Part shown: positions 1 to 64,000 of the stretch, one piece after another
How the letters are laid out: every line of letters starts with the position of its first letter
How positions within the stretch are numbered: the first letter of the stretch is position 1
Assembly (NCBI RefSeq): GCF_002198715.1
Contig: NZ_MWLK01000026.1
Coordinates: 1-64,000 of the forward strand
DNA length: 64,000 nucleotides
Reading direction: 5' to 3'
Source: Rhodomicrobium sp. R_RK_3
GTDB lineage: Bacteria; Pseudomonadota; Alphaproteobacteria; Rhizobiales; Rhodomicrobiaceae
Position numbers and translations under genes: made by a program
The notes under the pieces: generated by a model
Database searches by the model: none
What the model saw: the letters and a program-made list of their open reading frames with translations, nothing else
What the model was told of the DNA's origin: nothing

Positions 1-1650
1 GGCCGGCACCACGGCGGCAGGGGACGGGTTGACGCGGACAAGCGGTTCGGCAGGGGCGACGGCGGGCGCAGCCTTGACCGGCGCCGGCGCGGGGGCGGGC
101 GCGGCGTCGCGAATAAAGGCGGAGCTCGCAGGCTTCTCCGGCGCGGGCGCCGGCTTCGGCTCGGGCTTCTTCTCAACCGGTGCGGCGGCGGCCGGTTTGG
201 GGCCGCGATCCTCGGCGGTGACGGTGATGGTCAGCGGCTCACCGGGCGTGGAGGCGGGCGCATCGCCGCGTCCGGGACTGGCGTCGGATAGCTTCCGCGC
301 AACGGCCTCCAGCTCGATGCCGAGCGCCGAGACTTCCTCGAACAGCGCGTCGGACTGGCCGAGCTTGGACTGGTCCGGCGGCACGCGCCATTCGAAGGCG
401 TCCAGCGCGCCGGTGACCGGCGAGATCGGCTGCCATTCGGCCGAGGCGACGCCATCGGCGATCCAGGCGGCGTCGCGCGGCGCACGCACGGCGCGGGCCA
501 GCCATTCGCGGACGCGGCCGGCATCGCGCTTCTCGCCGCCCTCGATGCGAGCCATCAGGGCGCAGACGCGGGCGGTCGGGTTCTTGGCCAGGAGCGGTTG
601 CAGCGCCTCGCGGGCCTCTTCCCATTCGCGCGCATCGACGGCGGCCGAGGCCAGCGCGACGCGGGCTTCCGGATGATCCGGCGTCAGCACGATCAGCGAC
701 TTGATGCGGCCGAGGCGGTCGCGCGGGGAATCGCCGGGGCGGGCATAGGCGTAGCCGAGGGCGAGGTCCGGGTGCGGCGTATATTGCCAGGTGCGCGCGA
801 GCACGCGGGCGGCCTTATAGGCATTGCCCTGTCCCGCCATGATGCGGCCCGCGATGACGGCGGCCGGCACGAAATCCGGCGCGATGCGGTGGGCCTCCAT
901 GGCCAGCTCGGCGGCGCGGCTGGCGTCCGTCGGCTCCAGATCCTGGGCCTGGGCGGTCAGCAGCACGGCGCGGCGCCGATCGAGCGTCCGTCGGTCGAGA
1001 TGGCGGTTGTTGCGGGCGACGCTCAGCGTCTCCAGCGCGCCCTGCCAGTTGCGCGAGCGGCATTGCATGTCGAACAGCGCATGGACCGGCCAGGGCAGGG
1101 CCGGGTTGAGCGTCATGGCGCGCGAGGCGAATTGCCGGGCGGCCTCCATCTGGCCTTCGCGGCTGGCTTCGAGGAACAGGCCGCGCAACCCGAGCAGGCG
1201 GGTCTCGGCGTGATCCGCCATCGCCTCGAAAATGCGCTGGGCGGTGCGCCGGTCGCCGCTGAGCTGGGCGGACTGGGCGCGCAGCAATTCGGTCAGCGGC
1301 TCCTTCGGCAGCGCGCGGCGGGCCTCGATGGCGTAGCGCGCGGCGGTCGCCTCGTCACCCGCGCCGACGGCGAAGATGCCCTTGCGCAGCGCGGTGTAGC
1401 CGCGCGCGATGCGGCGGCGCTTCATATGGCGGCGCAGGCGGCTCGGACCGGAGAGCACCCGGCCGAAGAAGTTGAACACGAACAGCATCAGGCCGATGCC
1501 GATGATCGAGGCGACCGCCACCCAGAACAGCGGCACGTCGATCTGATAGCTGAGCCAGTTGATCGACAATTCGCCCGGACGGTCGGCGAACCAGGCGAGA
1601 CCGAAGGCCAGCGCGGCGAGCAGAAGCAGATAGATCAGCGCCCGAATCAT
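1..1650 (-). CDS. hemY: HemY-like TPR membrane protein (haem biosynthesis cluster), 3' end outside window
   Basis: The minus-strand frame is open from an ATG at 1650 to the window edge, so the C-terminus is missing (550 codons visible). The N-terminus begins MIRALIYLLLLAALAFG and has two membrane segments at about residues 4-21 and 41-62. These precede a cytoplasmic helical stretch rich in TPR-like A/L patterns, the HemY_N layout. The last visible part is a Pro/Ala/Lys low-complexity tail. HemY_N proteins are tied to late porphyrin metabolism by gene position, but their biochemical role is not settled; this is not the protoporphyrinogen oxidase also called HemY. The ATG overlaps the stop of the upstream mitofilin-like gene by one base, so the genes are probably translationally coupled in one operon with hemC and hemD. 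Confidence 0.85.
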   Translation of the reverse strand, partial: MIRALIYLLLLAALAFGLAWFADRPGELSINWLSYQIDVPLFWVAVASIIGIGLMLFVFNFFGRVLSGPSRLRRHMKRRRIARGYTALRKGIFAVGAGDEATAARYAIEARRALPKEPLTELLRAQSAQLSGDRRTAQRIFEAMADHAETRLLGLRGLFLEASREGQMEAARQFASRAMTLNPALPWPVHALFDMQCRSRNWQGALETLSVARNNRHLDRRTLDRRRAVLLTAQAQDLEPTDASRAAELAMEAHRIAPDFVPAAVIAGRIMAGQGNAYKAARVLARTWQYTPHPDLALGYAYARPGDSPRDRLGRIKSLIVLTPDHPEARVALASAAVDAREWEEAREALQPLLAKNPTARVCALMARIEGGEKRDAGRVREWLARAVRAPRDAAWIADGVASAEWQPISPVTGALDAFEWRVPPDQSKLGQSDALFEEVSALGIELEAVARKLSDASPGRGDAPASTPGEPLTITVTAEDRGPKPAAAAPVEKKPEPKPAPAPEKPASSAFIRDAAPAPAPAPVKAAPAVAPAEPLVRVNPSPAAVVPA

Positions 1651-2957
1651 CAGCCACCCCTTTTGGCTTGCTCTTCGCCGCCAAGCGCGGTGAGTAGTCT
1701 TGCCTCGACGCGCGCCAGGGCCTCGTCGGTCGCCTGCTTGGCTTTCAGCTCGCCGAGCCAGCGCACCATCGCGGTCGCCGCGGGACCTTGCAGCCGGCCC
1801 GATTCTTCGATCGCCGAGGGCAGGTCGCCGGTTGCGAGCCGGTGCTCGATGCGGGCGAGGATGGCGCGGGTGTCGTCGCCGGGCACGTCGCCCTTGCGGC
1901 GGACGCGGATGAAGGATTTGGCCTTCGACCAGAGGCTGCTGGCGAAGGAATCGTCGGCGGGCTGGTTTTCGGCGTCGATGGCGGCGTTGGCGGAGGCGTT
2001 GAAGGCGGATTGGAGCTGTTCGAGGCTGCGCACGCCTTCGTCGCGGCGCGACTCCAGCGTGCTGAGGTCGAGCGGCACCGGCGTCATGTCGGCGACGGAC
2101 TGCAATTCGGCGGCGAAGGGGCGGCCCTCGTCGGCGGCGCGGCGCAGATTATAGAGCGCGACGGCGAGGGCGGTGGCCTTGCCGTTGGTCTGCACTTCGC
2201 TTTGCGCCTTGACGACGCTGCCGAGCCGCGCTTCGAGTTCGGCGATGCGGGCGTTCAGCGGATCGAGCGAATGCTGGACGGAATCCTGCACGGCGTCGGG
2301 CGAGATGCCCGGGGCGGCCGCAGGGCGCCCTTCGATGCGGCCGATGCGTTCGTTGAGGGCGGCGAGGTCGTTCTTCAGGCCGTTGGTCTGGCTGCCGGAG
2401 CTGAGCTGCTCGGTGCGGGCCGCAGTGTCATTCAGCCGGCCCTCGATGGCGGCAAGGCGGGCGCGCAGCATCTGCGCGTCGTCGGCGGTGAAGGGCGCCG
2501 GGGCATTGTTGGCGGCGAAGGCGAAATAGGCGACGATCAGCGCCAGCAGCGCGCCGAGCGCGCCCGAGGCCATATGGCTGGCGAAAGCATGGCCGCCGGT
2601 CTCGGCAGGATGCGGCGGCAGGTCCTCGGCCGGTGCGTCATGCCGGAGATAATCCGGCCGCTCTGCGCGCGGCGCGGCCGGCTCGGGGGCGCTCGCCGTC
2701 TCGCTGGCACCAGCCGCTTCGGCAGCGTCCGGAGCCTCGTCCGCGCTTGCCGCTTCGAGCGGGCTCGCGGCCTCTGGATCGCCCGGCGTCTCGTCCAGGC
2801 TGGCGGCTTGAGCGCCGCCCGCCGTCTCGGCCGCGTCCGCGCTGGGATTGTCCCTGGCCGGAATTTCCTCCGCTTGCAGGTCGAGCGTGGCGTGCGGACG
2901 CCGCTCGTTGCCTGCGTTCACCGGATCGTCCCTTTCCGGTCCGTTATTGCCTGTCAT
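1650..2957 (-). CDS. Mitofilin-like inner membrane protein (COG4223 type)
   Basis: 435 residues from the ATG at 2957, chosen because GGGGAGT lies just upstream; the frame extends to 3026 without a better start. Residues 1-125 are an acidic Ala/Glu/Pro-rich cytoplasmic region. One hydrophobic segment follows at about 129-149, then a long predicted coiled-coil region (roughly 160-260) and a helical C-terminal domain. This is the architecture of the alphaproteobacterial mitofilin/Mic60-related proteins, which are regularly found between hemD and hemY. Mic60 relatives shape inner-membrane invaginations, which fits a lineage that often makes intracytoplasmic membranes. The product name rests on architecture and gene order. 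Confidence 0.8.
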   Translation of the reverse strand: MTGNNGPERDDPVNAGNERRPHATLDLQAEEIPARDNPSADAAETAGGAQAASLDETPGDPEAASPLEAASADEAPDAAEAAGASETASAPEPAAPRAERPDYLRHDAPAEDLPPHPAETGGHAFASHMASGALGALLALIVAYFAFAANNAPAPFTADDAQMLRARLAAIEGRLNDTAARTEQLSSGSQTNGLKNDLAALNERIGRIEGRPAAAPGISPDAVQDSVQHSLDPLNARIAELEARLGSVVKAQSEVQTNGKATALAVALYNLRRAADEGRPFAAELQSVADMTPVPLDLSTLESRRDEGVRSLEQLQSAFNASANAAIDAENQPADDSFASSLWSKAKSFIRVRRKGDVPGDDTRAILARIEHRLATGDLPSAIEESGRLQGPAATAMVRWLGELKAKQATDEALARVEARLLTALGGEEQAKRGG

Positions 2958-3073
2958 GGCCTCATACTCCCCGCAGGCCCCCAATGCCACGGGGCCCGAT
3001 CCTCGCGCGCCACCATAGGATGGCAAATGTTAACGTTTGCCAAGCGCTTCCTTGGTATCGGCGAGATCCGCAA

Positions 3074-3796
3074 TTAGGCTGCGACCGGGCCGATTAGCTG
3101 CATCAATTCGGCTTCCGTTGGACGACGGGAAACGGCAACCGTCAACCCGTTGATTTTACTAAGAGCGCCCGCAATCGCATCCGAGTAACAATAACATCTT
3201 ATTGCCCGGACTTCCCGCTCTAGGTCAAACCCCTTAACAATCCTTATAAAATTCGCCGCACCGCGCGGTGACATCAAAATCACGCCGTCGACGCCGCTGC
3301 GCAGATCGCCGGCGAAACGTGCCGCGGCGGCCTCACCGGGCTCGCGGGATTCATAGACGATGAGACGCGTCACGGCGAAGCCGAGCTGGGCGAGCGGGGC
3401 TTCGAGATCGAAGGCGAGATGGGCACCGGTGAGATAGAGCAGCGGCCCGGCTTGCGGCCGCAAGGACTGGGCGATCAGCGGCACCAGATCCTTGGCGGTG
3501 CCCTCGCCGGTGACGGTGTGGGCAAAGCCGTGTTCGCGTGCGCCGTCGGCCGTGCCCTCGCCGACGCAATACGCGGGCAGACTTTTCGCCGCCTCGAACG
3601 CCGCATTCCGGCTCAGGCCGCGCAGCGCGTTGCGGCTGGTCAGGATGAGCGCCTGCACGCCGTCCAGCGCAATCGGCGGCAGCGCCGGATAGTCGATCTG
3701 CAGCAGCGGATGGATCACCGGCTGATGGCCGAGCGCCGCGAGCCGCGCGGCCTGCAGCTCGGCATCCTCGCCGGACCGCGTGACGATGATGCGCAT
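3074..3796 (-). CDS. hemD: Uroporphyrinogen-III synthase
   Basis: 240 residues starting MRIIVTRSGEDAELQAARL. HemD closes and inverts ring D of hydroxymethylbilane to give uroporphyrinogen III, the common precursor of haem, sirohaem, cobalamin and bacteriochlorophyll. The protein shows the weakly conserved two-lobed HemD pattern: LILTSRNALRGL in the first lobe and ILMSPRGAANF in the second. Length is normal for the family. The start codon overlaps the hemC stop (ATGA), so HemC product and HemD enzyme are made together; the substrate is unstable and cyclises spontaneously without HemD. Confidence 0.93.
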   Translation of the reverse strand: MRIIVTRSGEDAELQAARLAALGHQPVIHPLLQIDYPALPPIALDGVQALILTSRNALRGLSRNAAFEAAKSLPAYCVGEGTADGAREHGFAHTVTGEGTAKDLVPLIAQSLRPQAGPLLYLTGAHLAFDLEAPLAQLGFAVTRLIVYESREPGEAAAARFAGDLRSGVDGVILMSPRGAANFIRIVKGFDLEREVRAIRCYCYSDAIAGALSKINGLTVAVSRRPTEAELMQLIGPVAA

Positions 3797-4740
3797 CAGG
3801 CGACCTTGCGCAGGAAATCCGGTCCGGCCGCCTGCAGCAATTCGCGCGCGGCATCGACGCCCATTTCGGCGCCGTCGCCGGCCGCGCCCTCGCGCTCGGT
3901 CTGGTAGGAGCGGCTGCCGTCGGGCAGGAGGATCTGGCCGCGGAAGCGCAACGTTCCGCCATCCAGCGTCGCGAGGCCCGCGATGGGCGTGCGGCAGGAG
4001 CCGTCGAGCTCGGCGAGGAAGGCGCGCTCGGCCTCGACGCAGAGGCTGGTTTCGCCGTCATGCAGCGGGGCCAGATAGCGCAGCATGGTCTCGTCGCCGA
4101 TGCGGGTCTCGACGCCGATAGCGCCCTGCGCGACCGCCGGCAGCATCTCGTCGGTTTCGATCAGCGCGGTGACGCGGTCCTCGAGGCCGAGCCGGCGCAG
4201 GCCCGCATAGGCGAGCAGGGTGGCGTCGGCGACGTTCTCGTCGAGCTTGCGCAGCCGCGTGTCGACATTGCCGCGATAGTTGATGATCTTGAGGTCCGGG
4301 CGCAGCCGCTTCACCTGCGCATGGCGGCGCAGCGATGACGTGCCGAGCACCGCGCCCTTGGCGAGGGCGGAGAGGCTGGCCGCCTTCGGGCTGATGAAAG
4401 CATCGCGGACGTCTTCGCGCGGCAGGAAGCAGGAGATCTCCAGCCCGTCGGGCAGCTTGGTCGGCATGTCCTTCATGGAATGCACGGCAAGGTCGATCTC
4501 GGAGGCGCTCAGCGCTTCCTCGATTTCCTTGGTGAAAAGCCCCTTGCCGCCAAATTCGGACAGCGGCTTTTCCGTAATCATGTCGCCGCTGGTCTTGATG
4601 ATGACGATGTCGAAATCGTCGGGCGTAAGGTTATGGGCGTCGATCAGCCGGTCCCGAAGCTGGTAGGCTTGGGCCAGCGCAAGCTTGCTGCCCCGAGTGC
4701 CGATGCGGATGAGGGCTTGCGTTTTCGGTTCGCTTTGCAT
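3796..4740 (-). CDS. hemC: Porphobilinogen deaminase (hydroxymethylbilane synthase)
   Basis: 314 residues. It polymerises four porphobilinogens into hydroxymethylbilane on a dipyrromethane primer bound to a cysteine. The N-terminal IRIGTRGSKLALAQA motif, the catalytic-Asp region and the cofactor-binding cysteine in ELDGSCRTPIAG are all present, so the enzyme should be active. It is the first gene of the minus-strand hem cluster and is divergent from tsaD across about 96 bp that must hold both promoters. Confidence 0.97.
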   Translation of the reverse strand: MQSEPKTQALIRIGTRGSKLALAQAYQLRDRLIDAHNLTPDDFDIVIIKTSGDMITEKPLSEFGGKGLFTKEIEEALSASEIDLAVHSMKDMPTKLPDGLEISCFLPREDVRDAFISPKAASLSALAKGAVLGTSSLRRHAQVKRLRPDLKIINYRGNVDTRLRKLDENVADATLLAYAGLRRLGLEDRVTALIETDEMLPAVAQGAIGVETRIGDETMLRYLAPLHDGETSLCVEAERAFLAELDGSCRTPIAGLATLDGGTLRFRGQILLPDGSRSYQTEREGAAGDGAEMGVDAARELLQAAGPDFLRKVA

Positions 4741-4836
4741 GACTTATCCTTGGCCGCGCGTGATTGTGGGCTTATTGTCCCCATGAAGTGGCGGCAACTA
4801 TGACCGCGGCGCGGGATTTGCTCCGCCAGATTTACA

Positions 4837-5955
4837 ATGCCCTCCAGTTTTAAGCCACGCAAAATGAAAAGCTCCAACAGCCCGCTGACCGTCCTGGGCA
4901 TCGAGACCAGTTGCGACGAGACCGGCGTGGCGGTGATCGAGCGGCATGCGGACGGTTCGGGCGCCATTCGCGTCAATCTGGTGCGCTCGCAATTGCGCGA
5001 GCATGCCGAATATGGCGGCGTGGTGCCGGAGATCGCAGCGCGCGCCCATGTCGAGGCGCTGGACGGCATGATCGCGGCGGCGATGCGCGAGGCGGGGCTT
5101 GGCTTTGCCGACCTGTCCGCCATTGCCGTGACGGCCGGTCCGGGGCTGATCGGCGGCCTCTTGGTCGGCGCGGTGACGGCGAAGGCGATCGGGCTGGTGC
5201 ACAAGCTGCCGGTGATCCCGGTCAACCATCTCGAAGGCCATGCCCTGACGGTCGGGCTGACGGAGGGCGTCGCGCCGCCCTATTTGCTGCTGCTGGTGTC
5301 GGGCGGGCATACGCAGCTTCTGGCCGTCAACGGTGTCGGCGACTACCGGCGGCTCGGCACGACGCTCGACGATGCGCTCGGCGAGGCGTTCGACAAGACG
5401 GCCAAGCTCCTGGGCCTCGGCTTTCCCGGCGGCCCCGAAGTGGAGCGCTGGGCCGTGGGCGGCGATCCCCGCCGTTTCGCGCTGCCGCGCCCGATGCTCG
5501 GACGCCCCGAGCCGCATTTCTCCTTCTCCGGGCTGAAAACGGCGCTGCGCCTCGAGGCCAAGCGGCTGGAGCCCTTGCGCGAGCAGGACATCCGTGATTT
5601 ATGCGCGTCCTTCGAAGAGGCCATAGCCCAATCGGTAATCGACCGGATAACCACCGCCATGGCAATCTATATAAAGCAGACACCCGAAGGCGCGCCGCTG
5701 CGTCTGGTTGCGGCCGGCGGGGTCGCGGCGAATATGCGGCTGCGCGCGGCGATGGCGGGCGTCGCCGCTCAGGCTGGGTTCAGCTTGCATGTGCCACCGA
5801 TCGCGCTTTGCGGCGACAATGCCGCCATGATCGCCTGGGCCGGCGCCGAGAGACTGGCGCACGGATTGCCCTTCGAGGCGGATTTTTCGGCCCGGGCGCG
5901 CTGGCCGCTGGACGGCGATGCACCCAAAGCCATCGGCGCGGGTGTAAAGGCGTAG
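4837..5955 (+). CDS. tsaD: tRNA N6-adenosine threonylcarbamoyltransferase
   Basis: 372 residues. TsaD transfers the threonylcarbamoyl group from TC-AMP to A37 of ANN-decoding tRNAs, together with TsaB and TsaE. The sequence opens [18 protein letters not shown], an ASKHA-fold signature. It carries the metal-binding VNHLEGHA motif, the VSGGHTQL loop and the C-terminal [13 protein letters not shown] motif. The start is uncertain: the ATG at 4864 (MKSSNSPL) would give a protein nine residues shorter and equally good. The gene is divergent from hemC and followed by gpsA, a common alphaproteobacterial order. Confidence 0.96.
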
Positions 5956-5984
5956 GTATCATGGCGTGGGCCGCGCTTGCCGCG

Positions 5985-6099
5985 CCCCCTCACCCGGTCG
6001 CCTTCTTCGCGAGGGGAGAGGGCTAAAAAAGCGGCGTTCGTTCTTCGCCCTCTCCCCTTGCGGGAGAGGCTTCCGCCGCCAGGCGGGTGGGTGAGGGGG
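5985..6099. repeat. Nested palindromic intergenic repeat (CCCTCACCC/CTCTCCC family)
   Basis: Outer arms CCCCTCACCC (from 5986) and GGGTGAGGGG (ending near 6098) enclose inner arms GGGGAGAGGGC and GCCCTCTCCCC, giving a nested inverted repeat between tsaD and gpsA. Similar CCCTCACCC and CTCTCCC palindromes recur at 37846-37947 and 44510-44560, with a short fragment near 22645. This identifies it as a dispersed repeat family of this genome. It could form an mRNA hairpin. Confidence 0.75.
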
Positions 6100-6161
6100 A
6101 GTGCGCGGCACGAACGTTTGGATTTGGGCGGCTCTTGGAGCCGCGTGAGAGAAGGAATTTG

Positions 6162-7229
6162 GTGAACGGAATGGCTGACTATCAAAGTGTGGGCATCATC
6201 GGTGCGGGCGCCTGGGGAACGGCGCTGGCGATCGCGGCAAGACGGGCCGGGCGCGACGTGGTGCTGTGGGCCTATGAGCGCGAGACGGTCGACGAGATCA
6301 ATCACGAGCATTCCAACCACATCTATCTGTCCGGCGTCGCGCTCGACCGCGAGATCCGCGCCACGGCGAAGGTCGCCGAAGTCGCCGCCGCCGACCTTTT
6401 GCTGATGGTGGTGCCGAGCCAGTTCTTCCGCAGCGTCGCCGATGAATTCGCCCGCCACGTCACTCAGAAGCCGGTCATCATCTGCACCAAGGGTTTTGAG
6501 GAGGACACCGGCAAGCTGATGTCCGACGTCGTCGCCGAGGCGCTGCCGGAAGCGCTGCCGGGCGTCCTCGCCGGCCCGAGCTTTGCCAGCGAAATCGCCC
6601 GCGGCATGCCCGCCGCGCTGACCCTCGCCACGCCGCAGGAGGTCGTCGGCCTGCGCGTCGCCAATGCGCTCGGCGCGCGCTCGCTGCGGCTCTACTGGTC
6701 GGACGACATGCTCGGCGCGCAGCTCGGCGGCGCGGTGAAGAACGTGCTCGCCATCGCCGCCGGCATCGTCGCCGGGCGCGGCCTCGGCAGCAATGCGCAG
6801 GCCGGCCTCATCACACGGGGCTTTGCCGAGCTGATGCGCTTCGGCACGGCGATGGGCGCCAAGCCCGAAACGCTGATGGGCCTCTCCGGCCTCGGCGACC
6901 TCATCCTCACCTGCTCCAGCGAACAGTCGCGCAACATGTCGCTCGGCAAGGCGCTCGGCGAGGGCAAGTCGCCGAATGACGTGCTCGGCGCCCGCAAATC
7001 GGTGAGCGAAGGCGCGCATTCCGCCGCCGCCGCCGTCGCCCGCGCCAAGACGCTTGGCATCGAGCTGCCGATCTGCGAGGCCGTGCGCGCCATCCTGGCC
7101 GGCGAGGCCGATGTGGACGAAGCCATCGCCTCGGTTTTGTCCCGCCCGTTCAGGGGCGAGGCCGACCGGCTGGCTGTTGCGCCCGCCCCTGCCGCCAGGA
7201 CTCGTAGGCCGGCCCGAAATTCCGGCTGA
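6162..7229 (+). CDS. gpsA: Glycerol-3-phosphate dehydrogenase [NAD(P)+]
   Basis: GpsA reduces dihydroxyacetone phosphate to sn-glycerol 3-phosphate for phospholipid synthesis. The Rossmann motif GIIGAGAWGTALA opens the protein. CTKGFEEDTG, the catalytic lysine in GGAVKNVLAIAAG and the GLGDLILTCSS region follow, all in family order. The GTG at 6162 is preferred because AAGGA lies 5 nt upstream; ATG 6171 (MADYQSV) is the alternative. The last ~25 residues are a Pro/Arg-rich tail that overlaps the 3' end of the convergent methyltransferase gene by 80 bp. Confidence 0.95.
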   Translation: MNGMADYQSVGIIGAGAWGTALAIAARRAGRDVVLWAYERETVDEINHEHSNHIYLSGVALDREIRATAKVAEVAAADLLLMVVPSQFFRSVADEFARHVTQKPVIICTKGFEEDTGKLMSDVVAEALPEALPGVLAGPSFASEIARGMPAALTLATPQEVVGLRVANALGARSLRLYWSDDMLGAQLGGAVKNVLAIAAGIVAGRGLGSNAQAGLITRGFAELMRFGTAMGAKPETLMGLSGLGDLILTCSSEQSRNMSLGKALGEGKSPNDVLGARKSVSEGAHSAAAAVARAKTLGIELPICEAVRAILAGEADVDEAIASVLSRPFRGEADRLAVAPAPAARTRRPARNSG

Positions 7230-7950
7230 GGTCGCGCTCCTCATAGCGCATGGCGACCAGGATATAGAGCGTGAAGCCCGCCGCCATCAGCGCGTGGCCG
7301 ACCGTCATGTGCGGCGTCATCCAGACGCCGAGCAGGAAGCCGACATACATCGGGTGGCGCATCGAGTCATACAGCCAGTTGGTCTTCAGGCTCAGCTCGG
7401 GCGCCGGCCTGTTCTGGGACCAGGCCCAGGCCTGACGCAGGCCGAGCAGCTCGAAAATGTTGAAGCTGATGCCCGAGGCAAGCAGCAGCAGCCAGCCGAG
7501 GCCGAACGCCACCCAGAGCGCGGTCGCGGCCGGCAGCGGCGCTTCCCACAGCACGATCGGGATCGGCTGCCAGAACAGCATCATGATGAAGCCGACGGCG
7601 CTCGCGGCCATGACATAGGTCGAGCGCTCCAGCCCCTTCGGCACGGTGCGCGTCCACCAGGCCTTGAAGCCCGGCCGCGCCATCAGCGAATGCTGCAACC
7701 CGAAGAGAGCAACGAGGGCAAGATCCACCAATGCCGCCGCGAAGGGGGGCAGGGTCGGGCCAGTGTCCACGGTGGTCGCGAGCCATGGCGCGGAGAGTTT
7801 CGGTAAATTTCCAAGGAACAGGACGTAATGGGTGAAGAAGGCGAAGGTCGCGACGAAGGCGGCGACGCCGTAGGCAAGCCCCGCGATCCGGGCGATGCTG
7901 CCGCGCGCGGGACTGCGCGGAACTCTATTGTGCAAAAATACCACTCTCAT
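7150..7950 (-). CDS. mddA: MddA-like methanethiol S-methyltransferase (membrane protein)
   Basis: 266 residues from the ATG at 7950, chosen for its GGGAGGA site 7 nt upstream. Five or six hydrophobic segments are followed by a C-terminal core with SMRHPMYVGFLLGVWMTPHM and MRYEERDLSRNFGPAYESW. That core is the NnrU/isoprenylcysteine methyltransferase-like fold, and the overall pattern best fits MddA. MddA uses SAM to convert methanethiol to dimethyl sulfide in the membrane. A relative of NnrU is the main alternative, so substrate is an inference. The gene is convergent with gpsA and the coding ends overlap by 80 bp. Confidence 0.72.
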   Translation of the reverse strand: MRVVFLHNRVPRSPARGSIARIAGLAYGVAAFVATFAFFTHYVLFLGNLPKLSAPWLATTVDTGPTLPPFAAALVDLALVALFGLQHSLMARPGFKAWWTRTVPKGLERSTYVMAASAVGFIMMLFWQPIPIVLWEAPLPAATALWVAFGLGWLLLLASGISFNIFELLGLRQAWAWSQNRPAPELSLKTNWLYDSMRHPMYVGFLLGVWMTPHMTVGHALMAAGFTLYILVAMRYEERDLSRNFGPAYESWRQGRAQQPAGRPRP

Positions 7951-8157
7951 ATGAAAATCCTCCCAGCTCTCCCAAAAGCAACTGGCAAGGTGTTGAGGAT
8001 GTTCCCGCGCCTTGCGGCCAAAAGCCGTCTGGAGTATCTTGCCGCCATGACCTATGCCCCTTGCATCATCGGCGGACATCGAATTAGCGGCCCGGTAGCC
8101 TGAGGGCGCCGGGAGCTCCGTTCTCTCATTCGATTCCGATCTCGCAAGGATTGCCAA

Positions 8158-8472
8158 ATGTCTGCGTCGACAGCGCCGCTTGCCCAAGCGGCCAGCCTGA
8201 CCGCCACGCCTCCCGAGGCCGCGGCCAAAACCTATTTTTTCCTCACCGGCGAAAGCGCTTACGACCTCCTGCCACGCGTGCTGATCCCCTTCACCAAGCT
8301 GGGGCTGGTGCCCTACCGCGTGCATGCCTCGACGGAGCAGGGCGCCGGCGAGGAGATGTCGATCGAGCTGCGCTTTTTCGGCCTCACGGCGGCGGCTTCG
8401 GAAACGCTCGCCGCGCGCTGCCGCGCCATCATCGGCATCCGCACGGTGATGACGGTCGCCGAGGCCGGCTGA
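8158..8472 (+). CDS. Small protein with possible ACT-like fold
   Basis: 104 residues with AAGGA 7 nt before the ATG. After an Ala-rich lead, the segment TYFFLTGESAYDLLPRVLIP and what follows (strand, helix, FTKLGLVPYRVHAS, IELRFFGL, helix, IRTVMTVAEAG) suggests a beta-alpha-beta-beta-alpha-beta ACT-type regulatory module like the small subunit of acetolactate synthase. No catalytic partner is adjacent. The fold is judged by eye from the alternating pattern and no ligand can be named. It may be a stand-alone amino-acid sensor or simply a conserved hypothetical protein. Confidence 0.6.
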   Translation: MSASTAPLAQAASLTATPPEAAAKTYFFLTGESAYDLLPRVLIPFTKLGLVPYRVHASTEQGAGEEMSIELRFFGLTAAASETLAARCRAIIGIRTVMTVAEAG

Positions 8473-8483
8473 GGCCCGGCCAA

Positions 8484-8512
8484 AGAAAAAGGCGAGCCCT
8501 GTAAGGCTCGCC
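8484..8512 (-). terminator. Rho-independent terminator
   Basis: GGCGAGCC, a 6-nt loop and GGCTCGCC (8491-8512) form a perfect 8-bp stem. On the minus strand it is followed directly by TTTTTCTTTG. On the plus strand no T-run follows, so it mainly serves the minus-strand transcript. Confidence 0.7.
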
Positions 8513-8631
8513 TGAGGATCACACTTTTGGGGAACACCGTTGCCTCAAGCCCCGACCAGAGGAAAGTCCCCGGGGGGCGGGGGCTTGTACCGATGCCTCG
8601 GGACAAATGCGACCGGGGCGTTGAGGCAACT
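8484..8631 (-). ncRNA. Candidate small RNA gene with promoter, long hairpin and intrinsic terminator
   Basis: Read on the minus strand, a stretch of about 148 nt begins 7 nt after a TAAAAT -10 element. It folds back through a perfect 10-bp stem, GTTGCCTCAA (8539-8548) pairing with TTGAGGCAAC (8621-8630), extended inward by GCCCC/GGGGC. An inner GTCCC/GGGAC pair encloses a loop with a C-rich tract (five C, G, six C). It ends in a perfect 8-bp hairpin followed by TTTTTC. No convincing protein is encoded here. I do not recognise the RNA as 6S, 4.5S, RNase P or tmRNA. Confidence 0.6.
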
Positions 8632-8637
8632 GTCTAC

Positions 8638-8666
8638 ATTTTAATGATCAATAAGGCACCGCGAAG
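8638..8666 (-). promoter_or_regulatory. Putative promoter of the small-RNA candidate
   Basis: On the minus strand, TAAAAT (8638-8643) forms a good -10 and CTTCGC (8661-8666) a weak -35, with 17 bp between them. The predicted start falls at about 8630-8631, exactly at the base of the long RNA stem. Confidence 0.45.
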
Positions 8667-8870
8667 GGCAAACTGGGGCACTTTCGTGATTGTTGTTGCG
8701 CCGCTGCTCAACCAGAGCGTGGCCTTCCGCACTTCCTGGAAATTGTGCGGTGCGGCGCGCAAGGCGCGGGCGCATAAGGGGTTTTTTCTTGGGATGAAGC
8801 GGCCATCTAGGACTTGATCTTTCCACGGACCGCCTTGATGATACGGAATCTGGAAAGATCGGGAGGCGCG

Positions 8871-9257
8871 ATGAGCGATATCGAACCCATAGTTTTTCGC
8901 CCTGCTGGAGAGGGATTTGTCCAGCCGGGCTTGGCGCTCACCCACGGGCGGCCGCATTATATCAGCTTCAACCGCGCCGAATTGAACCAACTGCTTTCGG
9001 TTTACGGCCGGCAGGTCGCGGAAGGCGAATGGCGCGATTACGCCATCGACATGCTGCGCGACCGCGCGGTGTTTTCCGTTTTCCGCCGCACCGCCGAGGC
9101 CCCGCTCTACCGCATCGAGAAGAACCCGAAACTCGCGCGCAAGCAGGGCGCCTATAGCGTCATCGCCGCCACCGGGCTGATCCTAAAGCGCGGCCATGAG
9201 CTTTGCCGCGTGCTGCGCGTCTTCGACCGGGCAAAGCTCGAACTCGTCAAGCTCTAG
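8871..9257 (+). CDS. DUF2794 family protein
   Basis: 128 residues from the ATG at 8871, with GGGAGG 5 nt upstream. The core (ISFNRAELNQLLSVYGRQVA, WRDYAIDM, AVFSVFRRTAEAPLYRIEKN, GAYSVIAATGLILKRGHEL, LRVFDRAKLELV) matches the DUF2794 family, which is essentially restricted to Alphaproteobacteria. Function is unknown. It is a single-domain soluble protein. No operon partner is evident; the gene is preceded by the small-RNA candidate and followed by a VOC protein. Confidence 0.85.
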   Translation: MSDIEPIVFRPAGEGFVQPGLALTHGRPHYISFNRAELNQLLSVYGRQVAEGEWRDYAIDMLRDRAVFSVFRRTAEAPLYRIEKNPKLARKQGAYSVIAATGLILKRGHELCRVLRVFDRAKLELVKL

Positions 9258-9370
9258 CGTCCCGCGCCTCCCGCCCGCCGCCGAGGCCCTTCGCGCGGGC
9301 CGGCGGGCCTTGCACCCATTTGCCGTCTGGATTGCGCCGATGCGAGGCATTAGGATGCCTTCAGGGGAAA

Positions 9371-9808
9371 ATGCGTAGCGGGGACGAGCAGATGCGGGCG
9401 CCGGGGACCTTCCTGTGGAACGAGCTTCTGACCAACGACGCCGAGGGCGCGTCGGCCTTTTATTCGCAGCTTTTCGGCTGGCAGTCGTTCAATCCCGACG
9501 GGCTTGAGGACCGCGCCGTCCCGGAGCCGGAGAAAAGCGGGCCGCCGCACACGATCTGGATGATGGGTTTTACCCAGATCGGCAGCATGCGCGGGCTGCC
9601 CGAGGCGCATCAGGCGCGCTCGCCGGTCTGGATGCCGTTCATTACCGTCAATGATGTCGATGAATCCGCCCGGCAGGCGCGGGAACTCGGCGGCAGCGTA
9701 CTGGAGGAGCCCTTCAACGTCCCCAATACCGGCCGCTTCGCCATCCTCCTCGATCCGCAAGGCGCGGTCTTCGGCGTCGGCAAGCCATTCCTGTCGGAGG
9801 CGCGATAA
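9371..9808 (+). CDS. VOC (glyoxalase/bleomycin resistance) superfamily protein
   Basis: About 145 residues. The N-terminal GTFLWNELLTNDAEGASAFY and FGWQSFN, the central PVWMPFITVNDVDESARQAR, and the C-terminal GRFAILLDPQGAVFGVGKP are the paired beta-alpha-beta-beta-beta modules of VOC proteins. The substrate cannot be told from sequence. ATG 9371 has AGGGG close upstream; ATG 9392 (MRAPGTF) with GGGGAC is a plausible later start. A bidirectional hairpin lies just after the stop. Confidence 0.85.
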   Translation: MRSGDEQMRAPGTFLWNELLTNDAEGASAFYSQLFGWQSFNPDGLEDRAVPEPEKSGPPHTIWMMGFTQIGSMRGLPEAHQARSPVWMPFITVNDVDESARQARELGGSVLEEPFNVPNTGRFAILLDPQGAVFGVGKPFLSEAR

Positions 9809-9840
9809 AAAACGCCAGCGGCGAACCGCTGGCGTAAAAA
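9807..9840. terminator. Bidirectional hairpin terminator between convergent genes
   Basis: CGCCAGCGG, CGAA, CCGCTGGCG (9813-9834) is a perfect 9-bp stem with a tetraloop. It is preceded by six A and followed by TAAAAA. Minus-strand reading gives the better T-run, so it can end the oxygenase/ada transcript, while also closing the VOC gene. Confidence 0.7.
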
Positions 9841-10000
9841 GGAGGAAGGCTTATGGGAGGAGGAAGAATAGCCTTCTGTCGATAGGCCGAAGATGATTGT
9901 TCCTACCGCAGCGCACAATGAGGGGTTTTGCATAGGCACCATGCCATTTTGCATAGATCCCAATATCTTACCTTTTGTATTGCATTCATCTCCGCCAGCA

Positions 10001-10750
10001 TCACGCCGCATCGTGGAAGATGATTCCGAGCGTGAACCGGCGTCCAGACCGCAGACGGCTGACGCCATGGCGCATATTTGTGCGATAGACCCCGCGCGCG
10101 CCCGCAACCGGACGATGATGCACCGGAAAGATTACGCCCTCGCCCTGGCCGAGCGTCACCACTTCGGCGCGGCTCTGCATGCGCGGGCGCTGCTCGGTCA
10201 GCACGAATTCACCGCCCGAGAAATCTCGCCCCGGCGCCGAGAGCAGAATGGCGATCTGCAATGGGAAGACGTGCTCTCCATAAACATCCTGATGCAGGCA
10301 ATTATAATCGCCCGCCTCGTATTTCAGTATCAGCGGCGTCGGCCTCGTCTGCCCCGCCGCATGGCAGCGCGCGAGGAAGGCGGCGTGGCTCGCCGGAAAG
10401 CGGGTTGCGACGCCGAGCCGTTCGTTCCAGCCATTGGCAATGGCGGCGAGCGGCGGGTAGAGCGCCGTCCGCGCCGAGCCGATAAGATCGGGCAGCGGCG
10501 CGGCGTAATATTGATATTCGCCGCGTCCAAACCCATGCCGCGCCATGATGATGCGGCTGCGATAGAGCGCGGGCTCGTCATAGCGGGCGAGCAGCGCGGC
10601 GCAATCCTCGGGTGTGAGCAGCGGCCCGGTGGTCGCCGCGCCATGCAGATCGAGTTCGGCGCCGATGGCGGACCAGTCGAGGCCCGCGATGCGGCCGGCG
10701 ATTGCGGCGGGCGCCGCGGCAACCTCCTGTTTCGTGGCAAGCTGGCTCAT
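10001..10750 (-). CDS. 2OG-Fe(II) oxygenase, coupled to ada
   Basis: 249 residues. The double-stranded beta-helix iron ligands are visible as HQD in YNCLHQDVYGEHVFPLQ and the distal His in TNMRHGVSRLRSGRRF, whose arginine would bind 2-oxoglutarate; a GGEFVL strand lies between. The start overlaps the ada stop by ATGA, so it is translated with Ada. AlkB is itself a 2OG-Fe(II) dioxygenase made with Ada in E. coli. A role in alkylation-damage repair or response is therefore a reasonable inference, although the family is closer to prolyl-hydroxylase-like COG3826 proteins than to AlkB. Confidence 0.8.
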   Translation of the reverse strand: MSQLATKQEVAAAPAAIAGRIAGLDWSAIGAELDLHGAATTGPLLTPEDCAALLARYDEPALYRSRIIMARHGFGRGEYQYYAAPLPDLIGSARTALYPPLAAIANGWNERLGVATRFPASHAAFLARCHAAGQTRPTPLILKYEAGDYNCLHQDVYGEHVFPLQIAILLSAPGRDFSGGEFVLTEQRPRMQSRAEVVTLGQGEGVIFPVHHRPVAGARGVYRTNMRHGVSRLRSGRRFTLGIIFHDAA

Positions 10751-11805
10751 GCCGCCGCCTCGCGCGCGATCAATGCCGCCTTGCGCTCGACGCCCCAGCG
10801 ATAGCCCGACAGCGCTCCGCCGGTCCGCACGACGCGGTGGCAGGGAATGACCACCGCCAGTTTGTTGCCGGCGCAGGCATTGGCGACCGCGCGCACCGCG
10901 CCCGGCGCGCCGATCCTCGCGGCGATCTCGGCATAGGTGGCGGTGCTGCCCGCCGGGATTTCGCTAAGCGCCTGCCACACTTTCTGCTGGAAGGCGGTGC
11001 CGCGCACATCGAGCGGCAGGCTCAACCCGCGCGCGGGCGCATCGACGAAGCCGACCACTTCGGCCATCCAGCGTTCGAACGCCGCGTCCGCCCCGACCAA
11101 GTCGGCCCTAGGGAAGATCCGCTGCAAATCGTCGATCAGCGCTTGCGGGTCGTCGCCGAACTGGATGGCGCAGAGGCCCTTGGCCGTCGCCGCCACCAGA
11201 ATGCTGCCGAGCGAACACTCGCCGACGCCGAAGCGGATGGTCTCGCCGGCGCCGCCCTTGGCGAAGCTCCCCGGCCTGACGCCGAGCTGCGGCGCGACGC
11301 CTTCATAGAAGCGGCTCGGCGAGCTGTAGCCGGCGGCATAGATCGCCTCGGTGACGCTGGCGCCATCGGCCATTTCGCCGAGCGCGCGCCGGGCGCGGGT
11401 GGCCTTGGCGTAGGCGCCTGGGGTAAGGCCGGCAATGTCCTTGAACAGCCGGTGGAAATGATAGCGGCTGATGCCGACTTCGGCCGCGATGGCCGCGAAG
11501 TCGATGCGGTCCTCCGCCGCCTCGATCAGCCGGCAGGCTTGTTCGACGGCCTGGGCCTGGCGGTCGGCGAGCGATGCCCCTGTCGGCTTGCAGCGCTTGC
11601 AGGCGCGGAACCCGGCTTTGGCGGCCGCGTCATTATCGGCGAAGAAGCGAACATTTTCGACGCGCGGCAGCCTTGCGGCGCAGCTCGGGCGGCAGAACAC
11701 GCCGGTCGTGACCACGGCGTAGACGAAGCGGCCGTCGAAGCTCTTGTCGCGCTGCTGGACGGCGGTCCAGCGGGTGTCGGTGTCCATGTCCAATAGGGTT
11801 GCCAT
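10747..11805 (-). CDS. ada: Ada: methylphosphotriester and O6-alkylguanine DNA repair protein and transcription activator
   Basis: 352 residues from the ATG at 11805 (AAGGA about 8 nt upstream). Domains in order: the N-terminal zinc domain with GVFCRPSCAAR and FRACKRCKPTG supplying the four cysteines, of which the first accepts methyl from phosphotriesters. An AraC-type helix-turn-helix follows (FAAIAAEVGISRYHFHRLFK). The C-terminal O6-methylguanine methyltransferase carries the active-site PCHRVV cysteine and GGLSGYR-like GALSGYRWG. All key residues are intact. Methylated Ada typically activates its own operon, which here would include the downstream oxygenase. Confidence 0.95.
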   Translation of the reverse strand: MATLLDMDTDTRWTAVQQRDKSFDGRFVYAVVTTGVFCRPSCAARLPRVENVRFFADNDAAAKAGFRACKRCKPTGASLADRQAQAVEQACRLIEAAEDRIDFAAIAAEVGISRYHFHRLFKDIAGLTPGAYAKATRARRALGEMADGASVTEAIYAAGYSSPSRFYEGVAPQLGVRPGSFAKGGAGETIRFGVGECSLGSILVAATAKGLCAIQFGDDPQALIDDLQRIFPRADLVGADAAFERWMAEVVGFVDAPARGLSLPLDVRGTAFQQKVWQALSEIPAGSTATYAEIAARIGAPGAVRAVANACAGNKLAVVIPCHRVVRTGGALSGYRWGVERKAALIAREAAA

Positions 11806-11993
11806 GGCGATTATCCTTTCGGGTGATCGGATCGTTCGCCGAAGATGGGCCATGTCGGACTATGCCGCAGCCCGGCCGTTGCTATCAAACTCCGAATTTC
11901 GGATCGTCGCGATGCAGATCCGGGGGGGGGGCTGCGGAAGGCTCGGCGCTTTCCCGCCGGCCAAATTATCCCGCTTTTACGCATGCACGTCCG

Positions 11994-12001
11994 TTTTTCT
12001 T
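11994..12001. repeat. Target-site duplication, left copy
   Basis: TTTTTCTT directly abuts the left inverted repeat and is repeated exactly at 15406-15413. Eight base pairs is the usual duplication length for IS1595 family elements. Confidence 0.92.
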
Positions 12002-12026
12002 GGCAATTATACGGTTGACAAACCCA
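12002..12026 (+). repeat. Left terminal inverted repeat of the transposon
   Basis: 25 bp starting GGCAATT and ending TTGACAAACCCA. It matches the reverse complement of 15381-15405 at 21 positions. A short dyad TGACAT-N7-ATGTCA follows at 12030-12048, before the transposase start. Confidence 0.9.
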
Positions 12027-12069
12027 GTGTGACATTACATTGATGTCAATGAGTTAGGGGATTCTGGTT

Positions 12070-13034
12070 ATGTCTGTTCTTAATAAGCCTCATTTTCATG
12101 ATGAAGAAGCAGCGTTTGTGCGCCTTGAGGCTCTGCTTTGGGCCAATGGCCCTGTCTGCCCCCATTGCAGCAACACAGATCGCATTTACGCTCTCAAGGG
12201 TGTCCGCAGCAAGCCGAGCAAGAAGAACCCGGAAGGCGTTGTCCGTCACGGCTTGAAAAAGTGCAGCAAGTGCCGCAAGCAGTTTACGGTTCGGGTCGGC
12301 ACCGTGTTTGAGTCGAGCCACATTCCGCTGCACAAGTGGTTCCAGGCTGCTCACCTTCTTTGCAGCTCGAAGAAGGGCATCAGCTCGCACCAGCTTCACC
12401 GCACGCTGGAAATTACCTATGAGGCGGCTTGGTTCATGGCTCACCGTTTGCGCGAGGCCATGCGCTCCGGTGCCATGGCCCCGATGGGCGGCGCTGGCGG
12501 CATTGTAGAGGCTTATGAGACCTTCATCGGCGAGAAGAAGGGCGTCAAGTCGAAGGGCGAGAAGAAGGCCGTGGCTATGCTCACAAGCACGCCGTGCTAG
12601 CCTTGGTAGAGCGCGGCGGCGAAGTTCGCACCCTTCACGTTGACGATGTGAAGGCTAAGACGCTAGTTCCGATCCTCAAGGCCAACATCGCCCGCGAAGC
12701 TCGCGTGATGACGGACGAAGCCGGTCAGTACGTTCACCTGCGCAACGAGTTTGCAGAGCATGGCGTGGTCAGCCATGGCAAGGGCGAAAACGTCCGTGGC
12801 GAGATTCACACCAACACGCTGGAAGGCTATTTCAGCATCTTCAAGCGCGGCATGAAGGGCGTTTATCAGCATTGCGCTGAAAAGCATTTGCATAGATATT
12901 TGGCTGAATTTGAGTTTAGGTACAATAACAGAGCATCACGCGGCTGCGATGACTCTACACGATTGATTAGGGCTATGCAGGGCGTTCAGGGTAAGAGACT
13001 TACCTATCGACGGCCTGATGAAGAAGTAGCCTAA
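12070..13034 (+). pseudogene. IS1595 family transposase, frameshifted
   Basis: The first frame (12070-12600) has the zinc-ribbon CPHCSNTDR/CSKCRKQF typical of ISXO2-like transposases, then WFMAHRLREAM. The second frame continues as GYAHKHAVLALVERGGEV (from about 12573), MTDEAGQY, and HTNTLEGYFSIFKRGMKGVY. Joined across a one-base shift near 12550-12575 they make a full-length ~320-residue enzyme. The site usually reading E-A-D-E-T reads EAYETFIG, so the first catalytic Asp appears to be Tyr. With both lesions it should be inactive. No A-rich slippery site is visible, so programmed frameshifting is unlikely. Confidence 0.85.
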
Positions 13035-13066
13035 GCTTTAACTACATAGGCGTAAGGGTGGCTTGC

Positions 13067-13549
13067 GTGAAGCTGGGCGACATAATCCGCGCTCAAAAAA
13101 CCGATGTAATTATTACCGGCTGGCAGTCAGGGAAAATTGCAAAACGGTTTTTTCCTCTCTCAAGAGCCAAGGGAGGGATAAGCTTAGGTCAAAACTGGTG
13201 CTGGCGGGTCGTTACGTTCCGTGCCCTTGGGCACGCCTTTCGAGTGCTGATCAAGCTTAACGAGCAAACAGAATATTTCGCCTCAATATTGGCGATAGAT
13301 CTAAGTGGCGACAGCGCTATCTTATGTCATCACGAGCTACACACGTCTCACAAAGGCTGGCATTGCCATTATGTAAAAGGTGAGGCGTTGCAAACCTATC
13401 CGGGCGTCTGGAGAGACACTCAAAAAATGGTTTCCTGGCCGACATTTGCGCGGGACGAATGTGAGATCACCTTCAATGTTACACGGGCAAACGCCTTGAC
13501 CATTGCCGCTAGCAGGTATCGTTTTGTTGCTCAAGGCGAGCTCATATGA
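13067..13549 (+). CDS. Transposon cargo protein of unknown function, coupled to DUF1828/DUF1829 gene
   Basis: About 160 residues from GTG 13067, which has AAGGG 8 nt upstream; GTG 13058 would add three residues. I do not recognise a family. The protein has no membrane segment. It shows alternating strands (VIITGWQSGKIAKRFFPLS, NWCWRVVTFRALGHAFRVLI, YFASILAIDLSGDSAILCHH) and a His/Trp-rich centre HHELHTSHKGWHCHYVKG. The stop overlaps the next start (ATGA), so the two products are probably made in fixed ratio and may act together. Lower GC than the host genes supports import. Confidence 0.7.
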   Translation: MKLGDIIRAQKTDVIITGWQSGKIAKRFFPLSRAKGGISLGQNWCWRVVTFRALGHAFRVLIKLNEQTEYFASILAIDLSGDSAILCHHELHTSHKGWHCHYVKGEALQTYPGVWRDTQKMVSWPTFARDECEITFNVTRANALTIAASRYRFVAQGELI

Positions 13550-14328
13550 CCCTGAAAGAGCAGATATGCCATGCATTGTGTGAAGGTTTCTCGGTTCGAG
13601 TGGTGCCGCTCGGTTACGCTGTGAAGTCGCCTTTTCGCTGGGTGTCCGGCGACAATCTGGTTTTCTACGTCAGATCTGAAGGCGGGCGTGTCCGCCTTGA
13701 GGATGATGGTGCAACAATCGCTGAGCTGGAGGGAATTGGTGTAGATTTCTCGTCTGATACGAGACTAGAGCAGTTGGATTCATTGCTAAAACAGCACAAT
13801 ATTCTATTTAACCAAAATAGTATTCTGTTTCACACTGAATGGTGCGAAGAATCTGAAGTGGCAAAACTGGTTCCACAGTTTTTATCGTTCCTGAATCGCA
13901 TTCAAGATCTTCAGATGTTAAACCGCGATACGGTTCGAAATACGTTCAAGGATGATGTATTTCTTGCTTTGCGTGATCGTCTGGGAGACGATGCGCAGGT
14001 CGAAAAAAATGAAGTGCCGGTCGGGGCGCTACGTGACTACAAAGCGGACGTCGTTGTGCGGCACAAATCAGGGCGTGTTGCTGCAATTTTTGCGGTTTCG
14101 AACGAACAAAAAGCTTTAGAAGCAATCCTTTTCTCGAAGGAGCTTGAGTTAAACAAAGTTGAAAACGTAATTCCATTTCTGATTTACGAAGACACTAATC
14201 CGGTTCGCATCAACAAAAGAACTCAGTCGCGTGCTCTTAATAGTGATCTGGAACTGGCTGTCTGGGACGAAGGACGCTCCGGAGCGATAGATAAGGTTGT
14301 AAGGCATGTCTCAACACAAGCCGCATAA
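13546..14328 (+). CDS. DUF1828/DUF1829 domain protein (transposon cargo)
   Basis: 260 residues. The N-terminal half (residues about 15-100: FRWVSGDNLVFYVRSEGGRV, RLEDDGATIAELEGIGVDFS) matches the DUF1828 pattern. The C-terminal half (about 130-240: YKADVVVRHKSGRVAAIFAV, NKVENVIPFLIYED) matches its usual partner DUF1829. Both domains lack an assigned function. The D-x10-A-x-F-x-V arrangement in the second half faintly resembles a PD-(D/E)xK nuclease core, which is only a guess. The gene is overlapped at its 5' end by the unknown cargo gene and at its 3' end by a small basic protein gene, so the three form one tight group. Confidence 0.8.
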   Translation: MTLKEQICHALCEGFSVRVVPLGYAVKSPFRWVSGDNLVFYVRSEGGRVRLEDDGATIAELEGIGVDFSSDTRLEQLDSLLKQHNILFNQNSILFHTEWCEESEVAKLVPQFLSFLNRIQDLQMLNRDTVRNTFKDDVFLALRDRLGDDAQVEKNEVPVGALRDYKADVVVRHKSGRVAAIFAVSNEQKALEAILFSKELELNKVENVIPFLIYEDTNPVRINKRTQSRALNSDLELAVWDEGRSGAIDKVVRHVSTQAA

Positions 14329-14515
14329 TCAGCATGAACGGTTCGTAAGGGCTGCTCGCGAGCTAGGCTGCGACAACAGCGAAGAAGCCGTTGACGAGTT
14401 GATGAAGCGCGTAGCGTCCTCGCCACCGCCGCGGAAGGACGAGAAACCAAACCGAGCTAGTAAGGGTAGCGGCGGAGCCAAGATGGCAAGGCCAACCAAA
14501 GCAAAGAGTCGCTGA
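14306..14515 (+). CDS. Small basic cargo protein
   Basis: 69 residues starting inside the end of the DUF1828/DUF1829 gene. The first half (ERFVRAARELGCDNSEEAVD ELMKRV) is a predicted helical hairpin. The tail is Lys/Arg/Pro-rich and likely disordered. The overlap with the preceding frame and the terminator 27 nt downstream make it the last gene of the cargo group. Its size and charge would fit a DNA-associated or antitoxin-like partner, but no family is recognised. Confidence 0.6.
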   Translation: MSQHKPHNQHERFVRAARELGCDNSEEAVDELMKRVASSPPPRKDEKPNRASKGSGGAKMARPTKAKSR

Positions 14516-14541
14516 ACCTCGTTATCGGCGTCCCCTTTCAA

Positions 14542-14566
14542 CCCCGGTCATTCAGCCGGGGATTTT
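14542..14566 (+). terminator. Hairpin terminator after the cargo group
   Basis: CCCCGG, 8-nt loop, CCGGGG (14542-14561) followed by ATTTTC. It closes the plus-strand cargo group. Confidence 0.65.
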
Positions 14567-14622
14567 CGTGCCCGGAACCCATTGGCAAAAAATGCATTTT
14601 GCCAAGATGGGATGTTAATCGG

Positions 14623-14805
14623 ATGGAGGCAGAAGTGCCGGACGCAACGGAAGCCGTACTGCAGGCCTATCTTCAGGAACTTGCAGAGCTCTCTCATCGA
14701 TACGGATTAGGCATTGCAGGAGACGCCGAACTTTTCATTCTCGAAGATGAGGACGGGTCCAGATCGTATCGGCTGGACGAAAAGAGCCACCTGACGTTTT
14801 CATGA
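14623..14805 (+). CDS. Small hypothetical cargo protein
   Basis: 60 residues from ATG 14623; a TTG at 14599 would lengthen it by eight. The sequence is acidic: a helix (EAVLQAYLQELAELSHRYGL) and then ELFILEDEDGSRSYRLDEK, two short strands. No family is recognised. It lies after the cargo terminator and overlaps the end of the convergent minus-strand gene by six bases. Its reality rests on a sensible fold pattern only. Confidence 0.45.
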   Translation: MEAEVPDATEAVLQAYLQELAELSHRYGLGIAGDAELFILEDEDGSRSYRLDEKSHLTFS

Positions 14806-15333
14806 CATCAATTTGACGCTCAACCCGGAGTTTGGCTTCGCCAGACCGAGAGCAGCATCTACGCCCGGTTTCTCTCTCAGGTCGTTGAGCAAGCCCGTCG
14901 CTAGGATAGGATTGCCAACCAGCATCTCGGATTCCGAGCGCGGATCAGCCGAGTGTCGTCCACGATAGATCAAGACATTGTCATGCCCGGCCTCAATGGC
15001 ACGGACACAGATAGCCCGGATATAGAACCTGTTGAACTCGCCTTCCGCCATAGTAGTGTTCGCGGTGACGGGCACGTCAGCCATCGTAAAGCCGCCTTTC
15101 GGCTTTCTTCGCTGAACTTGACGCAATAGACGTCCGTCAAGGCGAAGGTGTTGAGCAAGCCAGTCATCATCGTGAAGCTGCGCGGCCTCTTTAAGAAGGT
15201 TCGGCCAATCTGCCTTCCCGATATCGGTCAGGTAGTTGCTTAGGTAGAGCGTGCCTTGCTCAATATCATTTTGGATCTCAAGAACCATAGAGGCCCGAGT
15301 GATATCGTCTAAGTTTTCGTACCGAATGCCCAT
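14800..15333 (-). CDS. Hypothetical cargo protein, convergent to the others
   Basis: 177 residues from ATG 15333, which has GGAG 6 nt upstream; ATG 15345 and an ATG at 15372 are upstream alternatives. The N-terminal third is helical (MGIRYENLDDITRASMVLEI, WPNLLKEAAQLHDDDWLAQH). The rest mixes strands and helices (FNRFYIRAICVRAIEAGHDN VLIYRGRHS). No signal peptide or membrane segment is present. No known domain is recognised. It is the last gene before the right end of the transposon, and its promoter must lie within the ~50 bp before the right inverted repeat or outside the element. Confidence 0.6.
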   Translation of the reverse strand: MGIRYENLDDITRASMVLEIQNDIEQGTLYLSNYLTDIGKADWPNLLKEAAQLHDDDWLAQHLRLDGRLLRQVQRRKPKGGFTMADVPVTANTTMAEGEFNRFYIRAICVRAIEAGHDNVLIYRGRHSADPRSESEMLVGNPILATGLLNDLREKPGVDAALGLAKPNSGLSVKLMS

Positions 15334-15380
15334 GACGGACTCCATCTTTCGTTGCCTGACGGGAGTCAGCAATGAGTCGA

Positions 15381-15405
15381 TGGGTTTGTCAAACGGACAA
15401 TCGCC
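15381..15405 (-). repeat. Right terminal inverted repeat of the transposon
   Basis: Reverse complement begins GGCGATT and ends TTGACAAACCCA, matching the left end at 21 of 25 positions. Confidence 0.9.
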
Positions 15406-15413
15406 TTTTTCTT
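15406..15413. repeat. Target-site duplication, right copy
   Basis: TTTTTCTT, identical to 11994-12001. The uninterrupted site before insertion would have read ...ACGTCCGTTTTTCTTGTC.... Confidence 0.92.
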
Positions 15414-15457
15414 GTCATCCAAGCCTTCGCGGCGACGACAAAAGGTGTGGGGCTAAA

Positions 15458-15582
15458 GGGGATTGCCTTAGATAGACATGGGTGGGAGCGCGGCAGCGCG
15501 AGCCGACCTCGAGGCACCTCCCGTACCCGGCGAACCGCCGTTGCAAGTGCGGTGCTTCCAGATCCCGCTTTCAAGGCAGCCC
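15458..15582. ncRNA. Possible structured RNA in a gene-free stretch
   Basis: Between the transposon and the L,D-transpeptidase (15414-15835) no convincing protein is encoded. Two nested long-range pairings are visible. TGCCTT (15464-15469) pairs with AAGGCA (15573-15578), flanked by GGG/CCC. Inside, TGGGAGC (15483-15489) pairs with GCTTCCA (15554-15560), again flanked by GGG/CCC. A rod with internal loops results, loosely like a 6S RNA. Strand is not determined. The transposon landed about 50 bp to its left. Confidence 0.3.
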
Positions 15583-15835
15583 GCCCGCCCGCCAGCCCTC
15601 GGCGGGTCGAAGACACTAGCCGGAGGGCGTTTAAAGCCTCTTAAGGTTGAGCGCACTGCTGACACATAACGTCGCGCGCGAGCCGAAATCGCCAAGCTGG
15701 TCAAAAAGCCGCCGTTTTTTCCCAGGTTTATGATACCGCTTGCGAATCAGCCGTCAGCGTCCTGTTATGGGTCGTAGTTAACTTAATTTAAACACGATGA
15801 GTCGATCTTCTCGGCGCGTGCAAGGGGCACATGAC

Positions 15836-17080
15836 ATGTCCGTGAAAATCGTTATTCGGTTTGCGTTGCTTGCTGCGACCGCTGTCTTGCTCGGCGGGTG
15901 TCCTTTCGGTGGCAGCACCGATGTCTTGCCGGCCTTGAAGCAGCTCTCTCCCGAGACACAGGCTTTGCTCGCCAAAAGCGGCATGACGCAGGAGTCGCCG
16001 ATCTTCGTGCGCATCTTCAAGGAAGAGTCGCAGCTCGAGATCTGGAAGGAAAAGCCGGACAAGCGCTTCTACCTGTTCAAGACCTACCCGATCTGCACCT
16101 TCTCCGGCGAACTCGGACCGAAGGTCGCGACCGGCGACAAGCAGTCGCCCGAGGGCTTCTACACCATCACGCCGGGCCAGATGAACCCGAACAGCCAGTT
16201 CCATCTGGCCTGGAACATGGGTTTCCCGAACGCCTATGACAAAGCCAATGGCCGCACCGGCAGCGCGCTGATGGTGCATGGCGATTGCCGGTCCGCCGGC
16301 TGCTACGCCATGACCGACGCGCTGATCGAGGAGATTTACGCGCTTGCCCGCGAATCCTTCGCCGGCGGCCAGACCAAGTTCCAGGTCCATGCCTTCCCGT
16401 TCCGCATGACCGACGAGAACATGAAGCGCCACCGCGAGAGCAAGTGGATCAGCTTCTGGCGGACGCTGAAGACCGGCTATGACGATTTCGAAATTTCGCG
16501 CATTCCGCCGAAGGTCTCGGTCTGCTCGCGCAACTATCTGGTCAACGCCAATTTCATCGGCTTCGAGGGCGTGCCCGATCCGTCCGCCGATTGCCCGGCC
16601 TATCGCCGCGCGCCGATCGAGCCGTTCAATCCGTTCGCCAACCAGGTCATGGCCAGCAACGCGCCGGCCTCCTCGCCGGTAACGACGCAAGCGAGCCGCC
16701 TCGCCTCCTACGCGCCCGCCGCGACGCCCGCGCCGAAGCCTCAGACGGCGGCAGGCGCACCGCAGCGCGCCGCCGCGTCGCAGCCGACGGCGGCGATCCC
16801 GGCGCAGCCGGCAGCGTCGGCATGGACCGCGCCCGCCCAGCCCGCGCCCCGTGGCGGCGGCAATGAGGCGAGCGGCGTCTCGCTGGCCGGCGCCGTGACC
16901 GCGCCGTTCCCCCCCCGGCCGGTCGTCGCGCAACAGCAGCAGCAGCAGCAGACGGCGGCGACGCTCAATGCCGAGGAACCGCAGGCCGCGCCCGAGAAAA
17001 AGCCCGGCGAGCCCGAGGTCACGCGCGGCATGCATAATGTGGTCGAATCCAGCAAATCCGACATGATGCCGGCGCGCTGA
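15836..17080 (+). CDS. L,D-transpeptidase lipoprotein (YafK-like)
   Basis: 414 residues from ATG 15836 (AAGGGG upstream). A lipoprotein signal ends at LLGGC, about residue 20, placing the enzyme in the periplasm on a membrane anchor. The YkuD-type catalytic domain follows, with FYTITPGQMN and the active-site motif MVHGDCRSAGCYAMTD, whose His and second Cys are catalytic. L,D-transpeptidases make 3-3 peptidoglycan cross-links or attach outer-membrane proteins to peptidoglycan. The C-terminal ~160 residues are an Ala/Pro/Gln-rich disordered tail with a run of Gln. The gene is monocistronic. Confidence 0.88.
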   Translation: MSVKIVIRFALLAATAVLLGGCPFGGSTDVLPALKQLSPETQALLAKSGMTQESPIFVRIFKEESQLEIWKEKPDKRFYLFKTYPICTFSGELGPKVATGDKQSPEGFYTITPGQMNPNSQFHLAWNMGFPNAYDKANGRTGSALMVHGDCRSAGCYAMTDALIEEIYALARESFAGGQTKFQVHAFPFRMTDENMKRHRESKWISFWRTLKTGYDDFEISRIPPKVSVCSRNYLVNANFIGFEGVPDPSADCPAYRRAPIEPFNPFANQVMASNAPASSPVTTQASRLASYAPAATPAPKPQTAAGAPQRAAASQPTAAIPAQPAASAWTAPAQPAPRGGGNEASGVSLAGAVTAPFPPRPVVAQQQQQQQTAATLNAEEPQAAPEKKPGEPEVTRGMHNVVESSKSDMMPAR

Positions 17081-17169
17081 CGCCTGATCCGCGAACGGCT
17101 CCCGGTCCGGCCTGACGGCCGCCCGGGTGTTTGCGGACGGCCGTTATTTCCGCCTAAACCGATGCCGCT

Positions 17170-17799
17170 TTACGGCTTGCCGTTCCGGCCATGCGCCAGA
17201 TAGGCCGGGCGCTCGCTGAGGCGCTCGTAATAGGCGGCCACGGCGGGGAATTCCGGCTTGCCCTCGAACGGCGTCGCCATCCAGCGGTTGACTGATAGGC
17301 CGATCGCCACGTCGGCGAGCGTGAAATTGGCGCCCGCGATATAGCCGCCCGTGCGCGTGAGCTGCGCCTCGATCATGCCGATCGCCTCCGGCCAGGTTTG
17401 AAGCGAGGCGCGGATGACCTCCTCGCCGCCCGGCAGCGGCGCCTTGAAGATAATCGACATCACCGCCCCGCGCGCCCGGTCGGACAGATCGCTGACCTGC
17501 CAGTCCATCCAGCGCTCGACTTCGGCGCGGCCCCTCGGGTCGGCGGGGAGCAGGTCGGTGCGGCCGTGCTTGGCGGCCAGATAGCGGGCGATGGTGTTGG
17601 ATTCGCTGAGGATGAAGCCGTCATCATCGATCACCGGGATGAGGGCCAGCGCGTTGATGGCGAGGAAGGCCGGATTGGTCAGCGGCTTGAAGCCGCGCCC
17701 CCAGTCGTCCTCCTGCTCGAACGGGATGCCGATTTCGTCGGCGGCCCACAACACCTTGCGCACATTGATGGAATTGGCGCGGCCATAGATCTTGAGCAT
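17170..17799 (-). CDS. Glutathione S-transferase family protein
   Basis: 209 residues with GGGAGG 5 nt before the ATG. The N-terminal thioredoxin-like domain (LKIYGRANSINVRKVLWAAD, and LIPVIDDDGFILSESNTIAR carrying the conserved cis-Pro and the ESN glutathione-binding turn) is followed by the all-helical domain with NFTLADVAIGLSVNRW. The Ser in the N-terminal RANSINVRK stretch is the likely catalytic residue. Substrate is unknown. The gene is convergent with the upstream L,D-transpeptidase gene. Confidence 0.92.
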   Translation of the reverse strand: MLKIYGRANSINVRKVLWAADEIGIPFEQEDDWGRGFKPLTNPAFLAINALALIPVIDDDGFILSESNTIARYLAAKHGRTDLLPADPRGRAEVERWMDWQVSDLSDRARGAVMSIIFKAPLPGGEEVIRASLQTWPEAIGMIEAQLTRTGGYIAGANFTLADVAIGLSVNRWMATPFEGKPEFPAVAAYYERLSERPAYLAHGRNGKP

Positions 17800-17868
17800 C
17801 GGACCTCCCGGGTTTTCGTTGCCGAGAGGCTAGAACGCGGCGGCGGCGGCCGCAAGCCTTCGCCCGTC

Positions 17869-19452
17869 TCAGCCGATCAGCTTTTCGAGAGTCTCCAGCC
17901 TGTCCGCTTCGTCGGCCGGCTTGTCCCAGCGGATGCGGTTGATGCGCGGGAAACGCATGGCGACGCCGGATTTATGGCGCGTCGAGGCGTGCACGCTGTC
18001 GAAGGCGACCTCGAAGACCAGCGCCTTCTCGACCTCCCGCACCGGCCCGAAACGGTTGACCGTATTGTTGCGGACCCAGCGGTCGAGCAGGCGCAGTTCC
18101 TCGTCGGTGAAGCCGAAATAGGCCTTGCCTACCGGCAGCAATTCCTCGTTGCGCCAGAGGCCGAACGTGTAGTCCGAATAAAAACTCGAGCGCTTGCCGC
18201 TGCCGCGCTGCGCATACATCAGCACAGCGTCGACGAGCTTCGGGTCGCGCTTCCACTTGTACCACTGGCCTTGCGGACGCGCGGCGACATAGGGGCCGGA
18301 TTTGCGCTTCAGCATCAGCCCCTCGACGAAGACGCCGCCGAGTTCCGGCGCGGCGGCGCGCAAAGCTGTCAGCGCTTCGGGACCGTCGAAAGGGAGCGGC
18401 TGGGCCAGGTCCATGGCGCGCGGCTGCGTCTCGATATACCAGCGGTCAAGATGGGCGCGGCGCTCGGTGAGCGGCAGGGCGCGCAGGTCGAGATCCTCGA
18501 TCCGCAGCGCGTCGTAGAGCACGAGATGGGCGGGCGCGTCGGCAATCAGCTTGGCGCTGGGCGTCTTGCGGTTGAGGCGCTGCTGCAAATCGTTGAAGGA
18601 GGCGACTTCGCCGTCTTTGCGGATGACGAGTTCCCCATCCAGCACGGCATGAAAGTCGATGCCGTCGAGCAGATCGGGGAAGGCGGCGCTGACATCGTCG
18701 CCGGTGCGCGAGAACAGCCCCTTGCCCGCCGGCAGGCTGACGAGTTGCACGCGGATGCCGTCATATTTCCACTCGGCCTGAAACTCCTCGGGCGTGATGA
18801 GGCCGATATCGGCGTCGTCGATGGCGTTGGACAGCATCACCGGATGGAACACCACCTGCTCGCTGGTGTCGGGCTTTGGCGCGCGCCCTTCCAGCCAGTC
18901 GAACAGATCGGCATAGGGCGGCGTGAGCCCGTGCCAGACCTCCTCCACATCGGCGAGCGGTACGCCGCCATAATCGGCCAGGGTGCGCTTCATGAACCGG
19001 GCCGAGATGCCGACGCGGAGGCCCTGCGTGCCGAGCTTCAGCAGCGCCCAGCGCTGCGCGGGCGTCGCGATGTCGAGCAGGGAGGCGAGGTAAACGCGGA
19101 TCTCGGCTTTGCTGAGCCGGCCGAATTCCGCGATGATCTCGTGCAGCAGGGGCAGCTCGCGCGGCTCGGCGCCGGCTGGCGGCGCGGGCCAGAGATGGGC
19201 CACGGTCTCCGACATTTCGCCGACATAGTCGTAGGACATGGCGAACAGCACCGGGTCGGCGCGCTCGACGATCAGGTCGCGGACGATGGCGCGCTTGAAC
19301 AGGTCGAAGCGCAACTCTCCCGCGATGGCGGCGACTGCCCAGCCGCGGTCCGGGTCGGGGGTGCGGCGGAAATAATCGTGCAGCAGCGCGGCCTTGGCGA
19401 GGTTGCTGTGGCTGAAATAGAGGTGGTCGAGCAGGTCGGCGAATGCGCGCAT
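17869..19452 (-). CDS. lig: ATP-dependent DNA ligase
   Basis: 527 residues from the ATG at 19452 (MRAFADLLDHLYFSH). The N-terminal helical DNA-binding domain is followed by the adenylation domain with the nucleotidyl lysine in EWKYDGIRVQ (Lys229). VLDGELVI, VFVEGLMLKRKSGPYVA and the lysine-rich WYKWKRDPKLVD motif precede the OB-fold. The enzyme seals nicks using ATP. It is of the kind often found beside a ligase-associated exonuclease and helicase, but neither is adjacent here; the neighbour upstream is a PlsB-like gene 44 bp away. Confidence 0.93.
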   Translation of the reverse strand: MRAFADLLDHLYFSHSNLAKAALLHDYFRRTPDPDRGWAVAAIAGELRFDLFKRAIVRDLIVERADPVLFAMSYDYVGEMSETVAHLWPAPPAGAEPRELPLLHEIIAEFGRLSKAEIRVYLASLLDIATPAQRWALLKLGTQGLRVGISARFMKRTLADYGGVPLADVEEVWHGLTPPYADLFDWLEGRAPKPDTSEQVVFHPVMLSNAIDDADIGLITPEEFQAEWKYDGIRVQLVSLPAGKGLFSRTGDDVSAAFPDLLDGIDFHAVLDGELVIRKDGEVASFNDLQQRLNRKTPSAKLIADAPAHLVLYDALRIEDLDLRALPLTERRAHLDRWYIETQPRAMDLAQPLPFDGPEALTALRAAAPELGGVFVEGLMLKRKSGPYVAARPQGQWYKWKRDPKLVDAVLMYAQRGSGKRSSFYSDYTFGLWRNEELLPVGKAYFGFTDEELRLLDRWVRNNTVNRFGPVREVEKALVFEVAFDSVHASTRHKSGVAMRFPRINRIRWDKPADEADRLETLEKLIG

Positions 19453-19496
19453 GGCACACAGATAGCGATCCGCGCGGCTGAAGCAAGCCGTGCGCG

Positions 19497-20969
19497 TTAA
19501 ACCATGGCCTCCGCAACCGGCGCTGCGGCGGCCCCGATCTCGCGCGGGGCGGGCGGTTTTGCTCCGGCGAGATGGGCGATGGCGTTGGCGTAATAGGCGA
19601 TCAGCACAGTCTCGGCCGGGTTGATGCGGTAGAGACCGTCTTCCTCCAGGATCAGCCGCCGCAACAGCAGCATCCGGACGCCGACATCGATGGCATATTC
19701 CCGGTCTTGGCGCGGAATGTGGATATAGGCGCCCTCGGCCTCGAGCCGCTGCATCAGGTCGTAGACGCGGCCCTTCAGCTCGAAGGCCGTCAGGCGCCGC
19801 TCCGGCTCCTCCCGCATCGCCAGCGCGACGAGCGACACCGGCAGAGCGGGCACGGTCTTTCCGAGCTGCCGCATCAGCATACGCCCGAGTCCGGCGATCT
19901 CCGCCTCGCGCGCCTCCGGCGTCAGGGTGCGAAGATCGGCATGGCGCTCGGCGAGATAGGCGCGCAGCGAGATCGGCTTGCCGAAACTGACGCAGGCATA
20001 GCCGTAGCGGTACCAGCGCCCGCGCGCCATCAGCCAAAAGCTGTTGGCGATGAAGCCAAGGAGCTTGCGCCCGCTGATCTTGAACGCCGCGCGTCCGCCA
20101 CCCACCGCCCGCGCCGCCGCGCCGGTCAGCAGCCGGTCCTCCAGCACCCGGTCGTAATTCACCCCGACCGGAATGAACACCACATCGCGCGGCCCCCGCG
20201 GATCGAACCCGGCGACCATATAGCTGATGAGCCCGAGCTTGGGCTCCTTCAGCGCCCCGTCGAGACTGAGGCCGCCTTCGGGAAACACCGCCTGCACGAC
20301 GCCCGCCTGCGTCGCCGTCGCGACATAGCGGGCGAGCACGCGGCGGTAGAGCGGATCGCGCGAATTGCGGCGGATGAAATAGGCGCCCATCGAGCGGATC
20401 AGCTCGCGCAGCGGCCACACCTGCGCCCATTCGCCGACCGCATAGCTGATCGCCGAGGCGCTGGCCGCAACGTAAGTCACCAGCACATAATCCATGTTCG
20501 AGCGGTGGTTGATGACGAACACCACCGAAGCGTCCGGATCGACCTCGCGCAGATCGCCGGTATAGCCGACACGCACCCGGTAGAGCAGTTGCGACAGCCG
20601 CCGGGCAAGCCGCGTGCCGACACGGAAATAGGTATAGGCGCTGAAGGAGGGCACGATTTCGCGGGCATAACGCCTGGCCTGGTCCATGGCGACGCTGCGC
20701 GGGATGCCGGTTTCCCTGGCGTGCTGCTCGATCGCCTCGATGATGTCGGGGTCGAACAGCAGCCGGTCGACCAGCACCTGGCGGCGGGTCGATTTGAACG
20801 GGCGGATGCGCAGATGCAGCCGGGAATTCAGCTCCTCGATGGCGCGGTTGGCGCGGCGGCGCAGCGCCCAGCGCAGGCTCGGGATCAGCAGCCGGTCGAG
20901 GATGGCCCAGACCGCGAGGCCCGCCGTCAGTACCGCCAGCCAGAGCGGCAGCGTCACCGTGCTCCCCAT
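19497..20969 (-). CDS. PlsB-like glycerol-3-phosphate/1-acylglycerol acyltransferase
   Basis: 490 residues from ATG 20969 (GGGGAG 7 nt upstream). One N-terminal membrane segment is followed by the acyltransferase core: NHRSNMDYVL gives the H-x4-D catalytic pair, AYFIRRNSRDPLYRRVL the phosphate-binding block, FPEGGLSLDG the EGG block, and VVFIPVGVNYDRVLE the fourth motif. This would acylate the glycerol-3-phosphate made by GpsA in phospholipid synthesis at the inner membrane. It is shorter than E. coli PlsB (~800 residues), so the exact substrate is not certain. It lies just upstream of the ligase gene on the same strand. Confidence 0.85.
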   Translation of the reverse strand: MGSTVTLPLWLAVLTAGLAVWAILDRLLIPSLRWALRRRANRAIEELNSRLHLRIRPFKSTRRQVLVDRLLFDPDIIEAIEQHARETGIPRSVAMDQARRYAREIVPSFSAYTYFRVGTRLARRLSQLLYRVRVGYTGDLREVDPDASVVFVINHRSNMDYVLVTYVAASASAISYAVGEWAQVWPLRELIRSMGAYFIRRNSRDPLYRRVLARYVATATQAGVVQAVFPEGGLSLDGALKEPKLGLISYMVAGFDPRGPRDVVFIPVGVNYDRVLEDRLLTGAAARAVGGGRAAFKISGRKLLGFIANSFWLMARGRWYRYGYACVSFGKPISLRAYLAERHADLRTLTPEAREAEIAGLGRMLMRQLGKTVPALPVSLVALAMREEPERRLTAFELKGRVYDLMQRLEAEGAYIHIPRQDREYAIDVGVRMLLLRRLILEEDGLYRINPAETVLIAYYANAIAHLAGAKPPAPREIGAAAAPVAEAMV

Positions 20970-21128
20970 GCCCGTTCTCCCCTTGCGCGCGCTCGTCTTC
21001 CGGCCGCGCGGCAAAGCGGACTGGATCGGGCGGCTGTTTTGGGGAAAGATAGCACCGCCCTGGGGCGGCCACCAAATGCCGAACGCATTGCCGCGCGCCC
21101 GACAGCGCGGCCAGCCTTCGAGGACAAG

Positions 21129-22595
21129 ATGATGACCATGCGCAAGCGGCGGTCCGGCTTGGCGGAACGCGAATTCGTGAAACCGCAGATGCCGGCGCCC
21201 GAGCGGCCCCCACGCGGCAATGGCCGCACCGGCGATCCCCTGCGCGCGGCGGCGGGGTGGCTCTGCGGCTGGCCCTGGCTCGATCCGGCCGCCCATTGGG
21301 CGCTCAGGCGCTGGTTCTTCCCGCTGTCGCGCCTGTGGGCCGCCGGAACCGTCGCCGAGGGCTCGCCCGAGCGCTTTTACGAGGCCGTCCCCGCCGAGCC
21401 GCGCCCGGGCCAGCGCGACCGGCTGGTCCGGCTGCTGGCGCGGCTGGAAGAGGCCCGCGTCCGCGCGGAGGCCGTCGATGCGGCGTGGCACCGCGCCCTG
21501 TTCGACGGCATCGGCACCGGCGGCGGCGCGGCCAGCGAGACCGAATGCATGGCGCTGGAGACGGCGCGGCTCGCCGCCCGGCAGGATCACAATGGCTTGC
21601 GCCGCCAGTTCCGCTTCCTGATCACCCCGGCAACGCCGCGCGTCAATTTCGACCCGCCGACACCCGCCGAAGTCGATGCCGTCTATGGCGCGGCGCTGGC
21701 CGACCCGGCGCCCTATTTCGCCCCACCCGACCCGATGCCGGAGCTGACGCGAACCCGCGCCATCCCGACCGCCAAGGGCCGCGATTTCTGGATCAGCTTC
21801 GACAGCCCCTCCGGCCGCCTCGCCGACCGCGTCCATGCCCGCGTCTACGAGCCGGACGGCGTCACCGATCCGCCGACGCTGATCTTCGGCCATGGCATCT
21901 GCATCGAGTTCGACCACTGGCGCGGGCTGATCGACGAGGTCGGCGCGCTGCGGGCGCGCGGCATCCGCGTCATCCGGCCGGAAGCGCCCTGGCACGGACG
22001 GCGGCGGACGCCCGGTCATTATGGCGGCGAGCGCATGATCTCGACATTCCCGATGGGCAGTCTCGATCTGATGACCGGCGCCGTGCGCGAATGGTCGGTG
22101 CTGGCCGATTGGGCGCGCAAGACCTCATCCGGCCCGCTGGCCTTCGGCGGCTCTAGTCTTGGCGCATTGACCGCCCAGCTCGCCGCCGACCGCGCCCGCG
22201 ACTGGCCCGCCCGCCTGCAACCCGAAGCACTCTTGCTGATCGCCCATTGCGGCACCATCCAGGACGCCGTCCGGCATGGCGACCTGATGCGGATATGGGG
22301 CGGCCGCGAAATCGTCGAGGCGAAAGGCTGGCGGCCCGAGCCGCTGGAGGATTATCTGGCGCTGCTGGCGCCGTCGCGCGGCCCCGTGACGCCGCCGGAG
22401 CGCATCGTCACCGTGCTCGGCAAGCGCGACCGCGTCACCCCATATGCCAGCGGCGCCGACGCCATCGACCGCTGGCACATCCCCGACGCCAACCGCTTCA
22501 TCTGGGACCGCGGCCATTTCAGCATCCCGGTCACCATGATGCGCGACCCCGCCCCGCTCGACCGCTTCTGCGCGTTGATGCGCGAGAGCGGGTGA
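21129..22595 (+). CDS. Alpha/beta hydrolase with long N-terminal extension
   Basis: 488 residues. The first ~200 are a helical Arg/Ala-rich region without a recognised domain. The catalytic half starts near RVHARVYEPDGVTDPPTLIF and has LIFGHGICIEFDHW, the nucleophile elbow FGGSSLGAL (G-x-S-x-G), an acidic residue near LGKRDRVTPY and the histidine in DRGHFSIP. All three catalytic positions are present. Substrate unknown. The gene is divergent from the PlsB-like gene across 160 bp. Confidence 0.8.
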   Translation: MMTMRKRRSGLAEREFVKPQMPAPERPPRGNGRTGDPLRAAAGWLCGWPWLDPAAHWALRRWFFPLSRLWAAGTVAEGSPERFYEAVPAEPRPGQRDRLVRLLARLEEARVRAEAVDAAWHRALFDGIGTGGGAASETECMALETARLAARQDHNGLRRQFRFLITPATPRVNFDPPTPAEVDAVYGAALADPAPYFAPPDPMPELTRTRAIPTAKGRDFWISFDSPSGRLADRVHARVYEPDGVTDPPTLIFGHGICIEFDHWRGLIDEVGALRARGIRVIRPEAPWHGRRRTPGHYGGERMISTFPMGSLDLMTGAVREWSVLADWARKTSSGPLAFGGSSLGALTAQLAADRARDWPARLQPEALLLIAHCGTIQDAVRHGDLMRIWGGREIVEAKGWRPEPLEDYLALLAPSRGPVTPPERIVTVLGKRDRVTPYASGADAIDRWHIPDANRFIWDRGHFSIPVTMMRDPAPLDRFCALMRESG

Positions 22596-22729
22596 GGCGG
22601 GGAGCGGCGCGGTGCTACTAGGCGCGTGAGGCGGTCGCTGCCTGACCCTCTCCTATCGGGAGAAGGAGTCCGGCTGTGGATCGTGGCGGGCTGCGCGCAT
22701 CTAAGCGTCAGCCCCTCGCCACGCTCCCG

Positions 22730-23770
22730 CTATTTCCGCGCCGGCTGTTCGGCGACGCGGGGCGTCAAGGCCATCATTTCGCCGCGCCGCAGCAGTTTCA
22801 CCTTCAGCTCCTGGCCGATGGCCTGGCGGTCGAGCAGCTTGTAGATGTCGTCGACGCTCGGCACCGGGCGGTCGTTGATCGAGATGATGACGTCGCCCTG
22901 GATGATGCCCGCCGCCGCCGCCGGTCCGCCCGGCACGGCCTGGATGATCTGCACGGCGGAGGCGGTCTTCAGGCCCATGCGGTCGGCGGCGGCGCGGGGG
23001 AAATGCACCGTCTGGCCGGCAATGCCGAGATAGCCGCGCTCGATCCGGCCATAGCGCAGAAGCTCCGGGATGACGCGCTTGGCGGTGTTGACCGGCACGG
23101 CGAAGCCGGTGCCCTGCGCGCCCGCGATGATGGCGGTGTTGACGCCGATGACGCGGCCCGCCGAGTCGAGCAGCGCGCCGCCGGAATTGCCGGGATTGAG
23201 GGCGGCGTCGGTCTGGATGATGTCTTCGATCAGGCGGCCGTTGCTGGCGCGCAGCGTGCGGGCCAGGGCGCTGACGACGCCCGCCGTGACGCTCGCCTGC
23301 AATCCGAACGGATTGCCGATGGCGACGACCAACTGGCCCTGGCGCAGCGCGGCGCTGTCGCCGAGTTCGACCGAGGAGAGCTGGTGCCGGTGCACGCGCA
23401 GGAGCGCCAGATCGGTGTCGGGATCGGAGCCGACCATTTCGGCCTTGGCGACGGTGCCGTCGGCGAGCAGCACTTCGACGGCGGGCGCGCCCATCACTAC
23501 GTGATGGTTGGTGAGCACATAGCCGTCCGGCGTGATGACGATGCCGGAGCCGCCGCCTTCGGCGCCCTGCGGCCCCTCGCCATTCTTCGACCGCAGCCGC
23601 CTGATGCCGACCAGCGCCGGGCCGACGCGCTCGACGACGCCGGTGACGACGCGCGAATAGGCGTCCATCGCGGCGTCTTCATCGGCGCGGGGGGCAGCGG
23701 CGGGACGCTCGGCGGTGTCACCGGATTCGACGGCGGCGGGCCGGGCAAAATTGAGTCTGATGATGTTCAT
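22730..23770 (-). CDS. HtrA/DegP-like trypsin-type serine protease with PDZ domain
   Basis: 346 residues from ATG 23770 (AAGGGGAG 8 nt upstream). The trypsin fold shows the triad: His in YVLTNHHVV, Asp in DPDTDLALLRV, Ser in ALNPGNSGGALL. One PDZ domain follows (GLKTASAVQIIQAVPGGPAA, IIQGDVIISINDRPV). Unlike typical DegP/DegS, no signal peptide or transmembrane segment is visible at the N-terminus (MNIIRLNFARPAAVESGDTA), so it may act in the cytoplasm. It is divergent from a ModE-like regulator gene. Confidence 0.88.
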   Translation of the reverse strand: MNIIRLNFARPAAVESGDTAERPAAAPRADEDAAMDAYSRVVTGVVERVGPALVGIRRLRSKNGEGPQGAEGGGSGIVITPDGYVLTNHHVVMGAPAVEVLLADGTVAKAEMVGSDPDTDLALLRVHRHQLSSVELGDSAALRQGQLVVAIGNPFGLQASVTAGVVSALARTLRASNGRLIEDIIQTDAALNPGNSGGALLDSAGRVIGVNTAIIAGAQGTGFAVPVNTAKRVIPELLRYGRIERGYLGIAGQTVHFPRAAADRMGLKTASAVQIIQAVPGGPAAAAGIIQGDVIISINDRPVPSVDDIYKLLDRQAIGQELKVKLLRRGEMMALTPRVAEQPARK

Positions 23771-23913
23771 GATTGGACTCCCCTTGAGGGTCGCCATTAA
23801 CTAAGAGGCCGTGGCGGCATTTCAAGCGGGCGGGATTTGCGGCAGCCATGGACGCGGCAGGGCACAAGGTGCAACATGGCGGCGATTTTCTGCAATCTGC
23901 GACGGGCGGAGGC

Positions 23914-24321
23914 ATGACGAAGAAAACCATCTCCGACGCGCCGGAGGCGAGCCGCGCCCAGAACCGGCCCGCGGGCGCCGAGGCGCCGACGCTGTTCCTG
24001 CGGGTGAAATTCGGCGAGCGGGCGTTTCTGGGGCCCGGCAAGATCCAATTGCTGGAGCTGATCGAGGAGCGCGGCTCGATCTCGGCGGCAGGCAAGGCGA
24101 TGGGCATGTCCTACCGGCGCGCCTGGCTGCTGATCGACGGGCTGAACGCGGTGTTCGTGTCGCCGCTGGTGGTCAAGCAGACGGGCGGCAGCGGCGGCGG
24201 CGGCGCCATGCTGACCGATCTCGGCCGCGAGATCGTCGCCCGCTACCGCCGCATCGAGGCCAGCGCGGCGGCGCAGTCGGCGGCCGATATGAAGGCGCTG
24301 GCGCAGGTGCTCGCGCCGTGA
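23914..24321 (+). CDS. ModE-like winged helix-turn-helix protein
   Basis: 135 residues from ATG 23914. Residues about 25-125 match the N-terminal DNA-binding domain of ModE: LRVKFGERAFLGPGKIQLLE, EERGSISAAGKAMGMSYRRA, WLLIDGLN, then VKQTGGSGGGGAMLTDLGRE. The two molybdate-binding (TOBE/Mop) domains of full ModE are absent. It might regulate molybdenum or tungsten genes or the Mo/W-dependent formate dehydrogenase 3.6 kb downstream, though no target can be proved here. The short spacing to trmO suggests co-transcription. Confidence 0.85.
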   Translation: MTKKTISDAPEASRAQNRPAGAEAPTLFLRVKFGERAFLGPGKIQLLELIEERGSISAAGKAMGMSYRRAWLLIDGLNAVFVSPLVVKQTGGSGGGGAMLTDLGREIVARYRRIEASAAAQSAADMKALAQVLAP

Positions 24322-24356
24322 GCGTGGGCCCGGATTTGCAAGAGGATGGACGACAG

Positions 24357-24830
24357 ATGAGTGAGATGCCCGGCCTGAGCGATATCCGGCCCAACGAGGT
24401 CGCCGTCGCCGCCCCCGCGCCGACCGATGCCGGATTGGTTTTCATCGGCCGCATCCGCACGCCGTGGGCGACGCGGGCGGAATGTCCCAAGCGCGGCGAT
24501 CCGGAGGGACCGGTCTGCCGCATCGAGATTTTCGAGCCTTGGGGGGCGGCGCTCGAGGGCGTGTCCGAACTGGAGCGGATCGAGGTTTTCTACTGGCTGC
24601 ACGAGGCCCGGCGCGATCTGGTGATCCAGAGCCCGGGCCACGGACCGACGCGCGGCACCTTCGCGCTGCGCTCGCCGGTGCGGCCCAATCCGATCGGCGT
24701 CTCCGGCGTCGCCATCGCCGGGGTGGAGGGATCGGCGCTGCTGGTGCGCGGCCTGGACTGCCTCGACGGCACGCCGCTGATCGACCTGAAACCCGGGCGC
24801 TGCCCGCCGAGGACGGACGCGGCGGACTAG
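24357..24830 (+). CDS. trmO: tRNA (t6A37) methyltransferase TrmO
   Basis: 157 residues from ATG 24357 with GAGGA upstream. TrmO N-methylates t6A37 in tRNA-Thr using SAM. The protein shows FIGRIRTPWATRAECPKRG at the start, ELERIEVFYWLHEARRDL, RGTFALRSPVRPNPIGVSGV as the core TsaA/TrmO motif, and a C-terminal LDCLDGTPLIDLKP. Length is normal for single-domain members. Its substrate modification is made by TsaD, encoded 19 kb upstream. Confidence 0.9.
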   Translation: MSEMPGLSDIRPNEVAVAAPAPTDAGLVFIGRIRTPWATRAECPKRGDPEGPVCRIEIFEPWGAALEGVSELERIEVFYWLHEARRDLVIQSPGHGPTRGTFALRSPVRPNPIGVSGVAIAGVEGSALLVRGLDCLDGTPLIDLKPGRCPPRTDAAD

Positions 24831-24834
24831 GCGC

Positions 24835-27102
24835 TCAGTCCGCCTCGCCGAGCGCGACCAGCTTGCCGCCGGGCGGGGCCTCGGTCACGGTGCCGATGAT
24901 GGCGGCGCGGTCGTAGCCGGCGGCGATGAGATCGGCGCGGCAGGCTTCGGCTTGCCCGGCGGGGACGGCGGCGAGCAGGCCGCCGGCGGTTTGCGGGTCG
25001 AACAGCAGCGGGAACAGCGGATGGTCGCGCGCGCCGCCCTCGGCGATGGCGCGGCGCAGGCGCAAATTCTCCGGCTGCAGCGAGGAGACGATGCCCGCCG
25101 CCAGCGTCTCCGCCGCGCCGTCGAGCGCGGCGATCGCGCCCATGTCCAGCCGCGCGCCGACGCCGCCGGCCTTCAGCATTTCGACCAGATGGCCGATCAG
25201 GCCGAAGCCGGTGATGTCCGTCGCCGCATGGGCGCCGTGCCGGACCAAAATCTCGGACGCCGCGCGCCCCGATTGCAGCATATGGGCGACGGCGTTCATC
25301 ACCCAGCGCGCCTTGGCCTTGCCGCGCATGTCGGCGGCGAAGAGGGTGCCGGTGCCGAGCGGCTTGGTCAGGATCAGCCGGTCGCCCACCCGCGCGCCAT
25401 CCTTGCGCAGGACGGCATCGCGCGGCACGAGGCCGGTGACCGCGAAACCGAGCGCCAGTTCCGCGCCTTCGCTGGTGTGCCCCCCGGCGAGCGTGCAATC
25501 GGCCGCGCTCAGCGTTTCGTTGGCGCCGGCCATCATGGCGGCGAGGTCCGCCTCGACCTTGGCTTCGATGCCATAGGGGAGGGTGGCGATGGCGAGCGCC
25601 GTCTGGGGCACCGCGCCCATGGCGTAGATGTCGCCGAGCGCGTGATTGGCGGCGATGCGGCCGAACAGATAGGGGTCGTCGACCATGGCCCGGAAATAAT
25701 CGACCGTCTGCACCGAAAGCTGCTCGCCGCCGGTGTCGATCACCGCCGCGTCGTCGGCCGCGTTCAGCCCGGCCAGCACTTCGGGCCGCGCGAACGGCCG
25801 GATGCCGCCGAGCGCCCGCGTCAGCACCGTGGCGCCCACTTTCGCGCCGCAGCCGCCGCAGCGCATCGGCACCGCCGCGATCTCCGCCAGCGCGCGCCCG
25901 TCCGAGACGGGCGAGGCGGCAGCCGCCTCCGGCTCGGCCATCTCCGGCAATTCGTTGAACTTCGCCATGAAGCGGCGGTCGATGCGGTCCTTCCAGCGCC
26001 AGACCCATTCGCCCGCAAAGACCAGCCCGTTGCGGGTGCCGATGGCGTAGGGCTCGCCGGTCGAGACCAGATACATCGCCTCGCGCTGCGGCTTGAAACT
26101 GGTGAGCTGCCCGCCGCTGAGCCGCCGCCGGATGTTCTCCGTCAGCACCGGGCCGGCGCGCACGGCATAGACGCCGGATTTCGGCAGCGGGCGCGGCTGG
26201 AAGGCGATGACGTCACCCGCGGCGAACACATCGCTCTCGCCCTCGGCCCGGAGCTGGGCATCGACGCGCAGAAACCCCTTCTCGTCGAGCGGCAGCCGCG
26301 TCGCCTTCAGCCAGGACGGCGGCTGGGCCTGCGTCACCCAGAGGATTTCGTCAGCGGCGCGGCTGCCGCCGTTCTGGAAATGGATCAGGCCGCGCTCGAC
26401 GCGGCAGACGGCGCTGCCGGTGACGATCTCGATGCCGCGCTCCTGGAAGATCGCCTCGAAGCGCGCAACGAAGCTTTCGGGGAAATTCGGCAGCACCTCC
26501 GGGTCGCTGACCAGGGTGAAACGCGCCGCCGCCGGGTCGTGCCCGGCCGCCGCCAGATCGCCCCGGAGCCGCCGCTCGAGCGACAGCATCAGCTCGACGC
26601 CGCCCGCGCCGCCGCCGACCAGCGCGATGCGCCGTTCGCCGCGCGCCTTGAGGACGCGCTGGCGCAGCGCCTCGAAACGCGCCAGGAAGCCGTCGATCGG
26701 CTTCACCGGGACCGCATGGTCCGCCGCGCCCGCGACGCTCGCCGTGTTCGGCGTCGAGCCGATATTGATCGAGAGGATGTCGTAAGGCACCGGCGGGCGG
26801 TTGTCGCAGATGACCATCTTGGAGGGCAGGTCGATGCCGATGGCGGCGCTCTGATAGAGCCGCGCGCCCGCGAAGCGGCAGAGCGGCCCAGTGTCGATAT
26901 GCGCCTGGTCGAAATCATAGAGGCCCGCGATCAGCCCCGGCAGCATCCCGGAGTAAGGCGTATGCACTTCGCGGGTGATCAGCGTCAGGCGGACGCCAGG
27001 CATCGGCTTCATGCCGAAGCGCTTCAGCACCTGCACATGGGCATGGCCGGCGCCAATGAGCACCACGTCCTTGACGACCGGAGATTGCGTTTTCGGCTTC
27101 AT
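24835..27102 (-). CDS. selD: Selenide, water dikinase fused to an N-terminal FAD/NAD(P)H oxidoreductase
   Basis: 755 residues. Residues 1-~380 are a pyridine-nucleotide-disulfide oxidoreductase-like domain (VVLIGAGHAHVQVLKRFG, IALVGGGAGGVELM, DVFAAGDVIAF). Residues ~405-755 are SelD, which makes selenophosphate from selenide and ATP. The SelD active site CGGCGAKVG has Cys415 where some SelD proteins carry selenocysteine. LNAADDAAVIDTGG, GGHTSEGAEL, TKPLGTGTLFAADM and DITGFGLIGHL are the nucleotide-binding and metal-binding blocks. This fusion is known from other bacteria; the oxidoreductase may supply or protect reduced selenium. The gene is divergent from fdoG. Confidence 0.94.
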   Translation of the reverse strand: MKPKTQSPVVKDVVLIGAGHAHVQVLKRFGMKPMPGVRLTLITREVHTPYSGMLPGLIAGLYDFDQAHIDTGPLCRFAGARLYQSAAIGIDLPSKMVICDNRPPVPYDILSINIGSTPNTASVAGAADHAVPVKPIDGFLARFEALRQRVLKARGERRIALVGGGAGGVELMLSLERRLRGDLAAAGHDPAAARFTLVSDPEVLPNFPESFVARFEAIFQERGIEIVTGSAVCRVERGLIHFQNGGSRAADEILWVTQAQPPSWLKATRLPLDEKGFLRVDAQLRAEGESDVFAAGDVIAFQPRPLPKSGVYAVRAGPVLTENIRRRLSGGQLTSFKPQREAMYLVSTGEPYAIGTRNGLVFAGEWVWRWKDRIDRRFMAKFNELPEMAEPEAAAASPVSDGRALAEIAAVPMRCGGCGAKVGATVLTRALGGIRPFARPEVLAGLNAADDAAVIDTGGEQLSVQTVDYFRAMVDDPYLFGRIAANHALGDIYAMGAVPQTALAIATLPYGIEAKVEADLAAMMAGANETLSAADCTLAGGHTSEGAELALGFAVTGLVPRDAVLRKDGARVGDRLILTKPLGTGTLFAADMRGKAKARWVMNAVAHMLQSGRAASEILVRHGAHAATDITGFGLIGHLVEMLKAGGVGARLDMGAIAALDGAAETLAAGIVSSLQPENLRLRRAIAEGGARDHPLFPLLFDPQTAGGLLAAVPAGQAEACRADLIAAGYDRAAIIGTVTEAPPGGKLVALGEAD

Positions 27103-27429
27103 CGGCTAACAACGCTGGCGCGCCGCGCTCCGGCGCAAGATCCACCCGGCCTGCCAAGGCGGATATCCACCGCCAATACCGGCGATCCCGGCAAAAGCGC
27201 ATTCATCGGCGCCGCGTCGGGGAGCCGGCTCATGCAATGTCATCCATGCAAGATTTTCGGTTGATCGTCCGCTCGCGGCGCCACCCTGCCCAGCCATGGC
27301 GGCGAGCCCAAGACGCCTCGAAAAACTCTGACAGATCGCAAAGCCGGTATCAAGCCTGCGTGCTCCGGGGATTCCCATTCTCCATCAGGCGCTTATGCCG
27401 CGTCAGCCTTTAGTCGGATAGGGCGGCTA
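27103..27429. other. Gene-free region upstream of the formate dehydrogenase operon
   Basis: No convincing coding region is seen. CATGCAA occurs twice (27231 and 27245) at a 14-bp period, which could be a regulator site. The rest has no obvious structure. With 27430-27574 it forms a 472-bp leader between divergent selD and fdoG, unusually long for this compact segment. Confidence 0.5.
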
Positions 27430-27481
27430 TTGACGCGGCTTTCGATCGCGTGAGATTATGAAATCGCATTCCATTTCATAA
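27430..27481 (+). promoter_or_regulatory. Putative promoter and overlapping operator of the fdo operon
   Basis: TTGACG (27430-27435), 18-bp spacer, GATTAT (27454-27459) resembles a housekeeping promoter. A perfect inverted repeat TTATGAAAT-N8-ATTTCATAA (27456-27481) overlaps the -10 and start region, the expected place for a repressor site. The binding protein is not known; the nearby ModE-like protein is one candidate. Confidence 0.5.
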
Positions 27482-27574
27482 GTGGCTGCGAAATCGAGCG
27501 CATTTCTGCATGCAGATGCGCTTTCGGGTGGGACGAGGCTTACCGCCATTGTTCCCATGGGAGAGGAAACCGCG

Positions 27575-30500
27575 ATGGAATTAGATCGGCGTAGTTTCCT
27601 GAAAGCTGGTGGAGGTGCGGCGCTCGCTTCGAGCATGGCCGTGCTGGGCTTCGGTGAAGACCAGAAGGCGCTCGCTCAAGCGGTTCGCCCCTTCAAGCTT
27701 GCCAGGACAACTGAGACGCGCAACACATGCCCCTATTGCTCGGTGAGCTGCGGCATCCTGATGTATTCGCTCGGCGACAAATCCAAGAACGCCAAGCAGG
27801 AAGTCATCCATATCGAAGGCGATCCCGATCACCCGGTCAATCGCGGCACGCTGTGCCCGAAAGGCGCGGGTCTTCTGGATTTCGTCCATTCCAAGACGCG
27901 CACGAAATATCCGCTGCACCGGAAGCCCGGCTCGGATAAGTGGGAGCGCGTGTCCTGGGATTTCGCGCTCGACCGCATCACCAAGCTGATGAAGGAAGAC
28001 CGCGACAAGAATTTCGTCGCGACCAATCCTGAAGGCGTGACGGTCAATCGCTGGTTGACGACGGGCATGCTCGCCGCTTCGGCCACGACCAACGAGACGG
28101 CGTTCATGACCTGGAAGACGGTCCGCTCTCTCGGCATGGTGGTATTCGATAACCAGGCGCGTGTTTGACACGGACCGACGGTGTCCAGTTTGGGCCCAAC
28201 ATTCGGTCGCGGTGCGATGACAAATACCTGGATGGACATCAAGAATTCTGATGTCATCGTGATCATGGGCGGCAATGCCGCCGAAGCCCACCCATGCGGT
28301 TTCAAATGGGTGACGGAAGCCAAGGCGCATAACAAGGCGAAGCTGATCGTCGTCGATCCCCGCTTCACCCGTTCCGCGTCCGTGGCCGATTACTATTGCC
28401 CGATCCGTCCCGGCACCGACATCGCCTTCCTCGGCGGCGTCATCAATTACCTTCTGAGCAACGATTTGATTCAGAAGGAATATGTGCTGAACTTCACAAA
28501 TGCCGCCTATATCGTGAAGCCGGAATTCGGCTTTAAGGACGGCTTGTTCACGGGCTATGACGAGGTCAAGCGCGACTACGACAAGTCGAGCTGGGACTAC
28601 GAGATCGGCGAGGACGGGTTCGCCAAGGTCGACATGACCTTGCAGGATCCGCGCTGCGTCTATCAGCTCATGAAGCAGCATTATTCCCGCTACACGCCGG
28701 AACTGGTCGAGCGCATCTGCGGCTCGCCCAAGGAGAAGTTCCTGAAAGTCGCCGAGTACATGGCTTCGACCTCGAAGCCCGACAAGGCGATGACCTCGAT
28801 GTACGCGCTGGGCTGGACGCAGCATTCCAAGGGCGCCCAGAACATCCGCACCATGGCGATGGTCCAGCTTTTGCTGGGCAATATCGGCGTGCGCGGCGGC
28901 GGCATGAATGCGCTTCGCGGCCACTCCAACATCCAGGGGCTGACCGACGTCGGGCTGATGTCGCATCTGATGCCGGGCTATCTCAACATGCCCACGCAGA
29001 AGGAGCCTGACCTCGCAACCTATATGAGTTCGCGCGGCTTCAAGCCCTTGCGTCCCGGTCAGACCAGCTATTGGCAGAATTACAAGAAGTTCTTCGTCAG
29101 CTTCCAGAAGTCGATTTTCGGCAAGGCGGCGACGGCGGAGAATGACTGGGCCTATAATTACCTGCCCAAGCTCGATGTCACCTACGACATCCTGCGCGCT
29201 TTCGACCTGATGTATAATGGCAAGATGAACGGGTACATCTGTCAGGGCTTCAATCCCCTGATGTCGTTCCCGAACAAGGCCAAGAATCTTCAGGCGCTGG
29301 CCAAGCTGAAATGGCTGGTGGTGATGGACCCGCTGCAAACGGAAACGGCCCGTTTCTGGGAAAACCACGGCGAGTTCAACGATTCGAAGCCTGAGGAAAT
29401 CCAGACCGAAGTGTTCGAGCTGCCGACCACCAGCTTCGCCGAGGACGAAGGGTCGCTGACCAACTCCTCGCGCTGGCTGCAATGGCACTGGCCGGGCCAG
29501 GAGCCGCCCTACGAGACCAAGACCGACATCGACATCATGGCGGAGATCTTCCTCCGGCTGAAGACGATGTATGTCAATGAAGGCGGTGCCTTCCCCGATC
29601 CGATCCTGAACCTCACCTGGAACTACCAGACGCCTCATGCTCCGACGCCTGAGGAACTGGCCAAGGAGCTGAACGGGCGCGTGCTCGAGGACATCACCGA
29701 CCCGGCCGATCCGACCAAGATCATCCTGGCGGCGGGCAAACAGCTCGACGGCTTTGCCCAGCTCACCGACGACGGCAAGACCGCCTGCGGCTGCTGGATC
29801 TATTCCGGCTGCTTCACCGATGCCGGCAATCAGATGGCACGGCGGGATACGACCGATCCCGGCGGCACCGGCCTGGCCCCGAAATGGACCTGGGCCTGGC
29901 CGGCCAATCGGCGCATCCTTTACAACCGCGCTTCCGCCGACGTGGCGGGCAAGCCGTGGGCGCCGCAAAAGCCGCTCATCCAGTGGAATGGCAGCCGCTG
30001 GGTCGGTTTCGACGTGCCCGATTACGGCCCGACCATCAAGCCGGAGCAGTCGGTCGGCCCGTTCATCATGCAGCAGGAGGGCGTTGCCCGCCTGTTCGCC
30101 CGCACCGGCATGCGGGAGGGACCGTTCCCGGAGCATTACGAGCCGATGGAAGCCCCGATCGCCAATCTGATGAGCCCGGCGATCAAGGGCAATCCGGTGG
30201 CCCGCATGTTCAAGGGCGACCGGGAGGCCCTGGGCAGCGCCGAAAAATTCCCCATCGTGGCGACGACCTATCGCCTGACGGAGCACTTCCATTATTGGTC
30301 GAAGCACGTCTTGCCGAACGCCGTCATGCAGCCGGAATTTTTCGTCGAGATGTCCGAACAGCTCGCCGCCGAGAAGGGCATCAAGATCGGCGGCTGGGTG
30401 AAAGTCTCCTCGAACCGCGGCTTCGTCAAAGCCAAGGCCGTGGTCACGAAACGGCTGCAGCCGCTGAAGGTCGACGGCAAGGTCCAGCACGTCATCGGCA

Positions 30501-30694
30501 TCCCGATCCACTGGGGCTTCACCGGTGCGGCCAAGAAGGGCTACGGCGTCAACGTGCTCGGCCCGGTGGTCGGCGACGCCAATTCGGAGACGCCGGAATT
30601 CAAGGCGTATCTGGTCGATGTCGAGCCGACCACGCCGCCGGTGACGGAACCCGCCGTCGCCAGCGTGTCGTCCTCCAAGAAACAGCAAGGCTAG
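27575..30694 (+). CDS. fdoG: Formate dehydrogenase alpha subunit, selenoprotein (UGA = Sec198)
   Basis: 1,039 residues reading through an in-frame TGA at 28166-28168. The N-terminus carries a twin-arginine signal (DRRSFLKAGG), so it is exported folded. NTCPYCSVSCGILMYSLGD and GTLCPKGAG bind the [4Fe-4S] cluster; molybdopterin domains follow. The UGA falls at codon 198, between FDNQARV and HGPTV, where E. coli FdnG has its active-site selenocysteine. It is followed by a SECIS hairpin at the correct spacing. The enzyme oxidises formate to CO2 at a Mo or W centre in the periplasm. ATG 27575 has GAGAGGAAA upstream. Standard gene calling would split it into two pieces. Confidence 0.97.
28166..28203 (+). 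promoter_or_regulatory. Bacterial SECIS element directing Sec insertion at UGA
   Basis: Counting the U of UGA as 1, GG at 15-16, a bulged U at 17, then GUCC, loop AGUUU, GGGC and CC form the upper stem (28180-28197). The bulged U17 and the loop G23-U24 stand exactly where they do in E. coli fdhF/fdnG, where SelB binds. Sequence after UGA, CACGG, also matches. Confidence 0.9.
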
Positions 30695-30705
30695 GGAGAT
30701 AAGTC

Positions 30706-31614
30706 ATGGCAACATACCAATCTCTCGACCTTCGCCGCCGCTCCGCCACGACCGAGCCGCCGCCCAGCGTGCGCGGCACGGCCGTGGAGGTCGCCAAGCT
30801 CATCGACGTGTCCAAATGCATCGGCTGCAAGGCCTGCCAGGTCGCCTGCCTCGAGTGGAACAACCTCAAGGAAGAGGTCGGCGTCAATGTGGGTGTCTAC
30901 GACAACCCGCACGACCTGACCGAGCATACCTGGACGCTGATGCGCTACACCGAATGGGTCAATCCGGACGGCAATCTGGAATGGCTGATCCGCAAGGACG
31001 GCTGCATGCACTGCGACGATCCGGGCTGCCTGAAGGCCTGTCCGTCGCCGGGCGCGATCGTGCAATATCAGAACGGTATCGTCGATTTCGTCTCGGAGAA
31101 TTGTATTGGCTGCGGATATTGCGTGAAGGGATGTCCCTTTAACATCCCGCGCATTTCAAATGTCGACCGCAAGGCCTACAAGTGCACGTTGTGCTCGGAC
31201 CGGGTGGCCGTCGGACAGGCTCCGGCCTGCGCCAAGGCCTGCCCGACCCAGGCGATCTACTTCGGCTCCAAGGAAGACATGATCGAACATGCGCAAGGCC
31301 GCATCGAAGATCTGAAGGAGCGCGGCTTTGCCAATGCCGGGCTCTACAATCCGGAAGGTGTCGGCGGCACGCATGTGATGTATGTTCTGCATCACAACGA
31401 TCAGCCCCAGCTTTATGCGGGTCTTCCGAACAAGCCGCAGATCGCCGATACTGTGGCTTTGTGGAAGGGCATCTTCAAGCCACTGTCGCTCGGGGGCATC
31501 GCGCTGGCCGGTGTCATCGCGTTCATCCACTATATTACCGCCGGACCGAATGAAGTCACGGAGGAGGATGTGGAACACGCCAAGGCGCTGACGGGAGGTC
31601 GCGATGTCTCGTGA
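30706..31614 (+). CDS. fdoH: Formate dehydrogenase beta (iron-sulfur) subunit
   Basis: 302 residues, GGGAGAT before the ATG and 11 bp after fdoG. Four ferredoxin-like clusters are visible: [47 protein letters not shown] and CTLCSDRV plus [11 protein letters not shown]. These wire electrons from the alpha subunit to the membrane cytochrome. A C-terminal hydrophobic segment (about 257-276) anchors the subunit, as in FdnH/FdoH. The protein has no signal of its own and would be exported with FdoG. Confidence 0.97.
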
Positions 31615-32257
31615 TGACGACGACAGCATCGTTGCGCGCTACACGGCGTGGGCGCGCATCAACCATTGGATCACGGCGGGATCGCTCATCCTGCTCGCGC
31701 TGAGCGGCTTCGCCTTGTTCCATCCGTCATTGTTTTTCCTCACGAATTTGTTCGGCGGCGGCCAGATGACACGGATCCTGCATCCGTTCATCGGCGTCGT
31801 GCTGGTGATCAGCTTCCTCGGTTTGTTCCTGCGCTTCGTCCGCTACAACTTCCCGACGGTCGATGATTTCCGCTGGCTGGGCAAGTTCGGCGCGGTGCTG
31901 CGCAACGAGGAGGACGGGCTGCCGGAAGTCGGCCGCTACAATGCCGGCCAGAAGCTGTATTTCTGGGGCATGACCTTCACCATCGCCGCGCTCGTCACCA
32001 GCGGCGTGGTGATCTGGGACGTCTATTTCGCCAATGATTTCAACATCGACCAGCGGCGACTGGCCGTTGTCGTGCATGCCGGCGCGGCAGTCGCGGCGGT
32101 GCTGTTGTGGATCGTCCATGCCTATGCGGCCGTCTGGGTGCGCGGCACGGTGCGGGCCATGATGCGCGGCAGCGTCACGGCCGGCTGGTCCTGGCGACAT
32201 CACCGCAAATGGCTGCGCCAGGAAGTCAGGGACGAGAAACGAGTACCGGCTGAATGA
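31604..32257 (+). CDS. fdoI: Formate dehydrogenase gamma subunit, cytochrome b556
   Basis: 217 residues with four hydrophobic segments (around 18-37, 52-75, 112-135, 150-172) and the haem-ligand histidines expected for the family ([33 protein letters not shown]). It receives electrons from FdoH and reduces quinone in the inner membrane. It overlaps fdoH by 11 bp and fdhE by 4 bp. Confidence 0.95.
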
Positions 32258-33168
32258 GTGGACAGACACCCCAATTCGGGGATCTGAGCATAGGTAAGGC
32301 CGCGGCAGACGAATTTGTTCGTCTGCCGCGGTATCCTGCCTTGTTCGAAATACGCGCCGCCCGCATGAAAACCCTGGCAGCCGCCAATCCGGCCGCCGGC
32401 TTTCTCGGCCTGATGGTCCGCGTGTTCAGCGCCCAGGCCGACGCCAGCCTGCTCGCCGGCGAGGTCGTGCCGCCCTCGGCGGAGGCGATCGCCCGGGCGC
32501 GGGAACACGCCATGCCGCCGATCGCCACCGATAGCTGGGTGCCGACCGCGACCTATCGCGCCGCGCTGCGCTTCATCGCCGCCAATATTTCGCGCGACGG
32601 CCTGCCCCAGGCAACCATCGACGTGCTGGCGGGCCTCGGCGAGGCGCCCGACGAACATCTGGACAATCTGGCCCGCGCGCATCTGGAAAGCGCGATCCCG
32701 CCGCATTGGCAGGGCGAGGCGATCTTCGCCGTCGCCGCGCTGCAGGTCGAATTCGCACGCATCGCGAGCCTCCTCCCGAAGGAGGCGATCAAGCCGCTCG
32801 ACGCGCCCGGCCTGTGCCCCTGCTGCGGCTCGCCGCCGGTGGCGGGCGTGGTGGTCGCCGACCACGCCTTCGGCCGCCGTTTCCTAAGCTGTGGACTGTG
32901 TTCGACGAGTTGGCATTATGTCCGCGTCGCCTGCATCACTTGCGGGACGGAAAAGGACGTCGCATATCAGGAGATCGAAGGCGGCGATGGCGTTGCCAAA
33001 TGCGAGAGCTGCGACGATTGCCGAACCTACTCGAAGATCTTCTATCAACAAAAAAATATGGCCGTCGAGGCGCTTTGCGACGATCTAGCAACGCTTTCGC
33101 TCGACCTTATGGTCAATAATGCCGGATGGAAACGTCACGCGCCAAACCCCTTCGTGCCGGTGATCTAG
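32254..33168 (+). CDS. fdhE: Formate dehydrogenase accessory protein
   Basis: 304 residues. FdhE is a cytoplasmic rubredoxin-like protein needed to mature the exported formate dehydrogenases. The two-domain C-terminal zinc/iron modules are visible as LCPCCGSPPVAGVV, SCGLCSTSWHYVRVACITCG and CESCDDC; the N-terminal helical domain (residues 1-170) binds the enzyme. Start overlaps fdoI by ATGA. This is the last gene of the structural fdo operon before selA. Confidence 0.95.
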   Translation: MSGQTPQFGDLSIGKAAADEFVRLPRYPALFEIRAARMKTLAAANPAAGFLGLMVRVFSAQADASLLAGEVVPPSAEAIARAREHAMPPIATDSWVPTATYRAALRFIAANISRDGLPQATIDVLAGLGEAPDEHLDNLARAHLESAIPPHWQGEAIFAVAALQVEFARIASLLPKEAIKPLDAPGLCPCCGSPPVAGVVVADHAFGRRFLSCGLCSTSWHYVRVACITCGTEKDVAYQEIEGGDGVAKCESCDDCRTYSKIFYQQKNMAVEALCDDLATLSLDLMVNNAGWKRHAPNPFVPVI

Positions 33169-33191
33169 GCACACCCCAAGAGGACGCCCCA

Positions 33192-34586
33192 GTGCCAGAC
33201 GGGCGAGCCAAGCGCCCCGTGCCGCCCTCCGTCGATGCGATGCTGAAATGGGCATCCGTCGCGGCTTTGGAGGCGGAATATGGCCGTGTGCCGGTCGTGG
33301 AGGCGCTGCGCGGGATTGCGGGCGCCATCCGCGAGGGCAGGGTCGGGGCGGACGAGGCGTCGGTCGCTGCGGCGGCGCGGACGGATTTGGCCAGGCGCTT
33401 CGCGCAGTCTCAGCGGCGTGTTTTCAACCTCACCGGCACGGTGCTGCACACCAATCTCGGCCGCGCCCTCATCGCCGAGGACGCCATCGCAGCGGCGGTC
33501 GAGGCGATGCGCGCGGCGACGACGCTCGAATATGAGCTGGAGGCCGGCCAGCGCGGCGAGCGCGACCGCCATATCGAAGCGTGGTTAACGGAATTGACCG
33601 GCGCGGCGGCTGCCTCCGCCGTCAACAATAATGCCGCCGCCGTGCTGCTGGTGCTGGCGGCGCTCGCGCGCGGCAAGGACGTCATCGTCTCGCGCGGCGA
33701 GCTGGTTGAAATCGGCGGCTCCTTCCGCATTCCCGACATCATGCGCGACGCGGGCTGCCGCCTTGTCGAGGTCGGCACCACCAACCGCACCCATCTGGCC
33801 GATTACGAGCGCGCCATCGGGCCGGAGACCGGACTCATCATGAAGGTGCATTGCTCGAACTACGCCATCAAGGGGTTTACCAAATCCATCGCCATCAGCG
33901 AATTGGCGGCGCTCGGGCGCGAACGCGGCATCCCGGTTATCGAGGATCTCGGCTCCGGCACGCTGACCGACCTGCGCCGCTACGGCCTGCCCTACGAGCC
34001 GACCGCCGCCGCCTCGATCAAGGCGGGCGCCGACATCGTCACCTTCTCCGGCGACAAGCTGCTCGGCGGACCGCAGGCCGGGTTCATCGCCGGGCGCAAG
34101 GACCTCGTCCGCCAGATCGCCAAGCATCCGATGAAGCGCGCGCTCAGGCTCGACAAGATCCGGCTCGCCGCCATCGAGGCGACGCTGAAGCTCTACGCCG
34201 ACCCGGAACGTCTGCGCGCGCAATTGCCGACCATCCGCCTGCTCGCCCGCCCCGCGCAAGACATCCGCGCCGCCGCCGAGCGCCTGCTGCCCGCGCTGTC
34301 CGCCAGACTGCCCGGCGGCCTCACCGCCGAAATCGCGCCCTGCCACAGCCAGATCGGCTCCGGCGCGCTGCCGCTCGACCTGATGCCGAGTTTTGCGATC
34401 ACTTTCGCCGCCAAACAGGCGCGCGGCTCCGGCACCCGGCTCGAAGCGCTCGCCGCGAAGCTGCGCGCCCTGCCCGTGCCGGTGATCGGCCGCATCGCCG
34501 ATGGGCGCCTCTGGCTCGACCTCCGCTGCCTCGAAGCCCATGACGAGCCCGCCCTCGCCGCCCAATTCGCCGATCTCGCGGTTTAG
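33192..34586 (+). CDS. selA: L-seryl-tRNA(Sec) selenium transferase
   Basis: 464 residues. SelA converts seryl-tRNA-Sec to selenocysteyl-tRNA with selenophosphate, using PLP. RRVFNLTGTVLHTNLGRALI, AAASAVNNNAAAVLLVLAAL, VEIGGSFRIPDIM, VIEDLGSGTL and the PLP-lysine motif VTFSGDKLLGGPQAGFI are present. GTG 33192 is preferred for GAGGA 7 nt upstream; the in-frame ATG at 33126 would overlap fdhE by 43 bp and lacks a binding site. Confidence 0.95.
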   Translation: MPDGRAKRPVPPSVDAMLKWASVAALEAEYGRVPVVEALRGIAGAIREGRVGADEASVAAAARTDLARRFAQSQRRVFNLTGTVLHTNLGRALIAEDAIAAAVEAMRAATTLEYELEAGQRGERDRHIEAWLTELTGAAAASAVNNNAAAVLLVLAALARGKDVIVSRGELVEIGGSFRIPDIMRDAGCRLVEVGTTNRTHLADYERAIGPETGLIMKVHCSNYAIKGFTKSIAISELAALGRERGIPVIEDLGSGTLTDLRRYGLPYEPTAAASIKAGADIVTFSGDKLLGGPQAGFIAGRKDLVRQIAKHPMKRALRLDKIRLAAIEATLKLYADPERLRAQLPTIRLLARPAQDIRAAAERLLPALSARLPGGLTAEIAPCHSQIGSGALPLDLMPSFAITFAAKQARGSGTRLEALAAKLRALPVPVIGRIADGRLWLDLRCLEAHDEPALAAQFADLAV

Positions 34587-34595
34587 GGGGCAGCC

Positions 34596-35383
34596 ATGGG
34601 ATTGATCGGGCGTCTCTTGTCGCCACTCCGCACACCGCCGCCGAGCGTACCGGAGAGGCTGGAAGCCGCCCTCGCCGCGCACAAGGCCGGCGACACGCGC
34701 AAGGCGCTCGGCCTGTGGGTGCCGCTCGCCGAGGCGGGCGAGCCCCGCGCGCTCAATGCGCTGGGTGCGCTCTATCTCGAAGGCGATGGCGTCACCCGCG
34801 ACGAGGCCCATGCCGCCATGCTCATCACCCGCGCCGCCCGCGCCGGGCAGGCGACCGCCATGCGCAATCTGGCGCTGCTCTATTTCGAGGGCCGCGGCGT
34901 GCCCCAGGACCACGCCATTTCCGGCGAATGGTACAATCGCGCCGCCGATCTCGGCGACCCGGAAGCCGCTGACATGGTGAGCTGGATGCATCTGGTCGGC
35001 GGCGGCGTCACCCAGGATTATGCCCGCACGCTGAAATACGGCCTGCAAGCCGCCAATGCCGGCAGCCGCGAGGCAATGGCCCGCCTCGGCGACCTCTATC
35101 ACAACGCCCTCGGCGTCGAGCGCGACGTGGTGGCCGCCGCCGAGTGGTGGGGCAAGGCGGCGGCGCTCGGCCAGCATGACGCGCAGGCCATGCTGGGCGC
35201 GGCCTATCTGATGGGCAGTGGCGTGCCGCGCGACATCGTCGCCGCGCTGACCTGGCTCTACCGCGCCCGCAAGGGCCGCAGCGACGTCGCCGACGCCTTC
35301 ATCGCCAAGGCCGAAGCCGCCGCCACGCCAGCCGAGCGCGCCGAAGCCGCCCGCCTCGCCGATACGCCGCCCGGTGACGCGCC

Positions 35384-35387
<4 letters not shown>
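34596..35387 (+). CDS. Sel1-repeat (TPR-like) protein between selA and selB
   Basis: 263 residues with about five Sel1-like repeats of ~36 residues (ALNALGALYLEGDGVTRDEA, AMRNLALLYFEGRGVPQDHA, EAADMVSWMHLVGGGVTQDY, AMARLGDLYHNALGVERDVV, AQAMLGAAYLMGSGVPRDIV). There is no signal peptide; N-terminal ~30 residues are basic. Sel1 repeats mediate protein contacts and have nothing to do with selenium by name. Yet the gene sits 9 bp after selA and overlaps selB by ATGA, so it is made with the selenocysteine machinery. Its role there is unknown. Confidence 0.88.
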
Positions 35388-37291
<1,904 letters not shown>

Positions 37292-37299
37292 TGCGAACT

Positions 37300-37397
37300 G
37301 GAAGAGATACGTTCCCGGTGGTGCGGCTGGCCTTCAAAGCCAGTGGAGGCCGTTTAGAGCGGTCTTTCGTGGGTTCGACTCCCACTCTCTTCCGCCA
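37300..37397 (+). tRNA. selC: tRNA-Sec (UCA anticodon)
   Basis: 98 nt. The 8-bp acceptor stem GGAAGAGA/TCTCTTCC, discriminator G and encoded CCA are visible. The anticodon stem GGCTGGC/GCCAG encloses loop CTTCAAA with anticodon TCA. A long variable arm and the T arm GTGGGTTCGACTCCCAC follow. The extended acceptor stem and large variable arm are diagnostic of tRNA-Sec, which reads UGA. Confidence 0.97.
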
Positions 37398-37423
37398 AAC
37401 CTTCAGCCTTTGCGGAGCACGCC

Positions 37424-37801
37424 ATGCTTCCCGATTTTGACGATTGGATCGTCGAGGAATTCGCGCGCGGGCCGTTTACCGCGCTGATCCTGGTGCTCGA
37501 GGTCGGCGACATCACGGTCGAGCCGGTGGCATCGACCTATCTGCATGTCATCGGCGACGAGGTTGACTGGGCGGCCATGCGCCGCTTGCTGAAGGGCGCG
37601 CCTGGGCGGTGGGACGCGGTGGCGTTCTTCGTTTCGCGCGATCCCGCATCCGGCCCGATTTCCGACCGGCTTGCAAAACTGCGCCTGCTCGACACCGAGG
37701 AGCGCGTCAAGGGCAATCGGCTGGAGCTGAACAAATCCGCCTTCTTCGACAATCGCGGCCGCCGGATGCAGATCGAGGAGGCGGACGAGGTCAAGCATTG
37801 A
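37424..37801 (+). CDS. Conserved hypothetical protein downstream of tRNA-Sec
   Basis: 125 residues, no signal peptide or membrane segment. It shows a mixed alpha/beta pattern (FDDWIVEEFARGPFTALILV, VASTYLHVIGDEVDWAAMRR, WDAVAFFVSRDPASGPISDR) and an acidic, charged C-terminus. I recognise no family. It begins 27 bp after tRNA-Sec, so it may share the transcript. A palindromic repeat follows. Confidence 0.65.
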   Translation: MLPDFDDWIVEEFARGPFTALILVLEVGDITVEPVASTYLHVIGDEVDWAAMRRLLKGAPGRWDAVAFFVSRDPASGPISDRLAKLRLLDTEERVKGNRLELNKSAFFDNRGRRMQIEEADEVKH

Positions 37802-37845
37802 CCGCTGCGTTGGAAACAAAGCCCTGTCCGCTTGCCGCAGCGCAA

Positions 37846-37947
37846 CCTCTCCCTTGGGAGAGGTCGGCGCGAAGCGCCGGGTGAGGGGTTCGTGAGCGAG
37901 CCGTGAGGCACCAACCCCTCACCCTAACCCTCTCCCCAGGGAGAGGG
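37846..37947. repeat. Palindromic intergenic repeat cluster
   Basis: Three nested or adjacent dyads: CCTCTCCC-TT-GGGAGAGG (37846-37863), GGGTGAGGGGTT (37879-37890) with AACCCCTCACCC (37913-37924), and CCCTCTCCC with GGGAGAGGG (37928-37947). It belongs to the same family as 5985-6099 and 44510-44560 and lies between convergent genes, where the hairpins could end both transcripts. Confidence 0.8.
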
Positions 37948-37973
37948 AATCAGGCTGCGGATTGGCCCGCTAC

Positions 37974-38900
37974 TCACCCCTCCGCCGCCATCGGCAGCAC
38001 AGGCAAATACTGCCCGCCCTCTTCGTGCAGGAAGGCCCAGAGCGCGAGCGGCGCGGGCATCAGCCGCTTGTCGGCGTGATGCACCACCCACCATTGCCGC
38101 GTCGCCGGCAGGCCCTCGACGTTCAGCACCGCCAGCCGCTCGATCTCGACCTCCGCCGCGATGGTGTGGCCGGAGATGAAGGCGATGCCGAGCCCGGCCA
38201 TCACCGCCTGCTTGATGGTTTCGTTCGAGGAAATCTCCATGCCCATGCGCGGCGTCCTGCCCGCATCGGCGAAAATCCGCTCCATCAGCATCCGCGTGCC
38301 CGAGCCCTGCTCGCGCATCAGGAAGGTCTCGTCCGCCAGATCGCCGAGCGATAACCCCCGACGCTTGGCCAAAGCATGATCCGGCCGGGCGATGATGACG
38401 TGCGGGTGCTCACCGATCAGCGCGCTGCGGAGGTCGAGATGTTCCGGCGGGCGGCCCATGATGGCGAGGTCGAGCTCGAGGTCGGCCAGGGCGCGGATGG
38501 TGTCGCCGCGATTGCCGACGAACAGCTTCAATTCAACATCGGGCTGCTTGCGCTTGAAGGCGCCGAGGGCTGCGGGCGCGAAATATTTCGCCGTGCTGAC
38601 GACGCCGATGGCGACGGTGCCGCCCTTCAGCCCGCGCATGGCCTTGAAGCCTTCAAGGCAGCTCGCGAGTTCGGCGTCGATCCGCGCCGCGCTCTGCAAA
38701 ATGTGCTGGCCTGCGGCGGTCAGTCTCATGCCTTCGCGCGCACGCTCGAACAGCGCAAGGCCCAGCCCCGCTTCGAGCTGTCTCAACTGGAGGGTGACGG
38801 CGGGCGGCGTGACGCCAAGAATCTCTGCCGCGCCAATGACTTTCCCGGTTTTGGCGATGGCGGAGACAATGCGCAGTTGCCTGAGGCTGATCTCGTGCAT
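37974..38900 (-). CDS. cbbR: CbbR, LysR-type regulator of the Calvin cycle genes
   Basis: 308 residues from ATG 38900 (MHEISLRQLRIVSAIAKTGK). The N-terminal helix-turn-helix (AAEILGVTPPAVTLQLRQLE) and the C-terminal periplasmic-binding-like effector domain are typical of CbbR. It is divergent from fbp and the cbb genes, the classical CbbR position. CbbR proteins sense Calvin cycle intermediates or NADPH and activate the cbb operon. Two dyads in the 150-bp intergenic region are its likely sites. Confidence 0.93.
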   Translation of the reverse strand: MHEISLRQLRIVSAIAKTGKVIGAAEILGVTPPAVTLQLRQLEAGLGLALFERAREGMRLTAAGQHILQSAARIDAELASCLEGFKAMRGLKGGTVAIGVVSTAKYFAPAALGAFKRKQPDVELKLFVGNRGDTIRALADLELDLAIMGRPPEHLDLRSALIGEHPHVIIARPDHALAKRRGLSLGDLADETFLMREQGSGTRMLMERIFADAGRTPRMGMEISSNETIKQAVMAGLGIAFISGHTIAAEVEIERLAVLNVEGLPATRQWWVVHHADKRLMPAPLALWAFLHEEGGQYLPVLPMAAEG

Positions 38901-38904
38901 CGCG

Positions 38905-38974
38905 TATAGTAAGGAAAACTTTGCTATAGGCATAGAACTAATAATTTTACTGAATGCAGCTTTTTTGCAAAGCT
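38905..38974. promoter_or_regulatory. Candidate CbbR binding sites between cbbR and fbp
   Basis: Dyad 1, TATAG-t-AAG-N5-CTT-tg-CTATA (38905-38928), sits next to the cbbR start. Dyad 2, AGCTTT-N5-AAAGCT (38958-38974), lies nearer fbp. Both fit the inverted-repeat, T-N11-A habit of LysR-type operators. The stretch is much more AT-rich than its surroundings. Confidence 0.55.
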
Positions 38975-39051
38975 AACCGTAAACAGTGACCCGGAGGCCG
39001 ATGGCCAAACGGGCCCGGCCGATTTGCTTTTCCATCGGGAGCGGCCAAAAC

Positions 39052-40080
39052 ATGCGTGGTGTCACCACACTCACTTCCTATCTATCCGACTGGTCCGGCA
39101 ACGATCCGGCCAAGTCCGCCGTCGCGAGCGCCGTGCGCGCCGTCGCCGAGGCGTCCGCCGATATCGCCGTGCGGATCGCCCGCGGGCCGCTCGAGGGCCA
39201 GCTCGGGGAAAAGCTCGGCGCCAACGAAGATGGCGACAGCCAGACCAAGCTCGATGTGTGGGCCAATGACCGCGTCATCGCCTCGCTGCGCGATGCGCCG
39301 GTTGCGCTGATCGCCTCCGAGGAACTGCGCCAGCCGCTCGAGCTGCAATCGGACGGGCTGCTCGCCATCGCCATCGACCCGCTGGACGGCTCCTCCAACA
39401 TCGACACCAACGTCTCCATCGGCACGATCTTCTCGGTGCTGCCCGCCGCCGGCCAGGCCAGCTTCGCCCAGCCCGGTTCGGCCCAGCTCGCCGCCGGCTA
39501 TGTGATCTACGGGCCGCAATGCGCGCTGGTGCTGACCATGGGCGAGGGCACGCTGCTCTTCACCCTCGACCGCGACGCCAGGCAATTCCGCTTCACCGCC
39601 GACCGGCTGGCGATCGCGCCCGACACCAACGAATACGCCATCAACGCCTCCAACTACCGCCATTGGAGCGATGCGGTGCGCTCCTATATCGACGACTGCC
39701 TGGCGGGGGTCGAAGGTCCGCGCGGCTCGGATGTGAACATGCGCTGGATCGCCTCGCTGGTTGCCGAGTGCCACCGCATCCTGGCGCGCGGCGGCGTCTT
39801 CCTCTACCCGGCCGATGCCCGCAAGGGCTACGAAAAGGGCCGGCTGCGGCTGGTCTACGAGGCCAATCCGATCGCCTTCCTGATCGAGCAGGCCGGCGGC
39901 AAGGCCTTCGACGGCCAGACCCGCATCCTCGACATCGTGCCGGAGGCCGTGCATCAGCGCACGCCGCTGATCTTCGGCTCGGCCGGCGAGATCGACCGCA
40001 TCGGCCGCTACAAGGCCGACCCCAACTCGACTTTCGAACGCTCGCCCCTATTCGCCCGCCGCGGCTTGTTGCGTGCCTGA
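39052..40080 (+). CDS. cbbF: Class I fructose-1,6-bisphosphatase
   Basis: 342 residues from ATG 39052; an in-frame ATG at 39001 preceded closely by GGAGG would add 17 residues. The enzyme removes the 1-phosphate from fructose bisphosphate (and often sedoheptulose bisphosphate) in RuBP regeneration. The metal-binding motif AIDPLDGSSNID and the substrate-binding region (DARKGYEKGRLRLVYEANPI) with GGKAFDG are present. It is the first gene of the cbb group under CbbR control. Confidence 0.95.
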   Translation: MRGVTTLTSYLSDWSGNDPAKSAVASAVRAVAEASADIAVRIARGPLEGQLGEKLGANEDGDSQTKLDVWANDRVIASLRDAPVALIASEELRQPLELQSDGLLAIAIDPLDGSSNIDTNVSIGTIFSVLPAAGQASFAQPGSAQLAAGYVIYGPQCALVLTMGEGTLLFTLDRDARQFRFTADRLAIAPDTNEYAINASNYRHWSDAVRSYIDDCLAGVEGPRGSDVNMRWIASLVAECHRILARGGVFLYPADARKGYEKGRLRLVYEANPIAFLIEQAGGKAFDGQTRILDIVPEAVHQRTPLIFGSAGEIDRIGRYKADPNSTFERSPLFARRGLLRA

Positions 40081-40098
40081 GGCACTGGAGGACTGATC

Positions 40099-40973
40099 GT
40101 GTCGCAGAAGCATCCCATCATTTCGGTCACCGGTTCGTCCGGCGCGGGCACCTCGACGGTCAAGCACACGTTCGAGCAGATCTTCCGCCGTGAAGGCGTC
40201 AAGGCGGCGATGATCGAAGGTGATGCTTTTCACAGCTATGACCGGGCCCAGATGCGGGCGGCGATGGCTGAGGCGGCCGAAAACGGCAATGCCCATTTCA
40301 GCCATTTCGGCCCCGAGGCCAATCTGTTCGAGGCGCTGGAAGAGACCTTCCGCACCTATGCCGAAACGGGCGGCGGGCGCACGCGCTATTACATCCATGA
40401 CGAGCGCGAGTCCAAGCTGCACGGCGCGCCGCCAGGCACATTCACCGAATGGCACGACATGCCGCCGAATACGGATCTGCTATTCTACGAGGGCCTGCAT
40501 GGCGCGGTGGTGACCAAGGGCGTCGACATCGCCCGCCACGCCGATCTGAAGATCGGAGTTGTGCCGGTCATCAATCTGGAATGGATCCAGAAAATCCACC
40601 GGGACAAGGAATCGCGCGGCCATTCGGCCGAGGCCGTGACCCAGACTATCCTGCGGCGGATGCCAGACTATGTGAACTATATCTGCCCGCAATTCACCCA
40701 CACCGACATCAACTTCCAGCGCGTGCCGACGGTCGATACCTCGAACCCGTTCATCGCGCGCTGGATTCCGACGCTGGACGAGTCGCTGGTGGTCATCCGC
40801 TTCCGCAATCCGCGCGGCATCGACTTCCCTTATCTCGTCGCCATGCTGCCCGACAGCTTCATGTCGCGCGCCAATTCCATCGTCATCCCCGGCGGCAAGC
40901 TGGATCTGGCCATGCAGCTCATCCTGACGCCGATGATCATGAAGCTGGTCGAGCGCAAAAGAAGGGCAGGCTA

Positions 40974-40974
<1 letters not shown>
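40099..40974 (+). CDS. cbbP: Phosphoribulokinase
   Basis: 291 residues, GGAGG upstream. It phosphorylates ribulose 5-phosphate to RuBP, the committed Calvin cycle step. The P-loop [20 protein letters not shown], the acidic [14 protein letters not shown] region, YEGLHGA and [13 protein letters not shown] identify the proteobacterial octameric type. The stop codon overlaps the next start (TAATG), giving coupling to transketolase. Confidence 0.97.
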
Positions 40975-44502
<3,528 letters not shown>

Positions 44503-44509
44503 TCCCAAA

Positions 44510-44560
44510 CCCCTCACCCGGTCGCCTTCGGCGCCCGCCCTCTCCCACAAGGGGGAGGGC
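44510..44560. repeat. Palindromic repeat in the cbbL-cbbS gap
   Basis: CCCCTCACCC (44510) is followed by hairpin GCCCTCTCCC-ACAA-GGGGGAGGGC (44537-44560) and a run of A that merges into the cbbS ribosome site AAGGA. In mRNA the stem would stand 6-18 nt ahead of the cbbS start region, where it could stabilise the upstream message or affect cbbS translation. Confidence 0.75.
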
Positions 44561-44578
44561 AAAAAAAGGAACCCGACG

Positions 44579-44998
44579 ATGAGAGTCACCCAAGGCACGT
44601 TCTCCTTCCTGCCCGACCTGACGGACGATCAGATCAAGAAGCAGATCCAGTACTGCATGGACCACGGCTGGGCCGTGAACCTGGAATTCACCGACGACCC
44701 GCATCCCCGCAACACCTATTGGGAGATGTGGGGCCTGCCGATGTTCGACACCAAGGACCCGGCCGCCGTGATGCTGGAGCTGGCCGAATGCCGCAAGGTC
44801 TATGGCGGGCGCATGTATATCCGCCTGTCGGCCTTCGACTCCTCGCATGGCTGGGAGTCGGTCAAACTGTCCTTCATCGTCGACCGGCCCGCCAACGAGC
44901 CGGGCTTCATGCTCGAGCGCCAGGAGCGCGCCGGCCGCAAAATCGCCTATACGACGCGCTCCTACGCCGTGAACAAGCCGCAGGGGGAGCGGTACTGA
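44579..44998 (+). CDS. cbbS: RuBisCO small subunit
   Basis: 139 residues, AAGGA 8 nt upstream. TQGTFSFLPDLTDDQIKKQI, the EFTDDPHPRNTYWEMWGLP block and the C-terminal extension after SFIVDRP give the red-type small subunit (about 138 residues, with the extra C-terminal beta-hairpin that replaces the betaA-betaB loop of green-type enzymes). It caps the L8S8 holoenzyme. A long inverted repeat lies between it and cbbX. Confidence 0.97.
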   Translation: MRVTQGTFSFLPDLTDDQIKKQIQYCMDHGWAVNLEFTDDPHPRNTYWEMWGLPMFDTKDPAAVMLELAECRKVYGGRMYIRLSAFDSSHGWESVKLSFIVDRPANEPGFMLERQERAGRKIAYTTRSYAVNKPQGERY

Positions 44999-45040
44999 GA
45001 CTCCGTGCGGGGCACACAACGCCCCGCAAATTCCAATCTT

Positions 45041-45147
45041 CGAAATCCCCGCGAAGGCGGGGATCCAGTATTCACAAACTCGAATAGGCGTTCTGCCTAT
45101 CCGTACGTACTGCGGCCTACTGGATCCCCGCCTTCGCGGGGATTTCG
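45041..45147. repeat. 30-bp inverted repeat pair (CCCCGCGAAGGCGGGG type)
   Basis: Positions 45041-45070 and 45118-45147 are perfect reverse complements over 30 bp. Each arm contains its own palindrome CCCCGCGAAGGCGGGG and the GATCCAGTA tail. The same unit recurs at 47006-47120 and, shortened, at 54296-54312, so this is a dispersed mobile-like intergenic repeat. It separates cbbS and cbbX. Confidence 0.85.
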
Positions 45148-45224
45148 TCCGAGGTTGACGGGAGACAAACTGAATCCCCGCAAGCCGAATGCCCTGCCTG
45201 CCCATTCAAGAAGCGAGGCAAGCC

Positions 45225-46166
45225 ATGTCTACAAAGGAATCCGCCGGTCTTCCCGAACCGGCCCTGCCGCAATCCGTCAATCTGCGCCAGGAATATGCCG
45301 AGACCGGCCTCGCGGACATCCTCGATCAGCTCGACCGCGAACTCGTCGGCCTGCTGCCGGTCAAGACCCGCATCCGCGAAATCGCCGCGCTGCTGCTCGT
45401 CGACCGCGTCCGCCGCCGCATGGGCCTGACCGTCGAGACGCCGACCTTGCATATGAGCTTCACCGGCAATCCCGGCACCGGCAAGACCACCGTCGCCATG
45501 CGCATGGCCGACATCCTGCACCGGCTCGGCTATGTCCGCAAAGGCCATCTGGTCTCGGTGACGCGCGACGATCTCGTCGGCCAGTACATCGGGCACACGG
45601 CTCCGAAGACCAAGGAAATCCTCAAAAAGGCGATGGGCGGCGTCTTGTTCATCGACGAGGCCTATTACCTCTACCGCCAGGAAAACGAGCGCGATTACGG
45701 CCAGGAGGCCATCGAAATCCTCTTGCAGGTCATGGAAAATCAGCGCGAAGACCTGGTCGTCATCCTCGCCGGCTATGGCGACCGCATGGACAAGTTCTTC
45801 CGCTCCAACCCGGGCTTCCGCTCGCGCATCGCCCACCACATCGATTTTCCCGATTATTCAGACGACGAATTACTACGTATTGCGGAAATTATGCTGGCCA
45901 AACAGAATTACAGATTGAGCCCGGATGGGCACGACGCACTGATCGCCTATATCGAAGCGCGCAAGGGCCAGCCGCTCTTCGCCAATGCGCGCTCGATCCG
46001 CAATGCGCTCGACCGGGCGCGGCTGCGGCAAGCCAACCGCATTTTCGCCAGCGATGGCGCGATTGCCATCGACACGCTGTCGATCATCGACGCGCCGGAC
46101 ATTCTGGCGAGCCGCGTTCTGAAGAACGCCAATGGCGCCGACACGAGCGACGCCGGCAAGGAATAA
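45225..46166 (+). CDS. cbbX: CbbX, AAA+ RuBisCO activase (red type)
   Basis: 313 residues from ATG 45225 (GAGG 7 nt upstream). CbbX hexamers pull on the RuBisCO large-subunit C-terminus to release inhibitory sugar phosphates. Walker A is [17 protein letters not shown], Walker [15 protein letters not shown], and the sensor region includes [19 protein letters not shown]. The N-terminal [20 protein letters not shown] is characteristic of the family. Confidence 0.97.
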
Positions 46167-46187
46167 GCCTGTTGCCCGGGAGGCCGA

Positions 46188-46973
46188 ATGCTCCAAGCCA
46201 TCATTTTCGACGTCGACGGCACGCTCGCCGAAACCGAGGAGGTGCATCGCGCGGCCTTCAACCGCGCCTTCGCCGACGCCGGCCTCGACTGGCATTGGAG
46301 CGAGGCTCTGTATGGCGACCTGCTGAAAGTGACGGGCGGCAAGGAGCGGCTGGCCTTCTATATCGACATGACGGGCGGGCTCGGCATGAGCGTTATCGGG
46401 GTCGAGAGGTTGATCGCGGACCTCCACCGCTGCAAGACGGCGATCTATGCGCAGATGATGTCGGACGGCCAGATCAAGCTGCGGCCGGGCGTCGCCGAGC
46501 TGATCGAGGGCGCGCTGACCGACGATATTCGCCTCGCCATCGCCACCACGACGAGCCGGCCGAATGTCGATGCGCTGCTCCGAAGCACGCTCGGCGCGGA
46601 CGGCGCCGGAGCGTTCGAGGTGATCGCCGCCGGCGAAAGCGTGCCTCGCAAGAAGCCCGCGCCGGACGTGTTCGTGGCGACCCTCGCCGGTTTGGGATTG
46701 CCGCCCGAGAATTGCCTCGCCATCGAGGATTCGGAGAACGGTCTGCGCTCGGCCATCGGCGCGGGTCTGGCGACGCTGGTTACGCCAAGCCATTATTCGC
46801 GCGGCGAGAATTTCGCTGGCGCGGCCCGCGTGGTGGAGGCGCTGCCTGCCCTCGCCGAGCCGAACCGCTCCGCCGCCACGCCATCGCCCGCGCAGCTCAT
46901 CGACGCGATCCGGGCGCTGCATCGAAGTTTCCTCGGCCGGCCCGCAGGACATGCCTTCGCGGCGGCGTTTTAA
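46188..46973 (+). CDS. cbbY: CbbY, HAD-family sugar-phosphate phosphatase
   Basis: 261 residues, GGGAGG 5 nt upstream, 21 bp after cbbX. CbbY removes xylulose-1,5-bisphosphate, a misfire product that inhibits RuBisCO. HAD motif 1 IIFDVDGTLAETEEVHR, motif 2 IATTTSR, motif 3 lysine KKPAPDVFV and motif 4 CLAIEDSENGL are all intact. The final ~40 residues extend past the HAD fold. Confidence 0.93.
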   Translation: MLQAIIFDVDGTLAETEEVHRAAFNRAFADAGLDWHWSEALYGDLLKVTGGKERLAFYIDMTGGLGMSVIGVERLIADLHRCKTAIYAQMMSDGQIKLRPGVAELIEGALTDDIRLAIATTTSRPNVDALLRSTLGADGAGAFEVIAAGESVPRKKPAPDVFVATLAGLGLPPENCLAIEDSENGLRSAIGAGLATLVTPSHYSRGENFAGAARVVEALPALAEPNRSAATPSPAQLIDAIRALHRSFLGRPAGHAFAAAF

Positions 46974-47005
46974 AGGGGCGCTCACACGGGTGCAAAGACA
47001 CCGGG

Positions 47006-47120
47006 TTTTGTCATCCCCGCGAAAGCGGGTATCCAGTAAAGGGCAAACTTCGCCTGAGGCTGCGCCCTAAACGCGGATGCTGTGGCGTATTGGATCCCCG
47101 CTTTCGCGGGGATGACAAAA
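47006..47120. repeat. 33-bp inverted repeat pair (same family as 45041-45147)
   Basis: TTTTGTCATCCCCGCGAAAG... (47006-47038) and its near-perfect reverse complement ending GATGACAAAA (47088-47120) flank about 50 bp. Each arm is itself a CCCCGC/GCGGGG palindrome. The unit lies between cbbY and gph; the rest of 46974-47270 holds nothing I can identify. Confidence 0.82.
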
Positions 47121-47270
47121 GACTTAGGCCCTCTGAGCAGATCGCGCGCGCCCATGCCGCGCATAAGTGGTTAGGCAGTCTGAGCATTTCCGGTTAGTGA
47201 ATACCGGCCTCCCGCCCTTGCGGGGAATACGACCAGTGCATCACGCCACACAAAATCGGCCCCGGCATCC

Positions 47271-47954
47271 ATGGCGCAACCCGCACCGAAACCGCCCCTC
47301 ACCGTCGTCTTCGACCTCGACGGCACGCTTGCACACACCTCGCCCGACATCGCCGCCGCGCTGAACGCGACCCTGGACGATCTCGGCCGCCATGTCGGCC
47401 TTGCCGAGACCGAGCGCATGGTCGGCGGCGGCCTCGACGCGCTGCTGCGCAAAGCGTTGCTGGCGACGGGACTGGAATTGGACGAGGCCGAGACCGAGGC
47501 CGCTTTCGCCCGGCTGATGGCCCATTACCGCGCCGCGCCCGCGCCCCGGACGGTGCTGCATAACTGGGTCGCCGAGACCATGATCGGCCTGCATGGCGAG
47601 GGCGCGCGGATCGCCGTCTGCAGCAACAAGGCGGAGGATCTGGTCTTGCAGATCCTTGATGCGCTGGATGTCGCGCGCTGGATGCACGCCGTCGTCGGCC
47701 ACGTCCCCGGCCGCGGGATCAAGCCCGATGCCGAGCCCCTGCTGCTGGCCATCCGCGACGCCGGGGGCGAGGTTTCGCGCGCCGTGCTGGTCGGCGATTC
47801 CGGCGCCGATGTCGGTTCGGCCCGCGCGGCCGGCATCCCCGTCATTCTGGTCCCGCACGGCTATGGCAGCCGCGACATTCGCACGTTAGGCGCCGACCGG
47901 ATCGTCACGAACGCCGCGGAATTGCGCGCCGCAATCGCGGAGCTGACGGGCTGA
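47271..47954 (+). CDS. gph: Phosphoglycolate phosphatase (CbbZ/Gph)
   Basis: 227 residues. It dephosphorylates 2-phosphoglycolate formed by the oxygenase activity of RuBisCO. HAD motif 1 VVFDLDGTLAHTSPDIAAAL, motif 2 IAVCSNKAEDL, motif 3 lysine near GRGIKPDAEPL and motif 4 VGDSGADVGSARAAG are present. It lies about 300 bp after cbbY beyond a repeat and may have its own promoter. Confidence 0.92.
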   Translation: MAQPAPKPPLTVVFDLDGTLAHTSPDIAAALNATLDDLGRHVGLAETERMVGGGLDALLRKALLATGLELDEAETEAAFARLMAHYRAAPAPRTVLHNWVAETMIGLHGEGARIAVCSNKAEDLVLQILDALDVARWMHAVVGHVPGRGIKPDAEPLLLAIRDAGGEVSRAVLVGDSGADVGSARAAGIPVILVPHGYGSRDIRTLGADRIVTNAAELRAAIAELTG

Positions 47955-48182
47955 ATGCGACGCCGACGTCCGCTCGGATTGTGAGCGTGCCCTCGCCTCC
48001 TCGCGTATCTCTCATCCGTCGCCCCGGCCGTCAGAGCCGGGGCCAACTCGCCTCTCCTCTTGCCGCTGCGCTTGCGGATGCGGGATTGGTCCCGGCTCAC
48101 CGCTTTGCGGCGTCCGGGACGACGGAGGACCGGAGAGCCGCGCGCCGAGGCTGCGGTCCGACCGCGCCCGGCCGCCCCGGCC
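47955..48182. other. Intergenic region with strong hairpin between convergent genes
   Basis: GCCCCGGC-N7-GCCGGGGC (48021-48043) is a perfect 8-bp stem; no T-run follows on either strand. The remaining ~150 bp are GC-rich without a credible gene. It may be another degraded copy of a dispersed repeat. Confidence 0.5.
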
Positions 48183-48848
48183 TCACTTCCGGAACGCGTT
48201 GGCCAGAAACTGGCCGCCGAACTCCAGCGCCTCGCCGTCGATGCCGTGCGGCAGGCCCGGCCGCACATGCCATTCCACCGCGACGCCTTCCCCAGCGAGC
48301 GCCGCGCGCGCCTGATGCAGCGCGGCGACCGGGATCACATCGTCGCTGTCGCCATGGACGAGCAGCACCGGCGGCCGCGCCCGGATGTCCGCCCGCAGCC
48401 GGCCCGGCTCGACCAGCATCCCCGAATAGCCGACGATCCCGGCCATCGGCTTTGCCCGCCGCAAGCCGACATGCAGGGCCATCATCGTGCCCTGGCTGAA
48501 GCCGACCAGCGCCAGCGCCTCGTCGCCGAGGCCCAGCGCCGCCAGTTCATCGTCCAGAAAAGCATTGAGCGCCGGACCGGCGGCCTGCACGCCGTGCCAG
48601 CGCTCCTGCGGGTCGCGCATGGTCAGCGGGAACCATTGCCGGCCGCCGTAGCCGCCGGGCAGCCGCTCGGGCGCGTGCGGCGAGACAAAAGCCGCGTCGG
48701 GCAAGAGACCGCGCCAGTGCTGGCCGAGGTCGATCAGGTCCTGGCCGTCCGCGCCATAGCCGTGCAGGAACACCACCAATTGCTTCGCCGCGCCGCCGGA
48801 AGCGGGCATGATGCGGGGGCCGTCGAGTTTTGGCAGGCTTGCGGTCAT
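48183..48848 (-). CDS. Alpha/beta hydrolase of the phospholipase/carboxylesterase (YpfH-like) family
   Basis: 221 residues from ATG 48848 (GAGGAAA upstream). LVVFLHGYGADGQDLIDLG, the nucleophile elbow LVGFSQGTMMAL, the Asp in LLVHGDSDDVIP and the His in GLPHGIDGE form the triad. This family hydrolyses short acyl esters or thioesters; the natural substrate is unknown. It is divergent from gluQRS. Confidence 0.9.
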   Translation of the reverse strand: MTASLPKLDGPRIMPASGGAAKQLVVFLHGYGADGQDLIDLGQHWRGLLPDAAFVSPHAPERLPGGYGGRQWFPLTMRDPQERWHGVQAAGPALNAFLDDELAALGLGDEALALVGFSQGTMMALHVGLRRAKPMAGIVGYSGMLVEPGRLRADIRARPPVLLVHGDSDDVIPVAALHQARAALAGEGVAVEWHVRPGLPHGIDGEALEFGGQFLANAFRK

Positions 48849-48923
48849 GGCTGTTTCCTCGGCTGCGGAATGATCCGGTAAGCCGCATATTGCAGAATTT
48901 TCCTCAAGGGTGAAGATGGAGCC

Positions 48924-49823
48924 ATGCTGAGCGCCCGATCCGTTTTCCGCTTCGCGCCGAGCCCGAACGGTTTTCTGCATCTCGGCCACGCCTTCTCGGC
49001 GCTGTTCACCCATGCCATGGCGGCGCGCCATGGCGGGCGCTTCCTGTTGCGCATCGAGGATATCGACCGCGAGCGGTCGCGTCCTGACTATGAAGCCGCG
49101 ATCCTCGACGATCTGGCCTGGCTCGGCCTCGATTGGGAGCGGCCGGTGCGCCGCCAGTCGGAGCATTTCGACCTCTATTCCGAGGCCATCGGCAAGCTGA
49201 CGGCGCTCGGGTTGATCTATCCTTGCTTCGCCACGCGCCGTGACATCGCCCAGGCCTTCGAGGCCAGAGGCGCCGCCGCGCCGCGCGATCCGGAGGGCGT
49301 GCCGGTCTATCCCGGCCTCTACCGCGACCTGTCGCACGAGGAAAGCGCCGCCCGGATCGCGGCGGGCGAGGCTTACGCCTTGCGGCTGGACATGGGCAAG
49401 GCGGCCGCTCTTGCGCGGGAAATTCATGGCGGTCCGCTGACATATCGCAGCTTCGACGCGCGCGGGGCGGAGGCGGCGACCCGGGCCGACCCGGAGCGCT
49501 GGGGCGACATCGTGCTGGCGCGCAAGGATGTGCCCGCCAGCTATCATATCGCGGTCGTCACGGATGATGCGCTGCAGGGCGTCACCCATGTCACGCGCGG
49601 CCTCGACCTGATCGCGGCGACTGACATCCACCGCCTGCTGCAGGTGCTGCTCGGCCTGCCGGAGCCGCTTTACTGGCATCACCGCCTCATTGTCGACAAT
49701 TCGGGCCGCAAATTGTCCAAGTCGCACCGTGACAAGAGCCTGCGCAGCCTGCGCGCCGAGGATGTTACGCCGGAAGCGGTCAAGGAACTGGTGGGCTTTT
49801 CAGGCGAGAAATGGTTAGAGTAG
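48924..49823 (+). CDS. gluQRS: Glutamyl-Q tRNA(Asp) synthetase
   Basis: 299 residues. It attaches glutamate to queuosine in the tRNA-Asp anticodon. FRFAPSPNGFLHLGHAFSAL is the HIGH-class signature, FLLRIEDIDRERSRPDYE binds substrate, and RKLSKSHRDKSLRSL is the KMSKS-type loop. The C-terminal anticodon-binding domain of GluRS is absent, as expected. Of the zinc ligands known from E. coli GluQRS (C-x-C ... Y-x3-C), only one cysteine (YPCFATRRD) is visible, so the zinc site is probably lost. Confidence 0.93.
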   Translation: MLSARSVFRFAPSPNGFLHLGHAFSALFTHAMAARHGGRFLLRIEDIDRERSRPDYEAAILDDLAWLGLDWERPVRRQSEHFDLYSEAIGKLTALGLIYPCFATRRDIAQAFEARGAAAPRDPEGVPVYPGLYRDLSHEESAARIAAGEAYALRLDMGKAAALAREIHGGPLTYRSFDARGAEAATRADPERWGDIVLARKDVPASYHIAVVTDDALQGVTHVTRGLDLIAATDIHRLLQVLLGLPEPLYWHHRLIVDNSGRKLSKSHRDKSLRSLRAEDVTPEAVKELVGFSGEKWLE

Positions 49824-49953
49824 CCGATGATCGCAGACAGGCCGAATTCAGCGCCCGAGACGGTTTTGCCCAGGATTGCCATGAACTTCGCCCGCCCCTC
49901 GTCCGCGCGCTTCGCCCTCGCGGCGCAACCCCGCCAGCTTCAGCGATAGCCCC

Positions 49954-50814
49954 ATGCAGCGCCGCTTCTCGCACAGGATGATGAATGGCCGCCGCGCCTT
50001 CCTTGCCGCCCGCAAGCGGAGCGTGCCGCTGCGCTCGCTGATCCCCAACATGGTGACGCTGGTCGGGCTTTGCGTCGGGCTCACCTCCATCCGCATGGCC
50101 ATCGAAGGGCGCTTCGAAACCGCGCTCGGCGCCATCGCGCTCGCCGCCGTGCTCGACGGCATCGACGGGCGCATGGCGCGCCTCTTGAAAGCCTCCTCCC
50201 GATTCGGCGCCGAGCTCGATTCGCTCTCCGATTTCGTCTGCTTCGGCGTCGCGCCCTCCGTGCTGCTCTATCTCTGGGGCTTCGGCGACGTCAAGAGCCT
50301 GGGCTGGATCGTCGTGCTGGTGTTTTCCATCGCCGCCGCGCTGCGCCTTGCCCGCTTCAACGTCGCGCTGGACGAGCCGAGCAAGCCGATCTGGCAAAGC
50401 GCGTTCTTCGTCGGCGTGCCGGTGCCGGCGGGCGCGATCCTGGTGCTGCTGCCGCTCTATCTGGAGGGGCTCGGCGTGCCGAAAGCCTGGATGCCGATGC
50501 CGGTGATCGGCGTCTACGCCATCTGCATCGGCGCGCTGATGGTCAGCCGCATCCGCACCTTTTCCGGCAAGCTGATCGGCCGCCGCATCGCCCCCGACTA
50601 TATCGCGCCGGTGGTGGCGCTCGCGGTCGTGCTGGTCGCGACGCTCGTCACTTACCCTTATCTCAGCGTCACGGCCGGCTGCCTGACCTATCTGGCGCTG
50701 ATCCCCGTCAGCATGCGCCGCTATGCCGAGCTGGAGCATGATTACGCCGCGATCGAGGCACCCGCCCTTGCCCATGACGCCGAAGCCGCCGCGCCGCGCG
50801 AGAAACAGCTCTGA
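49954..50814 (+). CDS. pssA: CDP-diacylglycerol-serine O-phosphatidyltransferase
   Basis: 286 residues. The CDP-alcohol phosphatidyltransferase motif is intact as DGIDGRMARLLKASSRFGAE followed by LDSLSDF (D-G-x2-D-G-x-A-R-x8-G-x3-D-x3-D). Six to eight hydrophobic segments place it in the inner membrane. It makes phosphatidylserine, the precursor of phosphatidylethanolamine. No psd gene is adjacent. ATG 49981 (MNGRRAF) is an alternative start. Confidence 0.92.
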   Translation: MQRRFSHRMMNGRRAFLAARKRSVPLRSLIPNMVTLVGLCVGLTSIRMAIEGRFETALGAIALAAVLDGIDGRMARLLKASSRFGAELDSLSDFVCFGVAPSVLLYLWGFGDVKSLGWIVVLVFSIAAALRLARFNVALDEPSKPIWQSAFFVGVPVPAGAILVLLPLYLEGLGVPKAWMPMPVIGVYAICIGALMVSRIRTFSGKLIGRRIAPDYIAPVVALAVVLVATLVTYPYLSVTAGCLTYLALIPVSMRRYAELEHDYAAIEAPALAHDAEAAAPREKQL

Positions 50815-50826
50815 GCGGCAGCGCCG

Positions 50827-52452
50827 TCACAGCACGGCCGCCGGACTGCCATTCGCCGCGACCACGCCGCTGACGCAATAGCGCTGCTTGCCGGTCGCCT
50901 TGGCCTTGTACAGGGCCTCGTCCGCGCGCCGCGTCAGCGCCATGCTGGTCGCGCCCGCCTCCGGGTAGCTGGCGATGCCGATGCACGCCGACAGGTAAAG
51001 GGTCATATGCTCGACCCGGTAGGGCGCAGACAGGCTCTCGATCAGTTTTGCCGCCACGATCTGAGCAGCCCCGGCGCCGGCGGGGGTCAGAATCAGCGCA
51101 AATTCGTCGCCGCCGAGCCGCGCAGCGAGATCGGATTGCCGGATCGCCGATGTGAGACGGTTGGCGACAATGCAGAGCACGGCATCGCCCGCAGCGTGGC
51201 CATGCACGTCATTGACCGGCTTGAAGGCGTCCAGATCGATCAGCAGCACAGAGAGCGGGGTCTGGGTCCGGTCCGAAAACGCCAATTGACGGCCGAGAAC
51301 GTCATCGAAATGAGCGCGGTTGGCGAGCCCGGTCAGCGCGTCGTGGCAGGCTCTGTGCTGCGCGGCCATCAGCATGGCGGAGGCCCGCGTCAGCGCCCGG
51401 CCGACCTCGTCGGCCTCTCTCAACGGCAGACGTGGAACGGTGACTTCGGCGCCCAAACCGAGAGCCAGAGCGGGCGCCGCAAGTCGATGGACAGAGTGGG
51501 CGATGCTGCGCCCGATCGCCCAGGCCAGCGCGACGCTGGCGAGCAGCAGCAGCGCCGTGCCGAGGAAGAGCCATTCCAGCGGCTCCCAAAGCGCCCGGTT
51601 CAGCACTTGTGTGGGAATGCCGATGCTAATCGCCCAGTTCGAGATAGGCGACCTGCTGAAGGCCGCAACGACCGGGATACCCTCGAGCGACCTCGATTCG
51701 ACCGCCCCGTCCGGCGCCTCGCGCAAACGGTCTAACACGCCCTCCGATCCTTCTTTGCCGAGGAAGCGGCCCATTTGATGCGTGCGGGCGACGGTCGTGC
51801 CGGTGCTGTCCAAGATGGCGGCAATCCATTCGGTCGAAAGCCCCTGGTGGTGCAAAAGCGTGGCCAGCGCCTCCGGCCAAACCGTGGCGGCCAGAACGTA
51901 GATCACCGTGCCGTCGCGGCGGACCGGCACGGCCACCACGATCAGGGGCCGTTGCGCGATGGCGTCATCCATCAAGTCGGTTCTGACAGGCTCACCGGTA
52001 TGGAAGATCCGCGCCAGGACGGGATGATTGGCCTCTGAGGGCAAAGCGCTGCCGAAGGGGCGGAGGGTATTGAGCACCTGCTGAAATTTGGGATCGATGA
52101 GCAGGATGCTCTTCGCGTGGAGCGTGGTCAGCACATTTTCCGACTGAGCGTAAAAAGCAGCGAGATCGCCTGACGACGCCAGATAGGGCGAGGTTGCGAG
52201 CGCGGCAAGGCCGGCCTGCACCCCGACCAATTCCCGGTCGACCGCCGACATGATGGCGCGCGAGGTGTCGATCGAGACCGCGACGATGGCGGCGCGATCC
52301 TTCTGGCTGGAATAATAGATCAGTCCCACGACCAGCAGGGCGGCCGGCACGATGCAGGCCAGGACGAGCCAGATCAGCCGGGAGCGGATGGTCGGAAGAT
52401 CGTCTCCCTCCTCCGGCGCGACGGCATCCATGGCTTCGAGGCCTTTGGTCAT
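50827..52452 (-). CDS. Membrane diguanylate cyclase with extracytoplasmic sensor domain (copy 1)
   Basis: 541 residues from ATG 52452. Layout: membrane segment (about 34-55), a ~250-residue outside sensor region of the dCache type, a second membrane segment near 308-330 and a short HAMP-like linker. A GGDEF domain follows (HDALTGLANRAHFDDVLG; RLGGDEFALIL). The catalytic GGDEF is intact, and RQSD five residues before it is an I-site for c-di-GMP feedback. The signal is unknown. The next gene encodes a close paralogue. Confidence 0.9.
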   Translation of the reverse strand: MTKGLEAMDAVAPEEGDDLPTIRSRLIWLVLACIVPAALLVVGLIYYSSQKDRAAIVAVSIDTSRAIMSAVDRELVGVQAGLAALATSPYLASSGDLAAFYAQSENVLTTLHAKSILLIDPKFQQVLNTLRPFGSALPSEANHPVLARIFHTGEPVRTDLMDDAIAQRPLIVVAVPVRRDGTVIYVLAATVWPEALATLLHHQGLSTEWIAAILDSTGTTVARTHQMGRFLGKEGSEGVLDRLREAPDGAVESRSLEGIPVVAAFSRSPISNWAISIGIPTQVLNRALWEPLEWLFLGTALLLLASVALAWAIGRSIAHSVHRLAAPALALGLGAEVTVPRLPLREADEVGRALTRASAMLMAAQHRACHDALTGLANRAHFDDVLGRQLAFSDRTQTPLSVLLIDLDAFKPVNDVHGHAAGDAVLCIVANRLTSAIRQSDLAARLGGDEFALILTPAGAGAAQIVAAKLIESLSAPYRVEHMTLYLSACIGIASYPEAGATSMALTRRADEALYKAKATGKQRYCVSGVVAANGSPAAVL

Positions 52453-52525
52453 CCCACCATGTGGCAACCAAAATCCTTTCGTTCGCGGGGTGGGCCGGCG
52501 GGAATCTCCCGATCTGGTTAATCGA

Positions 52526-54103
52526 TCACCTGCCGCATTCGCCGCCATAGGTGCAATAGCGGCGTTTGCCGAGCGCCTTGGCCGTGTACATTGCCTGATC
52601 GGCGTGCTGCGACAAGGCCTCGCCGGTGGTGCCGGCATCCGGATAGGAAGCGATGCCGATGCTCGCCGACAGCTCCAGCGTCACCGGCCCGATCTCATAG
52701 GGGACCGACAGCGCCTCGATCAATTTCCTTGCCATCCCCTCGGCGGCCCTTTGGCCCGTGTGGATCAGGATCAGCGCGAACTCGTCTCCGCCCAGCCGGG
52801 CCGCCAGGTCGGAGTCGCGAATGGCGTGTTTGAGGCGTGCGGCGACCATGGACAGCACTTCATCGCCCGTGGCATGGCCGTGCTCGTCGTTGACGGGCTT
52901 GAAGCCGTCGAGATCGATATTGACGATGGAGAGCGACCTGTTCGTGCGGACGCAGATGGCCAACTGGTGGGTCAGAATGTCATTGAACAGCGTGCGGTTG
53001 GCAAGGCCGGTCAGAGGATCGTGGCTGGCCTTGTGCTGCGCGGCCATCAGCATCGCGGATGCTCGCGTCAGCGCCCAGCCGACCTCGTCCGCCTCCCGAA
53101 GGTCCAGGCGCGGGACTGTGACCTCGACTCCCGAGCCAAGCGCCAGAGCGGGCGCCGCCAGCTTGCGGATCGCCCCCGCAATTTGGCTACCGATCTCCCA
53201 GGCCAGAGCCAGGCTGCCGGCCAGGAGGATCACCAGGCCGATGACGAGCCAGGTCAGCTTCTGCCAAAGTCCCTGATTGAGGATTTGCTTCGGAATGCCG
53301 ATCGTAACCGACCAATTCGAAAACGAGGAACGGCTGAATACGGAGAGGACGGGGATCCCCTCGACCGAAATGGCATCCACCGCGTCTTCGGCGACCTCTC
53401 CGAGCCGCGCGACCACGGTGGGATTGCCCTTCCTTCCGATGAACGTGTCCATCTCATGGGTCCGGGCGACGATGGTGCCGGTGCCGTCGAAAATAGCAGC
53501 TCTAATATCCGGGTCGAAGCGCTGTTCGGCAAGGAGACTGGCGAAGCGTTCCGGCAGGATGCCGGCGCCGAGAATATATCGGATCGTTCCACCCTGCCGC
53601 ACGGGCACGCCGATGGCGGTGATGAATTGATTGGCGACCCTCCCAACATAGAGGTCGGTAATGATCGGCTCTCCGGTCGAGAATACACTCCGCAATTGCG
53701 GATTGAGGATGGTCGGCAACTCGGTGCCATATGGCCGGAGCGTATTGAGGCGCTGCTGGAAGCTGGCATCGATCAAAAGGATGTTGTTGGCCTTCAGGGT
53801 CTTCAGCACCTCTTCCGCCTGCACGTAGAATGCGGCGAGATCGTCCGATGCGAGATGGGGCGAGGTGGCGAGGGCGAGCAGCCCGGCCTGCACTCCAGCC
53901 AAATCCCGGTCCACCGTCGACATCAGGGCGCGCGCCGTACCCAGCGATGACTGGGCCAGCGTGACGCGGTCCTCATGGCTGCCATAGGCGATCATGCCGA
54001 CGATCATCAGGGAGGCCGGCAGGATGCAGGCCATCACCAGAAGGATCAGCCGGGAGCGGATGGTCGGCAGATGGGCGCGCAAGGCCGATTGCGTCTCGGG
54101 CAT
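52526..54103 (-). CDS. Membrane diguanylate cyclase with extracytoplasmic sensor domain (copy 2)
   Basis: 525 residues, the same layout as copy 1: HLPTIRSRLILLVMACILPA membrane start, dCache-type sensor (RELVGVQ-like DRDLAGVQAGLLALATSPHL), second membrane segment, linker, and GGDEF domain with RLGGDEFALILIHTG and the RDSD inhibitory site. The pair is clearly a tandem duplication, but sensor and linker have diverged. Only about 70 bp separate the genes, so they may be co-transcribed, this one first. Confidence 0.9.
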   Translation of the reverse strand: MPETQSALRAHLPTIRSRLILLVMACILPASLMIVGMIAYGSHEDRVTLAQSSLGTARALMSTVDRDLAGVQAGLLALATSPHLASDDLAAFYVQAEEVLKTLKANNILLIDASFQQRLNTLRPYGTELPTILNPQLRSVFSTGEPIITDLYVGRVANQFITAIGVPVRQGGTIRYILGAGILPERFASLLAEQRFDPDIRAAIFDGTGTIVARTHEMDTFIGRKGNPTVVARLGEVAEDAVDAISVEGIPVLSVFSRSSFSNWSVTIGIPKQILNQGLWQKLTWLVIGLVILLAGSLALAWEIGSQIAGAIRKLAAPALALGSGVEVTVPRLDLREADEVGWALTRASAMLMAAQHKASHDPLTGLANRTLFNDILTHQLAICVRTNRSLSIVNIDLDGFKPVNDEHGHATGDEVLSMVAARLKHAIRDSDLAARLGGDEFALILIHTGQRAAEGMARKLIEALSVPYEIGPVTLELSASIGIASYPDAGTTGEALSQHADQAMYTAKALGKRRYCTYGGECGR

Positions 54104-54295
54104 GACTCAGGTGGCCACGAAAATCCTTTCATTCGCGGCTGCGCCCGGAGGGTATTTATCGACTTGGTTAAGCTGGGCTGAGCGGTCACGCCGATTAGGG
54201 CGCGGCTTTGGCCGTTCCCCGACGGCCGCCAGTGGAATTCAATGCACCATGTGTGGGAAAAGATCGACCCCGGCGGGCAGGGTGGGAAGGTGCCG

Positions 54296-54312
54296 TCCCC
54301 GCGACGCGGGGA
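54296..54312. repeat. Short palindromic repeat copy
   Basis: TCCCCGCG-A-CGCGGGGA, followed by TCCACC. It is a shortened copy of the repeat at 45041-45147 and lies between grpE and the GGDEF gene. Confidence 0.6.
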
Positions 54313-54363
54313 TCCACCGTGAGAGAAAATTGCCAGAGAGCCGGAAACGGCCCCGGCGGAGCC

Positions 54364-55278
54364 TTATTCCTTGCCCGGGCCGATGACCGGCTTATGCAAT
54401 GCGGACGCCTTGTTCAGCCCTTGCGGGCGACCCTCGCCGAAAGGCTCGCCGCCGGCGCCGCGCTGACGCCTGTAGGGCGCGGCCCGTTCGTCATTGCCCG
54501 GTCCGCCCGCCTGGCGGCGGCCCTGGAACTCACGGCCGAGCACGTTCTGGTGGACGTCGGCCCGCCCGCCGCGCGGCTGCTGGGGCGGCGTGTCGGACGA
54601 CGACACCACGTCGCTCGGCACTTTCATTGCACCGGGCGGGATGGGTTCATCGGCGGCCTGCTGCGCGCCGGGGCCGGACGGCCCGGGCGTCTCGCTGCCC
54701 TTACTGCTGCCCTTGGCGACGATGACGGCCGCCGGGCGCAGCACGCGCTCGTCGATCATGTAGCCGGCATGGATCACCTGCACGACCGTGTCGGCGGCAA
54801 CATTCGGCACCTCGATCTTGGTCATCGCCTCATGCAGATGCGGGTTGAAGGGCTGGCCGATCGGGTCGAAGCGCTTCACCTGGAACCGCTCGAGAACCTT
54901 CAGCAGCTCGCGCTCGGTCACCTCGACACCCTCGATCAGGCTGCTGAGTGCCGGATCCGACACCACGGCTTCCTTCGGCACCGCCTCGATGGCGCGGCGG
55001 ATATTGTCGCCGACCCCGACGACGTCGCGGGCGAATTCGGAGATCGCATATTTGGCGAATTCGGATTTGTCGCGCTCGGTGCGGCGGCGCAGATTCTCCA
55101 TCTCGGCGATGAGGCGGAGCGATTTGTCCTTCAGCTCGGCATTTTCGGTTTTCAGCGTCTCGATTTCGGCCGCGAGCCTGATCGCCTGCTCCTGCGGCGA
55201 AGCGGCATCGGCCTGCGCATCGCTACCGCCCAAGGGGTCCTCGCCGGATGCGTCGGGGCCGCGTTTGTCTTCTTCCAT
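54364..55278 (-). CDS. grpE: GrpE, nucleotide exchange factor of DnaK, with long C-terminal extension
   Basis: 304 residues from ATG 55278. A coiled-coil (AIRLAAEIETLKTENAELKD) leads to the conserved MENLRRRTERDKSEFAKYAI segment and the C-terminal beta-wing (FNPHLHEAMTKIEVPNVAAD TVVQVIHAGYMIDERVLRPA). GrpE normally ends soon after this, at about 200 residues. Here nearly 100 further residues follow (Gly/Pro/Arg/Gln-rich), probably disordered, possibly created by a shifted stop. It is 77 bp downstream of hrcA on the same strand, forming a heat-shock pair. Confidence 0.94.
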   Translation of the reverse strand: MEEDKRGPDASGEDPLGGSDAQADAASPQEQAIRLAAEIETLKTENAELKDKSLRLIAEMENLRRRTERDKSEFAKYAISEFARDVVGVGDNIRRAIEAVPKEAVVSDPALSSLIEGVEVTERELLKVLERFQVKRFDPIGQPFNPHLHEAMTKIEVPNVAADTVVQVIHAGYMIDERVLRPAAVIVAKGSSKGSETPGPSGPGAQQAADEPIPPGAMKVPSDVVSSSDTPPQQPRGGRADVHQNVLGREFQGRRQAGGPGNDERAAPYRRQRGAGGEPFGEGRPQGLNKASALHKPVIGPGKE

Positions 55279-55355
55279 TGCGGTTCTACCCTCTCTAGGA
55301 AGAGCTCCGTCACAGGAGCAAATTTCGTCGGATATTGGCCAGAAGCTGGCAATAA

Positions 55356-56525
55356 TCAAGTCAGGAGGCGACCAACCAGCTTCGCCGTGTAATCAACCAT
55401 GGGGATAATCCGGGCGTAGTTCATGCGCGTGGGCCCTATCACCCCCAAAACACCGACAATTTTATGTTCCGTATCGCTGAACGGAGCCACAATGAGCGAA
55501 GATCCGGACAGCGAAAACAATTGATTCTCTGACCCGATGAAAATGCGCACGCCGTCCGCCTGTTCCGTCAGGGTCAGCAATTGCATGATATCCTTTTTGG
55601 ATTCCAGGTCGTCGAACAGGAGCCGCACGCGCTCCAGGTCTTCGACGGCCTTCAAATCGTCGAGCAGATGCGACTGGCCGCGCACGATGAGGCTCTTGGT
55701 ATCCTCCTTGCCGCCGGACCATTGCGCAAGGCCCGACTGGACCACTTTCGCGGTCAATTCGTCAAGTTCGGCCCTCTTTGCGGTTAATTCTTCCTCGATT
55801 CGCTTTCTGGCCTCGCTGAGCGTCGCCCCGCGCAGCCGCGACGTAAGGTAATTGGTCGCCTCGACCAGGGCGGAGGACGGCAGGCCTTGCGGCAAGGCCA
55901 GCACCCGGTTTTCGATGGTGCCGTCCTCGCCGACCAGTACGATCAGGGCGCGCGTCGCGTCGAGGCTGACGAAGTCGATATGCTTGATGCGCTGAATGAG
56001 CTTCTCCGTAAGCACGACGCCGGCGCAGCGCGACAGGCCGGACAGCATTTCGCTGGCCTCGGATAACAAATCGTTAAGGCCGCGCGGGCCAGAAATCTGC
56101 GCCTCGATATGTGCTCGCTCATTATGGGCGAGGTCGCCGAGCTCCAGCAGCCCGTCGACGAACATGCGCAGGCCCGATTCGGTCGGCAGGCGCCCGGCAC
56201 TGGTATGCGGCGCGTAGATCAGGCCGAGCGCTTCCAGGTCGGCCATGACGTTGCGCACCGAGGCCGGCGACAGCGTCATCGGCAGGTTGCGGCTCAGATT
56301 GCGCGAGCCGACGGGATCGCCGGTCGACAGGTAAGTCTCGATAATCATCCGGAAGACGGCACGCGAACGCTCATTCAGACCATTCACGCTCGCCCCCTCG
56401 CCCGCCGCCCCGAAGGCGGAAGACGTCAGATCCTTGGCAAGCTGAAGATCCTTGGCGCGCTGCATCACCGTCGGTCGCTGACGCGTGGTCAATGGCTCGG
56501 TCCTGATATAAGCGCTGACAGTCAA
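55356..56525 (-). CDS. hrcA: HrcA, heat-inducible transcription repressor
   Basis: 389 residues. The winged helix at the N-terminus ([50 protein letters not shown]) and the C-terminal GAF-like dimerisation domain ending [16 protein letters not shown] are typical. HrcA binds CIRCE sites to repress groESL and related genes; no CIRCE dyad is seen in this window. The first ~45 residues before NERSRAVF may be longer than the true N-terminus. Confidence 0.95.
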
Positions 56526-56834
56526 GGAGAATCTAAGCAGCTTGCCCGCCCCGCGTCAAATGGGCAAAGGTTTTGCAGGGACGCGCCTCGCGTGCAATCG
56601 CAATTCGCGAGCCATTCCAAGGCGGTTTTGCCGGTCGGACGCTCGCAAAGGCCCGGAGCGCCCGCCTAATGGCTGCGCCTCTTCACCGCAGGCGGTGATT
56701 CGGATGCCGCGCCGCCCACCGGATCCGCGTGGGCCGAACAGGAAATACAGGCCGCCCGCTCCACATCTCCCCGAAGTCAGCTTCGCGCAGGCGTTTCACG
56801 GCCTAACTGGCCGGAAAGAGGAAGCGGAGCGCTT
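56526..56834. other. Gene-free divergent region between hrcA and the TPR-glycosyltransferase
   Basis: No credible gene, tRNA or strong hairpin is seen. AGAGGAAGCGGAGCGCTT lies before the ATG at 56835. Neither a CIRCE-type dyad nor a clear promoter could be picked out. Confidence 0.5.
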
Positions 56835-59800
56835 ATGGACTTAAAGAACCGGCAGGAGGCGGCAACGCCGTCGCGTCCCCCGCCGCTGGCGAACCGTAAG
56901 CTTCAGGCGATCGGCTATCTCAAGGCTGAGGGGTTGGACGAGGCCACCCCGGTCATCGAGGGCATCGTTCCCCTGGAGCCGGGGAGCTGGCGGAGCCTGC
57001 ATCTGCTCGGGCTGATCGCCTATAAGCAGGGCGAATTGAAGCGCGCGGCGCGGCTGATGCGGCGCTGCCTCGCCGTGCATCCGGGGCTTGCCGAAGCCTA
57101 TTCCGATCTCGGGGTGATCCTGAAGGACCTCGGCGAGATGGCCGAGGCGCAGGCCGCTTGCGAGCGGGCCATCGCGCTCAAGCCCGGCTTTCTGCCGGCC
57201 TATGCCAATCTCGGCGCGGTGTTCAAGGCGCGGGGCAAATTCGGCGACGCGGCGCAATGCTACCGGCGGGCCGTCGCCATAGCGCCGGGCTCGGCGGATG
57301 CGCATGCCAGCCTCGGCGCGGCGCTGGTCATGCTCGGCCGGACCGACGAGGCGCTGGCCGTCTGCCGTCAGGCGGTCACGCTGGTACCGAGCCATGCCGA
57401 AGCGCTGATCGCGCTCGGCCACGCCTTGCGCGCGGCGGGCAGCAATACCGAGGCCATCGACGCCTACCGGCGCGCCATCGCGCTGAAGCCGGATTACGGC
57501 CCGGTGCATTCCGATCTCGGCTGTGCGCTGCACGAAGCCGGCCAGATCGATGACGCCATCCGCGCCCATGGCAGGGCGATCGGGTTGCGGCCCGATTATG
57601 CCGAGGCGCAAAACAATCTCGGCGTCGCGCTCAGCGACCTGGGCCGCCATGGCGAGGCGCTGGAGGCCTGCCGGGCCGCCATCGGGCTGAAGCCGGACTA
57701 TGCGGAGGCTTATTCCAATCTGGGCGTGGCGCTGGCTCAGAAGGGCTTGTATCGCGACGCCGCCGCCTCCTATCTGCGCGCGCTGGAGTTCAAGCCGGCA
57801 CTGGTCGTCGCCTATGTCAATCTCGCCGGCGCGCTCTCGGCCGAGGACCAGCTCGACGGCGCCCTCGCGGCCTCCGCCAAGGCGCTGGCCATCGCGCCGA
57901 GCCAGCCGCAAGCGCTTGCCGAGCATTACCGGCTGCGACGCCAGGCCTGCGACTGGGACGGCATCGCCGCCGCCGAACAGGTCATCCTCGCCTCAACCTT
58001 CCGCCAGGGCCATCGCATCGCGCCGCTGCCGGTGCTGAACATGCATTGCGGCCCCGAGGCGCATCTGCTGAGCGCCCGCGCCTGGGCGAATGGCCTGACG
58101 CGCGCCGCCGCCGTGCCGTCCTCGCACCGGCCATTGCGCAGCGCCTCGGGCAGCGACAGGCTGCGCATCGGCTATCTCTCGGCCGATTTCCGCGCCAATG
58201 CCGCGCCGAGCCTGCTCACCGGGGTGATCGAGCGGCACGACCGGCGGCGTTTCGAGATTTTCGGCTATTGCTACGGCCGCGACGATGGCAGCGACGCCCG
58301 CCGCCGCCTGATGGAGGGGGTGGACAAATTCGCCGTCATCGCTCCGCTCGCCCATGCCGACGCCGCCCGCCGCATCCGCCATGACGGCATCGACATTCTC
58401 GTCGACCTAAATGGCTATCTGCCGGGCGCGCGTCCGGAAATCCTCGCCTGCCGCCCGGCGCCGATCCAGGTCAGCTATCTCGGCTATCCCGGGCCGATGG
58501 GCGCAAGCTTCATCGATTATGTCATCGCTGACGATTTCAGCCTGCCGATGGACCAGCAGCCTTTCTACGATGAGAAGATCGTCCAATTGCCCGGCTGCTA
58601 TCAGCCGAGCGACACCAAACGGCCGATCGTCTGGGACGGACCCTCCCGCGCCGAATGCGGACTGCCGGCGCAGGGTTTCGTCTTTTGCTGCTTCAATGCC
58701 AGCTATAAGATCTCGCAGGAAAATTTCGCGCTGTGGGTGCGGCTGCTGCAAGGCGTGCCGGGAAGCGTGCTGTGGCTGCTGGAGAGCCATGCGCTGGTGC
58801 GCGAATCTTTGCGCGCGAAGGCGGCCTCGATGGGCCTGGACCCGGCCCGGCTGGTCTTCGCGCCGAAATTGGAGTTCCCCAAGCATCTTGCACGCCACCG
58901 CCATGCCGATCTCTTTCTCGACACGCTGCCGGTGAATGCCCGCATGGCCGCGAGCGACGCGATCTGGGCCGGCCTGCCGGTGCTGACCTGCGCGGGCGAG
59001 AGCTTTGTCGGACGCGTCTGCGGCAGCCTGCTGCGGGCTGTCGGCTGTCCCGAGCTCATCACCTATTGGCCCGAGCAATATGAGACCATGGCGCTGGCTT
59101 TGGCGCGCGATCCGGATGGGCTGGCCGCCATCCGCGACCGGCTGCGGCTGAACCGGCAGGGCGCGCGCCTGTTCGACGCGGCGCGCTATACGCGCGGCCT
59201 GGAAGCCGCCTTCGAGCACATGGCGGAGCTGCATGACGGGGACGGGCCGCGCCCCTTCAGCGTCGCCGAAGTCGACGATGCCGCGCCCGCGCCCCGCAGC
59301 TTTAAGCCGCCCGTCTTGCTGCCGCCGCAGCCGGCGCAGGAGACGCTCGCCGAGCGCCCCGCTATGCGCATCCGCTACGAGGCCTGCCCGCTCTGCGACG
59401 GCCGGGAGACGCCGCTGTTCAAGGCCGCCGATTGCACCCGCCACCCGCGCTATGATTCGATGCTGCCGCCGATCCTGCGGTGGCTGCGCTGCGAAGCCTG
59501 CGGGCACGTCTTTACCGAGGCGACCTTCACGCCGATGGCCTCGGAGCTGATCGCCGCGAAGGTCGTGCCGCCGCCACCCGGCTGCCGGGACATCGAGGCG
59601 CGGCGCCTATCCTGCGCCCGGATCGTCGATAAGGTGGCCAGGACCGGTCCGCTGGGCGATTGGCTCGATGTCGGAGCGGGCGACAGCGCGCTGATGTTTG
59701 CGGCGGAGGAATGGGGGTTCCGGCCCGCCGCCATCGACCTGCGCCGCGACAATGCCGAGGCGCTCAGGGCGCTGGGCTATGAAGCCTATGCCTGCCCGCT

Positions 59801-60134
59801 GGAAGCGCTCGACGCGCCCGGCCGGTTCGGCGCGATCTCGATGGTCGAGGGGTTCCCGCGCCTTCGCGACCCGCGTGCCGCCCTCGGCGCCGCGCATCGC
59901 CTGCTGGCGGCGGGCGGCGCATTGTTCCTGGCGATGCCGAACATGGCGACTTCGGTCTGGCGCGCCCTCGATGCCGCGGGGGGCGATCCCTATTGGGGCG
60001 AGATCGAGCACCACCACAATTTCACCCGCGAGCGGCTTTACGCGCTGCTGGCGGACCACGGCTTCCGCCCGGCGCGCTATGATGTCTGCAAGGACCGGCG
60101 CGCATTCATGGAGGTGCTCGCGGTCAAGCTCTGA
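56835..60134 (+). CDS. TPR - SPINDLY/OGT-like glycosyltransferase - SAM methyltransferase fusion
   Basis: 1,099 residues. Residues ~15-370 are about ten TPRs with the regular LGVALSDLGRHGEALEACRA spacing. Residues ~430-810 are a GT41-type (O-GlcNAc transferase-like) domain: LRIGYLSADFRANAAPSLLT, DILVDLNGYLPGARPEILAC, QVSYLGYPGPMGASFIDYVI, FCCFNASYKISQENFALWVR, FVGRVCGSLLRAVG. Residues ~845-1099 begin with a zinc-ribbon (CPLCDG, CEACGHVF), then a class I methyltransferase (WLDVGAGDSALMFAAEEWGF). The usual N-x-H-T-T motif before the DALWAG block reads VNARMAASDAIWAG, so the conserved His is Arg. It may glycosylate protein or act in surface sugar modification. Confidence 0.88.
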   Translation: MDLKNRQEAATPSRPPPLANRKLQAIGYLKAEGLDEATPVIEGIVPLEPGSWRSLHLLGLIAYKQGELKRAARLMRRCLAVHPGLAEAYSDLGVILKDLGEMAEAQAACERAIALKPGFLPAYANLGAVFKARGKFGDAAQCYRRAVAIAPGSADAHASLGAALVMLGRTDEALAVCRQAVTLVPSHAEALIALGHALRAAGSNTEAIDAYRRAIALKPDYGPVHSDLGCALHEAGQIDDAIRAHGRAIGLRPDYAEAQNNLGVALSDLGRHGEALEACRAAIGLKPDYAEAYSNLGVALAQKGLYRDAAASYLRALEFKPALVVAYVNLAGALSAEDQLDGALAASAKALAIAPSQPQALAEHYRLRRQACDWDGIAAAEQVILASTFRQGHRIAPLPVLNMHCGPEAHLLSARAWANGLTRAAAVPSSHRPLRSASGSDRLRIGYLSADFRANAAPSLLTGVIERHDRRRFEIFGYCYGRDDGSDARRRLMEGVDKFAVIAPLAHADAARRIRHDGIDILVDLNGYLPGARPEILACRPAPIQVSYLGYPGPMGASFIDYVIADDFSLPMDQQPFYDEKIVQLPGCYQPSDTKRPIVWDGPSRAECGLPAQGFVFCCFNASYKISQENFALWVRLLQGVPGSVLWLLESHALVRESLRAKAASMGLDPARLVFAPKLEFPKHLARHRHADLFLDTLPVNARMAASDAIWAGLPVLTCAGESFVGRVCGSLLRAVGCPELITYWPEQYETMALALARDPDGLAAIRDRLRLNRQGARLFDAARYTRGLEAAFEHMAELHDGDGPRPFSVAEVDDAAPAPRSFKPPVLLPPQPAQETLAERPAMRIRYEACPLCDGRETPLFKAADCTRHPRYDSMLPPILRWLRCEACGHVFTEATFTPMASELIAAKVVPPPPGCRDIEARRLSCARIVDKVARTGPLGDWLDVGAGDSALMFAAEEWGFRPAAIDLRRDNAEALRALGYEAYACPLEALDAPGRFGAISMVEGFPRLRDPRAALGAAHRLLAAGGALFLAMPNMATSVWRALDAAGGDPYWGEIEHHHNFTRERLYALLADHGFRPARYDVCKDRRAFMEVLAVKL

Positions 60135-60146
60135 GCGGCGATGGGC

Positions 60147-60515
60147 TTACCAAAGATTCCTGCAGTCGATGACCTGCACCGGTACGGCGTCGAGGTCGAA
60201 ATCATCGAACAGCCGGGCATTGACCCCAATTTTCGGATTGTCGAAATCCGGCTCGCCGCTCGAGAAATCCGGCGATTCCCCGTAGGTCGTGCAGCCGCAA
60301 GTCGCGCAGAAGCGATGCTTGACGGTGAAGGTGTTCCACAGATAGGTCGCCACATTCTCGGCGGGGCTCGTGAGCCGGAATTGCTCCGGCTTGTAATAAG
60401 CCCATAGGCCGCCGCTCTTGGCGCAATAGGAACAGGTGCAGCGCGTCACGCTGGCCGGCGCCTCGCTGACCTCGAACTGCGTCCGTCCGCAATGACAGCT
60501 TGCCTTGAGTTGCAT
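60147..60515 (-). CDS. GFA family (glutathione-dependent formaldehyde-activating-like) protein
   Basis: 122 residues from ATG 60515. The zinc-binding pattern is present: ASCHCGRTQFEV, RCTCSYCAKSGGLWAYY and HRFCATCGCTTYGESP. The family is named for Gfa of Paracoccus, but most members, including small ones like this, have unknown function and Gfa itself does not clearly speed formaldehyde conjugation. A link to C1 metabolism here is tempting but unproven. It is convergent with the giant fusion gene. Confidence 0.88.
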   Translation of the reverse strand: MQLKASCHCGRTQFEVSEAPASVTRCTCSYCAKSGGLWAYYKPEQFRLTSPAENVATYLWNTFTVKHRFCATCGCTTYGESPDFSSGEPDFDNPKIGVNARLFDDFDLDAVPVQVIDCRNLW

Positions 60516-60553
60516 TGGCCTTCTCCGGCCGGTTTCGCGACCGGCCGTCCGCT

Positions 60554-61504
60554 TTAATGCAGAGTCTCGTCCGGAGGAATGGCGGCGACGCCGGGGCGCA
60601 TGGGCGCGGTAACTTCGCTCTTCAGGGCGAAACCGCTGGGAAATTCGCTGGCGAGAAGGTCTATGGACTGGAGGGCGGTTTCGCTCGGCGCGTCGCCCTT
60701 GAGCTGGATGGTCTGGTCGGTGACTTCGACGGTGCCGCGGTTCAACAGCCGCAGCAGTTTCAGCGCGTGCAGGCCCGCCTTCGTCCATCGGTCCGGGACG
60801 CTGGCGTTAACGGCTGTGTTGTTGGTGATCTCACATTCGGAAAAAGCGCGGCGGGCTGCGGCGGCGATCTTGTTCTTGCCGCTTTCATCCGGCATCACAC
60901 CGGATATGCGTAAGGTGGCGTCGGGGCTGATGGTCGCCGCCCAGACGCGGGCGGGAGGGGCGATGCGAATATTGCGAAGGGCGACGCCGGTCGGCTTGTC
61001 GCGCTCGATGAATTCCCGGACTTCGCTCAGCACCGCGCCGTTGCTTGCCGCGCCCTCGATGGCGAGGCCGTTATTGTCGACGGAGGCTTGGCCGCTTTCG
61101 AGATAGCCGAGCAATTTCAAGGCAAAGCTCAAGCCGCCCACCTTGACTTCGGAGACCGCGGCCTGCTCGCGCACCTTGACCCGGTCGGTCAGGTCGGCGG
61201 AGGGGAAGCTGGCCTTTACGAGGCCGATCAGGGTCTTGTAGTCCTCCTCGGAGGACATGCTGCCCTTGAGCTTGATGCGGTCCGTTTCCTTGCTGATCCG
61301 GACATTGTAGGTGACCGGCAAGCTGTCGCCCGCACCCTGGTTTTGCACCAATATCTCGTTCTGAGGGATCAATTCGGAACGCAGTGTGCCGGTCTCTTCG
61401 GCGCGGGCCGGGGCAATCTCGCCCCCAAGAAAGCCGCCGCCACAAAAGGTCAGCATCGCGGCCAAAAACAGTCCAGGCCGCTTCACGGGTCTATCCCCCG
61501 ACAT
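60554..61504 (-). CDS. Exported protein of unknown function with BON-like repeats
   Basis: 316 residues from ATG 61504. A signal peptide is clear (RPGLFLAAMLTFCGGGFLGG then PARAEE). The mature part has repeated alpha/beta units (YNVRISKETDRIKLKGSMSS, GLAIEGAASNGAVLSEVREF, WAATISPDATLRISGVMPDE, TVEVTDQTIQLKGDAPSETA) resembling BON or OmpA-linker repeats, that is, about four copies of a strand-helix-strand unit. It is probably periplasmic or outer-membrane associated. No partner gene is adjacent. Confidence 0.72.
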   Translation of the reverse strand: MSGDRPVKRPGLFLAAMLTFCGGGFLGGEIAPARAEETGTLRSELIPQNEILVQNQGAGDSLPVTYNVRISKETDRIKLKGSMSSEEDYKTLIGLVKASFPSADLTDRVKVREQAAVSEVKVGGLSFALKLLGYLESGQASVDNNGLAIEGAASNGAVLSEVREFIERDKPTGVALRNIRIAPPARVWAATISPDATLRISGVMPDESGKNKIAAAARRAFSECEITNNTAVNASVPDRWTKAGLHALKLLRLLNRGTVEVTDQTIQLKGDAPSETALQSIDLLASEFPSGFALKSEVTAPMRPGVAAIPPDETLH

Positions 61505-61820
61505 TCGATGACACTCCCAATAAACAAACGCCAAATATCCCTCGAACGCGCTGCACGTCAGAATACGCGAAACGCACTCGGATGTTTCGGCTTCGTTTGT
61601 CGTCTTAGCTCATCTGCCCCTAGCTGCAAGTCACCGGTGCGTTCGGGACGGAAAGACAGCTTTTCCCTCAACCGGCCTGCGCGGGAGGCTTTCTAGCGTC
61701 AGCGCAGTGCAGGTGACCAAAATAGCCAAAATTTATGGATTTTCCAAGCATAAGCGGCAATTAGACGGGAAAATTTTACAAGCCGTTAACCAGCCGCGTT
61801 TTTCCGTCCACATTATGGCC

Positions 61821-61852
61821 AAAAAAAACGCGCCGGGGGACAACCCGGCGCG
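61821..61852 (-). terminator. Intrinsic terminator of the rpoBC operon
   Basis: CGCGCCGGG-N6-CCCGGCGCG (61829-61852) is a perfect 9-bp stem. On the minus strand it is followed by GTTTTTTTT, 20 bp after the rpoC stop. The remainder of 61505-61820 holds nothing identifiable. Confidence 0.92.
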
Positions 61853-61872
61853 CTCTCATTCAATATCTCAGC

Positions 61873-64000
61873 CTATTCAGCAGCTTGCGCGCCCTGGCGC
61901 TCGGCCACCGGAGGCAGCGCCGGCTCGCCGGGCTTGTCCACCTGGCCGCGGCCGCGTTCGGCCACGATCAGCTCGTCGCGATGCGCGGCGATCTTCTTCA
62001 GGCGCGAGATCATGCCGCCCGTGCCGGCCGGGACCAGCCGGCCGACGATGACGTTCTCCTTCAGGCCGTCGAGCGTATCGACCTTGCCGGCGATCGCCGC
62101 CTCGGTCAGCACGCGGGTCGTCTCCTGGAAGGAGGCGGCGGAGATGAAGCTGCGTGTCTGCAGGCTCGCCTTGGTGATGCCGAGCAGCACCGGGTTGCCC
62201 TTCGCCGGGCGCCCGCCATTCTTCTCGATGATGGCGTTGGCGTCCTCCAGCTCGACCCGGTCGATCTGCTCGCCCTTGAGCAGGTCGGTGTCGCCCGGAT
62301 CCTCGATCTCCACCTTTTGCAGCATCTGCCCGACGATCACCTCGATATGCTTGTCGTTGATCGTCACGCCCTGCAGCCGGTAGACGTCCTGGATTTCATT
62401 GACGAGGTAAGCGGCAAGCTCCTCCACGCCCTTGATCGCCAGAATGTCGTGCGGCGCCGGATGGCCGTCCATGATGAACTCGCCCTTTTCGATGCGGTCA
62501 CCTTCCTGCACCGAGAGATGCTTGCCCTTCGGAATGAGATATTCGATGGCCTGCAGGCTCTCGTCATCCGGGTTGATGGTGATGCGGCGCTTGTTCTTGT
62601 AGTCGCGGCCGAACTCCACCGTGCCGGACATTTCGGCGATGATGGCGTGATCCTTCGGACGGCGAGCCTCGAACAGCTCGGCAACACGCGGCAGACCGCC
62701 GGTGATGTCGCGCGTCTTGGCCGATTCCAGCGGAATACGCGCCAGCACGTCGCCCGCCTTCACCGCCTGCCCCGGCTCGACCGAGAGAATGGCCTCGACC
62801 GAAAGCAGGTAGCGTGCTTCACCGCCACGGGCGAGCTTATGCAGCTTGCCCTTCTTGTCTTTGACGACCAGGGCCGGCTTCAGCACCGAGCCCTTCGGAT
62901 GCGCGCGCCAGTCGATGATGACGCGGTGGGTGATGCCGGTCGTTTCTTCGGTCTGCTCGTTGACCGACAGGCCCTCGGTCAGATCCTCGAAATCGACGAT
63001 GCCATCCACTTCGCTCAGGATCGGACGGGTGTAAGGGTCCCATTCCGCCAAGCGCGCGCCGCGCTTGATGGTGTCGCCCTCGTCGACCTTCATATGCGCG
63101 CCCTGGATGATCTTGTAGGTGGCAAGCTCCTTGCCGTCCTCATCCGTGACGATCACAGCCATGTTGCGGGTCATCGCCACAAGCCGTCCCTGGCCGTCGC
63201 GATTGACGCTGCGGTTGCGGATCTTGATCTTGCCGGCGAAGTTGGTCTCGATGAAGGACGAGTCCACCACCTGCGCCGTGCCACCGATATGGAAGGTGCG
63301 CATGGTGAGCTGCGTGCCAGGCTCGCCGATCGACTGCGCGGCGATGACGCCGACAGCCTCGCCAAGATTGACGCGGGTGCCGCGTGCCAGATCGCGTCCG
63401 TAGCAAGCGGCGCAGACGCCGTTGCGGGTTTCGCAAGTCAGCACCGAGCGGATGCGGATTTCCTGCACCTGCCCGTCCTCGATCGCCTTGGCTTCGCTTT
63501 CCTCGATGAGCTGGCCCGACTTGATGATGACCTTGCCGGTCGCCGGAGCGACGATATCGTCGGCCGCGGTACGGCCGAGCGCACGGTCGCCAAGGCCCAC
63601 GACGACCTCGCCGGCATCGATCACCGCGGTGATCTTGATGCCCTTGTCGGTGCCGCAATCCTGCTCGGTGATGATCGAATCCTGCGCCACGTCGACGAGG
63701 CGGCGCGTCAGATAGCCGGAGTTGGCCGTCTTCAATGCCGTGTCGGCGAGGCCCTTGCGAGCACCATGGGTCGAGTTGAAGTACTCGAGAACGGTCAAGC
63801 CTTCCTTGAAGTTCGAGATGATCGGCGTCTCGATGATTTCGCCCGACGGCTTGGCCATCAGGCCGCGCATGCCGGCGAGCTGCTTCATCTGCGCAGGCGA
63901 GCCGCGAGCACCCGAATGCGACATCATGTAGATCGAGTTGATCGGCATCTCGCGGCCGGTCTCCTTGTCGAGCTGGACGGAGGAAATCCGGTCCATCATC
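61873..64000 (-). CDS. rpoC: RNA polymerase beta' subunit, C-terminal half (5' end outside window)
   Basis: Seven hundred residues of the C-terminal part are present and the frame runs off the right edge. Diagnostic blocks: [60 protein letters not shown] (trigger loop/bridge-helix region), [20 protein letters not shown], and the zinc cysteines in DCGTD and [13 protein letters not shown]. The C-terminal tail ([20 protein letters not shown]) is the usual alphaproteobacterial extension. A strong terminator follows. Confidence 0.98.

Follow-up and report, generated by a model that had tools for sequence, protein, structure and literature searches.

Positions 8690–8482 on the minus strand of the window (the whole 64,000-nucleotide stretch of Rhodomicrobium sp. 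R_RK_3 DNA analysed here) read as a complete small-RNA gene, as predicted from the sequence. The first-pass annotation had proposed a structured small-RNA gene on this strand, and the proposal is strongly supported by homology, by covariation within the family and by a conserved promoter; the transcript itself is predicted. Although that annotation could match the RNA to no named family, comparison with relatives identifies it as a diverged BjrC174 homologue (Rfam RF02355), and Agrobacterium PmaR is probably homologous too. The family looks to be a little-studied one, common to many soil bacteria, in which the window copy appears strongly altered. In our view the RNA rather probably acts in trans, as an envelope-stress-activated small RNA of the ChvI type that would pair with G-rich mRNA sites through its C-rich segments.

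Gene anatomy of the window copy

Read 5′ to 3′ on the minus strand, the gene consists of an ATCACG box, three CC steps in 11-bp phase, a −10 element, a fold-back, a linker and a terminator. The ATCACG element (8685–8690) is a copy of the conserved (A)TCACA found upstream of the phased repeats (columns −59 to −57). It is followed at 8655–8679 by a putative ChvI-type operator, assigned from its phasing and from the reported ChvI consensus, with NCC triplets at −49 (GCC, 8679–8677), −38 (CCC, 8668–8666) and −27 (GCC, 8657–8655). The −10 element TAAAAT, identified by sequence at 8643–8638, stands 7 nt before a 92-nt fold-back (8630–8539), the ends of which, GTTGCCTCAA and TTGAGGCAAC, form ten perfect base pairs, and an intrinsic terminator with a T-run occupies 8513–8482. 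The −10 element, the fold-back and the terminator had been described in the first-pass annotation and were confirmed on the minus strand.

The R1 match (see below), the promoter distance and the fold place the predicted small RNA at 8482–8630, about 140–149 nt in length, with +1 at 8630 (GTTGCCTC). This predicted start is 27 nt past the third GCC, compared with 25 nt in the PmaR-like loci. From the fold and the R1 alignment, the fold-back (8539–8630) comprises the base stem, P1 and a P2/C-rich head. The head contains the C-rich segment CAAGCCCCCGCCCCCCGGGG (8568–8587), which is the counterpart of the family loop CAGCCCCCCAGCCCC, and the largely unpaired pyrimidine stretch ACUUUCCUCUGG (8556–8567), its anti-Shine-Dalgarno-like word. 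The linker (8514–8538) carries UUCCCC and includes GTGTTCCCCAAAAGTGTGA, which is identical in the closest relative examined (G001). All of these features are on the minus strand; the divergent neighbour on the plus strand (8871–9257) encodes a DUF2794 protein (PF10984, 137 bits).

The predicted fold of 8634–8484 (minus strand, 151 nt) has a free energy of −69.3 kcal/mol, and none of 200 dinucleotide shuffles was equally stable (mean −52.8, z = −3.94). P2 is absent from the predicted minimum-energy fold. Ensemble prediction shows the 5′ GUUGCCUC as fully paired and gives the first five C's of the C-tract a mean unpaired probability of 0.19, while five C's of the next run lie inside a loop. The C-tract that had been described as exposed is therefore open in its second run and mostly paired in its first.

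Homology and distribution

A scan of 8300–8900 with Rfam found nothing at the gathering threshold and BjrC174 was unlisted even at E ≤ 10; the window copy falls short of the curated RF02355 cut-off of at least 45 bits with the Rfam model. The DUF2794-upstream regions of many relatives share a clearly conserved element, and in two of these the Rfam BjrC174 model scored 53.1 and 47.7 bits (gathering threshold 45), with lower scores in the others. The Rfam check that the first-pass annotation had pointed to was negative for the window copy.

A covariance model, R1, was built with the window left out from the 33 relatives in alignment A1, which remained when near-duplicates and two odd loci (L031 and L082) were taken from 40 sequences. 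It matched the window at 8630–8540 on the minus strand (36.2 bits; E = 5.3e-7 over the 64 kb) and scored 18.8 bits on the plus strand of the same locus; in the whole genome the match has E = 4.7e-5 and is the only one at E ≤ 1. When applied to 121 genomes (the window's own and 120 relatives), R1 found matches in 89 at E ≤ 1 and in 84 at E ≤ 0.01, so the family is common in the window's order. The copy in the 8.0-Mb genome G041, which is divergent from DUF2794, scored 47.0 bits with R1 and 175.5 bits with the Rfam BjrC174 model, and G041 is taken as Bradyrhizobium-like because of the latter score.

The second model, R2, was made from 92 sequences and includes the window. Separately, 102 matched rows were reduced to 95, as two were duplicates, one was cut off and four lay on the opposite strand, and to 93 by removing two identical cores. 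At E ≤ 0.01, R2 matched 96 of the 151 genomes of the bacterial family of G075. Twelve of 190 genomes taken from across the class, counting the window's own, were also matched, and nine of 29 class-level DUF2794 loci had a match at E < 1e-3, these 29 being the best-scoring of 101 DUF2794 genomes, with two belonging to the window's order. Two adjacent copies of the RNA were observed at L044, L047, L165, L191, L231 and L240, the second copy of L165 being weak (20 bits); the pairs at L044, L047, L165, L231 and L240 sit upstream of DUF2794.

None of the other seven genomes of the window's bacterial family (eight genomes in total) gives a convincing match, and neither R1 nor R2 finds the rewritten core of G001. 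This pattern, together with the largely paired first C-tract, would be expected if the lineage were losing the family and the window copy were a non-functional, degenerating relic. Against this, the window copy has kept its promoter phasing and a base stem that pairs perfectly, and its linker and terminator are intact as well. In G001 the locus upstream of DUF2794 (L042) has a rewritten stem and loop but keeps the phased promoter box (by eye), the fold-back, the linker word GTGTTCCCCAAAAGTGTGA and the terminator, and so looks more like remodelling than decay. We consider a relic unlikely.

Fold and C-rich loop of the family

In the family fold an unpaired C-rich loop is enclosed by two helices, both of which covary. 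In alignment A1, double-sided changes are present in 16 of 18 pairs, and the share of cells that pair is 92.9%; for A3, an alignment fitted to the model, the corresponding values are 18 of 18 and 93.8%. None of 500 shuffles reached the covariation and pairing values of either alignment, and the covariation that the first-pass annotation had suggested looking for upstream of DUF2794 in relatives is accordingly found in both helices. The window, as placed in the R1 alignment, has one non-standard pair of ten in P1 and two of eight in P2.

The loop CAGCCCCCCAGCCCC is near-invariant and mostly stays as it is, while its closing helix is free to change; many Rhizobiaceae copies read CCCCAAGCCCCCCGCCC in its place. 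Among 91 members (two without a CCCC run in range are omitted), the first C-tract has a median unpaired probability of 0.90 and a value of at least 0.8 in 76, compared with 0.19 in the window. Here the window reads AAGCCCCC--GCCCCC with the first tract mostly paired, and an unpaired CAGCCCCCCAGCCCC loop is absent; many accepted Rhizobiaceae members likewise depart from CAGCCCCCCAGCCCC in sequence. Terminators were detected by a simple rule in 57 of 93 members, compared with 6 to 10 in each of five shuffled controls, and 29 of these 57 have CCCC in the linker (shuffled mean 10.6, maximum 18). The linker word GGTTCAATCCCC is common to several genera (L049, L094, L098, L109, L113, L114 and L134) and by eye resembles a tRNA T-arm. 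A text search of the literature for the loop words returned nothing related by title. The plus-strand word GAGGAAAGTCC resembles what we take to be a conserved RNase P segment, but many relatives read GAAGACCCC there, and for this reason RNase P mimicry was dropped as chance.

The first-pass annotation had compared the C-rich loop to anti-Shine-Dalgarno RNAs. In a cuckoo-type RNA of this kind, exposed C or pyrimidine words block the ribosome-binding sites of many mRNAs, and the largely unpaired ACUUUCCUCUGG, the UUCCCC of the linker and the separate ar14-like element with UCCUCCUCCC 1.2 kb away would all suit such a role. However, the near-invariant family loop CAGCCCCCCAGCCCC contains no CCUCC, the 5′ GUUGCCUC of the window copy is fully paired, and the label is unsupported as written, since here the first C-tract is for the most part paired. 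Furthermore, PmaR, the relative that has been studied, is reported to act at sites in 5′ UTRs and coding sequences that are not confined to the Shine-Dalgarno region, and its regulation is mostly positive (PMC6234868). An anti-Shine-Dalgarno role therefore seems to us improbable.

The near-invariance of the loop next to a freely varying closing helix would also be consistent with a decoy, whose C-rich loop would sequester an RNA-binding protein in place of mRNA pairing; this is quite improbable in our judgement, since in vitro binding of PmaR to murB and ampC RNA is reported, as is its loss when CCCA is changed (PMC6234868). The reading that we prefer is pairing with mRNA. By analogy with the PmaR loop mutant, in which a CCCA-to-UUUU change at 58–61 is reported to abolish regulation (PMC6234868), the C-rich segments of the window RNA would act by base-pairing. 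The head of the window copy differs, so three segments are candidates for the working part: the five-C loop, UUUCCUCU and the UUCCCC of the linker.

Promoter and the ChvI motif

Upstream regions that were at least 75% identical were removed before the promoter counts. The 78 non-redundant regions show conserved GCC at −49, −38 and −27, TCA at −59 and GTTGCCTC at +1. NCC/GYC triplets in strict 11-bp phase are present in 61 of the 79 regions counted, as against a mean of 0.73 and a maximum of 3 after shuffling, and GCC-N8-GCC in 52 of 79 family promoters (shuffled mean 1.83, maximum 6); the other spacers tested (4 to 12) occur in at most 11 of 79. The window promoter keeps the phase, with GCC-CCC-GCC in register, and lacks the exact in-register GCC-N8-GCC because its middle triplet is CCC. 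The window has both the phased promoter and the divergent DUF2794 gene, each of them usual but not universal in the family.

For Sinorhizobium ChvI the reported consensus is N-GCC-N8-GCC (PMC9731502, citing Ratib 2018), and the match of the phased-CC/GCC-N8-GCC pattern of the family promoters to this spacing appears to be new. The Caulobacter motif in the same paper, TTGC-N3-GCAA with GCC mostly in the middle (PMC9731502), differs from the family promoter box. ChvI-ChvG is reported to be acid-responsive, and PMC6234868 reports a higher PmaR level at pH 5.5; taken with the operator spacing, these reports suggest that ChvI controls the small RNA. CenR was considered as the box-binding factor and rejected, as its reported motifs differ: TGA-N8-TGA in Rhodobacter, and in Sinorhizobium a bound promoter with an inverted repeat.

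A search with the box pattern, allowing one mismatch, gave 29 matches in 27 of the 121 genomes, whereas the reversed pattern gave none. R1 loci account for 20 of the 29. Four others (L370, L377, L378 and L388) are followed, on inspection by eye, by C-rich fold-backs absent from the R1 matches; L378 folds weakly, and R2 recovers L370 alone of these four, at 17.4 bits. L377 (G099:C137) shares its genome with a normal copy and is the second C-rich fold-back there to be driven by the box. Three matches (L379, L380 and L381), from three species of genus g15, precede an ORF of 457 aa or more that looks lipoprotein-like. The one of these ORFs that was scanned with Pfam (L380) has LysM and M23 domains; in a report on Caulobacter the ChvI-bound promoters singled out include dipM, and the g15 protein may be DipM-like. 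The last two matches, one of them on another contig of the window's genome, look like chance.

The divergent DUF2794 gene

Seventy R1-matched loci, a part of all R1 matches, were examined for their neighbours. In 51 the RNA gene lies upstream of an opposite-strand DUF2794 gene, in 19 there is no DUF2794 in the stretch, and no other arrangement was seen. Seven R1-positive genomes lacked a DUF2794 match in the protein search, and none of them (three are less than 90% complete) has DUF2794 over the Pfam cut-off, which indicates that the RNA does not require DUF2794; one has a sub-threshold match (E = 0.005). Five of the seven have strong RNA matches, and the phased box is present in all five. DUF2794 was accordingly rejected as a regulator or obligate partner of the small RNA, given the R1-positive genomes without it. 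No confident relative of its predicted fold (pLDDT 81) was found: the best E from Foldseek was 0.29, and the best Z from VIA, 7.2, falls within the background stated for it. The Brucella DUF2794 gene BAB1_0087 appears in a gene table in the section of PMC10746212 on MucR as a silencer.

A cis element of the DUF2794 leader on the plus strand is highly improbable: the fold-back comes close to self-complementarity and a fold is predicted for the plus strand as well (z = −3.41), but R1 scores 36.2 bits on the minus strand against 18.8 on the plus strand, the terminator T-run and conserved promoter suit the minus strand only, and 19 of the 70 R1 loci are without DUF2794 in the stretch.

Proposed mode of action

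The trans-acting small RNA that we favour builds on the gene anatomy, homology, family covariation, promoter phasing and DUF2794 synteny observed above. It would be a free-standing gene whose promoter, with phased GCC/NCC repeats, is bound by ChvI, and ChvG-ChvI, sensing acid or envelope stress, would presumably switch on its transcription. The resulting RNA of about 145 nt would be held by the long base stem and ended by the intrinsic terminator, and its single-stranded C-rich segments, in the head loop and linker, would pair with G-rich mRNA sites, altering the stability of mRNAs for cell-wall, division or transport proteins. Transcription in this organism, activation by ChvI, action by base-pairing and targets of this kind are inferred.

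A bolder version, which we put forward tentatively, is that the RNA is an ancient alphaproteobacterial one, the RNA arm of the ChvG-ChvI response in Hyphomicrobiales and beyond, and that in the window the pairing site has moved to the linker UUCCCC and the pyrimidine stretch UUUCCUCU of the head while the head C-tract has been folded away. If the proposal is correct, one small-RNA family and a conserved switch would join the so far unconnected Bradyrhizobium and Agrobacterium RNAs to a two-component system that is needed for symbiosis, virulence and envelope integrity, and a family for which no assigned regulator was found would gain a direct question, that of chvI-dependence. The promoter box, moreover, reveals candidates that are too diverged for covariance models.

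Comparison with known small RNAs

The ar14/cuckoo RNAs (RF02344) resemble the window RNA in being alphaproteobacterial and having C-rich loops, but differ in the CCUCCUCCC loops of the Rfam consensus, and no Rfam match to ar14 was found in 8300–8900 at E ≤ 10. A separate ar14/cuckoo-like small-RNA candidate, with a UCCUCCUCCC loop and a terminator, lies at 9807–9914 on the minus strand, 1.2 kb away on the far side of DUF2794 (35.9 bits; gathering threshold 58.8). The same 64-kb window has a SECIS_3 element and a selenocysteine tRNA at 28163–28221 and 37300–37393 on the plus strand. ChvR of Caulobacter crescentus is reported to be, as we propose here, a small RNA under ChvI-ChvG that is induced at low pH. 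It differs, as described, in adjoining recF, in being specific to C. crescentus, in its length of 84 nt and in pairing through its second and third stem-loops. ChvR was rejected as an orthologue on its locus and its description as species-specific.

PmaR (formerly C10) of A. tumefaciens is described as a spoon-like RNA with a C-rich loop, with T1 cuts at G18, G19, G62 and G81 and G47 closing the loop; regulation is reported for murB, ampC, cheD and others, and the RNA is said to be restricted to Agrobacterium and Rhizobium sp. IRBG74 (PMC6234868). The text of PMC6234868 available to us does not mention ChvI, ChvG or BjrC, and the literature searched contained no paper naming both BjrC174 and PmaR. 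In the Agrobacterium-like genus g304 (39 species), R2 matched 37 of 39 genomes at E ≤ 5 (best E 0.003), the best match per genome scoring 23–30 bits. The best plasmid match to one piece of g304 sequence was from Agrobacterium salinitolerans (85.6% over 35%), and another piece was unmatched. All 30 g304 loci examined fit every printed PmaR position with one shared +1 and are divergent from DUF2794. The phased box is present in 27 of them, with 25 nt from its third GCC to that +1. Among the 2647 CCCAG words in all loci examined the PmaR fingerprint occurs 45 times, 33 with a family-like CCCCCAGCCCC (the 30 g304 loci included) and 12 without.

Judged from its printed positions rather than from a published sequence, PmaR is probably the Agrobacterium member of the BjrC174 family, and the link of these g304 loci to PmaR appears to be new. 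PmaR resembles the family in its stem with a C-rich loop, in its divergence from DUF2794 in the Agrobacterium-like genus and, mostly, in the same phased box, whereas the PmaR-like loci are strongly diverged in sequence from the R1/R2 family. The window copy does not carry the printed set G18, G19, G47, CCCA58–61, G62 and G81, its C-region having no CCCAG. BjrC174, which has been called an abundant small RNA with a promoter reported active in a test, shares with the window copy the homologous core, P1/P2, the C-rich head and, in G041, the divergence from DUF2794; the window copy differs from it in falling below Rfam detection, and its base stem is longer, its C-region shorter and paired in part.
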